Source: SAR86 cluster bacterium (GTDB taxonomy: Bacteria > Pseudomonadota > Gammaproteobacteria > Magnimaribacterales > Magnimaribacteraceae). Taken from it: a stretch of DNA of 64,000 nt. Numbering within the stretch: position 1 is the stretch's first letter; each line of letters opens with the position of its first letter. Location: the NCBI GenBank assembly GCA_023703575.1, contig CP097969.1, forward strand, positions 372,001 to 436,000. Reading direction: 5' to 3'. The notes below the pieces were generated by a model, which had not been told where the DNA came from, made no database searches, and saw nothing but the letters and a program-made list of their open reading frames with translations. Positions 1 through 64,000 of this stretch are shown here, in pieces. The position numbers and the translations under genes were made by a program.

Positions 1-2
1 CA

Positions 3-713
3 GGCATGGGAGATCATCCTACTGGCATGGCTTTATATGCAGCAATAATGACAGCTTTATTTAATAGAGAAAAAACAGGAAAGGGGGGAGAAGTATCTAC
101 TTCATTAATGGCTAATGGAGCCTGGGCTAATGGAGTTTTTATCCAGGCAGCTTTAATGGATATTGAATTTCCAGAAAGAACTGAGCCTCTCCCAAGGCAC
201 CCTTTTTACGATTTTTACCAAACAAAAGATGATAGAGAATTTGCACTTGGCATGATTAATTCAAGAATAGAATGGCCGAAACTCACTGAAGTACTAGATA
301 GAGCTGATTGGTTGCAAAGAGAACTATTTAATTTTGACGATGCTTTCCAAAATGCAGATCTACTTAGATCAGAATTATCAGAAGAGTTTAAGAAAAGATC
401 ACTTGACGAAATAAATCAACTTTTACGTAACTCTGGTGTTACTTATGGTGTATTAGGTAAAACTACAGATCATAGAGATGACAAGCAATTTTTAGAAACA
501 AAAACTTTGGTTCCTCTCAGTCATGAATCTTTTGAAAATCTATTAACAATCAATAGTCCTTTCACAATTCAAGATGAGAAAAAGATAGATTTTTCTAGGG
601 CTCCCAATGTAGGTGAACATACTAAAGAAGTTCTGGAGAATATGGGATATTCAGATACTGAATTAGAAGATTTAAAAAATGGATCCTCCATTTATTGGCC
701 TAATGAGCTTTAA
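3..713 (+). CDS. CaiB/BaiF family (class III) CoA-transferase, 5'-truncated by window edge
   Basis: This is the C-terminal part of a formyl-CoA:oxalate CoA-transferase / alpha-methylacyl-CoA racemase type enzyme, which moves CoA between carboxylic acids. The reading frame is open to the window edge. The first in-frame ATG (position 6) lies inside the conserved G-D-H-P-T-G segment, whose Asp matches the catalytic Asp of the family, so that ATG is not the true start. The next segment, A-L-F-N-R-E-K-T-G-K-G, is the family hallmark. About 236 residues are visible; full members are about 380-400. The substrate cannot be inferred. The amidohydrolase gene follows after 3 bases, suggesting cotranscription. 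Confidence 0.85.
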   Translation, partial: GMGDHPTGMALYAAIMTALFNREKTGKGGEVSTSLMANGAWANGVFIQAALMDIEFPERTEPLPRHPFYDFYQTKDDREFALGMINSRIEWPKLTEVLDRADWLQRELFNFDDAFQNADLLRSELSEEFKKRSLDEINQLLRNSGVTYGVLGKTTDHRDDKQFLETKTLVPLSHESFENLLTINSPFTIQDEKKIDFSRAPNVGEHTKEVLENMGYSDTELEDLKNGSSIYWPNEL

Positions 714-716
714 AGA

Positions 717-2399
717 ATGAAAACTTACATTAAACAAATATCAGCTCTTCTCTTCATATCGCTCATCATTTCTTGCTCAAAAGAAGAGGTATGTTACGAA
801 GCAGATTTAGTTTTAGTAAATAGTAAAATCTATACTGCCAATGCTGATCAATGGGAAGCAGCAGCCCTGGCTATTTTAGGTGATAAATTTATCTTTATTG
901 GCAGTAATGACGATTCCTCTGCTTACGCGTGTGGATCTAATAGAGTTTTAGATTTAAAAGATTCCTTTGTATTCCCAGGATTCATTGATGCACATGCACA
1001 TCTTAAAGGCATAGGTTACCGAGAAATAACCCTCAATCTTCAGGGTGCGGACAGTTTGAAGAATATGCTCACCTTGGTTCAAATCCATTCAAATAAATTA
1101 TCGGACGGCGATTGGGTAGTTGGAAGGGGATGGATAGAAAAAAAATGGCCAGAAGGTAGGTTTCCTACTATTGAGGAGTTGGATGCTATTTCCAGTAAAA
1201 AGCCTATTGCCCTGGAAAGGGCAGATGGCCATGCAATTATTGTTAATTCGCTTGCTCTAAAATTAGCAGGAATTGATAGAAGTACCCCCGATCCTATAGG
1301 AGGAAAAATAGATAAAGACTCCAATGGGGAACCTAATGGAGTCTTGATAGACAAAGCATCATCCTTAGTTGAATCTATTATTCCCAAACGCACTAGGGAA
1401 GAAGAAAAGCGAGCTTTAAGGGAAGGACTTAATAGAACAGCGAAAATGGGATGGACACAATTGCATGATGCAGGCTCTCCTTTATCCGATTACGAAATTC
1501 TAAATGAACTTAAAAAAAATGAAGGCTTACCAGTTAGGATCCAATTTTATGTAAGTGATGGAGAAGATGGTAATAAGTTTCTTGATGAAGGCCCTTATTT
1601 AGATCCAGATCATTTCCTTACTTCTAGGGGTATCAAGTTTTACGCCGATGGGGCAATAGGTTCCAGGGGCGCTGCATTCTTCGACAAATATGACGATTAC
1701 GAAACAAAAGGCTTTCTGATATTCCAAAAAGAAGAAACTATCCCAAAGCTAGTTAAAGCCCTTGTGAATGGCATTCAAATACAAACTCATGCTATTGGAG
1801 ATTTGGCAAATAAAATTACTCTTGATTGGTATGAAGAGGCATTCAACAAAGTTTCACCAGAAAATAGAATAATTGAAAATCCTCGATGGAGAGTTGAGCA
1901 TGCTCAAAATATTAAACCCGAAGATCAACAAAGATACTCAGATTTAGAAGTTATAGCTTCAATGCAACCTTCTCATGCGATTGGCGATTTACATTTCGCA
2001 CACAAAAGATTGGGAGAGGAAAGATTAAAAGATGCATATACTTGGAAAAAGTTGATTGAATTAGGTGTTGTTGTTGTAGGTGGATCTGATGCACCTGTTG
2101 AAATAGGTGATCCGCGAATTGAATTTAAGGCCGCCGTTAGCAGAAAAGATTTAGACGGGTTTTATGAAGATTGGTGGAATATTGAAGAAGTGGTTTCTAG
2201 AGAAGAGGCTCTGTATATGTTTACAAAATGGGCGTCCTATTCCGTTTTTGAAGAGGATATAAAGGGAACAATTGAAGTTGGAAAGCTAGCTGATTTAACA
2301 ATATTTAACAAAGATATAATGACAATCCCTGAAGAAGATATTATGAGTTCTGAAGTTATTATGACTATTGTTGGAGGTAAAGTAGTTTATTCAAAGTAA
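717..2399 (+). CDS. Amidohydrolase family lipoprotein (YtcJ/AepA-like)
   Basis: A 560-residue metal-dependent amidohydrolase of the Amidohydrolase_3/YtcJ group. The N-terminus is a lipoprotein signal: basic start, hydrophobic stretch, then lipobox L-I-I-S-C with Cys20, so the protein is probably a membrane-anchored periplasmic enzyme. Family features include G-F-I-D-A-H-A-H (metal-binding His-x-His), a later H-A-I-G-D segment, and the C-terminal G-S-D-A-P-V motif. Bacterial homologues are generally annotated as exoenzyme regulators or amide/imide hydrolases without a defined substrate. It sits 3 bases behind the CoA-transferase gene and is followed at once by a strong bidirectional terminator. 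Family assignment is firm; substrate is unknown. Confidence 0.85.
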   Translation: MKTYIKQISALLFISLIISCSKEEVCYEADLVLVNSKIYTANADQWEAAALAILGDKFIFIGSNDDSSAYACGSNRVLDLKDSFVFPGFIDAHAHLKGIGYREITLNLQGADSLKNMLTLVQIHSNKLSDGDWVVGRGWIEKKWPEGRFPTIEELDAISSKKPIALERADGHAIIVNSLALKLAGIDRSTPDPIGGKIDKDSNGEPNGVLIDKASSLVESIIPKRTREEEKRALREGLNRTAKMGWTQLHDAGSPLSDYEILNELKKNEGLPVRIQFYVSDGEDGNKFLDEGPYLDPDHFLTSRGIKFYADGAIGSRGAAFFDKYDDYETKGFLIFQKEETIPKLVKALVNGIQIQTHAIGDLANKITLDWYEEAFNKVSPENRIIENPRWRVEHAQNIKPEDQQRYSDLEVIASMQPSHAIGDLHFAHKRLGEERLKDAYTWKKLIELGVVVVGGSDAPVEIGDPRIEFKAAVSRKDLDGFYEDWWNIEEVVSREEALYMFTKWASYSVFEEDIKGTIEVGKLADLTIFNKDIMTIPEEDIMSSEVIMTIVGGKVVYSK

Positions 2400-2400
2400 A

Positions 2401-2429
2401 AAAAAGGGTACATAAAGTACCCTTTTTTT
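2401..2429. terminator. Bidirectional rho-independent terminator
   Basis: A perfect inverted repeat, aaaaagggtac / gtaccctttttt, surrounds a 5-base loop. The T-run follows the stem on the plus strand and the flanking A-run provides a T-run on the minus strand. It lies between the stop codons of the amidohydrolase gene (plus) and the TonB receptor fragment (minus), so it can serve both. Confidence 0.85.
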
Positions 2430-2441
2430 CTTAGATTCATA

Positions 2442-3425
2442 TTAGAAATCCATACCTAATCTTAGGTAGTAAAATGCGCCCATGAATCCTAATGGAGCAA
2501 ACTCAGGGTATATAGCACCACAACAAGTAACTCCAGTATCATCATCAGGGTATTCATCAGTAATATTTTCTGCACCTAATGTAAGCTGCATTGTTCCAAG
2601 ATCTTGTGTAATCTCTAGATCAAGTGAATACTGATCACCTAAATTAGTTATATTATCAATACCTGAGTAATAGTCTGATTCACCTACAAACATGTATCTT
2701 AGCAAAATGGTTGTATCATTCTGATTGTGTACAGCTGTAAAGTTATATCTTTTCTCGGGTAGTAAAGACTCTAATGCACCAATTCTACTTCTGCTGATCA
2801 AAGTTGATTTATCAACTTCAGTTTCAGTATTACTGTATACAAAGGTAAAGTCTGTAACTCCTTGGAATAACTCAGTTGAGTAAGAAGCTACTAGATCAAA
2901 TCCTTCTGTAGTGGTATCGAAGTCATTAGTGAAGAATCTGAAAGTTTGCATATCGCTTGCTCCAGGCACTTTTGCAGCAACCAAGGCAGCTCTATCAGCA
3001 TCAGTTAGGAAATAGTTTTCTGTTAGAGCAATTCTATCAGTGAGTTCTATTTCGTAAGCATCAAGCGTTATGTTGAGAGAATCAGTAACATCCCATACTA
3101 AACCGAGGCTTATATTGTCTGATTCTTCTGGTTCTAGTGCTTTACCACCAGCAGTTACGGAGATTGGGTTTGTAGGAGACAATGTTCCTTGTTGAACCAA
3201 TTCACCTGTTCCTGCTGTTGCAGTTGTTACGTTTGATACATTAGCTTGACCAGGAGTTGGAGCTCTAAAACCTGTACTCATTGTTCCTCTGAATTTCAAT
3301 GTATCTGACATTGTTGCTAAGAATGATATTTTTGAGTTCGTTGTAGTCCCAAAAGTATCAAAATGCTCATATCTAGTAGCAAATCCTAGTAAAAGATTTT
3401 CAGTTACATCTGCTTCTAAATTGAA
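2442..3425 (-). pseudogene. TonB-dependent outer-membrane receptor, C-terminal fragment only
   Basis: About 328 residues match the C-terminal half of a TonB-dependent receptor beta-barrel. Typical strands are visible (T-G-F-R-A-P-T motif; N-I-T-D-E-Y-P near the end), and the protein ends in the outer-membrane signature ...Y-Y-L-R-L-G-M-D-F. The signal peptide, TonB box, plug domain and first barrel half are absent. Upstream (higher coordinates) the frame runs a few codons into antisense of thrH and meets a stop near 3471; the only start there is a TTG at 3464 with no ribosome-binding site. The receptor homology stops near 3425, exactly where thrH homology starts on the other strand. A broken gene or a contig join are both possible; a functional receptor is not. 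Confidence 0.8.
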
Positions 3426-3995
3426 ATTTGGGCTGAAGTAGCCGAATACACCGGAGAAGAGCAATTTAAATTAACGACTCAAGATCTTAAAGATTATTCG
3501 GAACTCATGGATATGAGAATCGATCTAGTTCAGTCGATTGGTTTATCCTTTTTAGAAATTCAATCTTTAGTAAATAAAATGGAGCCATTTGATGGTGCAA
3601 GAGAATTCATTGATTGGGTAAGAGATAACTTTCAGTTAACTATTGTCTCTGATTCTTTTTACGAACTAGCCTGGCCCTTACTTAGAAAACTTGGCACTCC
3701 TTCTATTAACTGTCATTATTTAGATATAGAAAATAATGAATTAAAGGGGTACACCTTGAGGCAGTTAGAGAATAAGAAGAAAGTGGTTCGGGGATTAAAG
3801 GAAATGAAATTTAAAGTATTTGCTTCGGGTGACTCTTATAACGATATTCAAATGCTTCAAGAAGCAGATTTAGGAGTCTTTTTTCAAGCTCCTAAACATA
3901 TAAGAGAAGAGTTTAAAGAAATTGGAGGGGTTGAAAGTCATGAAGATTTGAAGAATCTTCTGATAGAAAATTCTTCTTTTGTCGGGAGGACTTAA
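3423..3995 (+). pseudogene. thrH: ThrH-like phosphoserine phosphatase/homoserine kinase, N-terminus missing
   Basis: The HAD-fold protein matches ThrH (about 205 residues in Pseudomonas) from the E-I-W motif, around residue 15, to the C-terminus. Visible motifs are S-D-S-F-Y-E (motif II Ser) and G-D-S-Y-N-D (motif IV). The codons for the first ~14 residues, carrying the catalytic D-x-E-G motif, are missing: a TAA stands at 3417-3419 immediately upstream of the homologous region. An ATG at 3507 could give a 162-residue product, but it would lack the nucleophile Asp. The gene ends one base before prpB, so it was probably the first gene of the prp operon. The truncation coincides with the broken TonB receptor. 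Confidence 0.8.
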
Positions 3996-3996
3996 T

Positions 3997-4869
3997 ATGG
4001 GTCAATCTCAAGGAAAAAAACTTAAAGAGGCTATTGCAAACAATAATCCTCTAAAGATTGTCGGTACGATAAATGCTTATTCAGCTTTGTTAGCGGAAAA
4101 GGAGGGTCATGATGCCATATACTTATCAGGTGGTGGAGTAGCTGCTTCAAGTTTAGGAGTTCCTGATCTAGGCATTTCCTCTCTACAAGATGTTCTTATA
4201 GATGTTGAGAGAATTACTAATGCAACGTCAGTTCCCTTGCTAGTTGATGCCGACACTGGTTGGGGTGGTGCATTTAATATTGCAAGAACTGTAAAGTCTT
4301 TTATCAACTATGGAGCTGCCGGACTGCATATTGAGGATCAAGTTTCCCAGAAAAGATGTGGTCACCGACCAAATAAAGAGATTGTTTCTACCGCAGAAAT
4401 GATTGACCGAATCAAAGCTGCAGTAGATGCCAAAATTGATAATGATTTTGTTGTAATGGCAAGGACAGATGCGCTTGCAAATGAAGGCCTTGATTCGGCT
4501 ATCGAAAGGGCTATAGCCTATCAACAAGCTGGAGCAGATGCTCTCTTCCCTGAGGCTTTTATCGAACTAGATCAGTACAGAGAACTTAAGAAACATGTAA
4601 AAATACCAATCCTTGCAAATATTACTGAGTTTGGAAAGACCCCACTCTTTGGTTGCGAAGAGCTTAGTCATTCAGGAGTAGACATGGTCCTCTATCCTCT
4701 TACCGCATTTAGGGCAATGAGTAAGGCTGCTGAAGAGGTATTTAAAGAAATTAAAACGTCAGATAATCAAGAAAGTCTCTTAAAAAATATGCAAACTAGA
4801 GATGAACTTTATGACGTACTAGATTATCATTCGTTCGAAAATAAATTAGACGAGCTATTCAAAAATTAG
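3997..4869 (+). CDS. prpB: 2-methylisocitrate lyase
   Basis: It cleaves 2-methylisocitrate into pyruvate and succinate, the last step of the methylcitrate cycle for propionyl-CoA. The protein has 290 residues, normal for PrpB. Visible are the Mg-binding D-A-D-T-G-W-G-G segment (around residues 84-91) and the catalytic loop K-R-C-G-H (residues 119-123) of the isocitrate lyase/PEP mutase family. I chose the ATG at 3997 because GGGAGGA ends 6 bases upstream; an upstream TTG at 3979 lies inside thrH and has no such site. prpC follows 13 bases later. Confidence 0.95.
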
Positions 4870-4882
4870 ATTAGGAAATTAA

Positions 4883-6007
4883 ATGGGTGAGAAGAAGTTA
4901 GATGGAGCAGGTTTAAGAGGGCAGGTAGCAGGCAAGACCGCTCTTTCAACTGTAGGAAAAGAAGGAAAGGGTTTAACTTACAGAGGTTACGCCATAGAGG
5001 AGCTCGCTGAAAAAGCTTCTTTTGAAGAAGTTGCGTATATGCTTTTGTATGGAAACTTACCAAATCAATCTGAATATGACCTATATTCATCTAAACTAAA
5101 ATCATACAGAGCTCTCCCAGATGAACTAAAAGAGGTTTTGGAAAGAATTCCTGCCGAAGCGCACCCTATGGATGTTATGAGGACTGGTTGCTCTATGTTA
5201 GGAAATTTAGAACCAGAGGGCGATTTCTCTAATCAAAATGAAACAGCTGATAGGATAATGGCTTCTTTTGCTTCAATAGTTACATATTGGTATAGATATT
5301 CTCATGATGGTGTTCGAGTTGAAACCGAAACAAATCATCCTACTATTGGAGGTCAATTTTTATCCTTACTTACAGGAAAAGAACCATCTGAAGACCATGC
5401 TAGAGCACTTGATGTTTCGTTGATACTTTATGCTGAGCATGGCTTTAATGCATCTACTTTTACGGCCAGAACTTGTGCATCAACATTATCTGACATGCAC
5501 TCTTGCATTACAGGTGCAATTGGAACTTTAAGGGGGCCATTGCATGGCGGTGCAAATGAAGCTGCAATGGAAATGATCGAAAAATACTCCAGCCGAGAAG
5601 AGGCTAAAGCAGGAGTTCTTGATCTGCTGGCTAAAAAAGAAAAAATAATGGGCTTTGGGCATGCTGTTTACAGTACTGAAGATCCAAGAAATGCGATTAT
5701 TAAAGTTTGGTCAGAAAAACTTTCAAAACTAAATGGTGATACTACACTTTTCGAAGTTTCTGACGAAATAGAAAGAGTTATGGATGAAGAAAAAGGAATG
5801 TTTGCGAATACTGACTTCTTTATGGCTTCTGCTTACAACTATCTAGGAATACCTACTGCAATATTCACTCCATTATTTGTTATAGGCAGAACCTCAGGTT
5901 GGGCTGCAAACATTATGGAGCAAAGAGCTGACAACAGAATCATTCGTCCTAGTGAAGAGTATATCGGACCAGATAACTCTGTCTGGGTCGATATGTCAGA
6001 TCGTTAA
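4883..6007 (+). CDS. prpC: 2-methylcitrate synthase
   Basis: It condenses propionyl-CoA with oxaloacetate to 2-methylcitrate. The 374-residue protein is a short citrate-synthase-fold enzyme, as in PrpC rather than the longer GltA. Active-site motifs are visible: H-G-G-A-N-E-A (His), G-F-G-H-A-V-Y (His), and M-E-Q-R-A-D-N-R (Asp/Arg region). It lies between prpB and prpD, which favours methylcitrate synthase over citrate synthase. Confidence 0.93.
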   Translation: MGEKKLDGAGLRGQVAGKTALSTVGKEGKGLTYRGYAIEELAEKASFEEVAYMLLYGNLPNQSEYDLYSSKLKSYRALPDELKEVLERIPAEAHPMDVMRTGCSMLGNLEPEGDFSNQNETADRIMASFASIVTYWYRYSHDGVRVETETNHPTIGGQFLSLLTGKEPSEDHARALDVSLILYAEHGFNASTFTARTCASTLSDMHSCITGAIGTLRGPLHGGANEAAMEMIEKYSSREEAKAGVLDLLAKKEKIMGFGHAVYSTEDPRNAIIKVWSEKLSKLNGDTTLFEVSDEIERVMDEEKGMFANTDFFMASAYNYLGIPTAIFTPLFVIGRTSGWAANIMEQRADNRIIRPSEEYIGPDNSVWVDMSDR

Positions 6008-6022
6008 TCAAGGGGAAAAATT

Positions 6023-7471
6023 ATGTCTGGTAACGTTGAAACAAACGTACGTCCTAATCCGGATGATGTACTAGTTAAAATAGCTGATTATGTTTTAACT
6101 AAGGATATTGAGAGTTCTGAAGCTTACAATACTGCAAGAAACTGTTTAATGGATACCTTAGGCTGTGGTCTCTTAGCTCTTACTTTTCCTGATTGCAAGA
6201 ATTTATTAGGGCCTTATGTTGAAGGTACAAAAGTTCCTGGTGGCGTCAGGGTACCTGGGACAAAGCATGTATTAGATCCCGTAAAAGGAGCTTGGGATAT
6301 AGGCGCAATCATTAGATGGTTAGATTTTAATGATACTTGGTTAGCTGCAGAGTGGGGACATCCATCAGATAATTTAGGTGGCATTTTGGCAGCAGCTGAT
6401 TATCTATCACAAAAGAATTTAGCTGATGGAAAAGAACCACTATCTATGAAAGATGTTTTAACTAATATGATTAAAGCTCATGAAATTCAGGGTGTTTTGG
6501 CATTAGAGAATAGCTTCAATAGGGTCGGTTTAGATCACGTAGTTTTAGTAAAAGTTGCTTCAACAGCTGTCATATCCTCTATGTTTGGATTAAATAAAGA
6601 TCAAACAATAGATGCACTATCTCAAGCTTGGGTAGATGGACAAAGTTTAAGAACTTACAGACATGCCCCAAATGCTGGACCAAGAAAATCCTGGGCAGCA
6701 GGTGATGCTACAAGTAGGGCTTTGCAGTTGGTTTTATTGACACAAAAAGGACAAATTGGCTATCCAAGCGTTCTTACAGCTCCAACATGGGGTTTTTATG
6801 ATGTTCAATTTAATGGAAATAGCTTCAGTCTTCCAAGAGAATTTGATTCATATGTCATGGAAAATGTTTTGTTTAAAATCTCTTTTCCAGCAGAATTTCA
6901 TGCACAGACTGCAGTTGAGGCAGCAGTAATCTTGCATGAGCAGGTCAAAGACCAGTTTGATGAAATCGAGAAAATTTTAATCACTACTCATGAATCTGCT
7001 ATTAGGATTATCAGTAAAGAAGGTATTTTAAATAATCCAGCTGATAGAGATCACTGTCTCCAATATATGACTGCTATTGGACTCCTAAAAGGAGATCTTG
7101 TTGCAGAAGATTATGAGGACAACGTGGCTTCAGATCCAAGAGTAGATCAATTGAGAGAGAAAATGTTTATCGAAGAAGATAATAGATATTCACAAGAATA
7201 TTTAGAAGCTGATAAAAGGTCTATTGCTAATTCAATTCAAATATTCTTTAAAGACGGCTCTTCAACAGAGAAAATTGAAGTCGAATATCCGATCGGTCAT
7301 AGACGGAGAAGAGAGCAAGGTATTCCCTTACTTGTGGAGAAATTTGAACGAAATCTGGCTACTCAATTTTCAGATAAGAGATGTCAGGAAATTTTGTCAT
7401 TATGTTTGGATCAAGGAACTCTAGAGAATACTTCAGTACCAGAATTTATGAACCTCTTAATAGCTGAATAA
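6023..7471 (+). CDS. prpD: 2-methylcitrate dehydratase
   Basis: A 482-residue MmgE/PrpD family protein that dehydrates 2-methylcitrate to 2-methyl-cis-aconitate. The N-terminal half contains the family segments D-T-L-G-C-G and [19 protein letters not shown]. An AAGGGG site lies 7 bases before the ATG. PrpD organisms need an aconitase for the following hydration; the acnB gene at 22314-24893 can supply it, and no acnD-prpF pair is seen. It is the last recognisable prp gene, and the next gene begins 9 bases later. Confidence 0.95.
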
Positions 7472-7480
7472 TTAATTCAA

Positions 7481-7993
7481 ATGAATAAATTAGAACATTA
7501 TCTAGAGAGCCTTATTTTCGCAAGTAGGTGGCTGCTTGCACCTATTTACTTGATTCTTTGCCTGTCACTTTTGTTTATAACAATGAAAGTTATTCAAGAT
7601 ACCATCGTCTATTTACCTGTAATTCTTGAACAAGATGTCAAAGGAATTATGTTATTTGTCTTAAACATAGTAGATCTTATTTTGGTAGGTAATTTAGTTC
7701 TCATGATAATTTTTGCTGGTTATGAAAATTTCGTTTCTAAGTTACATGTTGCTGATGAGAGCGAAGATAAACCAATTTGGATGGGTCGAGTGGACTTCAG
7801 CGAGATGAAGTTAAAACTGGTCGCTTCAATTGTTACTATCTCTGGAATAAATTTATTAGCAGCCTTTATGGATTTATCACAAATAAGCGATAGAGAAATC
7901 TTTTGGATGATTATTGTCCATGTTGTATTCATTCTCTCCGGAGTTTTACTTGCACTAATGGATTATGTTACTTCCAAAGCCAAAGTTTATTGA
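7481..7993 (+). CDS. UPF0114 (YqhA-like) inner-membrane protein
   Basis: A 170-residue protein with four hydrophobic segments (about residues 18-40, 57-82, 110-130 and 140-160), matching the UPF0114/YqhA family by length and by segments such as F-A-S-R-W-L-L-A-P-I-Y and V-D-L-I-L-V-G-N-L-V-L-M-I. The molecular function of the family is not established. It closely follows prpD and may be read from the same transcript. Its stop codon is one base from the stop of the convergent HAD gene. Confidence 0.85.
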   Translation: MNKLEHYLESLIFASRWLLAPIYLILCLSLLFITMKVIQDTIVYLPVILEQDVKGIMLFVLNIVDLILVGNLVLMIIFAGYENFVSKLHVADESEDKPIWMGRVDFSEMKLKLVASIVTISGINLLAAFMDLSQISDREIFWMIIVHVVFILSGVLLALMDYVTSKAKVY

Positions 7994-7994
7994 T

Positions 7995-8636
7995 CTAAAA
8001 AAGTTTAATATCTATCAAGTTATCTAACTCAGTTAACGCTTCACTGGAATTTATAACTTTAATCGTCTTCATTCCTAATTTTTTGGCGGGTTTCAGGTTT
8101 ATTCCTAAGTCATCAAGAAACACTACTTCTGCCGGATTTACTTCGCCTCTTTCACAAGCACGTAAATAAAATTCTGGATCAGGTTTTCTTACATTTTCCT
8201 TGCTTGATTCAAACACAAAATCAAACATTTTCATTACTTCATCATGCTTGCCTGAGGCAGAAACATTACCTTCAAAGTTCTCTTTTCCCATAGGTTGAAT
8301 ATTATTTGTTAAGCAAGCTTGAAGAAGATTCCCTTTAATTTTTTTCAGAGCTCGAATCATGTCAGGCCTTACTTCACCCTTCAGTAGAGCAATTACATCT
8401 TTACCTTTGACCGAATGACCAAGCTCACTGCTTTCTTTGTGAAAAAGCTTATCAAATTCATCCAAATTTAACTCGTTCCTCTCTAATTTAGCCCATGCGT
8501 TAGAGTTAGGATTGGTAGAATTAACTAATCTTAAGAAATCTAAAGGTAATCCATTTTCTTTTTCAAACCTATTAAATGATTCAAAAGGACTACTGGTAAT
8601 CACTCCTCCGAAATCCCAAAAAACTGCTTTTATCAT
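7995..8636 (-). CDS. HAD-superfamily subfamily IA hydrolase (epoxide-hydrolase N-domain-like phosphatase)
   Basis: A 213-residue HAD hydrolase. Motif I is F-W-D-F-G-G-V-I-T (the second motif Asp, usual in D-x-D, is replaced by Gly, as is typical in this subgroup); motif II is L-T-N-N; motif III is the R-K-P-D-P region; motif IV is F-L-D-D-L-G-I-N. The F-E-S-F-N-R-F-E-K-E-N-G-L-P cap start resembles the N-terminal phosphatase domain of soluble epoxide hydrolase and ACAD10-like proteins. The substrate cannot be read from sequence. The gene is divergent from aroC. Confidence 0.85.
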   Translation of the reverse strand: MIKAVFWDFGGVITSSPFESFNRFEKENGLPLDFLRLVNSTNPNSNAWAKLERNELNLDEFDKLFHKESSELGHSVKGKDVIALLKGEVRPDMIRALKKIKGNLLQACLTNNIQPMGKENFEGNVSASGKHDEVMKMFDFVFESSKENVRKPDPEFYLRACERGEVNPAEVVFLDDLGINLKPAKKLGMKTIKVINSSEALTELDNLIDIKLF

Positions 8637-8756
8637 AAAAATTCAATAATTTCTTTTCGAAGTATTTTGGAGGTTTTTAAATAAATATCAAATTTAATAC
8701 CTAAATTGTTCAAAAATTCTATAATCGCACCGCGAATTACGTAATAAGATAAGAAA

Positions 8757-9845
8757 ATGTCAGGGAATTCTTTCGGAAGCTCTTTTATTGTGACCACTTT
8801 TGGTGAAAGTCATGGAGTAGCCCTTGGCTGTATCGTTGATGGCTGTCCACCTGGATTAGAGCTTTGTGAAGAAGATATTCAGAAGGAATTAGATAAAAGA
8901 AAACCTGGATCCTCAAAGTATACAACTCAAAGAAAAGAAGATGACAAAGTAGAAATATTGTCTGGTGTTTTCGAGGGTAAAACAACTGGAACACCTATAG
9001 GTTTGCTCATTAGAAATAAGGATCAAAAATCTAAGGACTATGATCAACTCAAAGATGTTTTTAGGCCTTCTCATGCAGATTATGTTTATTCAAAAAAATA
9101 TGGAATAAGAGACCACAGAGGAGGAGGAAGATCGTCAGCTAGAGAGACTGCTATGCGAGTAGCAGCAGGAGCAATAGCTAAAAAATACTTAAGCGAAAAA
9201 CTGGATATAGAAATCATAGGATACTTATCTCAAATAGGTTCTATTACCATATCTAATTTTGATTCTTCACAAATTAGTCTTAATCCCTTCTTTTGTCCAG
9301 ATCCTGAAGTTTTGACTTCTATCGAAGATTTAATTGATCAACTCAGGAAAGATGGTGACTCAGTGGGGGCAAAAATAGAAGTTTCAGTCAGTAATATGCC
9401 GATAGGTTTAGGAGAACCTGTTTTTGATAAGCTTGAGGCAGACTTAGCAAAAGGCCTTATGAGTATAAATGCTGTTAAAGGTTTTGAGATAGGAAAAGGC
9501 TTTGATCTCATCCATTCAAAAGGTTCGGAATCGAGGGATGAAATGACTTCAGAGGGTTATTTGTCAAATAACTCAGGTGGAATTTCAGGAGGAATAAGTA
9601 CCGGTCAAGAAATAAAACTTTCCATCGCCTTGAAACCCACTTCAAGTATCAACAAAGAAGGTCAGACCATAGGTTCGGGGGGTGAATCTAAAAGGATTCA
9701 AGTTAAAGGGAGACATGACCCTTGTGTAGGGGTAAGAGCAACACCAATAGCCGAGGCTATGACTGCGTTAGTTATAATGGATCACTTTTTGAGGAACAGA
9801 GCTCAAAATGCTGACGTCGTAACTGAAATCCCTGATATCTCATAA
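8757..9845 (+). CDS. aroC: Chorismate synthase
   Basis: It converts 5-enolpyruvylshikimate-3-phosphate to chorismate using reduced FMN, the last common step to the aromatic amino acids. The 362-residue length is normal. Signature segments are G-E-S-H-G (N-terminus), [12 protein letters not shown] (FMN/substrate loop) and G-R-H-D-P-C (C-terminal). It heads the biosynthetic run that continues with leuC, as in Pseudomonas-like gammaproteobacteria. A TATAAT sequence at 8720-8725 may be its -10 element, but I see no good -35. Confidence 0.96.
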
Positions 9846-9852
9846 TAATCTC

Positions 9853-11247
9853 ATGTCATTCACACTATACGATAAGCTATGGAATCTTCATGAGGTCTCT
9901 CAAAGAGAAGATGGCACCTATCTTTTATATATAGATAGACATTTGATTCACGAAGTTACATCCCCTCAAGCATTTGAAGGATTGAAATTAGCTGGCCGTA
10001 AGCCTTGGAGAATATCAGCTAATATTGCAACACCTGATCATAATGTTCCCACAACTGACAGGGACAAGGGAATAGCTGGAATAAATGATGAAGTATCAAA
10101 ACTTCAAGTGGTTACTTTAGATGATAATTGTAAAGAGCATGAAATACTGCAGTTTGATATTCATGATAAACGCCAGGGCATAGTTCATGTGGTTGGGCCT
10201 GAACAAGGATTAACTTTACCCGGCATGACAATTGTTTGTGGAGATTCTCACACCTCCACTCATGGGGCATTGGCGACACTTTCAATGGGTATTGGTACTT
10301 CCGAAGTGGAACATGTTTTAGCTACTCAATGTTTGAAAACATCAAAACTAAAAAATATGAGGGTTAACATTTCAGGTGAGCTACAAAAAGGTGTCACTCC
10401 GAAGGATGTTACATTGGCGGTTATTGGAAAAATTGGAACCGCAGGAGGAACTGGTTATGCTATAGAATATGCTGGTTCAGTCATAGAAAATATGTCAATT
10501 GAAGGAAGAATGACTGTTTGTAATATGGCAATTGAAGCTGGAGCTAGGGCAGGGCTTGTAGCATATGATCAAGTAACCGAAGCTTATATAAAAGATAGGC
10601 CATTTACCCCAACAGGAGAGCAATGGTTGGTAGCAAAAGAACAATGGCAAGATCTTGTTAGCGATAGCGAAGCTCAATTTGATAAAGAGATAGAAATTGA
10701 TGGATCTTTTATAGCACCTCAGGTAACTTGGGGAACTTCACCAGAAATGGTCAGTGATATTGATGGTGTAATACCTGAGCCTAATAGTGACTCTATTAGA
10801 CATGCCCTGAGCTATATGAACCTTGAACCTGGGAAAAAAATAAAAGATATAAAGCTAGATCAGATTTTTATAGGTTCGTGTACAAACTCACGAATAGAAG
10901 ATTTAAGAGAAGCTGCAAAAGTGCTTGAAGGCAAGAAGGTTTCTGAATCAATTAAGAGGGCTATTGTAGTTCCTGGTTCGGGTCTTGTTTCCCAACAGGC
11001 CATTGATGAAGGTTTAGACAAAATATTTATTGACTCAGGCTTTGAATGGAGAGCCCCTGGTTGCTCAATGTGCTTAGCAATGAACCCAGATCAACTGGGA
11101 GATGGTGAGCATTGTGCCTCTACTTCAAATAGGAATTTTGAAGGCAGACAAGGCTATGGAGGAAGAACTCATCTTGTATCTCCTATCACAGCAGCAGCTT
11201 CAGCTGTAGAAGGACATTTTGTAGATGTTAGGAAGTATTTACTATGA
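9853..11247 (+). CDS. leuC: 3-isopropylmalate dehydratase large subunit
   Basis: The large subunit of isopropylmalate isomerase, an aconitase-family [4Fe-4S] enzyme of leucine synthesis. It has 464 residues. Fe-S ligand motifs are visible: G-S-C-T-N-S-R and G-C-S-M-C-L-A-M-N. The gene begins 7 bases after aroC, and its ATGA end overlaps the leuD start, so the two subunits are translationally coupled. Confidence 0.97.
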
Positions 11248-11891
11248 AAAATACCTCAACTTACCATAAAGGGCAGGCCGTTCCATTAAATCGAGATAAT
11301 ATAGACACTGACCAAATTATCCCTAAACAGTTTCTCAAATCTATTAAAAAAAGTGGCTTCGGACCAAATCTTTTTGATGCTTGGAGATACGAAGATGAAG
11401 GATTTCCAGGGCAAGATATAAGCAATAGAAAAATTAATAAGGAATTTATTCTTAACCAAGAGAAATTTATAAATTCCGACATATTAATAAGTAAGAAAAA
11501 CTTTGGATGCGGTTCAAGTAGAGAACATGCAGTATGGTCTTTAATGGACTTTGGATTTAAAGTTGTAATAGCGGAGAGTTTTGCAGATATATTCTACAAC
11601 AACTGCTTTAATAATGGTCTTCTGCCCATCGCTGTTTCAGAACATGAAATTTCAACCTTGCTTGATTTATCTAATAAGAGAAAAGAAATAGAAATAGATC
11701 TACAGAATCAAATTATCTTTGTTGAGGATAATGAAATAGCGCATTTTGAAATTGACCCTTTCAGGAAAAAATGCATCTTAGAAGGTCTGGATGAAATTGG
11801 ATTGAGTCTTACTCATTCGTCAGAAATCAAAGAATTTGAAAGGAAACATTACTTAAAATCTCCTTGGATCTTTAATAGAGAAAATGATTGA
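11244..11891 (+). CDS. leuD: 3-isopropylmalate dehydratase small subunit
   Basis: The swivelling small subunit that pairs with LeuC. It has 215 residues. Typical segments are [11 protein letters not shown] near the N-terminus and the substrate loop [10 protein letters not shown]. The start codon overlaps the leuC stop by 4 bases, and its TGA shares one base with the leuB ATG. Confidence 0.97.
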
Positions 11892-12964
11892 TGAATAAAA
11901 AAAACAATATTCTTGTTTTACCTGGTGATGGCATAGGACCTGAAGTATGTAATGAGGCAATAAAAGTTATTAATCATCTAAATGATATATATAAATTAGA
12001 TATTTTAATTGAGGAGTTTGCAGTTGGTGGAAGTGCATATGAAGAATTCGGAAATCCTCTTCCAGAAGATACTTTGAAGGCAGCTAAAGAGGCTGATGCG
12101 ATTTTATTAGGTGCTGTAGGCGGACCCAAATGGGACAATATTGATTATGAACTAAGGCCTGAAAGGGCTTTGCTCGGACTAAGAGCAGAATTAGACTTAT
12201 TTGCCAACTTAAGACCTGCAATCTTATCAAAATATTTAAGCGATTCTTCTTCTCTCAAGTCAGATAAAGTTCAAGATCTAAATCTATTAATTGTAAGAGA
12301 ACTAACTGGTGGAATTTACTTTGGTGAGCCAAGAGGCAGGTCTAAGTCTGGTGATTCTGCTTTTAATACTATGATTTATAGTAAAACTGAGATTGCCAGA
12401 ATAGGAAGGATTGCTTTTGAAGCTGCTCAAAAAAGAAATAAAAACCTTTGCTCAGTTGATAAAGCAAATGTTTTAGAAGTAAGTGTTTTATGGAGAGAAG
12501 TAATTTCTCAACTTTCAGAAGAATATCCTGATGTCGAGTTATCTCATATGCTTGTAGATAATGCCGCTATGCAATTGGTGAGAGACCCAAAACAATTTGA
12601 TGTTATCGTAACGGGTAATTTATTTGGTGATATTTTGTCAGATATTGCGGCAATGTTGACTGGCTCAATAGGTATGTTGCCTTCGGCTTCATTAAATTCG
12701 GAGAATAAAGGAATGTATGAACCTGTTCATGGGTCAGCACCTGATATCTCAGGCAAAGAGTTAGCTAACCCGATCGCAGCAATTTTATCAGTCGCTATGA
12801 TGTTGAAATATAGTTTTAACATGAATGAGGCATCTTCAGCGATTGAGAACTCTATACAAGAGGTTTTGTCTGAGGGCTATCGTACTTATGATTTGGAAGG
12901 AAGTAAAAAAAATAAATTATCTACTTCTGAAATGGGTAATAAGATCATTGAAAAAATAAAATAA
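11891..12964 (+). CDS. leuB: 3-isopropylmalate dehydrogenase
   Basis: It oxidatively decarboxylates 3-isopropylmalate with NAD+ in leucine synthesis. The protein has 357 residues and the usual [10 protein letters not shown] start, [11 protein letters not shown] and the N-L-F-G-D-I-L-S-D metal/NAD segment. I use the ATG at 11891, overlapping the leuD stop by one base; a TTG one codon earlier is possible but unnecessary. asd follows after 4 bases. Confidence 0.97.
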
Positions 12965-12968
12965 GGTC

Positions 12969-13979
12969 ATGAAAAAAGCAAATAGGATAGCTGTTGTTGG
13001 AGCCACAGGAATGGTAGGTAAAGCCTTCCTGTCCATTTTTGAAGAAAAGTTTTTCGTCAATGCAAAGGTAGATTTATTGGCAAGTAAAAAATCTGAGGGA
13101 AAAAAAGTTACTTTTAGAGGTTCAGAATATGTCATCGCAGATCTTGCAGAATATGATTTTAGTAATACAGATCTAGCACTTTTTTCAGCTGGAGCTTCTG
13201 TTTCGGCTAAATTCGCTCCAATTGCTGTTTCCCAAGGTTGTGTGGTTGTAGATAATTCTTCTTGCTTTAGATATGAAGCAGATATACCCCTTATTGTTCC
13301 AGAAGTTAATGGCCATAAGTTAAATGACTATAAGTCACCTGGCATTATCGCAAATCCTAACTGCTCAACAATACAAATGTTGGTTGCACTAAAGCCTATT
13401 CATGACGAATTCAAAATTGAAAGAATAGACATCACTACATTACAGGCTGTATCTGGAACAGGAAAAGAAGCAACAGAAGAGTTACTGGATCAATTGAGCT
13501 CTTATGCAGGCAAAAAAAACATTGAATCTAATATTTATCCAAAACAAATAGCAAATAATGCCCTTCCACAATGCGATGTATTTGAGGAAAACAGGTATAC
13601 GAAAGAAGAAAATAAACTTCTCAAAGAAACGCATAAAATACTTGATCCAAATATACATGTTACTGCTACATGTGTAAGAGTTCCGGTTTTAAATGGTCAT
13701 TCAGAATCTATTCATATTAAAACTGCAAAACCAATATCTGAGAACACTGCAATAAAGGTTATGCAGGAAGCACCTGGTTTAAAAGTGCACTATGGATCTG
13801 GATCACAAGATTACCCAACTGCTGCTACAGATGCTGATGGAGATAACTTAGTTCATGTAGGAAGAATAAGAAAAGATTTGTGGAGTAACAAAAGAATTAA
13901 TTTATGGGTTGTTGCAGATAATCTCCTTAAAGGAGCTGCATTGAATAGTATACAAATCGCAGAATTGATATTTGATTAA
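12969..13979 (+). CDS. asd: Aspartate-semialdehyde dehydrogenase
   Basis: It reduces aspartyl phosphate to aspartate semialdehyde, the branch point to lysine/diaminopimelate, threonine and methionine. The 336-residue protein has the NADP-binding G-A-T-G-M-V-G start and the catalytic N-P-N-C-S-T motif with Cys132. Its partner aspartokinase is encoded about 32 kb away (lysC, 45567-46796). Its position between leuB and a fimV-like gene matches Pseudomonas gene order. Confidence 0.96.
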   Translation: MKKANRIAVVGATGMVGKAFLSIFEEKFFVNAKVDLLASKKSEGKKVTFRGSEYVIADLAEYDFSNTDLALFSAGASVSAKFAPIAVSQGCVVVDNSSCFRYEADIPLIVPEVNGHKLNDYKSPGIIANPNCSTIQMLVALKPIHDEFKIERIDITTLQAVSGTGKEATEELLDQLSSYAGKKNIESNIYPKQIANNALPQCDVFEENRYTKEENKLLKETHKILDPNIHVTATCVRVPVLNGHSESIHIKTAKPISENTAIKVMQEAPGLKVHYGSGSQDYPTAATDADGDNLVHVGRIRKDLWSNKRINLWVVADNLLKGAALNSIQIAELIFD

Positions 13980-13986
13980 CACAGGG

Positions 13987-14322
13987 ATGGAAAATTTTTT
14001 ATTAAGGCTTGAGACTGAGTTTTATTTTATAACAGGTATTTATTTTGAGGGCTTGAGTGGATTGGCACTTGGCCTTCTCTTTTTTTCTTTAACTTTGATT
14101 CTAATTAGATATAAAAGGGAACAAAGGCCACTTGTTACAGATACCGATATTTCAAATGAAATCGGCAATGAAAAAACTGCTAAGGTCAATCTTTCAAGAA
14201 GTTTGATAGAAATGGGTCAGTTAGATGAAGCCAAGCGTCTGCTTGAAGAAGTTTTAAAAGATAATCCTACTGAAAAAGAAGAGAATACAATTAAATTTCT
14301 ACTTTCTAAAATTAATTCTTAA
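13987..14322 (+). CDS. Miniature FimV-like protein: one membrane segment plus FimV C-terminal domain
   Basis: A protein of about 111 residues. After a short N-terminus comes one strong transmembrane segment (about residues 22-41), a polar linker, and a TPR-like helical hairpin (about 66-108) reading K-V-N-L-S-R-S-L-I-E-M-G-Q and A-K-R-L-L-E-E-V-L. This closely resembles the conserved C-terminal domain of FimV. In Pseudomonas, fimV, a gene of roughly 900 codons with a LysM domain, occupies exactly this place between asd and truA. Here the periplasmic part is gone. I prefer the ATG at 13987; a TTG at 13972 overlapping asd is possible, and neither has a good ribosome-binding site. A polar-hub role is inferred from the family only. 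Confidence 0.7.
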   Translation: MENFLLRLETEFYFITGIYFEGLSGLALGLLFFSLTLILIRYKREQRPLVTDTDISNEIGNEKTAKVNLSRSLIEMGQLDEAKRLLEEVLKDNPTEKEENTIKFLLSKINS

Positions 14323-14325
14323 GCA

Positions 14326-15108
14326 ATGGATTCTAGGATAGCTTTAGGGGTTGAGTATGATGGAACTAACTATTTCGGCTTTCAAAAGCAAAACACTACA
14401 AAACAAACCGTACAAGGCTCTCTAGAAGAATCGATTTCAAAGGTTGCAGATCATAAAGTAAAAACTTTATGTAGTGGAAGAACAGATGCGGGTGTTCATG
14501 CCTTTATGCAAGTCATGCATTTTGATACAAAGGCCATAAGATCATCTATTGAATGGACCAGAGGTATCAATTCTTACCTTCCAAAAGATATTAGAGTTTT
14601 ATGGGCAAAAGAAATAGATGAGAGTTTTCATGCTAGGTTCTCTGCTACCAAAAGATCATATATTTACAATATTCTTAATCATTCGACACCCTCGGCGCTT
14701 TGGGCAGATAAGTCGCTATATGTACCTATTAGATTAGATATACAGTCAATGAAAAAAGGCTCTAAATATCTCATAGGAGAACATGATTTTAGCTCCTTTA
14801 GAGGTTCAGGATGTCAATCAAAGACACCTATTAGAAACATTCAAGAAATAAAAATCTCAAGGAATGATGATTTTGTTACATTGGAAATTACAGCAAATGC
14901 TTTCTTACTTCACATGGTTAGAATCATAGTTGGGACTCTAATAATGGTTGGCAAAAAAGAAATACAACCCAAAGAAGTTGATAAAATTCTCAAACAAAAA
15001 AATAGAAAATTAGCAGGTAAGACGGTTAGTTCATCTGGCTTATTTTTTTTAGGACCTAGCTATCCCAATAAATATAAGGTGCCGGAATTTAAAAATAATT
15101 TAATATAA
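14326..15108 (+). CDS. truA: tRNA pseudouridine(38-40) synthase
   Basis: It isomerises uridines 38-40 in the anticodon stem of tRNAs. It has 260 residues. The catalytic Asp54 lies in C-S-G-R-T-D-A-G-V-H-A, the family signature, and the C-terminal F-L-L-H-M-V-R-I-I-V-G-T-L segment is also typical. The gene begins 3 bases after the fimV-like gene. A TATAAT sequence at 15126-15131, downstream of it, may start a separate transcript for the trp genes. Confidence 0.96.
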   Translation: MDSRIALGVEYDGTNYFGFQKQNTTKQTVQGSLEESISKVADHKVKTLCSGRTDAGVHAFMQVMHFDTKAIRSSIEWTRGINSYLPKDIRVLWAKEIDESFHARFSATKRSYIYNILNHSTPSALWADKSLYVPIRLDIQSMKKGSKYLIGEHDFSSFRGSGCQSKTPIRNIQEIKISRNDDFVTLEITANAFLLHMVRIIVGTLIMVGKKEIQPKEVDKILKQKNRKLAGKTVSSSGLFFLGPSYPNKYKVPEFKNNLI

Positions 15109-15137
15109 TTATTTTTTAGCTTTTATATAATTTCACA

Positions 15138-15761
15138 ATGAGCTATTTCATAAAAATCTGCGGCATTACAAATCTAACTGATCTTGACCTGATCATATCT
15201 TTACCCATTGATGGAGTAGGCTTTAATTTATATGAGAAAAGTAAAAGATTTATTGATTTAAATGAAGCCTCGAAAATGTCAGAAAAACTTCCTGAACACT
15301 TGCAAGTTTTTTTAATCTTTGTAAATCAAGAAAAAGAATTTATTTCAAAATGCCTAGAACAGATACCGAGAGCAATGCCTCAGTTCCATGGGGAAGAAAC
15401 AACGGAGTATTGCGAAAGTTTCGGAAGAGATTATATAAAAGCAATTAGAGTTAAGCCTGATATAGATATAGAAAAGATCAATCAAGACTTCAAAAGTGCT
15501 AAAATGTTGATCTTCGACAGTTATGATGAAAAAGAACATGGAGGTACAGGGAAGACTTTTGATCTAGATCTTATAAAAGATAAAGCAGAGGTTCCTTATT
15601 TAGCAGCTGGAGGTATCGACGAATCTAATTTTGAAGATGCTCTTTGCTTAAACAACTGCATAGGTATTGATGTATGTTCGAGCGTCGAAGATGTTCCTGG
15701 AATAAAAAATCATTCCAAGGTAGAGAATTTAATAAATAAAGTAAGGAGTATTCATGTCTGA
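15138..15761 (+). CDS. trpF: Phosphoribosylanthranilate isomerase
   Basis: It performs the third step of tryptophan synthesis, an Amadori rearrangement on a TIM barrel. It has 207 residues, with K-I-C-G-I-T at the N-terminus carrying the catalytic Cys8, and phosphate-binding segments A-A-G-G-I-D and G-I-D-V-C-S-S-V-E near the end. It overlaps trpB by 8 bases. The order truA-trpF-trpB-trpA-accD is typical of several gammaproteobacteria. Confidence 0.95.
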
Positions 15762-16953
15762 AGAATTGTTGCCAGATAAAAATGGTAGATTTGGAATATA
15801 TGGTGGCAGATATGTTGCTGAGACACTTGTCCCAGCTCTGGAAGAGTTATCTGAGCAATATGAATTAATAAAGAAGGATAAGAAATTTCTTAAAGAATTT
15901 AAAGATGATCTAAAAGATTATGTCGGAAGACCTTCTCCTTTATATTTTGCAAAACGTTGGACAGAATTGCTTGGTGGCGCAAAGATCTACTTAAAAAGAG
16001 AAGATCTTAATCACACCGGAGCTCATAAGATCAATAACACTGTTGGACAAATTTTATTGGCAAAACACATGGGCAAAAAAAGGATCATAGCCGAAACTGG
16101 AGCTGGGCAGCATGGTGTAGCTACCGCCTCTGTAGCTGCCAGACATGGTTTAGAGTGTATAGTTTTTATGGGTGAAGAAGATATCCAAAGACAATCACTT
16201 AATGTTTTTAGGATTAAATTACTTGGAGCAGAGGTAGTTGGAGTGAACTCAGGAACATCTACTCTTAAGGACGCTATGAATGAAGCTATGAGAGATTGGG
16301 TAACCAATGTAGATGATACTTATTACATAATAGGTAGCGTGGCTGGACCCCATCCTTATCCTCAAATAGTAAGAGATTTCAATGCGGTTGTGGGAGAAGA
16401 AGTTCTAGAGCAAAGCAAATCAGTGATTGGCAAAGATCCAGATATGCTTGTGGCTTGCGTAGGAGGAGGTTCAAATGCTATGGGACTATTTTATCCTTTT
16501 ATTGAAAAGAAAAATGTTAGGTTAGTGGGTGTTGAGGCTGGAGGTTTGGGCTTAAGTACAGGTAAGCATGCCGCTCCTCTCAATGATGGTAAAGAAGGAG
16601 TTCTTCATGGTATGCGAACATACCTAATGCAAGACGATGTTGGTCAAGTTATTGAAACACATTCTGTTTCAGCTGGATTAGATTACCCTGGAGTTGGTCC
16701 AGAGCATGCATGGTTAAAAGATATAGGTAGAGCAGAGTATGAGTCTGCAGATGATGAAGAAGCATTAGATGCCTTTAAAGAACTAACCAGAGTTGAAGGA
16801 ATTATGCCTGCACTTGAAACAGCACATGGTATTGCTTATGTGAAAAAGATTGCACCCACTATGAAAGATGATCAATCCATAGTGGTAAATGTTTCCGGAA
16901 GGGGTGATAAGGATATAAACACAGTTGCTTCAATAGAAGGAATAGAGCTTTGA
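15754..16953 (+). CDS. trpB: Tryptophan synthase beta subunit
   Basis: The PLP-dependent subunit that joins indole and serine into tryptophan. It has 399 residues. Lys92 in H-T-G-A-H-K-I-N-N is the PLP Schiff-base lysine, and the phosphate-binding G-G-G-S-N-A-M segment is present. It overlaps both neighbours (trpF and trpA), consistent with coupled translation of the alpha2beta2 complex. Confidence 0.97.
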
Positions 16954-17741
16954 CTTCGAGGATCAAAGAAGTTTTTTCAAAAATTAAAGCCGAAAAGAGA
17001 AAAGCGCTAATAACATATATTGTTTCGGGTGATCCCGATACTGAGACTACAATTGAGATCATGAACTCTATGGTTCAACAAGGTACTGATATCATTGAGT
17101 TAGGTATACCTTTTTCAGACCCGATGGCAGAAGGTATATCAATTCAAAAAGGTCACGAGCGGGCATTGGAAAAGGGAATCTCTTTGAAAGGTACTTTTGA
17201 ATTACTTAAAAAATTCAGGGCAAATGATGAAAAAACACCTATTGTCTTTATGGGTTACATGAATACATTTGAATCTCTGGGCGCAAAACAATTTATGTCA
17301 GAAGCTGTAAATGCCAATTTAGATGGCATATTAATAGTAGATATGCCTCCTGAAGAGAGTTCAGACTTTAGTACTGAAGCCGAAAAGGTTGGCATAGATA
17401 TAATAAGATTGATAGCACCTACAACCAGCTCTTTGAGAGCTAAGAAAATTTGTTCTCAGTGCTCAGGTTATGTTTACTATATATCTGTTAAAGGTATTAC
17501 AGGGGCATCCAATATAAATGCTGAAGAAGTTAAGGCAAAAGTAAGTGAGCTTAGATCTCATACAGACTTACCTATAGCTATAGGATTTGGAATTAAAGAT
17601 GCCGCCTCTGCGTCTTCTGTAAAAGATGTTGCAGATGGAGTAGTTGCAGGAAGTGTATTTGTTGATTTAATTGGAGAGGGTGGCAATATAATTAAAAAGG
17701 TCGAATCTAAAACAAGAGAGCTTTCTGAAGTATTGAATTAA
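16950..17741 (+). CDS. trpA: Tryptophan synthase alpha subunit (TTG start)
   Basis: It cleaves indole-3-glycerol phosphate and channels indole to TrpB. It has 263 residues. The catalytic Glu is in [11 protein letters not shown] and the catalytic Asp is in I-L-I-V-D-M-P-P. The only reasonable start is a TTG overlapping the trpB stop (TTGA): the family N-terminus (S-R-I...R-K-A-L-I-T-Y) follows at once, an AGAAGG lies 9 bases upstream, and the next ATG is deep inside the gene. Confidence 0.94.
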
Positions 17742-17743
17742 GA

Positions 17744-18601
17744 ATGGCAAATTGGTTTGAAAAAATATTACCTTCTTTTATAAGAAAGGGTACGACTAAA
17801 AAGTCCACAATACCAGAAGGTTTATGGCAGAGCTGCAGCAATTGCAATAATATTTTATATGTCCCTGAGCTAGAATCTAATTTGTTTGTTTGCCCTAAAT
17901 GTGATCATCATATCAGGATAGGTGCTAGAAAGAGGTTAGAATTTTTCTTAGACCCTCATGAAGCCATTGAAATTTCAAAGGATAAAACCCCAAAAGACTG
18001 GTTGAAATTTAAGGACACAAAGACATACAAAGAGAGGATAGACTCTGCAGAAAAGGTTAGCAATGAAAAAGAGGCCTTACTCGCTATGAAAGGATATTTA
18101 AAAAAAATGCCCATCGTGGCTTCTGCTTTTGAGTTTAGATATATGGGAGGCTCTATGGGGTCTGTAGTGGGACAAAAATTTGTTGATACAGTAGATTTTG
18201 CTCTTGAAAGTAAACTTCCAATGGTCTGTTTTTCTACTAGCGGAGGGGCGCGGATGCAAGAATCTTTAGTATCTCTTTTTCAAATGGCAAAGACCAGCGC
18301 AGCCATAGAAAAAATGAGACAAGCTAAATTACCTTATATTTCAGTAATGATCGACCCTATTTATGGCGGTGTATCAGCAAGTCTAGCGATGTTAGGAGAC
18401 ATTAACATAGCAGAACCTAGAGCTTTAGTTGGTTTTACTGGACCTAGAGTTATAGAACAAACATTAAATGTGCAGTTACCAGAAGGGTTTCAAAGAAGTG
18501 AATTCTTATTAGAACACGGAGCAATCGACATGATTGTCCATAGGAAAGATCTTAAAGATACAATTCATCGACTTCTCTCTAGTTTGATGTCAAATAAATA
18601 A
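17744..18601 (+). CDS. accD: Acetyl-CoA carboxylase carboxyltransferase beta subunit
   Basis: The beta half of the carboxyltransferase that makes malonyl-CoA for fatty acid synthesis, together with AccA (not in this window). It has 285 residues. The N-terminal zinc ribbon is intact: Cys31, Cys34, Cys50 and Cys53 in a C-x2-C...C-x2-C arrangement. The carboxylase segment includes [10 protein letters not shown]. It begins two bases after trpA and precedes folC, the normal gammaproteobacterial order. Confidence 0.97.
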
Positions 18602-18607
18602 GTCTAT

Positions 18608-19858
18608 ATGAATTCAGATCATTTATCTGATTGGTTAACATATATAAATTCCAATAGACCAAATGAAGGTGATTTTGGCCTAGGAAGACTTGAAGACATC
18701 TACTCACAAATCGTCCAGAGCCCCGTAGCAAGGAAAACTATTTTGGTTGGTGGTACTAATGGAAAAGGATCTACGATCGAGTTCCTTAAAAATTTTCTTC
18801 TATCTGCAGGATACAAGATTGGATCCTATACCTCACCACATTTATTAGAATTTAATGAGAGAATTAAAATAAATGATAAATCTGTAGAGGACAAAAAAAT
18901 CATAAGATCTTTTGAGAGGATAGATAAGTTGAAGAAAAAGACTAGGCTTACATATTTTGATTATGCAACCTTGGCTGCTTTTGATATCTTCTCTGAGGAG
19001 GAATTAGATTTTGCGATTCTTGAGATCGGTATAGGTGGAAAGTATGATCCAGTTAATTTAATTAATTCAGATCTATCAATCATTACAAATATACAATTAG
19101 ATCATGAAAAGTGGTTAGGATCATCTTTAGAGGATATTGGAGATCAAAAAGCAGCCATTTTAAAGAAAGGAAAATTAGCAATTCTAGGCTCTGAGGAAAT
19201 GCCAAACTCTGTAATGACTAAGGCAACTGAAATTTGTTCTTCTCATTTCCAGCTCAATAAAGATTTTTTTGTCCACGAGGATAAGACTCACTGGTCATAT
19301 TCGTTTTCGGAAAAGGACTGTAATTTAGATCTTCTCTCAAATGGTAGCTTAAATAGTGATGCGGCAGCGAGTGCTCTAACAGCTTACAATTTATTGTCTA
19401 ACAGGGAAGTAGGATTTCAATCTATTATTGAAAATACACAATTAAAGGGAAGATGTGACATTGTTAATAATTTTATTTTGGATGTCTCTCATAATCCTGC
19501 TTCTGTAAAAAATCTCATCTCTTTTATTAAAAAAAATTTCAAAGAGCGAAAATTTAAAGCTATTTTTGCTTCTATGTCTGAAAAGGACAGTTCTTCGATC
19601 ATAAAAGAAATAGCTCACTTAATTTCAGAATGGAATATTTGTTTTATAGATGATAATAGATTTGATATACCCTCCTTAATAAATTTAACCAAAAGTAAAG
19701 TAAAAGCTGATGTTAATATCGCTGACACAGTTTATTCAGCCGTAGAAAGAGGTTACTATGAGGGATCGCCTTATATCGTATTCGGATCATTTATAACTGT
19801 AAGTGAGGCTTATAGAGCTTTAGATAAAATAAAATTATTAAATCGTGAAAATAGTTAA
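18608..19858 (+). CDS. folC: Bifunctional dihydrofolate/folylpolyglutamate synthase
   Basis: An ATP-dependent ligase that adds glutamate to dihydropteroate and to folates. It has 416 residues, with the Mur-ligase-type P-loop G-G-T-N-G-K-G-S-T near residue 50 and Y-T-S-P-H-L just after it. The C-terminal domain includes D-V-S-H-N-P-A. Its 3' end overlaps the SPOR-protein gene by 14 bases. Confidence 0.95.
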   Translation: MNSDHLSDWLTYINSNRPNEGDFGLGRLEDIYSQIVQSPVARKTILVGGTNGKGSTIEFLKNFLLSAGYKIGSYTSPHLLEFNERIKINDKSVEDKKIIRSFERIDKLKKKTRLTYFDYATLAAFDIFSEEELDFAILEIGIGGKYDPVNLINSDLSIITNIQLDHEKWLGSSLEDIGDQKAAILKKGKLAILGSEEMPNSVMTKATEICSSHFQLNKDFFVHEDKTHWSYSFSEKDCNLDLLSNGSLNSDAAASALTAYNLLSNREVGFQSIIENTQLKGRCDIVNNFILDVSHNPASVKNLISFIKKNFKERKFKAIFASMSEKDSSSIIKEIAHLISEWNICFIDDNRFDIPSLINLTKSKVKADVNIADTVYSAVERGYYEGSPYIVFGSFITVSEAYRALDKIKLLNRENS

Positions 19859-20297
19859 TTATTCTCTGGTCTTCTTTATTTTATGTTTTATTGTTCTATC
19901 TTTAGTGATGGATCCAGTTGAGTATGATTCAGATAATCAAAGGGAATTTCCTGATCAGATTCCTGAAGTGAGTCTCAATATACCTCTCGATGAAAATCTA
20001 TCTATCAATAGGGATATAGACCAGAAATTGAGTATGCCCGATCATGGTTTTAGAACTAACTTTGATCAAGCCTGGACTGTAAAGGTAGATACTTACAGAG
20101 AAATATCAGAGCTAGAAACTGCTCTAAAGAAACTCAAAAATCTAGGCTACAAAGTTTATTCTAGATATGAAAATGACAATAAAGATGAGTATGGTTTATT
20201 TATAGGCCCTACGTTGAAAAAAGAGGATTCTCTCAATGTCGTTGAAGAACTAAAAAATATAAGAGGATTTAATCCGGAAGTTCAGAAATATGACTGA
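19845..20297 (+). CDS. dedD: DedD-like SPOR-domain protein (GTG start)
   Basis: A 150-residue protein with an N-terminal membrane anchor (about residues 5-21), a polar acidic linker, and a C-terminal SPOR domain (about residues 76-148) of the W-T-V-K-V...Y-K-V-Y-S-R...Y-G-L-F-I-G-P pattern. SPOR domains bind denuded peptidoglycan at the division septum, and DedD is a divisome protein in E. coli. Position between folC and cvpA supports the name, although the protein is shorter than E. coli DedD (about 220). It starts with GTG inside folC and overlaps cvpA by 8 bases. Confidence 0.85.
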   Translation: MKIVNYSLVFFILCFIVLSLVMDPVEYDSDNQREFPDQIPEVSLNIPLDENLSINRDIDQKLSMPDHGFRTNFDQAWTVKVDTYREISELETALKKLKNLGYKVYSRYENDNKDEYGLFIGPTLKKEDSLNVVEELKNIRGFNPEVQKYD

Positions 20298-20817
20298 GAG
20301 CCTACAAGTAATTGATTGGATTTCGGTAACTCTACTTTTGGTATTCGCGATAACAGGTTTTTTTAATGGTTTTATTAAAGAATTATTTTCTGCCATGGCT
20401 TGGGTTTTCTCTTTGATTACTGCATGGCTTTATGGACCGCTAATTTTTCCCTACGTAAATACCTACTTAGATTCTGAATCTGCAAAGAATATAATCAGTT
20501 TCATAATTCTATTCGTACTTTCTTTTATTATTTTAAAAACTTTAGGCTCCATTATGTCAAAACTTATTTCTGTTATTGGTTTAAAAAGCTTGGATAAACT
20601 TCTGGGCGCATTTTTTAGTTCTTTAAAAGTATTGGCCATTTTGATTAGTTTTTTTGTCTTTAATCTGAATTATTTAGATAAAAATCAGTGGTGGTTAGAT
20701 TCATATTCGAGAATTTATTCCATTAGTTTCTATGAATACTCGAAACCTATATTCGACGAATGGATAGATAAAGCAGATGCTATTCTTCAGAAAGATGATT
20801 CTAAGATTGCACTTTGA
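20290..20817 (+). CDS. cvpA: CvpA family membrane protein
   Basis: A 175-residue inner-membrane protein with four hydrophobic segments (about residues 10-28, 33-52, 66-84 and 100-123) and the CvpA-type N-terminus D-W-I-S-V-T-L-L-L-V-F-A-I-T-G-F-F-N-G-F. E. coli CvpA is linked to colicin V export and envelope homeostasis; its molecular role is unclear. Position directly before purF is conserved across gammaproteobacteria. Confidence 0.92.
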   Translation: MTESLQVIDWISVTLLLVFAITGFFNGFIKELFSAMAWVFSLITAWLYGPLIFPYVNTYLDSESAKNIISFIILFVLSFIILKTLGSIMSKLISVIGLKSLDKLLGAFFSSLKVLAILISFFVFNLNYLDKNQWWLDSYSRIYSISFYEYSKPIFDEWIDKADAILQKDDSKIAL

Positions 20818-20832
20818 TATAGAATATAAGTA

Positions 20833-22317
20833 ATGTGTGGAGTAGTTGGAATAGTAAGTCAAACGGAAGTTTCTCCTGTCATTTATGATGCTCTTACTAT
20901 TCTTCAACACAGAGGCCAAGATGCAGCTGGTATAGCTACTTCAACCAACAACAGATTTTTCCTTCGAAAGCAACTGGGCTTAGTGAGGGATGTTGTTAGA
21001 AATCAACATATACTTAATTTAAGAGGGCAGATGGGTATAGGGCATGTCAGATATCCAACAGCAGGTAGTGAAGATAGAGAACTTGCACAACCTATGTACG
21101 TAAACTCACCTTTTGGAATAAGTATTTCGCATAATGGTAATCTTACTAATCATGAAGAATTAAGAGATTCTTTGGTGAAAAAAGATTTGAGACACTTGAA
21201 TACTGACTCTGATAGTGAGGTTTTACTTAATGTATTCGCTCATGAACTTCAGAAACAGGGATCTATTAATCCTGGTTCAAAAGAAGTATTTGCGGCAGTT
21301 AAGTCCTTACATAAAAGAGTAAGAGGCGCCTATTCAGTAGTAATAATGATTAATGGTGTAGGTATTGTCGGCTTTAGAGATCCTTTCGGTATCAGACCTT
21401 TGATTGTTGGCTCAAAAGAGAGAGATTTAATTGGAAAAGATTACATGATAGCTTCTGAAAGTACTGTTCTGGACTCCTTAGGTTATGAAGTAATTGATGA
21501 TGTAATGGCTGGCTCTGCGGTTTTCATTAGCTCTGATGGAAAAATGGAAACAGAATCTTGTATTAATAATCCCATTCCCACTCCATGTATTTTTGAGTAT
21601 GTATATTTGGCAAGACCTGATGCGAAGATAGATAAGATATCAGTCCATAAATCTCGTTTAAGAATGGGTGAATTTTTGGCTAAAAAGATCATAAAAGAGA
21701 GACCCGATCATGACATCGATGTTGTAATTCCTATTCCAGATAGTAGTACAACTTCTGCATTGCAGTTAGCGATGACACTTGGAGTAAAGTATCGTGAAGG
21801 TTTTGTAAAGAATAGATATATCGGAAGGACCTTCATAATGCCTTTTCAAGAAAAGCGTGAAAAGTCTGTTAAACAAAAACTTAATCCAATAGATTTAGAA
21901 TTTAAAGATAAAGTAGTCTTGCTTGTCGACGACTCAATCGTTAGAGGTACAACAAGCAGACAAATCATAGAAATGGCTAGATATTCCGGTGCAAAGAAAG
22001 TTTATTTCGCATCTGCTGCTCCACCTATAAGATATCAAAATGTATACGGAATTGACATGGCCGCAACTACAGAATTGGTTGCACATCAAAGAACAGAAAA
22101 AGAGATAGAATCTTTTATAATGGCTGACTGGTTAATCTATCAAGACTTGGATGATCTAATTAGCACAGTTCAAGTTGGCAACAAAAAAATAAGTCAGTTT
22201 GAATGTTCAATATTCGATGGTAAATATGTTACTGATGATATAGACGATAAATATCTCAAGAACCTAGAAGATGTCCGAAATGATAAGTCTAAGCTTTCCA
22301 GAAAATCTGCAAATTAA
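20833..22317 (+). CDS. purF: Amidophosphoribosyltransferase
   Basis: The first committed step of purine synthesis: PRPP plus glutamine gives phosphoribosylamine. It has 494 residues. The N-terminus M-C-G-V-V-G-I-V exposes Cys2, the Ntn glutaminase nucleophile, with no propeptide. The PRPP-binding motif V-L-L-V-D-D-S-I-V-R-G-T-T is intact. It ends the biosynthetic run; its stop overlaps the convergent acnB stop by 4 bases. Confidence 0.97.
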   Translation: MCGVVGIVSQTEVSPVIYDALTILQHRGQDAAGIATSTNNRFFLRKQLGLVRDVVRNQHILNLRGQMGIGHVRYPTAGSEDRELAQPMYVNSPFGISISHNGNLTNHEELRDSLVKKDLRHLNTDSDSEVLLNVFAHELQKQGSINPGSKEVFAAVKSLHKRVRGAYSVVIMINGVGIVGFRDPFGIRPLIVGSKERDLIGKDYMIASESTVLDSLGYEVIDDVMAGSAVFISSDGKMETESCINNPIPTPCIFEYVYLARPDAKIDKISVHKSRLRMGEFLAKKIIKERPDHDIDVVIPIPDSSTTSALQLAMTLGVKYREGFVKNRYIGRTFIMPFQEKREKSVKQKLNPIDLEFKDKVVLLVDDSIVRGTTSRQIIEMARYSGAKKVYFASAAPPIRYQNVYGIDMAATTELVAHQRTEKEIESFIMADWLIYQDLDDLISTVQVGNKKISQFECSIFDGKYVTDDIDDKYLKNLEDVRNDKSKLSRKSAN

Positions 22318-24893
22318 ATTTTAATTTCTTCGATCGTCACAGAAGGTAGAATAGCATTATCTGCCGCCTCTTTATAAGAAGCTATTTCATGGAAATTAAG
22401 ATATCTATACACATCAGTACCCATTGAATTTATTTCTGACATATACTCAGAGTATTCTTCTTTTGTCGGGATATGACCAAGTGTAGCGGATATTGCAGCA
22501 ACTTCTGCAGAAGCTAAGAAAACATTTGCACCATCTCCTAATCTGTTCGGGAAATTTCGTGTTGATGTAGACACAACAGTTGATTCTGCTTCAACTCTTG
22601 CTTGATTACCCATACATAGGGAACATCCAGGCATTTCGAGTTGAACACCAGCTTTTTCAAAAATCTCATAATATCCTTCTTCAGTAAGTTGGTGCTTATC
22701 CATTTTTGTAGGGGGAGAGACCCAAAGCTTAGATGGCAGCTTAGATTCATTCTTTAAAAGTTTTCCTGCAGCCCTGAAGTGTCCAATGTTTGTCATACAT
22801 GAACCTATAAATACTTCATCAATGTGAGTATTGGCTACTTCTGATAATGGCTTTATATCATCAGGATCATTTGGACAAGCCAGAAGAGGCTCTGTTATTT
22901 GATTAAGGTCTATTTCTATAATGGCAGCATATTCGGCATCATCATCAGCTTGCATTAGAACAGGATTTTTCAGCCAAGCTTCCATTGCTTGAGCTCTTCT
23001 TTCTAAAGTCTTCTTGTCTTCATAACCCTCTGAGATAAGCCATCTTAGTAAAGTGACATTTGATTCCAGATACTCTCTTATTGGTTCTTCATTAAGTTTA
23101 ATGGTGCAACCAGAAGCAGATCTTTCGGCTGAGGCATCTGATAATTCAAATGCTTGTTCAACTTTTAAATCTGGTAGACCTTCTATTTCTAAACATCTGC
23201 CTGAAAAAATATTAATTTTTCCTTCTTTAGGTAGAGTCAACTGTCCAGATTGAAGGGCAGCATAAGGTATGGCGTTTACTAAGTCTCTTAATGTTATACC
23301 AGGCTGAATTTCTCCAGTGAATTTTACCAATACAGATTCGGGCATATCTAAAGGCATTACTCCAAGGGCTGCTCCAAAAGCAACTAACCCAGAACCTGCA
23401 GGGAAACTAATTCCTAATGGGAATCGAGTGTGTGAGTCCCCTCCGGTTCCTACCATATCTGGCAATAGCATCCTATTTAACCAGGAATGGATGATGCCAT
23501 CTCCGGGTCTAAGAGCAACACCACCTCTGGTTTGGATGAATTCGGGGAGTGTATGTTGTGTTTCTATGTCTTTAGGTAAAGGATAAGCTGCAGTATGGCA
23601 AAAAGATTGCATAACTAAATCAGAGTTAAAACCTAGACATGCTAACTCTTTCAGTTCATCTCTTGTCATTGGACCTGTGGTGTCTTGACTGCCAACAGTA
23701 GACATTCTTGGCTCACAATATATTCCAGGCCTTATTCCTTCCACTCCGCAGGCTCTTCCAACCATTTTTTGAGCTAGTGTAAATCCTTTCTCGCTTTTCT
23801 CTGCTTCTTCGGGACGAGTGAAAACAGATGAGCTATCTAAATTTAGAATCTCTCTAGTCTCATCTGTCAGACTTCTCCCAATAATTAAAGGTATTCTTCC
23901 TCCCGCTCTAACGCCGTCCAATAAAGTATTAGATTTATATTCATAATTACAAAGTAATTCTTGTGTTTCGGAATTAAGAACTTTCTTTTCATATGGATAG
24001 ATTTCAATTACATCACCGAGTTTCATTTTGCTAACATCACATTCAAATGCTAATGCACCAGAATCTTCAAGTGTGTTGAAAAAGATTGGAGCAATTTTTC
24101 CACCTATGCATATCCCTGCTTGTTTCTTATTTGGTATAAAAGGAATATCCTCACCTATATGCCACAGAAGTGAGTTGGTGGCTGATTTTCTTGATGAACC
24201 TGTTCCTACTACATCACCAACAAAAACCACAGGTAATCCAGATTCTTTAAGCTTATCAATTGTTGCTATAGGATCTTGCATAGTTTTTTTAAGCATAGCC
24301 AGAGCATGAAGGGGTATATCGGGTCTAGAAGGAGCATCTGGTGCTGGAGAGAGGTCATCCGTATTTATTTCTCCATCCACTCTAAAAACTATGGCTTTTA
24401 TCATCTCTGGAAGTTCAGGTCTATCTGTAAACCATTCTGCTGCTGACCAAGATTCTACGACTCTCTTTGCGTTTTCATTTTTTTTAGCTAGTTCGATAAC
24501 ATCGTGCTTGGCATTAAACATTAACAATGTTTTGCATAAACCATCAGCTGCTATGGAGCCAACATCTTTATCATCAAGTAAATTAATTAACGATTCAACA
24601 TTGTATCCACCTAGCATTGTCCCTAATAGTTCTGTTGCGAGCAGCTTATCTATTAAAGGCGAAGAAGCCTTTCCCTTTGCTACATCTGTTAAAAAAGCTG
24701 CTTTAACGTAAGCTGCAGGATCGACCCCAGCAGGTGTTCTATTTGTTATCAAATCAACAATGAATTTTTCCTCTCCAACGGGAGGTGATTTGAGGAGCTC
24801 AACTAGTTCTGCAACTTGCTCAGCATTTAAGGGAAGAGCAGGTATTCCTTGAGAAGACCTTTCTTCTGCATGTTTTTTATATTCTTCTAGCAT
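22314..24893 (-). CDS. acnB: Aconitate hydratase B (probably also 2-methylisocitrate dehydratase)
   Basis: A TCA-cycle [4Fe-4S] aconitase of the AcnB type, 859 residues, with the N-terminal HEAT-like and swivelling domains that distinguish AcnB from AcnA. Cluster-binding motifs are visible: G-S-C-M-T-N-I-G-H-F and M-P-G-C-S-L-C-M-G-N-Q. In PrpD-type methylcitrate cycles, AcnB hydrates 2-methyl-cis-aconitate, so this gene probably completes the prpB-C-D pathway of this window. No clear ribosome-binding site is seen upstream of the ATG. Confidence 0.97.
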   Translation of the reverse strand: MLEEYKKHAEERSSQGIPALPLNAEQVAELVELLKSPPVGEEKFIVDLITNRTPAGVDPAAYVKAAFLTDVAKGKASSPLIDKLLATELLGTMLGGYNVESLINLLDDKDVGSIAADGLCKTLLMFNAKHDVIELAKKNENAKRVVESWSAAEWFTDRPELPEMIKAIVFRVDGEINTDDLSPAPDAPSRPDIPLHALAMLKKTMQDPIATIDKLKESGLPVVFVGDVVGTGSSRKSATNSLLWHIGEDIPFIPNKKQAGICIGGKIAPIFFNTLEDSGALAFECDVSKMKLGDVIEIYPYEKKVLNSETQELLCNYEYKSNTLLDGVRAGGRIPLIIGRSLTDETREILNLDSSSVFTRPEEAEKSEKGFTLAQKMVGRACGVEGIRPGIYCEPRMSTVGSQDTTGPMTRDELKELACLGFNSDLVMQSFCHTAAYPLPKDIETQHTLPEFIQTRGGVALRPGDGIIHSWLNRMLLPDMVGTGGDSHTRFPLGISFPAGSGLVAFGAALGVMPLDMPESVLVKFTGEIQPGITLRDLVNAIPYAALQSGQLTLPKEGKINIFSGRCLEIEGLPDLKVEQAFELSDASAERSASGCTIKLNEEPIREYLESNVTLLRWLISEGYEDKKTLERRAQAMEAWLKNPVLMQADDDAEYAAIIEIDLNQITEPLLACPNDPDDIKPLSEVANTHIDEVFIGSCMTNIGHFRAAGKLLKNESKLPSKLWVSPPTKMDKHQLTEEGYYEIFEKAGVQLEMPGCSLCMGNQARVEAESTVVSTSTRNFPNRLGDGANVFLASAEVAAISATLGHIPTKEEYSEYMSEINSMGTDVYRYLNFHEIASYKEAADNAILPSVTIEEIKI

Positions 24894-24989
24894 GATTTTC
24901 CAGGAGGATATTCATAATTGATGCAAGATTTTACCATATTCTTGAATTTAAAGTTGCGCTGAAATTACAGGGATATATCATAAGCTTCA

Positions 24990-25445
24990 ATGAAAAGGTC
25001 AGTTAAAACTCCCTGTATCGGTGTCTGCTCTACCGTCTTCGGAGATGAAGTTTGCCGAGGTTGTAAACGTTTCCAACATGAAATAATTGAATGGAATTCA
25101 TTTAATGATTCTGAAAAATCAGCTGTGTTAGATCGTCTTGAGTCCTTAAAAGTCCAGATATTACAATCCAAGATACAACTATTAGACAAAGATCTTTTAA
25201 GGGACAAATTACTCCATTACAAAATAAAATTTGATGGTGACAGAGATCCTCTCTGCTGGGTATTTGATTTACTAAGATCTGGAAGCCAATCTATTGCAAA
25301 CCCTAAAGAGTTTGGTTTTGATCTTGTAACAAGAGATTCTTTGAGTTTATCAGAACTAAAAAAAATTATTGAAGAAGAGCTTTTTGAATTATCTGAAGCC
25401 CATTATCAACGTTATTTTAAAGTTGAGAAATATCTCAATGTCTGA
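24990..25445 (+). CDS. DUF1289 domain protein with C-terminal extension
   Basis: The N-terminal 40 residues carry the DUF1289 signature P-C-I-G-V-C-x8-C-R-G-C, with Cys9, Cys13, Cys22 and Cys25, probably a metal or Fe-S site. Usual members have about 60-90 residues; this one has 151, with a charged, mostly helical extension of unknown function. The gene overlaps miaE by 8 bases and is probably cotranscribed with it, which may hint at a link with Fe-dependent tRNA modification. That link is inference only. Confidence 0.8.
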   Translation: MKRSVKTPCIGVCSTVFGDEVCRGCKRFQHEIIEWNSFNDSEKSAVLDRLESLKVQILQSKIQLLDKDLLRDKLLHYKIKFDGDRDPLCWVFDLLRSGSQSIANPKEFGFDLVTRDSLSLSELKKIIEEELFELSEAHYQRYFKVEKYLNV

Positions 25446-26025
25446 AACTTGGGAAACTATCATAAGTTCTCCCACACCAAAAGCTTGGATAGATAGAGCT
25501 TTAGATTCTTTAGACATTCTGTTAATTGATCATGCTCATTGTGAAAAAAAGGCTGCTACTTCAGCAATATCTTTAATTCACAAGTATCCCCATTATGATT
25601 TAGCAAAATATCTTTCGCCTCTTGCAAGAGAAGAGCTGCTGCATTTTGAACAGGTACTGAGACTTATAAACAGACACGATTTTCAATATAAAAACCTAAA
25701 ACCTTCCAAGTATGCAAAGACTCTTTATGATTCCTCTTCAAATAAAGAACCAGATAAACTCAAAGATACTTTAATTATTTGTTCACTTATAGAGGCCAGA
25801 TCATGCGAGAGGTTTCATGTTTTAATACCTCACCTGCCTCCTACTTTAAGTAGCTTCTATTCCAGGCTTTACAAAGCTGAAGCACGACATTGTGATTTGT
25901 ATTTAGATATTTTCTCTGAAATTTTCTCTGAAGACTGGTCACAAAGGCTTAAAAGATTATCTCTTATCGAATCTAATTTTATAAACGAGAAAGACGAGTG
26001 CTTTCGATTCCATAGTGGTTATTAA
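25438..26025 (+). CDS. miaE: tRNA-(ms2io6A)-hydroxylase
   Basis: A non-haem di-iron monooxygenase that hydroxylates the isopentenyl group of 2-methylthio-N6-isopentenyladenosine-37 in tRNA. It has 195 residues from the ATG at 25438. Ferritin-like ligands are visible: D-H-A-H-C-E-K-K-A, E-E-L-L-H-F-E, I-E-A-R-S-C-E-R-F and A-E-A-R-H. An upstream TTG in the same frame lies inside the DUF1289 gene and would add unrelated residues. The gene converges on umuC with a 2-base gap. Confidence 0.92.
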   Translation: MSETWETIISSPTPKAWIDRALDSLDILLIDHAHCEKKAATSAISLIHKYPHYDLAKYLSPLAREELLHFEQVLRLINRHDFQYKNLKPSKYAKTLYDSSSNKEPDKLKDTLIICSLIEARSCERFHVLIPHLPPTLSSFYSRLYKAEARHCDLYLDIFSEIFSEDWSQRLKRLSLIESNFINEKDECFRFHSGY

Positions 26026-26027
26026 CA

Positions 26028-27284
26028 CTACTTAACAACTGGTATTTCTTCCCAATTAGTAAGATATCTTGGTGACTTTAATAGTCTTCTCATAGACCAT
26101 GTTTTCTTAATTCCTTGAGAGGCAAAAGTTATTTTTCCTACTCCAGAAGTGTTTATTTTATCTATGGTCGTCATCAATTCTTTACTATTAATTCTTTTAT
26201 CTACGGTTCTAAATAAATCACCTTGATATACATTTTCATCATAAAAATCACTTAGCATTACACCTGCTTTTATAAAATTGATATTTGTTTTAAAGATTTG
26301 TTTTGTTAATTGTCTTGTAGCATTCAAAATATCTCTAGTGTCATTTGTTGGAGAAAATAATTTATAGCTTCTAAATCCATGATACTGTTTATCTTGTTTG
26401 CGAAAATAGTTAGTCCTCATAAAAACGGAGACCATCTTGCAGTATTGATCTTCTCTTCTTAATTTTTCACATGCTCGCGATGCATAATCACTTACAGCTT
26501 CACTGATAGAGTCGAGATCATCAACTTTTTTACTGAACGTTCTACTCACTACTATTTGTTTTTTAGTTTTGGGTTGTTGCTCCAAACCAATACACGGATA
26601 ACCCTTTAATTCCATTACTGTTCTCTCAAGAACACTACTAAATTTTCTTTTGATCAACTTAGTATCTATCTCAGCTAACTCAAGAGCCGTCTCTACTCCC
26701 AGGCTATTCAGTTTTTTATTAATCCTACTACCAACCCCCCAGACTTCCCTTACAGGCATCAATCCCATTAATTTTTTTCGTCTCTCTGGATCTGTTAAAT
26801 CAACTACTCCATTGGTAGCTGGATAATGCTTTGCACCGTAATTAGCTACTTTGGCTAAGGTTTTTGTTGGACCTATGCCTACACAAACTGGTATACCGAT
26901 CCAGCGATCTATGGTTTTACGACATTGATGTCCGAATGCTTCATAGTTTCTAAGACCTGTTATATCTAAGAAGGCTTCGTCTATACTGTATACCTCGACT
27001 GCAGGAGATAGGTGCTCTAAGGTTTGCATGACCCTAGAAGAGACATCGGCATATAACTCATAATTTGAAGAGAAGGCAATACCTCCTTTTTTTACAAAAG
27101 ACTTTTCTATTTTGAACCAGGGCTCGCACATTTTTATCCCTAACTGCTTAGCTTCTTTTGATAGGGCAACGACACAGCCATCATTATTCGATAATACAAC
27201 TACGGGTCGTTTTTTAATATCTGGTCTAAATATTCTCTCGCATGATGCATAGAAGCTATTGCAATCAACTAAAGCAAAGGTCAT
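26028..27284 (-). CDS. umuC: DNA polymerase V catalytic subunit
   Basis: A Y-family translesion polymerase with 418 residues. The N-terminal L-V-D-C-N-S-F-Y-A-S-C-E-R-I-F segment carries a catalytic carboxylate and the Y-family aromatic gate; V-Y-S-I-D-E-A-F-L-D holds the second acidic pair. The C-terminus has the little-finger region and a UmuC-type tail. It lies 3 bases downstream of umuD and is driven from the same LexA-controlled promoter. Confidence 0.96.
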   Translation of the reverse strand: MTFALVDCNSFYASCERIFRPDIKKRPVVVLSNNDGCVVALSKEAKQLGIKMCEPWFKIEKSFVKKGGIAFSSNYELYADVSSRVMQTLEHLSPAVEVYSIDEAFLDITGLRNYEAFGHQCRKTIDRWIGIPVCVGIGPTKTLAKVANYGAKHYPATNGVVDLTDPERRKKLMGLMPVREVWGVGSRINKKLNSLGVETALELAEIDTKLIKRKFSSVLERTVMELKGYPCIGLEQQPKTKKQIVVSRTFSKKVDDLDSISEAVSDYASRACEKLRREDQYCKMVSVFMRTNYFRKQDKQYHGFRSYKLFSPTNDTRDILNATRQLTKQIFKTNINFIKAGVMLSDFYDENVYQGDLFRTVDKRINSKELMTTIDKINTSGVGKITFASQGIKKTWSMRRLLKSPRYLTNWEEIPVVK

Positions 27285-27287
27285 GAC

Positions 27288-27716
27288 TTAATAAAGATTT
27301 ATAGAGGCTATTACCGTACCAGCTATTTCCAGTTCATCTTCCTGATTAATTGGTATAGGCGGATATTTTGGATTTTCAGACATAAGACATATTTTTGGCT
27401 TGAGTAACAATCTTTTACATGCATAAGATCCATCTACCGAAGCTATGACAATTTTGTTATGGCTTGGCTCTATACTTCTATCGACTATTAAGATGGCACC
27501 ATCTCCTATGTGTGCATTGATCATCGAATCCCCGCTGACACGAACAAAGTATGTAGCAGCTGAATTTTTAATTAAATATTCATTCAAATCTATAGGTCTC
27601 TCTACATAATCATCAGCAGGACTTGGCCAACCAACCCTGACAGTATTTAAAAAATAGGGGATCTCTAGAAGAGACAAGTCTTCCTCCGATGCATCGCCCA
27701 GATAGTCAATTTTCAT
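27288..27716 (-). CDS. umuD: Pol V auto-cleaving subunit UmuD
   Basis: A 142-residue LexA-like S24 peptidase that cleaves itself to UmuD' and activates UmuC. The Ser64 (S-G-D-S-M) and Lys101 (C-K-R) dyad has the same 37-residue spacing as E. coli Ser60/Lys97. The presumed cleavage site is Val28-Gly29 before W-P-S-P-A-D-D-Y; E. coli has Cys-Gly there. I chose the ATG at 27716: the longer frame (to 27854) would run translation through the LexA box. Confidence 0.95.
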   Translation of the reverse strand: MKIDYLGDASEEDLSLLEIPYFLNTVRVGWPSPADDYVERPIDLNEYLIKNSAATYFVRVSGDSMINAHIGDGAILIVDRSIEPSHNKIVIASVDGSYACKRLLLKPKICLMSENPKYPPIPINQEDELEIAGTVIASINLY

Positions 27717-27734
27717 AGGGGTTTTATAAATTAA

Positions 27735-27754
27735 TACTGTATATATATACAGTA
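27735..27754. promoter_or_regulatory. LexA operator (SOS box)
   Basis: A perfect 20-bp palindrome containing CTGT-N8-ACAG with an alternating AT core, identical to the E. coli-type LexA consensus. It ends 18 bases upstream of the umuD ATG. A minus-strand TATACT (complement of 27751-27756) and TTTACA (complement of 27772-27777) suggest a promoter that the box overlaps. It also lies 72 bases upstream of the divergent gene at 27827, which it might influence. Confidence 0.92.
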
Positions 27755-27826
27755 TAATTAATGGATGATTTTGTAAAGCTTTTAACCTACTATTCTTCAT
27801 GTTAAAAATATCAGGTCTTAGGGAAT

Positions 27827-28468
27827 ATGAAAATTTGGTTAGTTTTAGGGGCAATCTATGTTGGGTTTTTCTTCTGGTATACAGATATGGGAGGAAAATT
27901 AACTCAAGAAGAAATACAAGGTTTTATCGAAAAACAAGAACAAAATATTCTTAATAGCGGAGTATCTAGAGACTCGGAAGAGTTTCGACTGAGAATAGAT
28001 TTCATTAGAAGATTTATGGAAGAAGATAATGGTAAACAATTTATTATGGTCAATAATATTGAGATGAATAAAGATCCTGGAGATGTGTCTGGAATAAATC
28101 CCAGCGAGTCTTCTGATCAATTACTATCTAGATATATGGAACATCTGTGGCCAAACCTCCTTAAAAGAGCCTCTCACCCAGTTTTCGGAGGTAATACTAT
28201 TTTTCAATCTATGGATTTAGTTGGTATAGAAGGAGCCGAAACTTGGGATCAAGTAGCACTTATGAGATATAAAAGTCGCAGAGCCTTTCTTGAGATAGTT
28301 ACTCATCCAGATATGATCGATAGCCATGAGTTCAAGGTTGCGGCAATGAAGAAGACAATTGCTTATCCTGCTGAGCCAATAGCTTTTTATAGCGATGTGA
28401 GAATTTTTTTGGGCATGTTGATATTAATCATTGGCCTGTCAATTCAATTATTTTTTTCTAAGAGATAG
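27827..28468 (+). CDS. Conserved-looking membrane protein of unknown function (DUF1330-like central region)
   Basis: A 213-residue protein with an N-terminal hydrophobic segment (about residues 2-17), a soluble middle and a C-terminal membrane segment (about 193-210). The middle reads W-D-Q-V-A-L-M-R-Y-K-S-R-R-A-F-L-E-I-V, followed by T-H-P-D, which resembles DUF1330/ferredoxin-like small-domain proteins. No catalytic motif is recognised. The gene is divergent from umuD across the LexA box and its 3' end overlaps lpxH by 11 bases. SOS control is possible but unproven. Confidence 0.6.
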   Translation: MKIWLVLGAIYVGFFFWYTDMGGKLTQEEIQGFIEKQEQNILNSGVSRDSEEFRLRIDFIRRFMEEDNGKQFIMVNNIEMNKDPGDVSGINPSESSDQLLSRYMEHLWPNLLKRASHPVFGGNTIFQSMDLVGIEGAETWDQVALMRYKSRRAFLEIVTHPDMIDSHEFKVAAMKKTIAYPAEPIAFYSDVRIFLGMLILIIGLSIQLFFSKR

Positions 28469-29180
28469 AGAATCTATTGAGTGCACAAGAATCAGAGTCC
28501 ATCCATATATACCAACCATATTGATCCCAGTCTCCAAGCACCATCCTTTTGGCAGGTTGATTATTTATTTGAATATCATGAGAATCTGGACGATGAGTAT
28601 GGCCATGAATCAGAAGATTTACAGCAGATCGTTCCATGGTATTGAGAACTTCAGAAGGATTTACGTCCATGATTTCTTCCTTTTTTTCGCTAGTAGCTTT
28701 TTTACTAATAGCTCTTAAATCTTTAGCAATTCTCTGTCTTTCTTTCAAAGATTTACTGAGAAACTCTTCTTGCCACTCCTTATCTCTGCTAGTTTTTCTA
28801 AACGATTGATAATCTACATCATCAGTACAAAGCAAATCCCCATGCATTAATAGAACCGACTTACCGAACATTTCTTCAATATAAGGATCGGACAAAAGTT
28901 TCATACCAGAAGAAGCTACGAATTCAGAGCCTATGAGAAAATCCCTGTTTCCATGCATTATGAAAATTTCGGTTGTTTTGTTAGCCTCTTTTAAGGCATG
29001 ACGAATTTCTTTGATAAAGTCATTTTGGAGGTCATCTCCAATCCAGATTTCGAACAGATCCCCAAGTATATAAAGCTTTTCTGATCTTGAGGCGGTTTCC
29101 TCTAGAAAGTTTAGAAATGCTTCAGTGATATCTGGTCTATCTTCTTGTAAGTGAAGATCAGATATAAAGCAGTAAGACAT
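28458..29180 (-). CDS. lpxH: UDP-2,3-diacylglucosamine diphosphatase
   Basis: A metallophosphoesterase of lipid A synthesis that hydrolyses UDP-2,3-diacylglucosamine to lipid X. It has 240 residues. Metal ligands are visible in F-I-S-D-L-H-L, G-D-L-F-E-I-W-I-G-D-D, H-G-N-R-D-F-L-I-G and H-G-H-T-H-R-P. The cyclophilin gene lies directly upstream with a 2-base gap, the same ppiB-lpxH pairing seen in E. coli and Pseudomonas. It implies an LPS-type outer membrane. Confidence 0.95.
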   Translation of the reverse strand: MSYCFISDLHLQEDRPDITEAFLNFLEETASRSEKLYILGDLFEIWIGDDLQNDFIKEIRHALKEANKTTEIFIMHGNRDFLIGSEFVASSGMKLLSDPYIEEMFGKSVLLMHGDLLCTDDVDYQSFRKTSRDKEWQEEFLSKSLKERQRIAKDLRAISKKATSEKKEEIMDVNPSEVLNTMERSAVNLLIHGHTHRPDSHDIQINNQPAKRMVLGDWDQYGWYIWMDSDSCALNRFSIS

Positions 29181-29182
29181 AT

Positions 29183-29773
29183 TTATTCAGTTGTCACTTT
29201 CGTCTCTGTAATTAATATTTCTTCAATCGGAACATCTTGATGAAAACCTGAACTACCTGTTGCTGTCGCAGCGATTGCTTCAACAGTCTCAAAGCCATCG
29301 ACAACTTCGCCGAAAACTGCATATCCCCAACCTTGTATAGTTTCTTCCGTATGGTCAAGTGAAACATTATTTACTAAATTTATAAAAAATTGCGAGCTAG
29401 CTGAATGAGGATCGTTTGTTCGGGCCATAGATAAAGTCCACTTGAGATTTTTAATACCATTATTTCCTTCATTCATGATTGGAGGGTTACCTTCTTTGTT
29501 GACCATCCCTGATTCCATACCACCACCCTGTATAACAAATCCTGGAATGACTCTGTGGAATAATGTCCCATTGAAGAAGCCACTCTCAGCATACTCTAAG
29601 AAATTTTTAGAGGTTATAGGTGCCTCTTCTTCAAACAGTTCTATTACTATTGGCCCCAGTGTTGTTTCAAAAGTTATCACTTTTATCTCCTTTTCATTTT
29701 GAGAACAGCTCACTATCCAAGTAAGACCAACTAAAATTAATATTAAGCCTTTGAAAGAAGAGAGTTTGTTCAT
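29183..29773 (-). CDS. Cyclophilin-type peptidyl-prolyl isomerase lipoprotein
   Basis: A 196-residue protein with a lipoprotein signal (lipobox I-V-S-C, Cys23), then a complete cyclophilin domain. Typical segments are F-N-G-T-L-F-H-R-V-I-P-G-F-V-I-Q-G-G (catalytic Arg), the S-S-Q-F-F-I-N-L motif and Y-A-V-F-G-E-V-V-D-G. The lpxH neighbour in enterobacteria is the cytoplasmic PpiB, whereas this protein is predicted to be membrane-anchored and periplasmic. The gene is divergent from gltX. Confidence 0.92.
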   Translation of the reverse strand: MNKLSSFKGLILILVGLTWIVSCSQNEKEIKVITFETTLGPIVIELFEEEAPITSKNFLEYAESGFFNGTLFHRVIPGFVIQGGGMESGMVNKEGNPPIMNEGNNGIKNLKWTLSMARTNDPHSASSQFFINLVNNVSLDHTEETIQGWGYAVFGEVVDGFETVEAIAATATGSSGFHQDVPIEEILITETKVTTE

Positions 29774-29846
29774 ATTTCATTTAAATTCATTGGTATGTGA
29801 GGGCTATAATAGGACTTTATGCTTAAGCTTCCAATATATAAAGGTC

Positions 29847-31253
29847 ATGAAGGTAAATAAAACTAGATTTTGTCCCAGTCCCACAGGTCTCTTGCACCTA
29901 GGAAATCTGCGTACTTCATTGTTCAGCTTGCTGCTGGCCAAAAAGTCAAATGGGAGTTTCTTATTGAGAATTGAAGACACTGATTTGGAAAGATCAAAGA
30001 AAGAATTTTCTGATGCAATATGTGCAGATCTAAAATGGGTAGGTTTTGAGTGGGACGAAGGTCCTGAAGTGGGCGGAAAAGAAAAGTCTTACTATCAATC
30101 TCAAAGACTAGATCTTTACGAAGAGTTTTATGAGAAGCTTTTGGAACAGGATCTGATTTACCCATGTTTTACAAGCGAGGATGAATTAAAGATCATACGC
30201 AGAAATCAGATTGCAACGGGGCAACCCCCTCGATATACAGGCATATGGTCTCAAGCCTCTAAGGAAGAAATACAGGAAGAATTAGATAAAGGAAATAAGC
30301 CTGTTTACAGGTTTAGAATTCCCAAAAAAGAAACAATTACCTTTTTGGATATTGTTAAAGGTGAACAATCCTTTTCAACTGATGATTTAGATGACTTCAT
30401 TGTAAGAAAAAAAGACAGCTCTCCCACTTTTATGTTTGCTAATGCTATTGACGATTCTTTAATGGAAGTAGATCTCGTTTTGAGGGGAGACGATCATTTG
30501 AGCAATACACCGAGGCAGATAGCCTTATTGGATGCACTGAGTCTTTCAATTCCCAAGTATGCTCATGTGTCGTTATTTACTGGGACTGATGGGGCACCTT
30601 TATCTAAAAGAAATGGAAGTCTTTCCCTAAGTGACTTGAGAGAAATGGGATATCTACCTATTGCTGTTGCAAATTATTTATCCAGAGTTGGCCATAAGAT
30701 GAATGATAATGATCTCAAGACATTAAAGGAGCTGGCCGATTCGTTCCAAACCAAAAATATTTCAAGCTCACCTAGTAAGTTCGATTTGGACCAGTTACTT
30801 TTTTGGCAAAAGAAAGCTGTTGATAATTTAACTATTGATGAGTGCGGTAGTTGGCTGAGTGGAAGTTTGGATAACTTACCGCCCACAGTCCATGAGAGAA
30901 GCTTTATAGAATTGATAAAAGAAAATATAAATTTTCCAAATGAAGCCAGAGAATATGTAAATAACTTATTTGTTAATGCTCTTAGTGGAGATGAAGAAAA
31001 TTTGAGAATCATAAAATCTGCAGGTCAGGAATTTTTCATTCTGGCATTGGAAGTGGTAACTTCGGGAATTTCTGATTGGAAACAAACATGTAAGGATATA
31101 GAGACGAGAACTGGTAAAAAAGGCAAGGAATTGTTCATGCCATTAAGGGTAGCTATAACCGGGCAAACTAGAGGACCTGAACTGGACAAAGTCATTGAAC
31201 TAATCGGTTTTGAAAGAGTCCTTGAGAGATTAAATGAGGCTTCGCAGATATGA
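29847..31253 (+). CDS. gltX: Glutamate--tRNA ligase
   Basis: A class Ic aminoacyl-tRNA synthetase of 468 residues. The HIGH-type motif is P-S-P-T-G-L-L-H-L-G-N, and the KMSKS-type loop is L-S-K-R-N. I use the ATG at 29847 because the family motif begins 5 residues later; an upstream TTG would add an unrelated leader. Sequence details such as F-I-V-R-K-K-D-S-S-P-T-F-M-F-A-N-A-I-D-D look closer to the second GluRS type of some proteobacteria than to E. coli GltX, so tRNA specificity is open. A TATAAT lies at 29805-29810. Its end overlaps cysS by 4 bases. Confidence 0.93.
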   Translation: MKVNKTRFCPSPTGLLHLGNLRTSLFSLLLAKKSNGSFLLRIEDTDLERSKKEFSDAICADLKWVGFEWDEGPEVGGKEKSYYQSQRLDLYEEFYEKLLEQDLIYPCFTSEDELKIIRRNQIATGQPPRYTGIWSQASKEEIQEELDKGNKPVYRFRIPKKETITFLDIVKGEQSFSTDDLDDFIVRKKDSSPTFMFANAIDDSLMEVDLVLRGDDHLSNTPRQIALLDALSLSIPKYAHVSLFTGTDGAPLSKRNGSLSLSDLREMGYLPIAVANYLSRVGHKMNDNDLKTLKELADSFQTKNISSSPSKFDLDQLLFWQKKAVDNLTIDECGSWLSGSLDNLPPTVHERSFIELIKENINFPNEAREYVNNLFVNALSGDEENLRIIKSAGQEFFILALEVVTSGISDWKQTCKDIETRTGKKGKELFMPLRVAITGQTRGPELDKVIELIGFERVLERLNEASQI

Positions 31254-32620
31254 AAATCTTTAACACTCTCTCTGGAAAGAAAGAAGTCTTTAAGCCTTTA
31301 GAGAATAATAAAATCCGAATGTATGTATGCGGTATGACTGTTTATGATGATACACATATAGGTCATGCAAGAACCTTTCTGTCTTTTGATCTTATTGTCA
31401 GATATTTAAGAAGTATCGATTACGAGGTCCAATATATAAGAAACATCACTGATGTAGACGATAAGATTATTGCGAGGGCAGAAGAGTTAAATATAACTCC
31501 TTCAGAATTAACAAAAGATTGTATAGACTCAATGGAAAAGGATTTTCACTCATTAGGAATGATTAGGCCCGATGCAGAACCGAGGGCTACCGAGAATATT
31601 GACTCTATTATTTCCCTGATTACACAACTTATAGATAAAGGTCATGCTTATGTAGGTGAATCTGATGTCTATTTTTCAACTGAATCTTTTAAAGAATATG
31701 GAAAGCTTAGTAAAAGAAACTTAAAAGACATGCTGTCTGGGGCCAGAATTGATATTGATTTAGATAAGAAAAATCCTGCTGACTTTGTTTTATGGAAAAA
31801 GGATACTGAGGGATTGAAATGGGACTCGCCTTGGGGACCGGGACGACCGGGTTGGCACATAGAATGCTCAGCAATGAGCATGGATGCTTTGGGAGAAACC
31901 TTTGATATCCATGGTGGAGGTTCAGATCTTAAGTTTCCTCATCATGAAAATGAAATAGCTCAATCGGAATGTGTAACTGGCAAAGAGTTCGCAAAAGTAT
32001 GGATGCACACCGGCTCCTTAAGGATTGATGATCAGAAAATGTCCAAATCTCTCAAAAACTTCATAACAATAAAGGAAGCCATCAATGAGAATGCTTCGGA
32101 AGTGCTCCGTTTTTTCTTAATTTCTAGCCACTATCGTAGTCCATTAAATTACTCTGATGAGGGATTGAAGGAAGCAAAGAATTCTCTTGATCGTCTATAC
32201 AACTCATTACAAGACCTTTCTTATGAAACCGATAAGCATCTTCCTTCGGAATATTCAGAGAAATTTCATGAAGCAATGAAGGATGACTTTAACTCTCCGT
32301 CAGCTATATCTGTCTTGTTTGAAATAGTAAAACAAATAAACATTCTAAAGAAAGAGGATAAGTTGACTCAAGCCAGCATCTTGGCTTCAGAACTCGTTGC
32401 CTTATCAAATATTTTAGGAATACTTTTAGATAATCCCGAAGATTACTTCACAACTGGCGTTAATCTAAGTAATCAAGATATTGAGGAGGCCATTGAGATA
32501 AGAAATAAAGCCAGAAAAGATAAGGACTTCGAACTTTCTGACAAAATTAGAGATGATCTTCTTAAAAAAGGGATAATCTTGGAAGACAAAGGAACAAAAA
32601 CGATATGGAAAAAGTCTTAG
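31250..32620 (+). CDS. cysS: Cysteine--tRNA ligase
   Basis: A 456-residue class I synthetase. Zinc ligands are suggested by V-C-G-M-T-V, H-I-E-C-S-A-M and the H-H-E-N-E segment; the HIGH motif is H-I-G-H and the KMSKS motif is intact (K-M-S-K-S-L-K-N-F). It overlaps the gltX stop (ATGA) and converges on the PD-(D/E)XK gene with a one-base gap. Confidence 0.97.
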   Translation: MKIFNTLSGKKEVFKPLENNKIRMYVCGMTVYDDTHIGHARTFLSFDLIVRYLRSIDYEVQYIRNITDVDDKIIARAEELNITPSELTKDCIDSMEKDFHSLGMIRPDAEPRATENIDSIISLITQLIDKGHAYVGESDVYFSTESFKEYGKLSKRNLKDMLSGARIDIDLDKKNPADFVLWKKDTEGLKWDSPWGPGRPGWHIECSAMSMDALGETFDIHGGGSDLKFPHHENEIAQSECVTGKEFAKVWMHTGSLRIDDQKMSKSLKNFITIKEAINENASEVLRFFLISSHYRSPLNYSDEGLKEAKNSLDRLYNSLQDLSYETDKHLPSEYSEKFHEAMKDDFNSPSAISVLFEIVKQINILKKEDKLTQASILASELVALSNILGILLDNPEDYFTTGVNLSNQDIEEAIEIRNKARKDKDFELSDKIRDDLLKKGIILEDKGTKTIWKKS

Positions 32621-32621
32621 T

Positions 32622-33350
32622 TTAGACCATTAAAGTTTTTTTGACATAAGAGCAGTAACTGCACTTTGCATTGGCTTCTGGTACTTCATCCCTCATTAAA
32701 CTTTCTTTTAAACTACGAAGAGTTGGTTCTACCCAAGAGTCACTACCCTTATAGGGTATAAGCTTTGTTTTGAATTCAAGAATATTATTAAATTCATCTT
32801 TCTCAAAAATCCCATTACAGTAAACGAAATATCCAATATCCGATACATCAAAAGAATTTCCTCTCAATAACCATTGATAAAACTCAATTTGTCTCTTGTA
32901 ACCAATCTGCCATTCAGCATCAATACTAACTTCTCCTTTTTTAGATGTTGCTTTGTAATCAACCACAATCAGTTGATTAGTATCTGTATTAATCCATAGA
33001 TCATCTAATCCTCCGCGTAATACTAAATTTGTTTCTGGATGATATCTCTTAATGCCATGTCTTAATGATTCTCTCCATTCTTCGAGATCTGGATGCTTAT
33101 AGGGTAAAGCATTAAGATTATTTTCTACCATTATTGGATGAGGCTCCTCTTTTTCTCTGTAGACATCAAACTCATTTTTTAAAAGTTCATCAACAGCATT
33201 ATTTAAGTTGAAGGGAAAGGAGGGCGGTCTAGCTATTCCAATTTTATTTGTTAGATAGAAGCATCTTTCACATTCTATAAAATTATCTATTCTGGAGCGA
33301 CTTAAAACAAAAGGTTCCTCAGAATTTGGATTAAATAGTTTAGCTGGCAT
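32622..33350 (-). CDS. PD-(D/E)XK nuclease superfamily protein with four-cysteine pattern
   Basis: A 242-residue protein. The nuclease core is G-G-L-D-D-L-W, then V-V-D-Y-K-A-T (Asp...D-x-K), followed by a helix with a motif-QxxxY pattern (Q-I-G-Y-K-R-Q-I-E-F-Y). Cysteine pairs near the N-terminus (E-C-E-R-C-F) and C-terminus (C-S-Y-C-S-Y) recall the Fe-S-stapled nucleases of the RecB/AddB/Cas4 type. I prefer the ATG at 33350, because the longer frame to 33392 starts inside the tRNA-Asn terminator. No helicase or cas gene is near, so its role is unknown. Confidence 0.75.
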   Translation of the reverse strand: MPAKLFNPNSEEPFVLSRSRIDNFIECERCFYLTNKIGIARPPSFPFNLNNAVDELLKNEFDVYREKEEPHPIMVENNLNALPYKHPDLEEWRESLRHGIKRYHPETNLVLRGGLDDLWINTDTNQLIVVDYKATSKKGEVSIDAEWQIGYKRQIEFYQWLLRGNSFDVSDIGYFVYCNGIFEKDEFNNILEFKTKLIPYKGSDSWVEPTLRSLKESLMRDEVPEANAKCSYCSYVKKTLMV

Positions 33351-33375
33351 ATAAGAAATTATACTACCATAAGTA

Positions 33376-33402
33376 AAAGGCCCACTTTTCAAAGTGAGCC
33401 TG
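33376..33402 (-). terminator. Rho-independent terminator of tRNA-Asn
   Basis: Read on the minus strand, AGGCTCACTTT and AAAGTGGGCCT form an 11-bp stem with one G-U pair and a very short loop, followed by TTTTACTT. It starts a few bases after the tRNA CCA end. Confidence 0.8.
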
Positions 33403-33407
33403 GAATT

Positions 33408-33483
33408 TGGCTCCCCGAGCTGGGCTCGAACCAGCGACCCAATGATTAACAGTCATTTGCTCTACCAACTGAGCTATCGGGGA
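33408..33483 (-). tRNA. tRNA-Asn (GUU)
   Basis: A 76-nt cloverleaf on the minus strand. The acceptor arm TCCCCGA pairs with TCGGGGA, the discriminator is G and CCA is encoded. The D-arm begins AGCTCAGTTGG, the anticodon loop CTGTTAATC gives anticodon GUU, and the T-arm contains GGTTCGAGC. A following hairpin with a T-run terminates it. Confidence 0.97.
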
Positions 33484-33491
33484 ATAATCTA

Positions 33492-33522
33492 ATTATAACG
33501 CTTAGAAAGTTAGCGTTATAAT
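33492..33522. repeat. Perfect 11-bp inverted repeat between tRNA-Asn and uvrB
   Basis: The arms ATTATAACGCT (33492-33502) and AGCGTTATAAT (33512-33522) flank a 9-base spacer. Each arm carries a TATAAT facing outward: one 8 bases before the tRNA 5' end (minus strand) and one 16 bases before the uvrB ATG (plus strand). The simplest reading is a symmetric divergent promoter or an operator; no -35 elements are obvious. Confidence 0.6.
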
Positions 33523-33538
33523 ATTTTTTATAAAAAGT

Positions 33539-35557
33539 ATGTCAAAAAAATTCGACTTAGTTTCTAACTATAAACCTGCTGGAGATCAACCGAAGGCCAT
33601 CAAGGAGATAGTTAAGGGTTTAAATGATGGATTACTGAATCAAACTTTATTGGGAGTTACTGGATCCGGTAAAACATTCACTATGGCAAATGTTATACAG
33701 GAAGTTCAAAGACCAGCTATAGTGATGGCCCATAACAAAACTCTAGCAGCACAGCTTTATGGTGAGTTTAAAGAATATTTTCCAAATAACGCAGTCGAGT
33801 ATTTTGTTTCTTATTATGATTATTATCAGCCCGAAGCTTATGTTCCAACCACTGATATCTATATCGAAAAGGATGCATCCATCAATGAACATATAGAACA
33901 AATGAGGTTATCTGCGACAAAGGCAATAATGGAAAGGAGGGATGTAGTAATTGTAGCTTCTGTTTCGGCAATTTATGGCTTAGGAGATCCTCAATCCTAC
34001 CTGCAGATGGTTCTTCATCTAGATAGAGGTGATGAAGTAGATCAAAGAACTCTCTTAAGAAGACTTGCCGAACTCCAATATCAAAGAAATGAAATGGAAT
34101 TCAAAAGATCTATGTACAGAGTTCGTGGCGATGTTATTGATGTATTTCCCGCGGATTCTGAAAAAGAAGCTTTAAGAATAGAGCTTTTTGGAAATGAAAT
34201 AGATGCATTAAAACTCTTTGACCCCCTTACAGGTGAAATATTAAGGGAAGTTCCAAGGATAACGATATATCCCAAATCTCATTATGTTACTTCAAGAGAA
34301 AAAGTCCTGCAGGCAATTGAGTTTATAAAAGAAGAACTGGTACAAAGATTAGATTACTTGAGAAAGGAAAATAAACTAGTTGAAGCCCAACGACTTGAGG
34401 AGAGGACAAAATATGATATCGAAATGCTCAAAGAACTTGGGTTTTGCTCGGGCATAGAAAATTATTCTAGGTTTTTGTCAGACAGACAACCTGGAGAGCC
34501 GCCTCCAACTCTTTATGAATATCTGCCCCAAGATGCATTAGTTTTTATTGATGAGTCTCATGTCTCTTTGCCTCAATTGGGAGGAATGTATCGTGGTGAT
34601 AGATCTAGAAAACAAACTTTGGTCGATTATGGTTTTAGATTACCAGTAGCTTTAGATAATAGGCCTCTCAGATTTGATGAATGGGAGAAATTATCTGGTC
34701 AAAGAATATTTCTTTCTGCAACTCCAGCAAAATATGAACTCGAAAATTCCGGAAGTGTTACTGAATTAGTTGCTAGACCAACAGGCTTGACGGACCCTGA
34801 GGTTGAAATCAGACCTGCTACTCATCAGGTAGATGATCTCCAAGAGGAGATAAATCAAATAGTTTCGAAAGGGGACAGGGTGCTAGTAACTACTTTAACA
34901 AAAAGAATGGCTGAAGATCTTACAGAATATTTAGATGAGAATGGAACCAAAGTAAGATACCTTCATTCCGATATTGATACTGTGGAGCGAGTAGAAATAA
35001 TAAGAGACTTACGTCTTGGCGCTTTTGATGTTTTAGTGGGAATTAATTTATTAAGGGAAGGTCTAGACATTCCAGAGGTCGCTTTAGTAGCAGTTTTAGA
35101 TGCAGATAAAGAGGGCTTTCTTAGATCTGAAAGTTCTCTAATTCAAACAATCGGAAGAGCAGCCAGACATCTGGAAGGTAAAGCAATTCTCTATGCAGAT
35201 AAGATTACTGGATCTATGGAAAGAGCTATCGAGGAAACTAATAGAAGACGTGATATACAAGAGGCCTTTAATAAAAAGAACTCTATAAAACCTATCGGAA
35301 TTAAAAAAAGTATAGGGGATATTATGGAAGGAGCAAGATCTGTAAAAGGAAAATCTAAAACAAGAAGAAAACTGGACAAACTTGGAGCCATAGATTTTGA
35401 TCCAATTGAGAATTTTGATAACCCTGAAAAGGTCAAGAAAGAAATAATTAAACTTGAAGATCAAATGTATAAATATGCTAAGAACTTAGAATTTGAAGAA
35501 GCTGCAAGTTACAGAGATAGAGTTGAGGAACTTAAAGAAAAACTACTTTTGAGCTAA
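33539..35557 (+). CDS. uvrB: UvrABC excinuclease subunit B
   Basis: The damage-verifying helicase-like subunit of nucleotide excision repair. It has 672 residues. The Walker A motif G-V-T-G-S-G-K-T is at 39-46, Walker B is F-I-D-E-S-H, the beta-hairpin segment [10 protein letters not shown] is intact, and the C-terminal UVR motif ([10 protein letters not shown]) contacts UvrC. No LexA box is seen upstream, only the inverted repeat at 33492-33522. Its 3' end overlaps the convergent mltF-like gene by 15 bases. Confidence 0.97.
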
Positions 35558-36277
35558 TAAAAGGAGTTCTTCATCTTTGTAGAGCATCGATAAAGTTTTG
35601 TAGTATAAATCTATACGTTTTACGTATTGCATGACTTGATCATATTTAACAAATTCATTTGACTCTTTTCCGTAGCGATCAATCAATATTACCTCTAAGG
35701 CCTTAGAGACTTCAGACCATAAGTTAGGATTAAGACCACCAGATTTAGAGAGATCTCGAGCCAATTCAATATTTTTAAAGCCCAGATTGTAGGCAGCTAA
35801 AGACATCCAAATGGTATCTAACTTGGAAATCTCACTTGGGAATTTGTCCATTATCTTTTGAAAGTACTTCGCTCCCCCTGAAATACTGTCTCCTGGATGA
35901 GTTCTCTTCTTTATACCCATTTCTTTAGCTGTCTTCTGTGTCAACATCATCATTCCACGAACGCCTGTATTAGATATAGCTTTAGGATTCCAGTGTGATT
36001 CTTGGTAACTTATTGCTGCGATCAGAGTCCAGTGAACATCTATATCCTTTGCTGCCTCTTGGAAATAAGATTCATATTTTGGCAATCTTGTATGTGCTCT
36101 TCGTAGAAAAGTATTAAATCCGGCTTTATCTTCTTTCCACAGATAATTTAAATCATCCTGAAGAAATGACTTATTTTCTTCTGCATAGGACGCCAGAATA
36201 GGAGCTTCTATAGTAAGAACAGTCAATAGACTGAGGAAAGCAACAAAAGAGTATCGAAATTTTAAATTATTCAACAT
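35543..36277 (-). CDS. mltF: Reduced MltF-like lytic transglycosylase (catalytic domain only)
   Basis: A 244-residue exported protein. An N-terminal hydrophobic segment (about 9-29, ending A-S-Y-A) is followed by a lysozyme-like transglycosylase domain. The catalytic Glu93 lies in Y-Q-E-S-H, and the segments [15 protein letters not shown] and A-A-Y-N-L-G match MltF. E. coli MltF has about 518 residues with an N-terminal solute-binding-like regulatory domain, which is absent here. The location next to purL matches mltF of E. coli and Pseudomonas. It cleaves peptidoglycan glycan strands; the symbol denotes orthology inferred from synteny. Confidence 0.8.
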
Positions 36278-36345
36278 GACTCCCCAAAATTTTCTGCTTA
36301 GATATATAGAAAATTTCTACAATCAAAACAATAATAAATTAAAGT

Positions 36346-36393
36346 ATACCATATATAGTGTTTTTTTCTTAGTGAAACCACTATATAAGGTAT
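36346..36393. repeat. 15-bp inverted repeat with one mismatch upstream of purL
   Basis: The arm ataccatatatagtg (36346-36360) pairs with cactatataaggtat (36379-36393) except at one position, around an 18-base loop that begins with a T-run. It lies 43 bases before the purL ATG in the mltF-purL divergent gap and may be an operator or promoter-associated palindrome. It does not resemble the E. coli PurR box. Confidence 0.5.
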
Positions 36394-36435
36394 TTACTTA
36401 GCAATGGCTTTAATTACAATGTTGATTTGATATCA

Positions 36436-39400
36436 ATGAACTCTATTATCGAAGTTTCACCAAAAATCATTGCCATATTAGGCGCTGAAAATAACTCTGA
36501 ATTCAAATTAAACCAACTTAGACAATCTATTCAGCTGGAAAATATACAAGATATTGGTTTTCAAGAAATTTATTTTTGCCTCCTCAACAAGGATATTTCT
36601 AGAGTTACAAAAAAAGAATCACAAGAATTATTTGGCTTATTGAATGCCAGTGATAATCAAATTTTCTCAGCATTAAGTTTCTTCTTAATAACACCCAGAA
36701 TAGGAACAATATCTCCTTGGTCTTCAAAAGCTACAGAAATTTTAAAAAATTGCGGACTTTCTTTCGTTGAGAGAGTTGAAAAAGGGGATTACTTTTCAAG
36801 TTCAGAAAAAATAAACTCCCAAGACTTAAAACTGGCTGGTACTTTCTTAGCGGATAGGATGACACAAGAAATTATTTTAAATTTAAATGATGCCGCTAAT
36901 CTTTTTTCTCATCTCCAGCCAAACCCGGTAAGAGATATCGATATATCTTCGCAACAATTACTCCCCCTCCAACAAGCCAATCTTGAATTAGGTTTGGCAC
37001 TTAACGATGAAGAAATATTGTATCTATTCGATAGCTATTCAATGACTAATAAAGATCCAACCGATGCAGAGTTGATGATGTTTGCTCAAGCGAACTCAGA
37101 ACACTGTAGGCATAAAATCTTTAATGCCAGCTGGACAATAGATGGAAATACCCAGCCAAATAGTCTCTTCGATATGATAAGAAATACCCATATTAATTCT
37201 TCCGAAGGAGTCATATCTGCTTATGAAGACAATGCTGCAATTCTTTCAGGAAATAAAGCAGAAAGGTTTTACCCACGAGATGGCAAGTATTCATCATATA
37301 AAGAAGATGTTGATTTGGTTATTAAGGTAGAAACGCATAACCATCCGACTGCTATATCTCCATTTTCAGGAGCCTCCACTGGCTCTGGAGGAGAAATTAG
37401 GGATGAGGGTGCAACAGGAATTGGAGCAAAACCTAAGGCAGGCTTAACCGGATTTTCCGTTTCTAACTTGCGTTTGCCAAGCCTAAAAGAGAGATGGGAA
37501 ATAGATGAAGATAAACCAGATAGAATAGCGTCACCACTAGAAATAATGATTGATGCACCTATTGGAGCGGCCTCATTTAATAATGAGTTTGGAAGACCAA
37601 ATATCCTTGGTTATTTTAGAACTTATGAAGCTAAAACTAATAATACTCATTTTGGATATCACAAACCGATAATGCTAGCGGGTGGATTAGGCAATATAAA
37701 AAAAGAGCATGCATTTAAGAAGAGAGTTCCAGTTGGTTCGAAATTAGTTGTCCTTGGAGGACCTGCAATGCTAATTGGATTAGGTGGAGGTTCTGCATCA
37801 TCTCTATCTTCCGGAGAAGGCGATACAGATTTAGACTTTGCTTCAGTTCAAAGAGAAAATCCTGAGATGGAAAGAAGATGTCAGGAGGTGCTAGATAGGT
37901 GCTGGCAGGATGAAAATAACCCAATATTATTTATTCATGATGTTGGTGCAGGAGGTCTCTCTAACGCAATTCCTGAACTTGTAAAAGACAGTGGACATGG
38001 TGGCCTAATTAATCTGCGTGATATCCCTAACTCAGAGCCGGGAATGAGTCCGATGGAAATATGGTGCAATGAATCTCAAGAGAGATATGTATTAGCAATT
38101 GATGAAGATGATTTAGAAAGATTCTCTTTTATTTGCTTAAGGGAGAGATGCCCCTATTCTGTTGTCGGTGAGATTACAAATGGTAATAATCTTGAAGTCT
38201 ATGATTCCCATTTTGATAATTATCCTATAAGTATTTCCTTAGAGACTCTTTTTGGAAAGCCTCCAAAAACTCATTTATCTTTTCAGAGTTCAAGTAAAAA
38301 TAGTTCCACATTAAATTTACCAGAAGAAATTACAGAGGATTTACTTTGCGAAGTTCTAAGACATCCAACTGTCGCAAGCAAGGGTTTTTTAATCACCATT
38401 GGAGATAGATCCGTTACAGGTTTAATCTCTAGAGATCAGTTTGTCGGCCCTTGGCAGGTTCCAGTTGCAGATTATGGCTTATGTAAAACTAGTTTTTCAG
38501 GCAAATCTGGTGAGGCTATGGCGATAGGTGAGCGAACCCCACTATCATTAATAAGTTCTAAGTCGGCCGCAAAGATTTCAGTAGCTGAGGTTATCACAAA
38601 TATAATTCCTTCCGGTATTGCTAAGCTTTCAGACATAAAACTTTCTGCTAATTGGATGGGTTCACCAGGAAAATTAGATGGAAATAAAGACCTATTTGAG
38701 GCGGTAGAAGCTATTGGAATGGATCTTTGTCCTAAATGGAATATAACTATTCCTGTTGGAAAGGATTCCTTATCAATGTCCACAGAATGGTCTGAAAGTA
38801 AAAATAATAAGTCAGTAATATCTCCATTATCATTAATAGTGTCTGGTTTCGCGGCTGTTAAGGACATCAGTATTGCGACAACCCCTCAATTAAAAGCAGA
38901 TAAAGATACTTCCTTAATTTTTATAGACCTAGCAAAGGGAAAAAAAAGAATGGGAGGCAGCATTTTAGCTCAAGTAAATAAACAGATGGGAGGTGAATCG
39001 CCCGACGTAGAATGCTTAGAAGAAATGCCGAATTTTGTTGAAGCTATTCACAAGCTTTTAACTGATAAAAAGATATTGGCTTACCATGACCGATCCGATG
39101 GTGGACTAATAACCACTTTAATTGAGATGTCATTTGCAAGCAGATTGGGCTTAGAGATTAACTTAGATTCCGTTTTAGAAGATAATAATAAATTAGTTGA
39201 TTTACTCTTTAATGAAGAATTAGGAGTAGTAATACAGGTTAATACAAAAGATTTAGATTATGTTTATGAGCTTCTTGATAAATCGAGTCTTAAAGATCAT
39301 TCTCATAACCTCGGTTGTATTTCTACAGAAAAAGAAATTAATTTTAGTTATAGAGACAAGAAAATATTATCTTTTCCTCTTAAAGTTTTAATAGAGAACT

Positions 39401-40320
39401 GGCATAAAGTAGGTTTTGAAATTCAGTCTCTAAGAGATAACCCTATCACTGCAGAGGCGGAGTTTAGACATGACTCTGATATAAATAATTTAGGATTGAG
39501 ACCGAAAATAAATTTTTCTATACCTAAAAAAATTCAAATAAATAGCACTAGACCTAGAGTTGCCATACTTAGAGAACAAGGAGTTAATGGTCAAAACGAG
39601 ATGGCTGCAGCTTTTAATGAAGTTGGTTTTGACTGCATTGATGTACATATGACTGATTTAATATCAGCAAGGCATACTCTAGCTGAATTTGAAGGTTTAG
39701 TTGCTTGTGGAGGTTTTTCATATGGCGATGTCTTAGGTGCAGGGGGTGGTTGGGCAAATAGTATTCTTTTTAATAAAGACTTAAGGACACAATTTGGAGA
39801 CTTTTTTCATAACGAAAATGTATTTTCACTAGGAGTATGTAACGGATGTCAGACATTGTCTTTATTAAAATCTTTAATACCTGGAGCGACTAATTGGCCA
39901 GATTTCAAGAGAAATAAATCAGAGAAATTTGAAGCAAGATTAGTTCAAGTTTCTGTAAAAGACTCTCCTTCAATCTTCTTTAAAAATATGGGAGATTCGA
40001 TTATCCCAGTTCCAGTGGCTCATGGAGAAGGCCGGGTAGAGGCATCCGTGAGTGATATTTCTGAATTAAATAACAATCATCACACAACAATTACATATGC
40101 AGATGATAAGGCTAGCTTTACCGAAGAATATCCCGCAAATCCAAATGGGTCTTTAAATGGTATTGCTGGAGTAACTAATATCAGTGGAACAGTTACTATT
40201 ATGATGCCTCATCCCGAGAGAGCATTTTTGAAAGATCAATATTCTTGGAGTCCTGATGAATGGACACATTATAGTCCTTGGATAAAATTCTTTAATAATG
40301 CAAGAGAGTTTATTAACTGA
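36436..40320 (+). CDS. purL: Phosphoribosylformylglycinamidine synthase (single-chain)
   Basis: The fourth step of purine synthesis: FGAR plus glutamine and ATP gives FGAM. The 1294-residue single chain is the gammaproteobacterial type: an N-terminal PurS-like domain, two AIRS-like ATPase halves (M-F-A-Q-A-N-S-E-H-C-R-H-K and V-E-T-H-N-H-P-T-A-I) and a C-terminal class I glutamine amidotransferase with the G-V-C-N-G-C-Q nucleophile and catalytic His in M-P-H-P-E-R. I chose the ATG at 36436 over a TTG three codons earlier. Confidence 0.97.
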   Translation: MNSIIEVSPKIIAILGAENNSEFKLNQLRQSIQLENIQDIGFQEIYFCLLNKDISRVTKKESQELFGLLNASDNQIFSALSFFLITPRIGTISPWSSKATEILKNCGLSFVERVEKGDYFSSSEKINSQDLKLAGTFLADRMTQEIILNLNDAANLFSHLQPNPVRDIDISSQQLLPLQQANLELGLALNDEEILYLFDSYSMTNKDPTDAELMMFAQANSEHCRHKIFNASWTIDGNTQPNSLFDMIRNTHINSSEGVISAYEDNAAILSGNKAERFYPRDGKYSSYKEDVDLVIKVETHNHPTAISPFSGASTGSGGEIRDEGATGIGAKPKAGLTGFSVSNLRLPSLKERWEIDEDKPDRIASPLEIMIDAPIGAASFNNEFGRPNILGYFRTYEAKTNNTHFGYHKPIMLAGGLGNIKKEHAFKKRVPVGSKLVVLGGPAMLIGLGGGSASSLSSGEGDTDLDFASVQRENPEMERRCQEVLDRCWQDENNPILFIHDVGAGGLSNAIPELVKDSGHGGLINLRDIPNSEPGMSPMEIWCNESQERYVLAIDEDDLERFSFICLRERCPYSVVGEITNGNNLEVYDSHFDNYPISISLETLFGKPPKTHLSFQSSSKNSSTLNLPEEITEDLLCEVLRHPTVASKGFLITIGDRSVTGLISRDQFVGPWQVPVADYGLCKTSFSGKSGEAMAIGERTPLSLISSKSAAKISVAEVITNIIPSGIAKLSDIKLSANWMGSPGKLDGNKDLFEAVEAIGMDLCPKWNITIPVGKDSLSMSTEWSESKNNKSVISPLSLIVSGFAAVKDISIATTPQLKADKDTSLIFIDLAKGKKRMGGSILAQVNKQMGGESPDVECLEEMPNFVEAIHKLLTDKKILAYHDRSDGGLITTLIEMSFASRLGLEINLDSVLEDNNKLVDLLFNEELGVVIQVNTKDLDYVYELLDKSSLKDHSHNLGCISTEKEINFSYRDKKILSFPLKVLIENWHKVGFEIQSLRDNPITAEAEFRHDSDINNLGLRPKINFSIPKKIQINSTRPRVAILREQGVNGQNEMAAAFNEVGFDCIDVHMTDLISARHTLAEFEGLVACGGFSYGDVLGAGGGWANSILFNKDLRTQFGDFFHNENVFSLGVCNGCQTLSLLKSLIPGATNWPDFKRNKSEKFEARLVQVSVKDSPSIFFKNMGDSIIPVPVAHGEGRVEASVSDISELNNNHHTTITYADDKASFTEEYPANPNGSLNGIAGVTNISGTVTIMMPHPERAFLKDQYSWSPDEWTHYSPWIKFFNNAREFIN

Positions 40321-40322
40321 GA

Positions 40323-40859
40323 TTATTTTTTTCTCTCAATTGTTTCAGTAGTTAGGGGATACTCGCCAACTTTACCATCAGAAAAGAAGTTTTTAAGAGT
40401 CATTGGAACAAAAGGAAAGGCTAGTTCATCCCATGGTATCTCGTCTTCTTTAAAGAACTGCACTTCCAAACTTTCCGAAGTTGGTGAAAAATCATCTGAA
40501 ATAACTTTTGCTAAATGAAGCATATAAACTTGATTGATTTGAGGGACATTGTAGATGGCATACAGTTCGCCCATTTCTACTTCTGTATTCGTTTCTTCAA
40601 GAGTTTCTCTAAAAGCTCCTTGTGAAACAGTTTCTCCATTTTCTAAGAAGCCACCGGGCAAAGTCCACTTTCCATATCTAGGCTCAATACCTCTTTTGCA
40701 TAAGAGAACTGCGGAGCCTCTATAAGGTATAGTCCCAACAATAATTTTAGGGTTTGTATAATGTATGGTGCCACAGTTTTCACAACAGTCTCTTTCCCTA
40801 TTGTCACCCTCAGGTATCTTTTTCACCGTCAGAGAACCACACACGCTGCAGTATTTCAT
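40323..40859 (-). CDS. Nudix hydrolase with N-terminal zinc ribbon
   Basis: A 178-residue protein. Cys4, Cys7, Cys26 and Cys29 form a zinc ribbon, followed by a Nudix domain with the box G-G-F-L-E-N-G-E-T-V-S...R-E-T-L-E-E-T-N; the final Gly of the usual G-x5-E-x7-R-E-U-x-E-E-x-G-U box is Asn. The architecture is like ADP-ribose/NADH-type pyrophosphatases. Substrate is unknown. It converges on purL with a 2-base gap and is divergent from the second Nudix gene. Confidence 0.85.
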   Translation of the reverse strand: MKYCSVCGSLTVKKIPEGDNRERDCCENCGTIHYTNPKIIVGTIPYRGSAVLLCKRGIEPRYGKWTLPGGFLENGETVSQGAFRETLEETNTEVEMGELYAIYNVPQINQVYMLHLAKVISDDFSPTSESLEVQFFKEDEIPWDELAFPFVPMTLKNFFSDGKVGEYPLTTETIERKK

Positions 40860-40927
40860 TTACTTATTTTATTTCGATTAAGGCGCCAGAAGTATAAACT
40901 ATCTTCAATGAGATATTACATTTATTG

Positions 40928-41506
40928 ATGTTAGATAAGATTGCGAACAAAATACAAACCTATTCTGGAAAACCGCCTGTAGCTGAGTTAAGAAAAGCGG
41001 CAGTGCTAATAGCTGTTACAGAATCTAATGAGCCAGAGCTCATATATACCTTACGCTCTAATAAAGTTGGCACACATGGAGGAGAGGTTTCATTCCCTGG
41101 GGGCATGTATGAAAAGGAAGATGTTGATTTAGAAAATACAGCGCTGAGAGAAACCGAGGAAGAAACCGGACTGGATAAAACAAAAGTTAATGTTATAGGA
41201 CCCATCGACACAGTAGTTTCAAGATTTAACATCAGCGTAACGCCTTATGTGGGCTTAGTCCCTGAGGATATTGTATTAAATAATAATTCTGAGGAAATAG
41301 AAGCTTGTTTTAGAGTTCCTGTTAAGTTCCTTTTAGAAGACAAGAGGCATAGAAATGACGAAATTAATAGAGATGGAGATAAATTTTTTATGCCCGCCTA
41401 TGAGTATGACTCTTATATAATATGGGGCCTTACAGCTATGATGACTGTCGATTTTTTGAATGTAGCTTTAGACGCAAACATAGATTTAAAAACAAAAGGT
41501 AATTAG
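40928..41506 (+). CDS. NudL-like CoA pyrophosphatase (Nudix)
   Basis: A 192-residue Nudix protein. The segment [19 protein letters not shown] preceding the box (R-E-T-E-E-E-T-G-L) matches the CoA-pyrophosphatase subgroup (NudL/PCD1), which hydrolyses CoA to phosphopantetheine and 3',5'-ADP. The ATG at 40928 is chosen over an adjacent TTG. It leads a tight run with the gamma-carbonic anhydrase, dienelactone hydrolase and alaS genes. Confidence 0.85.
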
Positions 41507-41519
41507 TAGAGGAAAAATT

Positions 41520-42044
41520 ATGCTTTATAGACTTGGAGAACATGAACCAGTTATTGATGGCAATTTTTATGTTGCCGAGTCTGCAACTGTTTTAGGTAAG
41601 GTTAGATTATGTAATGATTCAAGCGTTTGGTTTGGTGCTGTTTTGAGAGGTGATACAGAACTAATTACAATAGGTGAAGGATCAAATGTGCAAGAATGTT
41701 CTGTTTTGCATACAGATATGGGATTTCCTCTAAATATAGGAAAAGACGTAACTGTTGGCCATAAAGTCATGTTGCATGGATGCACCATAGGTGACGGCAG
41801 TCTAATTGGAATAAACTCGGTAATTTTAAATGGAGCAAAAATTGGAAGAGGTTGTTTAATAGGAGCAAATTCTTTAATTACCGAGGGCACCGAAATACCC
41901 GATGGTTCTCTGGTGATGGGATCTCCTGGAAAAGTAAAAGGTGAGCTTAACGAAGATCAGCAACAAGGTTTGATCTTATCTGCAAAGCATTATGTACAAA
42001 ACTCAAAAAGATTTAAATCTGAACTTCAATCCTTAGGTAAATGA
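41520..42044 (+). CDS. Gamma-carbonic anhydrase family protein (YrdA-like)
   Basis: A 174-residue left-handed beta-helix protein with hexapeptide repeats throughout. Zinc-ligand-like histidines appear in [18 protein letters not shown]. Family members are widespread, but many (YrdA, PaaY-like) have weak or unknown activity. An AGAGGAAAAATT stretch immediately upstream supplies a ribosome-binding site. It follows the Nudix gene by 13 bases. Confidence 0.9.
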
Positions 42045-42045
42045 T

Positions 42046-42747
42046 ATGAAAACACAAGAAATTAATTACAACTTAGGCGATCAAAACTTCAAAGCTTACG
42101 TCGCGCATCCTGAACTAGATAAAGCACCTTTAATTTTAATAGCACACACTTGGGCTGGAAAAGACGATTTCGTAGAGCTTAAAGCACGTGAGCTTGCTGA
42201 GGAGGGATTTATTGCAATGGCTGTTGATATGTATGGGGATGGCAGGGTTGGTTCTTCTACTGAAGAAAATCAATCTTTGATGACTCCACTTGTGGAAGAT
42301 AGAGAAAAGCTTAAGTCAGTAATAAATGCTGCTTTACAAGCAGGAAAAGAACTTGAGGGTGTTGATTCTTCCAAGATTGCAGCAATTGGATATTGTTTTG
42401 GTGGTCTAGTGGTGCTTGATTTAGCTAGGTCAGGAACTGAATTAAACGGTGTTGTAAGTTTTCATGGTCTATTGATGGGATCAGACATTTCAAGTGATGG
42501 TATAAATGCAAAGATTCTAGTTTTACATGGTGAAAGGGATCCAATGGTTCCATTAGCTATGGTGGACGAATTCCAAAAAGAGATGACTGAAGCTGGAGCG
42601 GACTGGCAACTACATAGTTATGGTAATGCATATCATGCTTTCACTAATCCAGATGCTGATGATTTAGATTTTGGTGTTCAATATAATAAGAATGCTGATA
42701 AAAGATCTTGGCAATCAATGATGAACTTTTTTTCAGAAATATTCTAA
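42046..42747 (+). CDS. Dienelactone hydrolase family protein
   Basis: A 233-residue alpha/beta hydrolase. The nucleophile is the Cys of G-Y-C-F-G-G, as in true dienelactone hydrolases; the acid is in H-G-E-R-D-P-M-V-P and the His in Y-H-A-F-T-N-P. It begins one base after the carbonic anhydrase gene, and its stop shares one base with the alaS ATG. No aromatic degradation genes are near, so the substrate is open. Confidence 0.9.
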   Translation: MKTQEINYNLGDQNFKAYVAHPELDKAPLILIAHTWAGKDDFVELKARELAEEGFIAMAVDMYGDGRVGSSTEENQSLMTPLVEDREKLKSVINAALQAGKELEGVDSSKIAAIGYCFGGLVVLDLARSGTELNGVVSFHGLLMGSDISSDGINAKILVLHGERDPMVPLAMVDEFQKEMTEAGADWQLHSYGNAYHAFTNPDADDLDFGVQYNKNADKRSWQSMMNFFSEIF

Positions 42748-45545
42748 TGGCAACTTCTCCTCTTACAACGAATGAAGTAAGAAAGATTTATTTAGACTTT
42801 TTTGAAGAGAAAGGTCACACACTCGTCGAGAGTGCTTCATTGGTTCCATTGAATGACCCCACCTTGTTATTCATCAATGCCGGAATGGCACCTTTTAAAG
42901 ATCTTTTATTAGGAGTGGAAAAAAGAAATTATACAAGAGCGGTCAGTTCACAAAGGTGTATGCGGGCAGGTGGAAAGCACAATGATCTTGATAATGTAGG
43001 TTATACCGCCAGACACCATACCTTTTTTGAAATGCTCGGCAATTTTAGTTTTGGAGATTACTTCAAAGAAGATGCAATTTCTTTTGCATGGGAACTTTTA
43101 ACAGAAAGATACAAGATAGATCCAAAAAAATTATGGATAACCGTCCATGATAGTGATGATGAGTCTGAAGAAATTTGGATCAAAAAGATAGGTATTGATC
43201 CTGAAAGAGTTTCAAGACTCGGTGATGAAGATAATTTTTGGACAATGGGAGATACAGGACCTTGTGGACCATGCAGTGAAATATTTTATGATCATGGCGA
43301 TCATCTTGAAGGCGATCCTCCAAGACCAGGTAATGAACCAGGAGACCGATATATAGAAGTTTGGAACCTTGTTTTTACTCAATTTGATAAAGGTCAAGAT
43401 GGATCTCTGAAGCCACTACCTAATCCATGCGTCGACACAGGCATGGGCTTGGAAAGGATGGCAGCTGTAATACAAAATGAACATAATAATTATGATACGG
43501 ACATACTAAAGGCTATTGTTGTTAAGGCAGGGGAGTTAACAAAAGAAGAGGATTTTTCGAATCCTTCTCTGAGAGTTATTGCTGATCATCTCAGAGCTGC
43601 TTCATTTTTAATTGCGGATGGCGTGATTCCTTCAAATGATGGAAGAGGTTATGTATTACGAAGGATTATCCGACGTGCTCTAAGACATGCTTATAAGCTT
43701 GAAATGAAAGATCCCATTCTTTCTCAACTTGTTACTACTCTTGAAGATCAAATGGGAGAAACATATCCTCTATTAATAAAGAACTCAGAGATCATAAAAG
43801 CTAATCTCTTAAAGGAAGAGAAACAATTTGCGCTTACTCTAGAGCAAGGTATGCAGCTTCTTGAAACAGAATTAGAGAATTTAGAAGGTAATGAAATATC
43901 AGGAGAAATTGTCTTTAAACTATATGATACCTATGGCTTTCCAGCTGATATGACAGCGGATTTTGCCAGAGAAAGAAACTTAACTATAGACGAAGATACA
44001 TACGAAGTCCTGATGCAAAAGCAAAAGGAACGTGCAAGATCTTCCTCTAATTTCAACTCTATAATTCCTGAGTCTCTGGATATAAGAGGTGAAACAGATT
44101 TCTTAGGTTACGAGTCTTATTCGTCAACTTCAAATGTGATTGAAATAATTTCGAACTCATCGTTCCAAGAAGAAATTAATGAAGGCGAGGAAGCTTTGAT
44201 ATTGCTTGATCAAACACCATTTTATGCTGAGTCGGGTGGTCAAGTTGGAGATACAGGACTCATAAAATCAAATAATTGTATTTTTGAAGTGTATGACACT
44301 CAAAAAAAAGGGGACCATTTTCTTCATTTAGGACATGTTAAATCAGGGTCCATAAAAAAGAGTGATTCAGTAGTTGCGGAGATAAATTCTGAACAAAGAA
44401 ATAGGATAAAGGGCAATCATAGTGCTACCCATTTACTTCATGCCGCTCTGAGAGAAGTGTTGGGCGATCATGTGGAACAAAAAGGCTCATTAGTTGAAGA
44501 ATCAAGATTGAGATTTGATTTTGCTCATAATAGTTCTATCGATACTGAAGATATTCTTGCTATTGAAGATTTAATTAATTCAGAGATTAAGAAGAATTCT
44601 GAATCAATCACTGAGATTTTACCTATTAGTGAAGCCATTGAAAAAGGCGCTATAGCGTTTTTTGGTGATAAATATGGCGAAGAGGTCCGTGTCCTCAATA
44701 TTGGAAATGGTTTTTCTATTGAGCTTTGCGGTGGAACTCATGTTGAGAGGACAGGCGAAATAGGCATGCTAAAGATCACTTCTGAATCAGGAGTATCTGC
44801 TGGTGTAAGAAGAATAGAGGCAGTTACTGGCGTTGGCGCTAATTTATTATTGGATGAGCTTTCGCAAAATTATTCTGCTATTACTAATGAACTTTTTATT
44901 GAAGATATTGATTCTAGAGATGGAGTTGATGCATTGGATTACTTACGTTTTCTAGAAGAAGAAAATTTATCCTTTGCAAAAGCCCTCAATTGCTCAAATG
45001 ATCAAGTTTTAAAAAAGATTATTCAGATAAAAGAAGAAAACAACGACTTGTTGAAAGAGTTAAATAGAGGGCCTTTGGAATTTAAAATCTTTGATACCTG
45101 CATTGAGGCAATTGAAGATCTAATGAATACAAATAAGTCTCTGAAAAAAGAAGCAAAACAACTTCAATCTGAAGATATAGGGTCATCCATTCAGGCTTTA
45201 ATTGATTCATCTTTGCTTGTAGAGGGATATCAGCTCATTTCTAGTACTTTTGAAGATACTGACTCAAAAGAATTAAGGGAAATTGCCGACAGGCTCAGAA
45301 ATAAAAATGAGAACTCTATAATTGTATTGATATCGATATCTGAAGATAAAGCACCCGCGATAGTTGCATGCTCTAAAGATGTAGACATAGATGCAAGAGA
45401 AATAATGAAACATTTAATCAATCAATTAGGTGGAAGTGGAGGAGGAAGGTCAGACTTTGCTCAAGGTGGAGTAGAAAATACTAATGATTTAGATTTAGCT
45501 TTGACTTCAGTTGCAGACTTAATTGTTTCATTAAATAATCAATAA
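42747..45545 (+). CDS. alaS: Alanine--tRNA ligase (with enlarged C-terminal linker)
   Basis: A class II synthetase of 932 residues from the ATG at 42747, which overlaps the previous stop. Catalytic segments near R-H-H-T-F-F-E-M and G-M-G-L-E-R-M, the editing-domain zinc motifs H-S-A-T-H-L-L-H and C-G-G-T-H-V, and the C-Ala G-G-S-G-G-G-R are present. The region between V-T-G-V-G-A and G-G-S-G-G-G-R is about 196 residues against about 135 in E. coli by my count, so it carries roughly 60 extra, mostly helical residues. alaS-lysC order is typical for gammaproteobacteria. Confidence 0.97.
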   Translation: MATSPLTTNEVRKIYLDFFEEKGHTLVESASLVPLNDPTLLFINAGMAPFKDLLLGVEKRNYTRAVSSQRCMRAGGKHNDLDNVGYTARHHTFFEMLGNFSFGDYFKEDAISFAWELLTERYKIDPKKLWITVHDSDDESEEIWIKKIGIDPERVSRLGDEDNFWTMGDTGPCGPCSEIFYDHGDHLEGDPPRPGNEPGDRYIEVWNLVFTQFDKGQDGSLKPLPNPCVDTGMGLERMAAVIQNEHNNYDTDILKAIVVKAGELTKEEDFSNPSLRVIADHLRAASFLIADGVIPSNDGRGYVLRRIIRRALRHAYKLEMKDPILSQLVTTLEDQMGETYPLLIKNSEIIKANLLKEEKQFALTLEQGMQLLETELENLEGNEISGEIVFKLYDTYGFPADMTADFARERNLTIDEDTYEVLMQKQKERARSSSNFNSIIPESLDIRGETDFLGYESYSSTSNVIEIISNSSFQEEINEGEEALILLDQTPFYAESGGQVGDTGLIKSNNCIFEVYDTQKKGDHFLHLGHVKSGSIKKSDSVVAEINSEQRNRIKGNHSATHLLHAALREVLGDHVEQKGSLVEESRLRFDFAHNSSIDTEDILAIEDLINSEIKKNSESITEILPISEAIEKGAIAFFGDKYGEEVRVLNIGNGFSIELCGGTHVERTGEIGMLKITSESGVSAGVRRIEAVTGVGANLLLDELSQNYSAITNELFIEDIDSRDGVDALDYLRFLEEENLSFAKALNCSNDQVLKKIIQIKEENNDLLKELNRGPLEFKIFDTCIEAIEDLMNTNKSLKKEAKQLQSEDIGSSIQALIDSSLLVEGYQLISSTFEDTDSKELREIADRLRNKNENSIIVLISISEDKAPAIVACSKDVDIDAREIMKHLINQLGGSGGGRSDFAQGGVENTNDLDLALTSVADLIVSLNNQ

Positions 45546-45566
45546 TATAGAATACCCGCCTTTTTT

Positions 45567-46796
45567 ATGGGCAAATTAATCGTCAAAAAATTCGGAGGTA
45601 CCTCAGTTGCTGATGCAGAACGCATTGAAGCTGTGGCAGATAATATTGAATCTGAAATTCTTATGGGAAATAAGGTAACCGTGGTTCTTTCCGCAATGGG
45701 AGATAGTACCGATGAGCTTATTAAATTAGCAAAAGAGATTAATCCCGAACCCGATCTCCGCGAATATGATGCTCTTGTATCTACGGGTGAGCAAATATCG
45801 GTAGCTTTATTAGCAATGGCCCTTCTTAAAAGAGGCATAAAAGGTAAGTCTTACACCGCATATCAATTAGGTATAAAAACCAATTCAAGCCATAGTAGGG
45901 CAAGAATATTAGATGTTGAAGTAAGTAAGATTACCTCTGAATTAAATGAAGGTTTTGTGCCAGTTATTACTGGTTTTCAAGGAATGAATGAGTCTGGTGA
46001 CATTACTACTCTTGGAAGGGGAGGGTCTGATACTACTGGAGTCGCTCTTGCTGCAGCTTTGGATGCTGATGAATGCCAAATTTATACAGATGTAGATGGC
46101 ATTTTCACCACAGACCCAAGAGTTTATGACAAAGCTAGGCTTCTCAAGGAGGTCAGTTTTGAAGAAATGTTAGAATTATCAAGTTCTGGTGCAAAAGTTT
46201 TACAATTAAGAGCTGTGGAATATGCCAGTAAATTTAATTTACCAATTAGGGTGTTGTCTAGTTTTAACGATGGCGAAGGAACATTAGTTCAAGAGGAGAA
46301 AAATATTATGGAACGACCAATTGTTTCAGGAATAAGCAGTATAGACTCTGAGGCCAAGCTAACAATCAGAGGCGTGCCGGATATTCCAGGTGTTGCAGCA
46401 AAGATTTTAAGCCCAATAAGTGATGCTGGTATCGAGGTGGATGTGATTGTCCAGAATATTGGGGCTGATAACACCACTGATTTTACATTTACCGTCAATA
46501 AAGATGATACAAAACAGGCTGAGGAGATTCTCAAAAAAACATCTACTACCCTAGGTGGAGGTTTAATAGATGTAGATGATGACATAGCAAAGATTAGTGT
46601 GGTCGGAAGAGGTATGAGGGCTCATGCAGGTGTTGCAAGCAAGATGTTCCAGGCACTTGCAAAAAGTGAGATAAATATTTCAATGATTACAACTTCGGAA
46701 ATAAAGATCTCAGTAGTAATTAAAAAATCAGAAATGACTAAAGCAGTAGCAGCATTGCATGATGCTTTTGATTTGGACAAAGAACTGGATGAATAG
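45567..46796 (+). CDS. lysC: Aspartokinase
   Basis: It phosphorylates aspartate in the first step to lysine, threonine and methionine. It has 409 residues: an amino-acid kinase domain starting K-K-F-G-G-T-S-V, then two ACT domains (about 265-400) that bind feedback inhibitors. Its product is used by Asd (12969-13979). In many gammaproteobacteria csrA comes next; here the following 188 bases carry only the Fur-type control region of a TonB receptor. Confidence 0.96.
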   Translation: MGKLIVKKFGGTSVADAERIEAVADNIESEILMGNKVTVVLSAMGDSTDELIKLAKEINPEPDLREYDALVSTGEQISVALLAMALLKRGIKGKSYTAYQLGIKTNSSHSRARILDVEVSKITSELNEGFVPVITGFQGMNESGDITTLGRGGSDTTGVALAAALDADECQIYTDVDGIFTTDPRVYDKARLLKEVSFEEMLELSSSGAKVLQLRAVEYASKFNLPIRVLSSFNDGEGTLVQEEKNIMERPIVSGISSIDSEAKLTIRGVPDIPGVAAKILSPISDAGIEVDVIVQNIGADNTTDFTFTVNKDDTKQAEEILKKTSTTLGGGLIDVDDDIAKISVVGRGMRAHAGVASKMFQALAKSEINISMITTSEIKISVVIKKSEMTKAVAALHDAFDLDKELDE

Positions 46797-46866
46797 CTTT
46801 TATATAAGTATTTCATTCCAGCTGTGATACAAAATTCCCATAATTTAAAAAAACTTCATTAAGTTG

Positions 46867-46896
46867 TTGCATATGAGAATCATTCTCATCTATAAT
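46867..46896 (+). promoter_or_regulatory. Fur-regulated promoter of the siderophore receptor
   Basis: A TTGCAT -35 (46867-46872) and a TATAAT -10 (46891-46896) are 18 bases apart. Between them lies a perfect 8-1-8 palindrome, ATGAGAAT-C-ATTCTCAT (46873-46889), which fits the Fur box pattern (close to GATAATGATAATCATTATC). Fur bound here would block RNA polymerase when iron is plentiful. The downstream receptor supports this. Confidence 0.85.
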
Positions 46897-46916
46897 GCTT
46901 CGCAATTAATAAGAAC

Positions 46917-46944
46917 CATTCTCATTCTCATTCTCATTCTCATT
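46917..46944 (+). repeat. Hexamer tandem array of Fur-like half-sites
   Basis: The hexamer CATTCT is repeated four times without change plus a partial fifth copy. On the minus strand it reads GAGAAT repeated, the same half-site as in the Fur palindrome 28 bases upstream. The array lies downstream of the -10, in the predicted 5' leader of the receptor mRNA. Confidence 0.85.
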
Positions 46945-46984
46945 TGGATCTTATTAGGCATTTAACACAACGGGAGTTAAAAAG

Positions 46985-49057
46985 ATGATTCAAATAATTA
47001 AAGCTTTTAATAAGGCATTAATACTAGCGGCTTTGGTTCTTACGGTTAATTTGCATGCTGACGAGCCGGTGGAAGAAATAGTAGTCAAAGGTAAAGTACT
47101 TTATTCAGATCAAGTTAAAGCACTTAAAACACCAACAGCTATTATAGATGTTCCCCAGAGTCTATCCATCGTTACTGATGAAGATATAAGAAAACAAGGC
47201 ATTAGGGAAATTGGAGATATTATACGCTACACGCCTGGAGTAAATACTTCTCAGGGTGAGGGACACAGAGATGCAGTCGTATTCAGGGGTGTAAGATCAA
47301 CTGCTGACTTTTACCAAGACGGTGTCAGAGATGATGTTCAATACTATCGATCTTTATATAACATAGAGCAAGTTGAGATTCTAAGGGGACCTAATGCTCT
47401 ATTATTTGGTAGGGGTGGAACAGGTGGAATTCTTAATAGGGTCACAAAGAAAGCAAAAATTGGAGAGCAGTTCGGTTCATTTGATATAGGAGCTGATGAT
47501 TTCGGTGCATTTGATTTTGCAGCTGATTACAACACTGCCACCGGAGACAACACTGCTATTCGTTTAAATATCCACAGTGACACTTTAGAAAACCATAGAG
47601 ATTTCTTTGATGGAGATCGTGTTGGATTTAATCCAACAGTAAGGATTCAAATGAGTGACAGAACTACTTTGGATCTCTCATACGAGTATGCTGATCATGA
47701 ACGTTTTATCGATAGAGGTATACCCACAGCTAATGGGCAGCCCGTTGAAGCTCTTAAGGATGTGGTATTTGGAACTTCTGATCTTAACTTGACTACGTTA
47801 GAGGCAGATATATTTAGAGGGACTTTAACTTCAGACTTAACAGACACTTCAAAAGCAATATTTACGTTAACTTCTAGTGAATTTGAAAAAATGTATAAAA
47901 ATTTATACGCATCAGGATATGATTTAACGACAAATGTCGTTACTCTTGATGGATACTATGACCCAACCGAGCGTGAAAATCTCATTTTTTCTGCCAATCT
48001 TGTAAACGAACTTCAAATAGGTGGCGCAACCCATACTCTTTTAATAGGAGCTGAAGTAATCGATACAGATAACAAAAACGTGAGATTCGACACATATTGG
48101 TCAACTACAGGAAAAGATAAAGAATCTTTTAACGTAAGTAGACCTTTGAATATAGCTACTAATTCAGCGGGCGTTGCCACTATGGTGGATTACACTACAA
48201 AACTTAAGAGCAGTACAACTTCAGATATTGAAGTAACTTCTTTTTATATACAGGATCAAATAGATCTTTCAGATAACTTAGTAATTCTCCTTGGAGGCCG
48301 GCTAGATCAATTTGACATTACCGTTGATGATGTCAAGGCTGGTTCGTCACAGTCAAGAGATGATGATGAGTTTTCCCCAAGGGCTGGAATAATATTTAAA
48401 CCTCAAGAAAATATCTCACTCTATCTAAGTTATAGTGAAAGCTTTTTGCCAAGATCTGGTGAACAATATAAGAAACTTACAGCAAGTTCAGCAGCTCTTG
48501 ATCCGGATGTATACGAAAGCTCAGAAATTGGAATTAATTGGGATATTACCCCTGATTTGAGTCTTAGAGCTAGTTACTTTGATAGTGAACAAACAATCGC
48601 TACAAGAGATGAATCAGGCGAAGGTGCTGAGATAGTTGGACTTCAAGTAGATGGAATTGAGCTTGAAGTCAAGGGACAAGTAAGCGACCAACTATACATT
48701 TCATTTGGTTACAGTGACATGGATGGAGAAACATCTTCTGGAGGAGAGCCTAGAGAAATCCCTGAGAATACCATGTCTCTTTGGACCACTTATCAAGTCA
48801 ACGACAAGTTTGGTTATGGTTTAGGTGTCACTAGACAGGGTGAATCAAATATAAGCAATAACAAACCTGGTTTAATCCTACCTGATTATACAAGGGTTGA
48901 TTTTGCTGCGTTCTATGATGTTTCCGAAGATCTGACTATCAGATTGAATGTTGAAAACATTACAGATGAAGTTTACTTCCCGCACTCACACAGTACTCAC
49001 CAAGCATCGGTGGGTGAAGAAGTGAATGCTAGGTTGTCAATAACGAGAAGGTTCTAA
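46985..49057 (+). CDS. TonB-dependent siderophore receptor
   Basis: A complete 690-residue outer-membrane receptor. A signal peptide (about residues 1-25, ending L-H-A) is followed by a TonB box (E-E-I-V-V-K-G), a plug domain with Q-S-L-S-I-V-T-D-E and R-G-P-N-A-L-L-F-G-R-G, and a 22-strand barrel ending in ...S-I-T-R-R-F. Sequence style is that of ferric catecholate/hydroxamate receptors (Fiu, FhuE, FcuA group); the ligand is unknown. A GGGAG ribosome-binding site lies 8 bases upstream. Regulation by Fur is supported by the promoter at 46867-46896. No siderophore synthesis genes are present, so it may import siderophores made by others. Confidence 0.92.
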   Translation: MIQIIKAFNKALILAALVLTVNLHADEPVEEIVVKGKVLYSDQVKALKTPTAIIDVPQSLSIVTDEDIRKQGIREIGDIIRYTPGVNTSQGEGHRDAVVFRGVRSTADFYQDGVRDDVQYYRSLYNIEQVEILRGPNALLFGRGGTGGILNRVTKKAKIGEQFGSFDIGADDFGAFDFAADYNTATGDNTAIRLNIHSDTLENHRDFFDGDRVGFNPTVRIQMSDRTTLDLSYEYADHERFIDRGIPTANGQPVEALKDVVFGTSDLNLTTLEADIFRGTLTSDLTDTSKAIFTLTSSEFEKMYKNLYASGYDLTTNVVTLDGYYDPTERENLIFSANLVNELQIGGATHTLLIGAEVIDTDNKNVRFDTYWSTTGKDKESFNVSRPLNIATNSAGVATMVDYTTKLKSSTTSDIEVTSFYIQDQIDLSDNLVILLGGRLDQFDITVDDVKAGSSQSRDDDEFSPRAGIIFKPQENISLYLSYSESFLPRSGEQYKKLTASSAALDPDVYESSEIGINWDITPDLSLRASYFDSEQTIATRDESGEGAEIVGLQVDGIELEVKGQVSDQLYISFGYSDMDGETSSGGEPREIPENTMSLWTTYQVNDKFGYGLGVTRQGESNISNNKPGLILPDYTRVDFAAFYDVSEDLTIRLNVENITDEVYFPHSHSTHQASVGEEVNARLSITRRF

Positions 49058-49241
49058 TCAACCAAGGTTGATATAGTGCAGCATGTAATAACTAATATAG
49101 TTAACTTATGAAGATTAGTTATTACAACCGCGCCCTAGAACGAGTCCCAAGCGCAGTGGACTCGTTCTAACCCTAGTCGGAATCTGTTACAGACTGAAAA
49201 TATTAACAGATTAATCATACCCCTCCCCAAAGGATGATTAA
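49058..49241. repeat. Cluster of five successive inverted repeats (possible structured RNA)
   Basis: Nearly the whole gap between the receptor and hemH consists of palindromes: TCAACC-2-GGTTGA (49058-49071); a perfect 12-bp stem 49085-49096/49114-49125; a perfect 12-bp stem 49136-49147/49158-49169; a 9-bp stem 49181-49189/49204-49212; and an 8-bp stem 49211-49218/49234-49241. A terminator hairpin follows. Bases 49126-49180 are clearly more GC-rich than the surroundings. No ORF of note is seen. It may be a small RNA gene, a structured 3' UTR or an element remnant; strand is unknown. Confidence 0.7.
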
Positions 49242-49242
49242 G

Positions 49243-49272
49243 AAAGGGATCCAGGCCCTCTGGATCCCTTTT
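49243..49272. terminator. Bidirectional terminator hairpin between siderophore receptor and hemH
   Basis: A perfect 12-bp stem, aaagggatccag / ctggatcccttt, with a 5-base loop and short T-runs on both sides. The hemH stop codon lies at its edge (49271-49273). It can end both convergent transcripts, and any RNA made from the hairpin cluster before it. Confidence 0.8.
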
Positions 49273-50269
49273 ACCTTTTTGAGGCATTGACGAGGAAATC
49301 TACCCAAGATTCCTCTGTATTTAAGCAAGGTATGTAATTAAAAGATTCGCCACCAGCATCCAAAAAAGTCTCTCTGCCACTAATATTCATTTCTTCAAGT
49401 GTCTCAAGATTGTCTATTACGAATGCAGGACAAACAACATCTAGTTTTTTTATTCCTTGATTGACTAAATTAACTAGTTCTTTATCTGTAAACGGCTCTA
49501 TCCAACCAGGACCTATACGAGACTGGAAAGAAACTCCCCACTCATGATCTTTTAAATTTAATTCGTTTACACACAACTTAGATGTTTCTAAAACTTGAGC
49601 TTTGTAACAGAAAGGTGTTGCGTCTGATTGCACATCACAACAGCTTTCAACCTTAAGACAGTGTTTTTTTGTTGGATCCGTTTTCAATAGATGGCGATTT
49701 GGAATTCCGTGATAGCTGAATAATAGAAAGTCGCTATCTTCTTGTCTGTTACTAGCTATCACAGCACTTAAACTCTTTATGTATTCTTCTTTATTGTAGA
49801 AAGTACCAATAAATTTTAAATTGAGACCTAAATTCAATTCACTTGCAATCCTTTTCACTTCATTTTCTGTAGTCAACGTAGTCGACATAGCATAATGAGG
49901 GTAGAGAGGAACAACAAAAATATCAGAGCAACCTTTATTTTTCAGCTTAAGCAAACCCTCTTCAATACTTGGATATTGGTATCTCATAGAGACTTCAACA
50001 GGAACTCCTGCCTTAGAGCTTATTTTTTCTCCTAAGTGTAAAGTGCTATTTATAAGAGGGGAGCCTTGATCTGTCCATATCTCTGAATAAGCTTCTCGAG
50101 TCTTTTTATACCTGGAAGGAACAATTATCCAATTCACAAGAATTTGCTGTAAAAATTTCGGGTAATCGATGACAAGATCATCTGATAAAAACTCTTTTAA
50201 ATAATCTTTGATTGATTTAAATTCTAAGTCCTTAGGAGAGCCCAAATTTATTAAAAGAATGCCTTTCAT
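49271..50269 (-). CDS. hemH: Ferrochelatase
   Basis: It inserts Fe2+ into protoporphyrin IX, the last step of haem synthesis. It has 332 residues, with N-terminal L-L-I-N-L-G-S-P, the catalytic His region F-S-Y-H-G-I-P and the Glu region F-Q-S-R-I-G-P-G-W-I-E-P. Between them a cysteine-rich stretch (H-C-L-K-V-E-S-C-C...F-C-Y) may bind an Fe-S cluster; this is a guess from the cysteine spacing. Its neighbour is the Fur-type siderophore receptor, so iron uptake and haem synthesis adjoin here. Confidence 0.95.
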   Translation of the reverse strand: MKGILLINLGSPKDLEFKSIKDYLKEFLSDDLVIDYPKFLQQILVNWIIVPSRYKKTREAYSEIWTDQGSPLINSTLHLGEKISSKAGVPVEVSMRYQYPSIEEGLLKLKNKGCSDIFVVPLYPHYAMSTTLTTENEVKRIASELNLGLNLKFIGTFYNKEEYIKSLSAVIASNRQEDSDFLLFSYHGIPNRHLLKTDPTKKHCLKVESCCDVQSDATPFCYKAQVLETSKLCVNELNLKDHEWGVSFQSRIGPGWIEPFTDKELVNLVNQGIKKLDVVCPAFVIDNLETLEEMNISGRETFLDAGGESFNYIPCLNTEESWVDFLVNASKR

Positions 50270-50333
50270 AGAGGCAATTATAGATTAAGTTTAAATGAAG
50301 ATAATCTAATTTATACATTGCAAGTATAGTAAA

Positions 50334-50909
50334 ATGAGCAAATCTAAAATAATGTCAATTTTAAAAGATATACAGACACGAAACTCAATCCCATTTCTTG
50401 AAGAGCCTGCACCTTCAGAAGAAGAGATGATTGAAGTATATAAAGCTGCATTACGTGCTCCTGATCATGCTTGGCTTAGACCTTGGCGATATCTGGAAGT
50501 AAGAGGAGAAGGAAGACATAAACTCTCTAAGGCTTTTTTGGATGCAGCAATGAAGGATGATGATTCCTTAACTGATGAGCTAAAGCAAAAGTTAGAAAAT
50601 GCTCCTTTCAGAGCCCCTATGATAATAGTTCTTGTTGCAGATGTTAAAGAACATCCTAAAGTGCCAAAAGTAGAACAATTGCTATCTTTAGGTGCTTCTG
50701 CTCAAAACATACTCCTTGCAATTGATTCATTGGGTTATGGAGCAGTCTGGAGAACAGGAAAAATGGCCTTTAACCCATATGTAGTTGAGGCTTTAAAGTT
50801 ACCAGAAAACTCAGAGATAATAGGTTACCTTTACGTTGGAACACCCACTAGACAAGGTAAATCTATTCCAGAGCTAAATATCGACGATTTTTTGACAAAA
50901 ATAATATAA
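50334..50909 (+). CDS. Nitroreductase family protein (YdjA-like)
   Basis: A 191-residue FMN-dependent nitroreductase-fold protein. The N-terminal R-N-S-I-P-F-L and A-A-L-R-A-P-D-H-A-W-L-R-P-W-R and the central S-L-G-A-S-A-Q-N-I-L-L-A segment are characteristic of the YdjA subgroup, the smallest nitroreductases. The physiological substrate is unknown. It stands alone between hemH (divergent) and a TonB receptor gene. Confidence 0.88.
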   Translation: MSKSKIMSILKDIQTRNSIPFLEEPAPSEEEMIEVYKAALRAPDHAWLRPWRYLEVRGEGRHKLSKAFLDAAMKDDDSLTDELKQKLENAPFRAPMIIVLVADVKEHPKVPKVEQLLSLGASAQNILLAIDSLGYGAVWRTGKMAFNPYVVEALKLPENSEIIGYLYVGTPTRQGKSIPELNIDDFLTKII

Positions 50910-51000
50910 GTCTCGTCACCCAAAAGCTGTCTAAATGTTACATAAGATAGTAAAGTGGTTTCTTACATAGATTAAATTTCACTAAAAAACAGGGGAGAAA

Positions 51001-52881
51001 ATGAAAACAAGGAATTTTTTATTATGCCTTTCGCTTATAACTATTCCTTCAACGAGCATATTTGCTGAAGAAGAAGTATCTGTATTCGATGAAGTAGTTG
51101 TTACGGCGCGAAAGAGGGCCGAGTATTCACAAAGCGTTCCAATACCTATAAGTGCTTTGAATGAAGAGCAGCTAGAGATCAGGAACATTGTAGAGTTAAC
51201 AGATATTGAAAAGTTAGCACCTAACTTAAGTATTCAAGCATCTTCTGTTAACAGTGGTGTTCTAGAGGTATACATGAGGGGAATTGGCCAGGCGAACTGG
51301 GCTATACCTCATGATCCGAAAATTGGACTTTATACAGATGGCGTATATGCAGCTAGACCTCAAGGAGGGCTAGTTGACTTGTATGATCTTCAACGAGTAG
51401 AAGTCTTAAGAGGACCTCAAGGAACACTATTTGGCAAAAATACGACAGCAGGATTGATAAACATTATCACTAATCAACCCACTCAAGAGACTGAAGGTAA
51501 AATCAGACTAGGTGCAGGATCAGATAGTCATCAATTGATTGAAGGTATGTTCAATACACCTCTAAGTGATTCATTAGCGTTTAGATTTTCATTTTTAACC
51601 AAGGAAACGGATGGTTTTATCATCAATTCTATAACTGGAAATGATAGAGGAAACGAAGATACAACATCTTTCAGGGCACAACTCAAATATGATACGGATG
51701 CTTACTCGGCAAACTTAGCATTTAGTAGATTTGACCAAGATGAAAGGGCTGCTTTAGGTTCATGTAGATTCACAGGTCCAGAGAATGGCGCTCTTTCTGG
51801 AGGATTGGGAGCTGTAGCAAATATCTTTGGGATATATGATGCATTAAAAGAAAATTGTAGGTCTACAACAAAAGATGTTTCTCTGGATACTTCTCCTAAT
51901 GAGAACAATACGGCTGAAAAAGATTCTATTACCCTAACTCAAATCTTTGAAACGGAAGTTGGAACTATTGAGTCTATCAGTAATTACTCAGAGTTAGATG
52001 CATTTAACGGAACTTGGGGATGGGTAATGGGAAATGGACCTGGAGTCAACTTTTTAGAGATTCACGATGACACAATGACTCATGAACAATGGTCACAAGA
52101 ACTGAGACTTTCGGGGTCCACAGAAAATATGGATTGGGTTATTGGTCTTTATGCTTTTGAAGAGGATGGTGAAGCAACCATTGATGTTCCTCTATTTAGA
52201 GGTGTAAACCCCTCACCTTTGCTCCCTCCTGCGCTTGCAGCAGTAGCATTACAAACTAAGTTACTTGGAAGTGAGACTCAAGGAAGTATCACTAATATGC
52301 AAAATCAGGCTGTATTTTTCGAGGGTACTTACGGTTTGAGCGATAAATTAGATCTGACTATAGGTGCAAGATATACAGAAGATGAAAGAGAATATACTAG
52401 AAGCTCCAAACTCTATGAGGATGCTGCTGCTATTGGAATGCCCGGAACTTTTAATCTGTTTTATGCTTGTCCAACTATGGTTACAAATGCCTTTGGCTTT
52501 GCCACATCAGACAGATGTACAAGAACGGTTGAGTACAGCGAGACAACTCCACGAGCTATCCTCAGTTATCAGCAAACCGATGATGTACTTTTCTATGCTA
52601 GTTACAGTAAAGGATATTCAAGTGGTGGCTTTAATGGTGACGTTGCTATGAGACGTTTCTTACCTGAAACATCTGACAACTATGAATTTGGAATGAAGGG
52701 AGAATTCTTTGACAACAGGTTAAGAGTGAACGCTACTGCCTTTAGTACAACTTACGAAAATCAACAGGTTACAGTTGGAAGAATTGTAAATGGTACTCCA
52801 ATTGCTGATTTGGTTAACGCACAGGAAGCAACTTTAGAGGGCATGGAATTTGAAATTCTTGCTCAGTTATCTGATTCCTAA
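51001..52881 (+). CDS. TonB-dependent receptor lacking its C-terminal strands
   Basis: A 626-residue protein with signal peptide (1-22), TonB box (D-E-V-V-V-T-A-R-K-R), plug domain (R-G-P-Q-G-T-L-F-G-K-N-T-T-A-G) and much of a barrel (Y-A-S-Y-S-K-G-Y-S-S-G-G-F-N-G). It is of the Sphingomonas-type family usually about 750 residues long. The sequence stops after L-E-G-M-E-F-E-I-L-A-Q-L-S-D-S without the last ~5-6 strands and without the terminal aromatic residue needed for outer-membrane assembly. The next gene starts 5 bases later, with no further receptor sequence in other frames that I can see. It is likely non-functional or a deletion or assembly product. Confidence 0.8.
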   Translation: MKTRNFLLCLSLITIPSTSIFAEEEVSVFDEVVVTARKRAEYSQSVPIPISALNEEQLEIRNIVELTDIEKLAPNLSIQASSVNSGVLEVYMRGIGQANWAIPHDPKIGLYTDGVYAARPQGGLVDLYDLQRVEVLRGPQGTLFGKNTTAGLINIITNQPTQETEGKIRLGAGSDSHQLIEGMFNTPLSDSLAFRFSFLTKETDGFIINSITGNDRGNEDTTSFRAQLKYDTDAYSANLAFSRFDQDERAALGSCRFTGPENGALSGGLGAVANIFGIYDALKENCRSTTKDVSLDTSPNENNTAEKDSITLTQIFETEVGTIESISNYSELDAFNGTWGWVMGNGPGVNFLEIHDDTMTHEQWSQELRLSGSTENMDWVIGLYAFEEDGEATIDVPLFRGVNPSPLLPPALAAVALQTKLLGSETQGSITNMQNQAVFFEGTYGLSDKLDLTIGARYTEDEREYTRSSKLYEDAAAIGMPGTFNLFYACPTMVTNAFGFATSDRCTRTVEYSETTPRAILSYQQTDDVLFYASYSKGYSSGGFNGDVAMRRFLPETSDNYEFGMKGEFFDNRLRVNATAFSTTYENQQVTVGRIVNGTPIADLVNAQEATLEGMEFEILAQLSDS

Positions 52882-52886
52882 TCTAT

Positions 52887-53768
52887 ATGTCTGAAGGAAT
52901 AGCCGAAGTAAACAACATCAATATTTGGTGGGAAGACTTCGGCAATCCCTCTAACCCTTCCGTCCTTTTGATTATGGGTGCGAATGCAAATGCACTTTTA
53001 TGGAGAGAGGATTTCATAAATCCAATTGTAAAATCAGGTTTTCACGTTGTTAGATTTGATAATCGAGATGTTGGTAAAAGCACTTGGGTTACCACTGAGC
53101 CAACCTTTAATATTGACGCTGGATCAGTTGTAGCCTCTGAAGTCTCTTATACCCTAGAGGATATGGCATCCGATGCAGTGGCACTTATGGATCATTTAAA
53201 TATACAAAAAGCTCATATCATAGGTGCATCTATGGGGGGCATGATTACCCAAGTAATTGGTTTAGATTACCCGGATCGGGTTTCATCATTAACTCCTATA
53301 ATGTCATCTCCAGGTATCGGACTAGAAGATTCAAATCTGCAAGGTCCCACACAAGAGATGATGGAGGCTATTATTGAATCCATGAAATTAAATATGGAAG
53401 GTGAGTATGAGGATGCTCTAGTAGTAAATTATAGAGTTTTAAGTGGTTCTAGATTTCCATTTAATGAAGAAAAATTTAGAGAACAAGCCAAGGATGTTAT
53501 TGCTCATGGGCACAATCCTTTTCCAGGACATGGAGCAGCTGTAGGTCAAAGCCCTCATCGAGGAGTGAGATTATCTGAGATAGATATCCCTACATTAGTA
53601 ATTCATGGAACAGAAGATGCAATACTTCCTTATGACCATGGACAGGCTCTAGCAGAAGGCATAAAAAATGCGGAATTGATGACTTTGGAAGGGGTGGGGC
53701 ATGAAATACCTGAGGAACTTACAGAAGAAATCACGCAAAAGATTATTGGTCATATTAAAGGCGCATAA
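52887..53768 (+). CDS. Alpha/beta hydrolase (RdmC-like esterase group)
   Basis: A 293-residue protein. The nucleophile elbow is G-A-S-M-G-G-M, the acid is in H-G-T-E-D-A-I-L-P and the His is in G-V-G-H-E-I-P. The oxyanion-hole region reads L-I-M-G-A-N-A-N-A-L-L-W. Homologues are often annotated as aclacinomycin methylesterase-like, with no assured substrate. The protein looks complete although it starts only 5 bases after the truncated receptor gene, and no ribosome-binding site is evident. Confidence 0.88.
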   Translation: MSEGIAEVNNINIWWEDFGNPSNPSVLLIMGANANALLWREDFINPIVKSGFHVVRFDNRDVGKSTWVTTEPTFNIDAGSVVASEVSYTLEDMASDAVALMDHLNIQKAHIIGASMGGMITQVIGLDYPDRVSSLTPIMSSPGIGLEDSNLQGPTQEMMEAIIESMKLNMEGEYEDALVVNYRVLSGSRFPFNEEKFREQAKDVIAHGHNPFPGHGAAVGQSPHRGVRLSEIDIPTLVIHGTEDAILPYDHGQALAEGIKNAELMTLEGVGHEIPEELTEEITQKIIGHIKGA

Positions 53769-53773
53769 AAGAA

Positions 53774-53801
53774 TTTACTTTTAAGATTTACTCTATATAA
53801 T
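53774..53801 (+). promoter_or_regulatory. Probable sigma70 promoter of the alternative oxidase gene
   Basis: TTTACT (53774-53779), a 16-base spacer and TATAAT (53796-53801), located 51 bases before the start codon. The -35 is imperfect. Confidence 0.4.
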
Positions 53802-53852
53802 CACAGCTTATACCAACATATAATTCTTAATAATATCAAAACTCTCATAACC

Positions 53853-54440
53853 ATGCTTCCGGTTTTAATATCGGACAAATTTGCTCACTCTATGACTCGC
53901 TTCTTTAGATTCATAGCAGACACCTTTTTTGTTGATAGATACGGGCATAGGGCTGTTGTCTTGGAGACAGTTGCAGGAGTGCCTGGAATGGTAGCTGGGG
54001 TACTAATGCATTTTAAGAGCCTCAGATCTATGAAAGTGGGTTACGGTGAATCTATCAGAGAGATGTTGGCGGAAGCTGAAAATGAAAGAATGCATCTGAT
54101 GTTCTTTATTGAAATAGCGAAACCTAATTTTTTTGAGAGACTCCTTGTCTTATTAGCGCAAATGATATTCGGGTTTTTTTACTTAATAATGTATTTATTT
54201 TTCACCAGGACAGCCCATAGAATGATCGGCTATTTCGAAGATGAGGCTGTAAAGAGTTACACAGAGTATTTACAAAAGGTTGAAGATGGTGAAATTGAAA
54301 ATTTCCAAGCTCCTTTGCTTGCCATTCAATATTACGGATTAGATCGTAATGCTAAACTTTCTGATCTAATAATAGCCGTAAGAAATGATGAACAAAAACA
54401 TAGCAAAGTAAATCATTCTTACGCAGATAACTATTCTTAA
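53853..54440 (+). CDS. aox: Alternative oxidase (cyanide-insensitive ubiquinol oxidase)
   Basis: A 195-residue di-iron ubiquinol oxidase that passes electrons from ubiquinol to oxygen without pumping protons. All family motifs are visible: V-L-E-T-V-A-G-V-P-G-M-V (Glu38), E-A-E-N-E-R-M-H (Glu78, His81), Y-F-E-D-E-A-V and V-R-N-D-E-Q-K-H (Glu180, His183). The two hydrophobic helices (about residues 39-55 and 97-117) fit an interfacial membrane protein. It is slightly shorter at the N-terminus than other bacterial AOX proteins. It is a single-gene unit with its own promoter-like sequence; no NO-responsive regulator gene is adjacent. Confidence 0.93.
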   Translation: MLPVLISDKFAHSMTRFFRFIADTFFVDRYGHRAVVLETVAGVPGMVAGVLMHFKSLRSMKVGYGESIREMLAEAENERMHLMFFIEIAKPNFFERLLVLLAQMIFGFFYLIMYLFFTRTAHRMIGYFEDEAVKSYTEYLQKVEDGEIENFQAPLLAIQYYGLDRNAKLSDLIIAVRNDEQKHSKVNHSYADNYS

Positions 54441-54511
54441 ATCTTTCCATTTTTATTACTTGTTTTTAGCTTAGAATTGCCTATTCTAAAATTTTAATTT
54501 AGGGGAATTTA

Positions 54512-56131
54512 ATGGAAAGAAATTTTGACTACATCGTCATTGGTGCTGGGAGTGCAGGTTGTGTAATGGCTAATAGACTCTCTGAGAATGGAAAAGATTC
54601 TGTTCTTAGTATTGAAGCGGGTGGCAAAGATAGAAACTTCTTTATTCATATGCCCTCAGGCTATTCACAAATAGTACCTAAAAAAAGTAACTTAAATTAT
54701 GGTTATGAGACTCAGCCTGAAACAACTACTAATAATAGAAAACTTTACTGGCCAAGAGGTAAGGTTTGGGGTGGTTCATCTTCGATAAATGCAATGGTCT
54801 ATATCCGTGGTCACTCTTATGACTATGATCTATGGAGGCAGCTTGGTAATACAGGATGGTCATATGATGATGTTCTGCCGTATTTTAAAAAAGCTGAAAA
54901 TTTTCAAGGTGATGGAGATGATGAGTTTCATGGATTTGATGGGCCATTGAATGTAAAAAAATCTTCCCGAACAGATGATCTTTTAATGGATGTTTTTCTA
55001 GAAGCAGGCCAAGAAGCCGGTTTCCCATTAACCGATGACTTTAATGGTAAAGAACAAGAGGGATTCTCTAGATACGAACATACCATGAAAAATACAACTT
55101 TTGGACCTAGAAGATGGAGCGCTGCAAGAGCATATCTTCATCCCGCACTCAAGAGAAAAAACCTATCAACAGAGACAAATGTACAGGTTAATAGGATTCT
55201 TTTTGAAGGAAAGAAAGCCATCGGTGTCGAGTATCTAAAAGATGGAGAGACATTCATCTGTAAATCAAATAAGGAAATCATTTTGTCTGCTGGGGCTATT
55301 AATTCTCCTCAGATACTAATGAATAGTGGAATAGGGGACCCTGAAGAATTAAAAAAACATAATATAAATATCGTTCATGAGTTAAAAGGAGTTGGAAAAA
55401 ATCTTCAGGATCATTATGGAGTACTAAATTCCTTTTATGCAACTCAGCCAGTAACACTTCATAGATCAGCCGGTTTATTAAATACAGGGTTATCTGGAGT
55501 GAAATACCTTTTGTTTGGTACTGGAGATGCTGCATACCCCCCAACAAGTGCTGGTGCTTTCTTCAAATCTAGTCCTGATAAAGACATCCCAGACACTCAA
55601 CTTCATTTTACTTCAATTCAGACAAAGGATCTTCATGGTCGAGAAGGTGTGGATAAAGATCATGGATTCACAGCTGTAATTTATATATGTAGACCACAAA
55701 GTAGGGGGCATATAGCACTCAAAAGCTCTGACCCAAGTGATGAGCCTCTCATGTTCCCGAATTATTTATCTGAAGAACAAGATATGATAGACACCAGAAA
55801 TGCACTTAGAGAAACAAGAAGAGTTTTTTTACAAAAGGCATTTGATCCTTACAGAGGAGATCAATCTAAGCCTGGTAGTGATGTAGATGTTGACGATGAT
55901 GATCAACTCGATGAGTGGATACGAAATACAGGAGAAACCCTTTATCATCCTGTAGGCACTTGCAAAATGGGTGATGACGACATGGCGGTTGTAAATAATA
56001 ATTTACAGGTGCACGGCCTTGAAGGTTTGCGGGTTGTAGACGCTTCAATCATGCCTACCTTGATTGGAGGTAATACTAATGCACCTACAATCATGATTGC
56101 CGAGAAGGCAGCAGATTCCATTAGACAATAA
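54512..56131 (+). CDS. GMC family flavoprotein oxidoreductase (choline/alcohol dehydrogenase-like)
   Basis: A 539-residue FAD enzyme. The N-terminus has the dinucleotide-binding I-G-A-G-S-A-G-C-V; GMC signatures P-R-G-K-V-W-G-G-S-S-S-I-N-A-M-V and S-A-G-A-I-N-S-P-Q-I-L are present, and the C-terminal catalytic pair is in Y-H-P-V-G-T-C-K-M-G and G-N-T-N-A-P-T. It resembles BetA but no betB or betI is near, so the substrate is an unspecified alcohol. An AGGGG site lies just before the ATG. Confidence 0.92.
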   Translation: MERNFDYIVIGAGSAGCVMANRLSENGKDSVLSIEAGGKDRNFFIHMPSGYSQIVPKKSNLNYGYETQPETTTNNRKLYWPRGKVWGGSSSINAMVYIRGHSYDYDLWRQLGNTGWSYDDVLPYFKKAENFQGDGDDEFHGFDGPLNVKKSSRTDDLLMDVFLEAGQEAGFPLTDDFNGKEQEGFSRYEHTMKNTTFGPRRWSAARAYLHPALKRKNLSTETNVQVNRILFEGKKAIGVEYLKDGETFICKSNKEIILSAGAINSPQILMNSGIGDPEELKKHNINIVHELKGVGKNLQDHYGVLNSFYATQPVTLHRSAGLLNTGLSGVKYLLFGTGDAAYPPTSAGAFFKSSPDKDIPDTQLHFTSIQTKDLHGREGVDKDHGFTAVIYICRPQSRGHIALKSSDPSDEPLMFPNYLSEEQDMIDTRNALRETRRVFLQKAFDPYRGDQSKPGSDVDVDDDDQLDEWIRNTGETLYHPVGTCKMGDDDMAVVNNNLQVHGLEGLRVVDASIMPTLIGGNTNAPTIMIAEKAADSIRQ

Positions 56132-56159
56132 TAGACATAGCCTTAGAATAGACTGTCCC

Positions 56160-56250
56160 GGAGAGGTGGCTGAGTGGTTGAAAGCGCTCCCCTGCTAAGG
56201 GAGTATAGGGTAATCCCCTATCGAGGGTTCGAATCCCTCCCTCTCCGCCA
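56160..56250 (+). tRNA. tRNA-Ser (GCU)
   Basis: A 91-nt tRNA with acceptor GGAGAGG/CCTCTCC, discriminator G and encoded CCA. The anticodon stem CTCCC/GGGAG presents GCU, and the long variable arm (a GGG/CCC stem) is typical of tRNA-Ser. The T-loop is GGTTCGAATCC. Confidence 0.97.
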
Positions 56251-56321
56251 GCCTATCTATGCAAAAAAAATAACATCCGCAACTTAATTCAGTTAATATT
56301 TCTGTACAACAAGGAATAATT

Positions 56322-56804
56322 ATGAATTTAAAAAGTTTAGCTTTAACATTTTTAACAATTTTTTTAATTAACTGTTCAGGATCAGATAAAACTGAGCAAA
56401 ATAAAAAAATGGCAGGAAATTTTCTTGATTTAGCATTATCAGAAAATCCAAAGTCGGCTCAACCTTTAACGCATCCAGATTTTACTTTTACTTTTATGGG
56501 AGAGACTGAAATATCGAATATTGCATTTGATAGAGAAGCTTACTTTGATGATTGGATACCCAATGTTGTTGGTGCTTTATTGCCAAATGGCATAACTTTA
56601 ACTACTACAGATATGATTGGAGATGAGAGCGGTGTGGCCGTTATTATGGAAGGAGATGCCGAAGGTATAAACGGAGAATATGATAATAAGTATGTTTTTG
56701 TTTATAAATTTAAAGATGGAAAAATATTATCTATAAATGAATATAACAGTGACCTATTGGTGGCAACTAGACTGTATAAAAATAAATTAGTACCACTTGA
56801 TTAG
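56322..56804 (+). CDS. SnoaL/NTF2-like lipoprotein
   Basis: A 160-residue protein. The lipobox L-I-N-C places the lipidated Cys at residue 18. The mature part has an NTF2-like pattern: an N-terminal helix (N-F-L-D-L-A-L), H-P-D-F-T-F-T-F, and late strands Y-V-F-V-Y-K-F-K-D-G-K-I-L-S-I-N-E-Y. SnoaL-like proteins are either small-molecule isomerases/hydrolases or binding proteins; no catalytic residue can be named here. Its end overlaps the possible TTG start of the next lipoprotein gene. Confidence 0.75.
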   Translation: MNLKSLALTFLTIFLINCSGSDKTEQNKKMAGNFLDLALSENPKSAQPLTHPDFTFTFMGETEISNIAFDREAYFDDWIPNVVGALLPNGITLTTTDMIGDESGVAVIMEGDAEGINGEYDNKYVFVYKFKDGKILSINEYNSDLLVATRLYKNKLVPLD

Positions 56805-56911
56805 ATCAATCTTTCAAAAAAAACCTTTTACCTTTTATTATTCTTTTTATTATTGGTTGCTCTGCTGAAGATAGTTCATCTAATAAATCTTCATGGAGTT
56901 TATCCGAGGGA

Positions 56912-57853
56912 ATGGAATATCCGAAAGGTAATCAACTTTCTAGAGCCGAAGATGGTGTCATACTTGATGATGGAACTTTAATCGTTGCTGATCAAAGACA
57001 TGGTTTAGCTAAAATTGATCTATCTGGAAATGTAACTCCTTTTGGTAATTTTGAAGCTTTGGAATATGCACATAATCCTCCAAAAGTTGAATCCGGGCCA
57101 AACGGCGTGCACCTGTCACCGGATAAAAAATTTGTCCTCACTGCGGATGTCTTCAACGGAAAAATTTATAAATCTTCTATTGAAAGTAACTCAACAGAAA
57201 TTCTCTATTCTCATGAGTATGGAGTAAACACTGCGAGAGAAGATTCAACTGGAGCAGTTTGGTTCACTCAATCAACCGAAAATCAAAATGAGGAAAGAGT
57301 GTTTGAAGCTCTAGAGAGAGCTATTCCAGACGGTGCCTTATATCGTATTTCAAGTTTTGAAGGTGAAGTAACTCCTGAATTGATCATAGACGGACTTTAT
57401 TTTGCGAACGGATTTTACATAGATGAGAGAAGTAACAAATTTTATCTCTCAGAAATGATGAAAAATAGAGTCCTCGTATTTGATTTGGATTTGTCGACAG
57501 GCTCACTTTCAAACCAAGTAATATTAGCAAGTATACCAACGCCTGATAATATGGAGCTCAATCATGATGGCAGATTATGGGTAGCGTCACTATTGTCAAA
57601 CCAAATTTTGGCAATAGATTTAGAAACTGGAGACACTTCAGTTGTATTTGATGCACAGACAGAGGTAGGTCATGAAAATTTGCAAATAGGCTTACAAGAT
57701 ATGGAGAATGGAGAAGGTTTCGCAGATCTTCTTACTGAAGAGCTTATAGGTGACATGCCTGGGCTTCTAACAGGGATGATAATTGGAGATAATTCTCAGC
57801 CATTCTATGTAGCCAATTTAGGTTCCGCGCTAATAAAAGTCTCTAAAGAATAA
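56912..57853 (+). CDS. SMP-30/gluconolactonase-like beta-propeller protein, probably a frameshifted lipoprotein
   Basis: The 313-residue frame from the first ATG encodes a beta-propeller-like protein (V-E-S-G-P-N-G-V-H-L-S-P-D, Y-F-A-N-G-F-Y-I-D, P-D-N-M-E-L-N-H-D-G-R-L-W-V-A). The same frame upstream, from about 56825, encodes a lipoprotein signal ending F-I-I-G-C-S-A-E-D, but it has no ATG, GTG or TTG. If one A is removed from the A8 run at 56816-56823, a TTG at 56797, inside the preceding gene's end, yields a complete signal peptide. The annotated start is therefore conservative; the real protein may be about 350 residues and membrane-anchored. Substrate unknown. Confidence 0.7.
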   Translation: MEYPKGNQLSRAEDGVILDDGTLIVADQRHGLAKIDLSGNVTPFGNFEALEYAHNPPKVESGPNGVHLSPDKKFVLTADVFNGKIYKSSIESNSTEILYSHEYGVNTAREDSTGAVWFTQSTENQNEERVFEALERAIPDGALYRISSFEGEVTPELIIDGLYFANGFYIDERSNKFYLSEMMKNRVLVFDLDLSTGSLSNQVILASIPTPDNMELNHDGRLWVASLLSNQILAIDLETGDTSVVFDAQTEVGHENLQIGLQDMENGEGFADLLTEELIGDMPGLLTGMIIGDNSQPFYVANLGSALIKVSKE

Positions 57854-57881
57854 TATATAACCTTCTGTTGAATTTTTAAGT

Positions 57882-59216
57882 TCATATAGATCTACTGTAG
57901 GCTTTAATTTTATCCCAGTCACCGCTGATAATAATGGTTTTACCTTCATGTTGGAGATTTAGCCCCATCCTCGTTCCATCTGGGGAAAAACAAACCCCAG
58001 ATATTTCTGTTGATCGTTTAGAAGAAACCCTGCCGAGAACATACATTTTTCCTTTAGGAGTAAATCCTATCAATTTACAAGCATTACTATCATTATCCTC
58101 ACAGACTATTAAGTCACCCCAAGGAGATATAGTAATGTTGTCTCCCATCCAGAATTCATCTTTAGACTTAGATTCATAAAATAGGGTGATGTAATCATTT
58201 GCAGGGTTGTATCTCCAAATTTGTCCTAAACCAGCAAAACCTCCAGACTTGCAAGTAAAGTAAATTTCACTTTGATTAAGGTTATTAGTATCGACGATGA
58301 TTCCCTCAGAGCCATTAAATGTTGTTCCACCTTTTTCCATGCCTTGAATTTTCGTTTTCTTTGAGGTTGCTTCTGGGTCCAATATAGAAACCCAAGATGT
58401 TTTAAGAGAATCACCAATTTTAATTTCCCCTTTACTATTATTGGCATTAACTAGGCCTTTTATACTTAATGCATAAAGTTTTCCCTCACCATCTAAATTA
58501 TTTTTTGAATTAGGAATGAATTTATAGAAGAGTCCAGATGGATCGTCTTCAGTTTGATATACGCTTCCTTCTTTATCATTTATATCTACTGCTACAGCCT
58601 CTCTCTTAAATCTCCCCATTCTGCTCAATTTTTTATAACCTATTGAATTATTTCTTGGATCGATCTCAAATGCATAACCGTGGTTTTCTTGATAAGTCTC
58701 CTCACAAGAAATCCAAGTATTCCACGGAGTTTTACCGCCTGCGCAATTTTTTATTGTTCCGCTTAAACTTCTATAAGATTTTTCTACTTCTAGAGTTTCA
58801 GTATTCAAAATCAAAGTACTTGTTCCTCCCGAGTAAGGAATTCCATTGATAGTATCATAGGCTTTTGAAGCATCTAAGGACACATCAGGACTAGTAGTTT
58901 CATGATTTATAATTAAGGCCAATTTATTATTATCCAATTGGAAGAACTCCATACCATCTGGATCTCCTCCATAAACCAAACCATCAGACATCAAGTTACC
59001 TGTCTGCATAATTTCTTTGTAATGGAGTGGGCTAGGCAAATCAAATAAAGTATCAGGATCTTTAAGCAGTGAACCATTCCATTGATTTACATTCTCTTTT
59101 CCTCTTTTGTTATCCGCAAAAAGTGCTTTATTTCCGCTTGCATGAAAAGCCATAAGAGCTCCAGACATGACGAAGGTAACTTTAAGAAACTTTCTTCTTG
59201 AGAATGTTGATTTCAT
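57882..59216 (-). CDS. PhoX-like (DUF839) Tat-exported protein
   Basis: A 444-residue protein. The N-terminus has a twin-arginine signal (S-R-R-K-F-L-K then a hydrophobic core to about residue 27), so it is exported folded. The body matches the DUF839/PhoX beta-propeller family (I-S-C-E-E-T-Y, Y-Q-T-E-D-D-P-S-G-L-F-Y-K-F, V-C-E-D-N-D, G-V-C-F-S-P-D-G). PhoX proteins are Ca/Fe phosphatases; activity of this divergent member is not assured. I use the ATG at 59216 because the longer frame places residues before the Tat signal. It converges on the other beta-propeller gene with a 28-base gap. Confidence 0.85.
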   Translation of the reverse strand: MKSTFSRRKFLKVTFVMSGALMAFHASGNKALFADNKRGKENVNQWNGSLLKDPDTLFDLPSPLHYKEIMQTGNLMSDGLVYGGDPDGMEFFQLDNNKLALIINHETTSPDVSLDASKAYDTINGIPYSGGTSTLILNTETLEVEKSYRSLSGTIKNCAGGKTPWNTWISCEETYQENHGYAFEIDPRNNSIGYKKLSRMGRFKREAVAVDINDKEGSVYQTEDDPSGLFYKFIPNSKNNLDGEGKLYALSIKGLVNANNSKGEIKIGDSLKTSWVSILDPEATSKKTKIQGMEKGGTTFNGSEGIIVDTNNLNQSEIYFTCKSGGFAGLGQIWRYNPANDYITLFYESKSKDEFWMGDNITISPWGDLIVCEDNDSNACKLIGFTPKGKMYVLGRVSSKRSTEISGVCFSPDGTRMGLNLQHEGKTIIISGDWDKIKAYSRSI

Positions 59217-59338
59217 AAAAACGATAATTATATTTTGTAAGAAACAGTTTTGCTGCAACATTTATGAAAAAAAAATTTTATTTTTTAAAACTTTCTATAT
59301 CATTCTTTTCCTAAATCAAAGGGATCAAGGAGGAATCA

Positions 59339-60154
59339 GTGAGTATTTATTCATCATCAAATCCGGTGACTATATCAACTCTTAATGAAATGAAAGTTAG
59401 AGGAGAGAAAATTGCTTGTCTCACTGCATATGATGCAACATTTTCAGCATTAGAAAGCTCTTGCGGCATAGAAGTTATTCTAGTTGGTGATTCTTTAGGA
59501 ATGATTTTACAAGGTCATGACAGTACTTTACCTGTAACAATGGAAGATATTGTGTATCACCTTGATAATGTTAAAAGAACAAACCATGGCTCTATGATTA
59601 TGGCTGATATGCCATTTATGAGTTATGCATCAGAAGAACAAACACTCGAGAATGCAGCAGCCTTGATGAGGGCTGGTGCAAATTGCGTCAAACTTGAAGG
59701 CACTTCGTGGATAAGTAGATCAACAGAACTTCTTGCTGAAAGAGGGATTCCAGTTTGTGCTCATATGGGTTTAACTCCTCAATCTGTAAATAGAATAGGT
59801 GGTTATATCGTACAAGGCAGAAATCCTGATAAAGCAGAAGAGTTAATAAAAGAGGCTAAATTGTTAGAAGAGTCTGGTGCAAGTATGCTTTTGTTAGAGT
59901 GTGTTCCTTCTGAATTAGCAAAAAATATAAGCGAATCTCTAAAGATCCCTGTGATAGGTATAGGAGCCGGTGTCGAAGTAGATGGTCAAATAATGGTAAA
60001 TTATGATCTGCTTGGTATTACTCAAATGGAAAAGCCTCCTAAATTTGTGAAGAATTACCTGCAAGGCGCATCTTCTATTGAGGAAGCCATAAGAAGTTAT
60101 GTTTCTGAAGTAAAAGAAAAAAAATTTCCTGGTATAGAACATAGTTTCAAGTAA
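59339..60154 (+). CDS. panB: 3-methyl-2-oxobutanoate hydroxymethyltransferase (GTG start)
   Basis: The first committed step of pantothenate synthesis, which adds a hydroxymethyl group to ketoisovalerate. It has 271 residues, with T-A-Y-D-A-T-F near the N-terminus, G-D-S-L-G-M (Mg-binding), V-K-L-E-G and G-I-G-A-G. The GTG start is supported by AAGGAGG 4 bases upstream, one of the best ribosome-binding sites in the window. It overlaps panC by one base. Confidence 0.95.
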   Translation: MSIYSSSNPVTISTLNEMKVRGEKIACLTAYDATFSALESSCGIEVILVGDSLGMILQGHDSTLPVTMEDIVYHLDNVKRTNHGSMIMADMPFMSYASEEQTLENAAALMRAGANCVKLEGTSWISRSTELLAERGIPVCAHMGLTPQSVNRIGGYIVQGRNPDKAEELIKEAKLLEESGASMLLLECVPSELAKNISESLKIPVIGIGAGVEVDGQIMVNYDLLGITQMEKPPKFVKNYLQGASSIEEAIRSYVSEVKEKKFPGIEHSFK

Positions 60155-60981
60155 TGCTGATAATCTCCGATACTGCTGAACTTGAAGAGGCATTAAGGAT
60201 ATACCGAAGAAAATTCAAGCACATATCCTTAGTCCCTACGATGGGAAATCTTCATGAGGGCCATCTAAAGTTAGTAAATCAAGCAAGTGAAATTTCTGAT
60301 TTCGTATGTGTTTCCATCTTTGTTAATCCTCTTCAGTTTGGACCAAAAGAGGATTACAGTGCTTATCCCAGAACTTTAGATGAAGATATTAGTAAACTAG
60401 AAAACACAAATTGTTCTCTTCTATTCCTTCCAGAGTCAAAGGATTTACTACGTAATATACGAGAATGCAAAGCCGATCCTTACTTATCCTCAATTTTATG
60501 TGGAAAAACAAGAACAAATCACTTCGATGGAGTAGTTACGATAGTCAACAGACTTTTTGAATTATTTAAACCAAAATCAACTTACTTTGGCGAAAAGGAT
60601 TACCAACAATTAATGATTATTAAAGAGTTTGTTACCAGACATGATCTAAATATTAAGATTGAAGGAATATCAACTGAAAGAGAGGAGTCTGGTTTAGCAA
60701 AAAGTAGTAGGAATAAGTATTTGAGCAATGACGAAAAAGAGAAGGCAACCTTAATCTATAGAAGCTTGTGCAAAGTAAGACAATCTATCCTAGATTTATC
60801 GTCTCTAGATCAAGCTATATGTGAAGCTATCGAATTACTGGAAGAAAATAGTTTTAAAGTTGACTACTTCGAGGCAAGATCTAGAGTAAGTTTAAAGTCA
60901 TCTAATGATCTTGAAGATATTATTCTTTTTTGTGCGGCTACTATCAATAATGTGAGATTAATAGATAACCTTAAGGTTTAG
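60154..60981 (+). CDS. panC: Pantoate--beta-alanine ligase
   Basis: The last step of pantothenate synthesis, joining pantoate and beta-alanine with ATP. It has 275 residues, with V-P-T-M-G-N-L-H-E-G-H (HIGH-like) and F-G-E-K-D-Y-Q-Q-L, plus the R-E-E-S-G-L-A-K-S-S-R-N-K-Y loop (KMSKS-like). It is translationally coupled to panB. No panD is seen in the window. Confidence 0.96.
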   Translation: MLIISDTAELEEALRIYRRKFKHISLVPTMGNLHEGHLKLVNQASEISDFVCVSIFVNPLQFGPKEDYSAYPRTLDEDISKLENTNCSLLFLPESKDLLRNIRECKADPYLSSILCGKTRTNHFDGVVTIVNRLFELFKPKSTYFGEKDYQQLMIIKEFVTRHDLNIKIEGISTEREESGLAKSSRNKYLSNDEKEKATLIYRSLCKVRQSILDLSSLDQAICEAIELLEENSFKVDYFEARSRVSLKSSNDLEDIILFCAATINNVRLIDNLKV

Positions 60982-60986
60982 TTAGT

Positions 60987-61880
60987 GTGAAACGAATACA
61001 TGAAAAAGATTTATTTGAAGTATCAGATACTCTTTATCCTCATGGAAGGCTTACTAATGCAAAAAGGTTAGAAGGAGGGTTTTCATGCGATGTCTTCATT
61101 CTGGATATCCAAACAGCTAATAAAGAAACCAAATTAGTTTTCCGATCCGAGGGCTCTTTTCCAGCTGATAACTCAATCGAAACAGAATTTAATTTACTCA
61201 AAGTACTCAATACAACCAACTTACCGGTTTCTGAAGCAATCTATTTAGACACAAGCTGCAAGATTTTACACAGACCTTTCATGATAATGTCTTACTTAGA
61301 TGGATCATTAGGAACTTCTAATGAAAAAGTAATTTGCGATCATGAATTGATGGCAACCCAACTTAGAAATATCCATCAAATAGAAATTGATAAATTATCT
61401 GAGTTATCTCTTAGAGTTGATCCTCTAGATCAATTACTTTCTTTTATTCCAAAAGGAAGAGATTGGAATGAGATTAGAAACTTTATAAAAAATCTTACTA
61501 TAGATGAATATAAAGGAAAGAAATGTCTTTTACATGGAGACTATTGGCCAGGGAACATACTTTGGAACAATGAAAACATAAGCGGTATTCTTGATTGGGA
61601 ATATGCCGCTATTGGAGATCCGCTAGCAGACCTTGCTGTGACTTGTTTGGATGCAAGATACTCTAGTGGAGAAATAGGAATGAATTCCTTCAAACAAAAG
61701 TACCTTGGAAACGAAAAGATTGATGAATATAGATTTAATCTTTGGTTAATCTATATTGCTGCATCTACACTGCATTACATAAATAATTGGAACTTAGATA
61801 AGCAAACAAAATCTATAATGAAAAGAGAGTCAAAATTAACGATATTGGGTTCTTTTAACATTATTAAGAATCAGTCATAG
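60987..61880 (+). CDS. Phosphotransferase family protein (APH/choline-kinase fold)
   Basis: A 297-residue protein of the aminoglycoside phosphotransferase superfamily. The catalytic loop is L-H-G-D-Y-W-P-G-N-I-L-W and the metal site I-L-D-W-E-Y-A-A-I-G-D-P-L-A-D-L-A. Such chromosomal proteins phosphorylate varied small molecules; resistance is not implied. It starts with GTG 5 bases after panC and may be cotranscribed with the pan genes. Confidence 0.85.
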   Translation: MKRIHEKDLFEVSDTLYPHGRLTNAKRLEGGFSCDVFILDIQTANKETKLVFRSEGSFPADNSIETEFNLLKVLNTTNLPVSEAIYLDTSCKILHRPFMIMSYLDGSLGTSNEKVICDHELMATQLRNIHQIEIDKLSELSLRVDPLDQLLSFIPKGRDWNEIRNFIKNLTIDEYKGKKCLLHGDYWPGNILWNNENISGILDWEYAAIGDPLADLAVTCLDARYSSGEIGMNSFKQKYLGNEKIDEYRFNLWLIYIAASTLHYINNWNLDKQTKSIMKRESKLTILGSFNIIKNQS

Positions 61881-61991
61881 GATAATCATACAACTACTAA
61901 GTTTTCCATTGAGTAATGATGTATATTCATTAAACCTATAGACTCAATAAAGAATGAAATGTTATTCTGATTTAAATTCTGGGGTCATCTT

Positions 61992-62543
61992 ATGTGGAAA
62001 TTTATTGTAGTAATTTATTTAGGCATTTTCGCTTTATCAGTTTCAAGTTCACCTATCTGTAATATCAATCAAGAACTTAATAAAGATACTGCAGCTAAAT
62101 TAAGTGAATTTAGAGATCAGACCTATTCAACTTGTTTAACATGTGCTGATAATTCTTGTCAGTTGAAAAACTGGCCTGAAGAAAAAAAAGGGGATGAGAC
62201 AGTGTGTAAACTTCTTTTTTGCACACCTAGTTATGTTTCCAAATTTTTTGAAAAGCCCGATAACGTTAAATCAGGCAAAACTAAAATTGAATTTTCCTAC
62301 ATCATTAATTCAAAGGGGAAAATTAAAGAGGTAGAAGTAAAATCTGCCAAAGGTGCTATGAATGCTAGGGAGTCTTATAAATACTTACAAAGCTTTACTT
62401 CTAAAACTCAATTTGAGCCCTTATTAGTTAATGATAAGGCAATTACATTAATTAATCTTGAAGGGGAGCATATTGCCTATACAGGAAAATATGAAGACAT
62501 TGATAAAAATATGCCAGTTAATCAAGGGATTTGGAGAAATTAG
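61992..62543 (+). CDS. Secreted cysteine-containing protein with TonB-C-like domain, function unknown
   Basis: A 183-residue protein with an N-terminal export signal (about residues 1-20). A cysteine-rich segment follows (Cys at about 23, 48, 51, 56, 72 and 77, including C-L-T-C and K-L-L-F-C). The second half, I-E-F-S-Y-I-I-N-S-K-G-K-I-K-E-V-E-V, then Q-F-E-P-L-L-V-N-D-K-A, resembles the fold pattern of TonB C-terminal domains, but no TonB transmembrane anchor or proline-rich region is seen. It may be a periplasmic protein with disulfides. Function is not assigned. Confidence 0.6.
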   Translation: MWKFIVVIYLGIFALSVSSSPICNINQELNKDTAAKLSEFRDQTYSTCLTCADNSCQLKNWPEEKKGDETVCKLLFCTPSYVSKFFEKPDNVKSGKTKIEFSYIINSKGKIKEVEVKSAKGAMNARESYKYLQSFTSKTQFEPLLVNDKAITLINLEGEHIAYTGKYEDIDKNMPVNQGIWRN

Positions 62544-62558
62544 ATAGATTTAAATTAG

Positions 62559-63650
62559 ATGATCGAGAAATCTAAGCTTATTCGTGAATTAGAATTAGTT
62601 TCCACGGATAAGGATTTTATGGAGCCATTTAATGTATTGATAGATTCCCTCAATGATGAGGCTAATTTAGGTTCTATCGGTCAAATAGCTGTTGAATATC
62701 AATTAAAACAACATATAAATAATCGAATACTTATCGATAAGGCTTATAGTTTAAAAAAGCATTCAGTATCAAAACCTCTCATTGTCATTGGTTTGCCTAG
62801 ATCAGGAACAACATTTCTATTTAATCTTTTAAGCAAAGATCAAGATAACAGAAGCCCCTTGTTTTGGGAGATGATGAAGCCTTTTCCTTTGCTAAAAAAA
62901 GATGGCTTAAGAAAGAAGGCTAGAATATTCCAATCTGATTTAATTTTATTCTTTAAAGAAAGATTAATCCCAAATCTTGATAATCTTCACAAAATAAAAT
63001 CTATTAGTCCTGAAGAATGTTTATTAATTAAGGTATTTGGTCTGCAAAGTATTTTATATTTCTATATGGCGAATGTTCCTACTTACTTAAATTATTTATC
63101 AAATTGTGATACTCGGATTAGTTATTCATGGCACTATAAATTTTTAAGTATTCTTGAGAATCAACTTAAGCCCAAGAGATGGTTGCTCAAAGACCCCAGT
63201 CACTTAGGTAATCTTAAGGAAATATTAAGCGTTTACCCTGATGCATGCTTTATTCACATTACTCGAGATCCTGTTGAAACTATTCCTTCAATTTGTAGCT
63301 TAACCGCCCAAGTAAGAAAAGGGTTCTCGAAAGATTTGGATAGAAAACGCTTAGGTCAAGACACACTTAATTTTTGGGCAAAATCAAATGACAAAAATGA
63401 GGCCCAAAGATCTGATTTATCCTCAAATCAATATATGCAAGTTCAATACGATGATTTATTAGATGATCCAATTAATTTAATAAAAGACATATACAGGAAT
63501 TTTTCTATTTCGTTGGATGATCAAACTCTGTCTCTTATGAATGCTTACATCGGGGAAGATTCTAATGATGCGAAAGCTGAACACAAATATTCTCTAGAAG
63601 ATTATGGACTTGAAAGGAGAGAAGTACATAATAAGCTGGATTATTCTTAA
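62559..63650 (+). CDS. Sulfotransferase family protein
   Basis: A 363-residue PAPS-dependent sulfotransferase-like protein. The 5'-phosphosulfate loop is V-I-G-L-P-R-S-G-T-T and the 3'-phosphate motif is H-I-T-R-D-P-V-E-T-I-P-S. No signal peptide is visible. An APS-kinase-like gene, which would make the PAPS donor, begins 14 bases downstream, which supports a sulfation role. Acceptor substrate unknown (a polysaccharide, lipid or small molecule are possible). Confidence 0.85.
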   Translation: MIEKSKLIRELELVSTDKDFMEPFNVLIDSLNDEANLGSIGQIAVEYQLKQHINNRILIDKAYSLKKHSVSKPLIVIGLPRSGTTFLFNLLSKDQDNRSPLFWEMMKPFPLLKKDGLRKKARIFQSDLILFFKERLIPNLDNLHKIKSISPEECLLIKVFGLQSILYFYMANVPTYLNYLSNCDTRISYSWHYKFLSILENQLKPKRWLLKDPSHLGNLKEILSVYPDACFIHITRDPVETIPSICSLTAQVRKGFSKDLDRKRLGQDTLNFWAKSNDKNEAQRSDLSSNQYMQVQYDDLLDDPINLIKDIYRNFSISLDDQTLSLMNAYIGEDSNDAKAEHKYSLEDYGLERREVHNKLDYS

Positions 63651-63664
63651 TTTATTACTTAAAT

Positions 63665-64000
63665 ATGAAAATTCTTGTTATGGGATTACCCGGGAGTGGT
63701 AAAACCTATTTGTCTGAAAGACTTCAGCCATTGTTAGAGTCTGCGTGGTTTAATGCTGATAAAGTTAGGTCTATGGCAGGTGATTGGGATTTTAGTGAGG
63801 AAGGTAGATTAAGGCAAAGTTTAAGAATGAAATCAATCGCTGATTTCGAATCACATCATAATAGGATTGTAATTTGTGACTTCGTCTGCCCAACTGAGGA
63901 AACTAGGAAGATATTTGATGCAGACGTAACTATTTGGCTCGATACCATCGTAGAAGGTCGTTTTGAAGACACAAATGCGTTATTTGAACCACCTTCTTCA
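63665..64000 (+). CDS. APS-kinase-like P-loop kinase, truncated by window edge
   Basis: The first 112 codons are visible. The P-loop G-L-P-G-S-G-K-T is at about residues 7-14, then F-N-A-D-K-V-R, R-L-R-Q-S-L-R and I-V-I-C-D-F-V-C-P-T-E-E-T-R, which follow the layout of adenylylsulfate kinase (CysC: D-G-D-N-V-R and the F-I-S-P segment). The frame is open at 64000. It lies 14 bases after the sulfotransferase gene. Another small P-loop kinase remains possible because the C-terminus is unseen. Confidence 0.7.
   Translation, partial: MKILVMGLPGSGKTYLSERLQPLLESAWFNADKVRSMAGDWDFSEEGRLRQSLRMKSIADFESHHNRIVICDFVCPTEETRKIFDADVTIWLDTIVEGRFEDTNALFEPPSS

Follow-up and report, generated by a model that had tools for sequence, protein, structure and literature searches.

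A minimal FimV in SAR86 bacteria keeps a membrane helix and the C-terminal TPR domain at the asd-truA locus

The gene fimV has truA as its neighbor on one side and asd or usg on the other, and its product affects type II secretion in P. aeruginosa. Every protein of the FimV/HubP type is described as combining LysM-like, transmembrane, acidic, and TPR regions (PMC12918733, a 2026 paper). LysM is described as critical for polar localization, and the characterized partners of HubP as binding mainly to the acidic modules (PMC8789113, excerpt); FlhF binds to a part of HubP other than the TPR domain (PMC11236974, excerpt). The C-terminal FimV domain is presented as a major hub for clients with a minor role in swimming (PMC12918733, excerpt), and its partners include the GGDEF domain of Shewanella PdeB (PMC9061725, excerpt) and FimL in P. 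aeruginosa (PMC5285504, excerpt). As for gene order, fimV (named 'lysM') and truA adjoin trpF in other bacteria, and truA adjoins trpF in the Sargasso Sea metagenome (PMC2395257, excerpt). FimV/HubP proteins are large and many-sided, and the role of their most conserved part has so far been hard to define.

In this work, we analyze a stretch of 64,000 nucleotides, called the window below, from the genome of a SAR86 cluster bacterium, which consists of one contig of 1,591,815 bases. We take the gene order to be leuC-leuD-leuB-asd-X-truA-trpF-trpB-trpA-accD, where X is the minimal fimV; these names, asd and truA included, are our own assignments, made from the translations. The features are as follows, with the evidence in brackets.

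13987..14322, plus strand: minimal FimV gene, 111 amino acids and a stop codon (open reading frame, TIGR03504 match, locus, family profile)
14044..14121, plus strand: single transmembrane helix, residues 20-45 (AlphaFold2 helix 20-45, hydropathy window 22-40; Gly 22, 25, and 29 lie within)
14170..14316, plus strand: FimV C-terminal TPR domain of three helices, residues 62-110 (TIGR03504 at residues 65-93; AlphaFold2 helices; 4mal by profile, 4mal/4mbq by fold)
12969..13979, plus strand: presumed asd, aspartate-semialdehyde dehydrogenase, the upstream gene (locus; in genus g13, its homolog carries the FimV domain as a fusion)
14326..15108, plus strand: presumed truA, tRNA pseudouridine synthase, the downstream gene (locus)

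The frame begins with the ATG at 13987 and ends with the stop codon at 14320-14322; 7 bases separate it from the end of asd and 3 bases from truA. The protein would be 5 residues longer from an alternative TTG start at 13972; in most relatives, the first ATG aligns with that at 13987. The initial annotation of this DNA had placed a 111-residue protein at the exact asd-truA position of fimV, and this is what the frame and the adjoining genes show: the minimal fimV occupies the position characteristic of FimV/HubP genes. Elsewhere in the window, tRNA genes lie at 33411-33483 (minus strand) and 56160-56247 (plus strand); besides these two, an Rfam scan of the 64-kb window found no family above its gathering score.

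Among 18,950 NCBIfam models, the top match of the 111-residue protein is TIGR03504, the FimV C-terminal model (residues 65-93, E = 9.1e-6, 25.6 bits). This search had been set beforehand, in the initial annotation, as the test that could overturn its reading. The match is significant, though it spans 29 of the 44 model positions and stays below the curated cut-off of 30.65 bits; the FimV C-terminal TPR domain is recognizable in the protein, though not by the curated score alone. Twelve Pfam families were matched, none above the gathering score, the best being TPR_19 with 24.3 of 25 bits. In fact, no test of the single 111-residue protein passed a curated threshold, and since several Pfam TPR models score comparably below threshold, the scores of this one protein do not settle its FimV identity.

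Within the family of the window (f1), TIGR03504 matches 24 of the 28 members at E <= 0.01, with a best E-value of 1.8e-7, and has no match at this level in the other 4; the curated cut-off is exceeded by G017 and G005 only. When a profile of the 28 family sequences was compared with 177,635 PDB sequences, P. aeruginosa FimV (4mal) came second (E = 1.6e-6 over 49 profile positions) and was the best single-stretch match; the top entry, 4y6c (E = 3.4e-7), owes its score to the sum of five weak repeats. The AlphaFold2 model of the protein, based on 24 sequences (mean pLDDT 77.9, pTM 0.40), has helices at residues 2-16, 20-45, 62-75, 79-91, and 96-110, the last three of which form the TPR domain. 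Of the 7 best Foldseek matches among 350,542 chains, 6 are 4mal/4mbq chains (rmsd 1.1-1.2 Å, 45-50 columns); the best E-value is 0.087, and no match reaches E <= 0.001. The identification as FimV rests on the family, the locus, and the intermediates described below, taken together. Profile and fold agree with the initial annotation that only the FimV C-terminal domain is retained, and the structure prediction proposed there gives the FimV TPR fold.

The hydropathy profile contains one hydrophobic 19-residue window, residues 22-40, which together with the AlphaFold2 helix 20-45 identifies the single transmembrane helix that had been read from the sequence. The net charge of the helix flanks is -3 before and +1 after, which is a weak difference. 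Nine residues are invariant across seven genera (28 family sequences), including Gly 22, 25, and 29 in the helix. The model of the LysM-like region, TIGR03505 (FimV_core), has no match at E <= 0.01 in the window's own genome, and none in f1; the LysM region is gone, as had been claimed, and we rejected a split gene with LysM encoded elsewhere on the same ground. The linker from the hydrophobic window to the TPR motif is 27 residues long, and the long acidic cytosolic region is absent. A phage origin was also rejected: there was no phage match at E <= 1e-5, and among 34 pattern matches in viral contigs none was a relative.

The named relatives of this genome number 23 (15 SAR86 and 8 Gammaproteobacteria), the closest being SAR86 cluster AG-422-M05 and AG-359-K21 (95 and 97% identical); judged by them, family f1 is the SAR86 cluster. 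By protein search, the minimal FimV is found in 28 of the 35 family genomes, the own genome included, and in all seven genera. It lies directly before truA in all 28 and directly after Asd in 27; at the remaining locus, L018, an Asd fragment lies upstream at a contig end. Its length from the first ATG is 108-119 residues, L029 having no ATG. Other short forms occur in the same order. In genus g12 of family f3, helix and domain make up 98-100 residues at 10 loci, with Asd upstream in every case, and in family f4 they lie in frames of 135-172 residues at 11 loci, in one of which (L076) a script found no TPR motif; TIGR03504 does match its genome, G043, weakly. All 11 of these f4 loci (L070-L076, L187-L190) have a chorismate synthase-like gene (name read by eye) in place of asd ahead of the mini FimV.

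Across the order, TIGR03504 is matched at E <= 0.01 in 123 of 151 genomes. Four of the 28 genomes without a match (G001, G003, G004, and G016) have the short form by protein search. A search for truA in the other 24 left 17 without a match, in which the region is probably not assembled. As for the 7 genomes with truA but without TIGR03504, 4, all of f4, carry a mini form that has diverged, G137 encodes a full FimV, and in G011 and G127 the locus stops at a contig edge.

Full FimVs stand at the same locus in family f2 and in genera g9 and g17 of f3 (37 loci, frames of 300-502 residues, leaving out L080 with a broken frame and L081 and L082 with frames cut at contig ends). The 111-residue protein aligns with the C-terminal part of the long FimVs of f3, with E = 3e-7 for L041, for example. 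The survey of the asd-truA gap that the initial annotation had suggested thus yields a short form before truA in all 28 family genomes where it was found and a full FimV at the same place in sister lineages. FimV_core is matched at E <= 0.01 in 65 of the 151 order genomes, all of f2 or of g9 and g17, and in none of f1, f4, g12, or g13. At L080 (G104), a full-length fimV is split into several frames, by sequencing errors or as a decayed gene. Further FimV_core proteins appear as frames of about 220-230 residues in f2 (G126:C2, G095:C17, G110:C2, G139:C23, G149:C16, and G144:C1) and of about 375 residues in g9 (L117, L121-L123).

These full forms allow the order of the losses to be read. In all 30 that were measured (L030-L059), the linker is 32-51 residues long (median 43), as against 238-443 residues in 26 of the 30 best-scoring FimVs of the class, the other 4 being unmeasurable (3 without a helix in the available sequence and 1 fragment). 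Since all 30 full forms have this short linker, the shortening extends, within what was measured, over the whole order and predates the loss of LysM: the long cytosolic linker shrank first, and the LysM half was lost later. The earlier statement that the long acidic repeats are gone therefore holds for their absence; they did not disappear together with LysM, since the full FimVs of the order have no more than a short stretch there.

A FastTree tree of TruA and Asd (108 rows) recovers the order as a clade (0.983), f1 with f4 (0.902), f3 (0.991), and g9 with g17 inside f3 (0.929). If regain is impossible, this topology implies three losses of the LysM half; note that many rows contain TruA only, that the FastTree outgroup is not one clade, and that f4 falls inside f1 with weak support (0.53). 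With IQ-TREE, which used 69 of the 108 rows, f3 is again a clade (97) and two changes are needed; a single clade of all reduced forms is borderline rejected (AU p = 0.0477). The LysM half was thus lost at least twice in the order, and probably three times.

Comparison of the minimal fimV with nine relatives of the genus gave dN/dS of 0.07-0.25 in 6 pairs, dS being saturated in 3; the neighboring genes gave 0.06-0.19 (asd, 8 pairs) and 0.07-0.21 (truA, 6 pairs). The highest value within the gene is 0.40, for the N-terminus and helix against L005. The minimal fimV is under purifying selection.

The most surprising relative of the minimal FimV is found in genus g13 of f3, where the FimV domain forms the tail of a 403-residue Asd protein without a membrane helix. 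This holds for the 7 loci read (L077, L193-L198), one for each of 7 of the 9 genomes; the remaining 2 have no truA match. Among the seven distinct but close sequences, pN/pS is 0.032 for the fused tail and 0.052 for the Asd part, a rough ratio in that any two of the tails differ by 0-2 amino acids. Constraint on the tail looks no weaker than on the enzyme part, and the FimV domain appears to be functional without membrane helix or LysM. Since the domain rides here on Asd without a helix, the function shared by all forms cannot lie in a position at the pole or in the membrane.

Reduction is not confined to this order. Outside it, TIGR03504 is matched at E <= 1e-5 in 228 of 276 genomes of the class, and the open frames listed are mostly of 550-1450 residues. 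Mini FimVs with helix and domain upstream of truA occur outside the order in G284 (f138) and in G195 and G317 (f49), with genomes of 1.9-2.0 Mb; the helix of the G317 protein was read by eye. At the G317 locus (L204, about 893-1973, reverse strand), about 1 kb separates the asd frame from the mini FimV frame and could be the remains of a longer fimV. Several other candidates were rejected as mini forms: L150, L158, and L202 begin at the edge of the available sequence; L203 has an acidic stretch behind its stop and no hydrophobic segment by eye; L172 has the domain in a 99-residue frame without a hydrophobic window; and at L178 neither asd nor truA was found.

Four partner families were searched in the 151 order genomes. 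ParB is found in 128, including all 40 of high quality (at least 90% complete); it is the only one of the four in all 40, and does not discriminate. The T2SSE ATPase is found in 97 genomes, with one match in 94 of them, which leaves hardly any PilB/PilT pair, and GGDEF in 66; FlhF has no match above the cut-off in any of the 151 and 10 weak ones. FlhF, the type II secretion ATPase, and GGDEF were rejected as obligate clients on these counts. In the 16 mini or fused genomes of at least 90% completeness, tallied by hand and leaving out G051 (no truA or TIGR03504 match), T2SSE is present in 14 (not G024 or G037) and GGDEF in 12 (not G004, G042, G045, or G057). Within g1, the genus of the window, 3 of 19 genomes, most of them incomplete, have the T2SSE ATPase. 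In the own genome, a type II secretion-like operon lies at L199 and a parA-like gene adjoins parB; beyond the T2SSE and ParB matches, these names were assigned by eye. Its only GGDEF match lies in a histidine kinase-receiver-GGDEF-like protein (L201, G000:C1:990000-994000), which adjoins an EAL-like protein and other receiver proteins, the domain names beyond GGDEF also being assigned by eye. None of the candidates searched is both universal and known to bind the FimV domain.

The reading that we consider probable is that of a reduced FimV/HubP homolog whose TPR docking domain would be tethered to the inner membrane for one conserved cytosolic client, rather than a pole organizer. The protein would cross the inner membrane once with its N-terminus outside, as the weak charge difference suggests, and would display the FimV TPR domain in the cytosol. 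By analogy with the described proteins, what remains would be a docking site of one class that has lost the known targeting part, a selected docking domain for a putative cytosolic client that is most likely held at the inner membrane, with no organization of the cell pole. Dimers in f1 could form through the invariant helix residues Gly22, Gly25, and Gly29, and in g13 the carrier enzyme Asd may replace the helix for the domain. More tentatively, and with some doubt on our part, the domain may be an autonomous module whose function is independent of the pole, of motility, and even of the membrane, serving the same housekeeping client in small-genome lineages, on a helix or, in one genus, on an Asd tail. 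If this is true, that client would be the oldest FimV partner, masked in model species by pilus and flagellar roles.

The initial annotation had suggested a minimal polar hub, a proposal that fares poorly in that the pole-targeting LysM and the acidic partner region are both missing and the g13 form has no helix. It could still be a hub if so short a protein reached the pole or septum by a partner or by membrane shape and positioned ParABS or type II secretion there. The occurrence of ParB in 128 of 151 order genomes and in all 40 of high quality, the parA-like gene beside parB and the type II secretion-like operon of the own genome, and the effect of FimV on type II secretion in P. aeruginosa speak for it, as does the description of the FimV domain as a major client hub (PMC12918733, excerpt). 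We nevertheless judge it unlikely, given the lost LysM half, the Asd-fused form without a membrane helix, the absence of FlhF above the cut-off in 151 genomes, and the 16 of 19 g1 genomes without a T2SS ATPase match, 12 of which, incomplete as they are, have the short FimV. Asd itself could be the partner, through a physical link that keeps, for example, a step near the start of lysine/diaminopimelate synthesis at the membrane. The seven g13 genomes with the 403-residue fusion and its constrained tail fit this idea, as does Asd before the gene in 27 of 28 f1 and 10 of 10 g12 loci; however, a simple deletion can fuse neighboring genes, which makes fusion weak evidence of interaction, and at the 11 f4 loci viewed the preceding gene is not asd. 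We regard such a link as rather improbable.

Two further readings would deny the protein either its descent or its function. One TPR motif resembles another, the TPR_19 and TIGR03504 scores are close, and the repeat protein 4y6c stands above 4mal in the PDB profile search, all of which would suit a TPR membrane protein of generic type that lies between asd and truA by chance and does not descend from FimV. We rejected this reading and give it very little credence in view of the locus, the intermediates, the PDB profile, and the fold: 4y6c sums five weak repeats where 4mal matches in one stretch, 6 of the 7 best structural matches are FimV, full FimV stands at the same locus in sister lineages, and a search of the own genome for a second FimV gave a single TIGR03504 match at E <= 10. 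A decaying, functionless remnant might be suspected from a length of a fifth or less of the usual FimV in small genomes, but the selection data (dN/dS 0.07-0.25; pN/pS 0.032 in the fused tail) contradict it, the frame is open in all 28 family genomes where it was found, and nine residues are invariant over seven genera. This last reading is the one to which we attach the least belief.

The protein is a real, selected, and repeatedly evolved minimal FimV. Nature provides here a deletion series in which the linker was shortened, then the LysM half and once even the helix were removed, and the TPR domain was kept under selection. That the domain is kept alone on an anchor, and in g13 as part of a metabolic enzyme, points to a separate role for this small portion of FimV. 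A partner common to the minimal forms would be the core client of the domain, which has about 50 residues. In a literature search with little coverage of subscription papers, we found no paper on SAR86 with FimV or on TIGR03504; among the best 25 of 56 matches to a broader search, none concerned a minimal FimV by its title or the opening of its abstract, and SAR86 appeared in none of the best 15 of 1,413 matches on secretion, pilus, or pole.

Among known systems, Pseudomonas FimV (4MAL/4MBQ) has the C-terminal TPR domain and one membrane helix in common with the window protein, and its gene also lies at an asd-truA locus. In contrast to it, the window protein has no periplasmic LysM region and a linker of 27 residues, compared with 238-443 in typical class FimVs, and the own genome has one T2SSE ATPase match and so no pilus ATPase pair. 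With 111 residues, the protein is also far from the 550-1450 of most FimV frames in the class. HubP of Vibrio and Shewanella likewise shares the C-terminal FimV domain and the membrane helix, whereas the window protein lacks the polar-targeting domain and the acidic client region, and its order has no FlhF above the cut-off (151 genomes). The full FimVs of f2 and of genera g9 and g17 of f3 have the same locus, a homologous C-terminal domain, and a linker that is already short, but reach 300-502 residues and contain FimV_core. The short FimVs of G284, G195, and G317 show the same combination of helix and FimV domain before truA as the window protein, in separate lineages.
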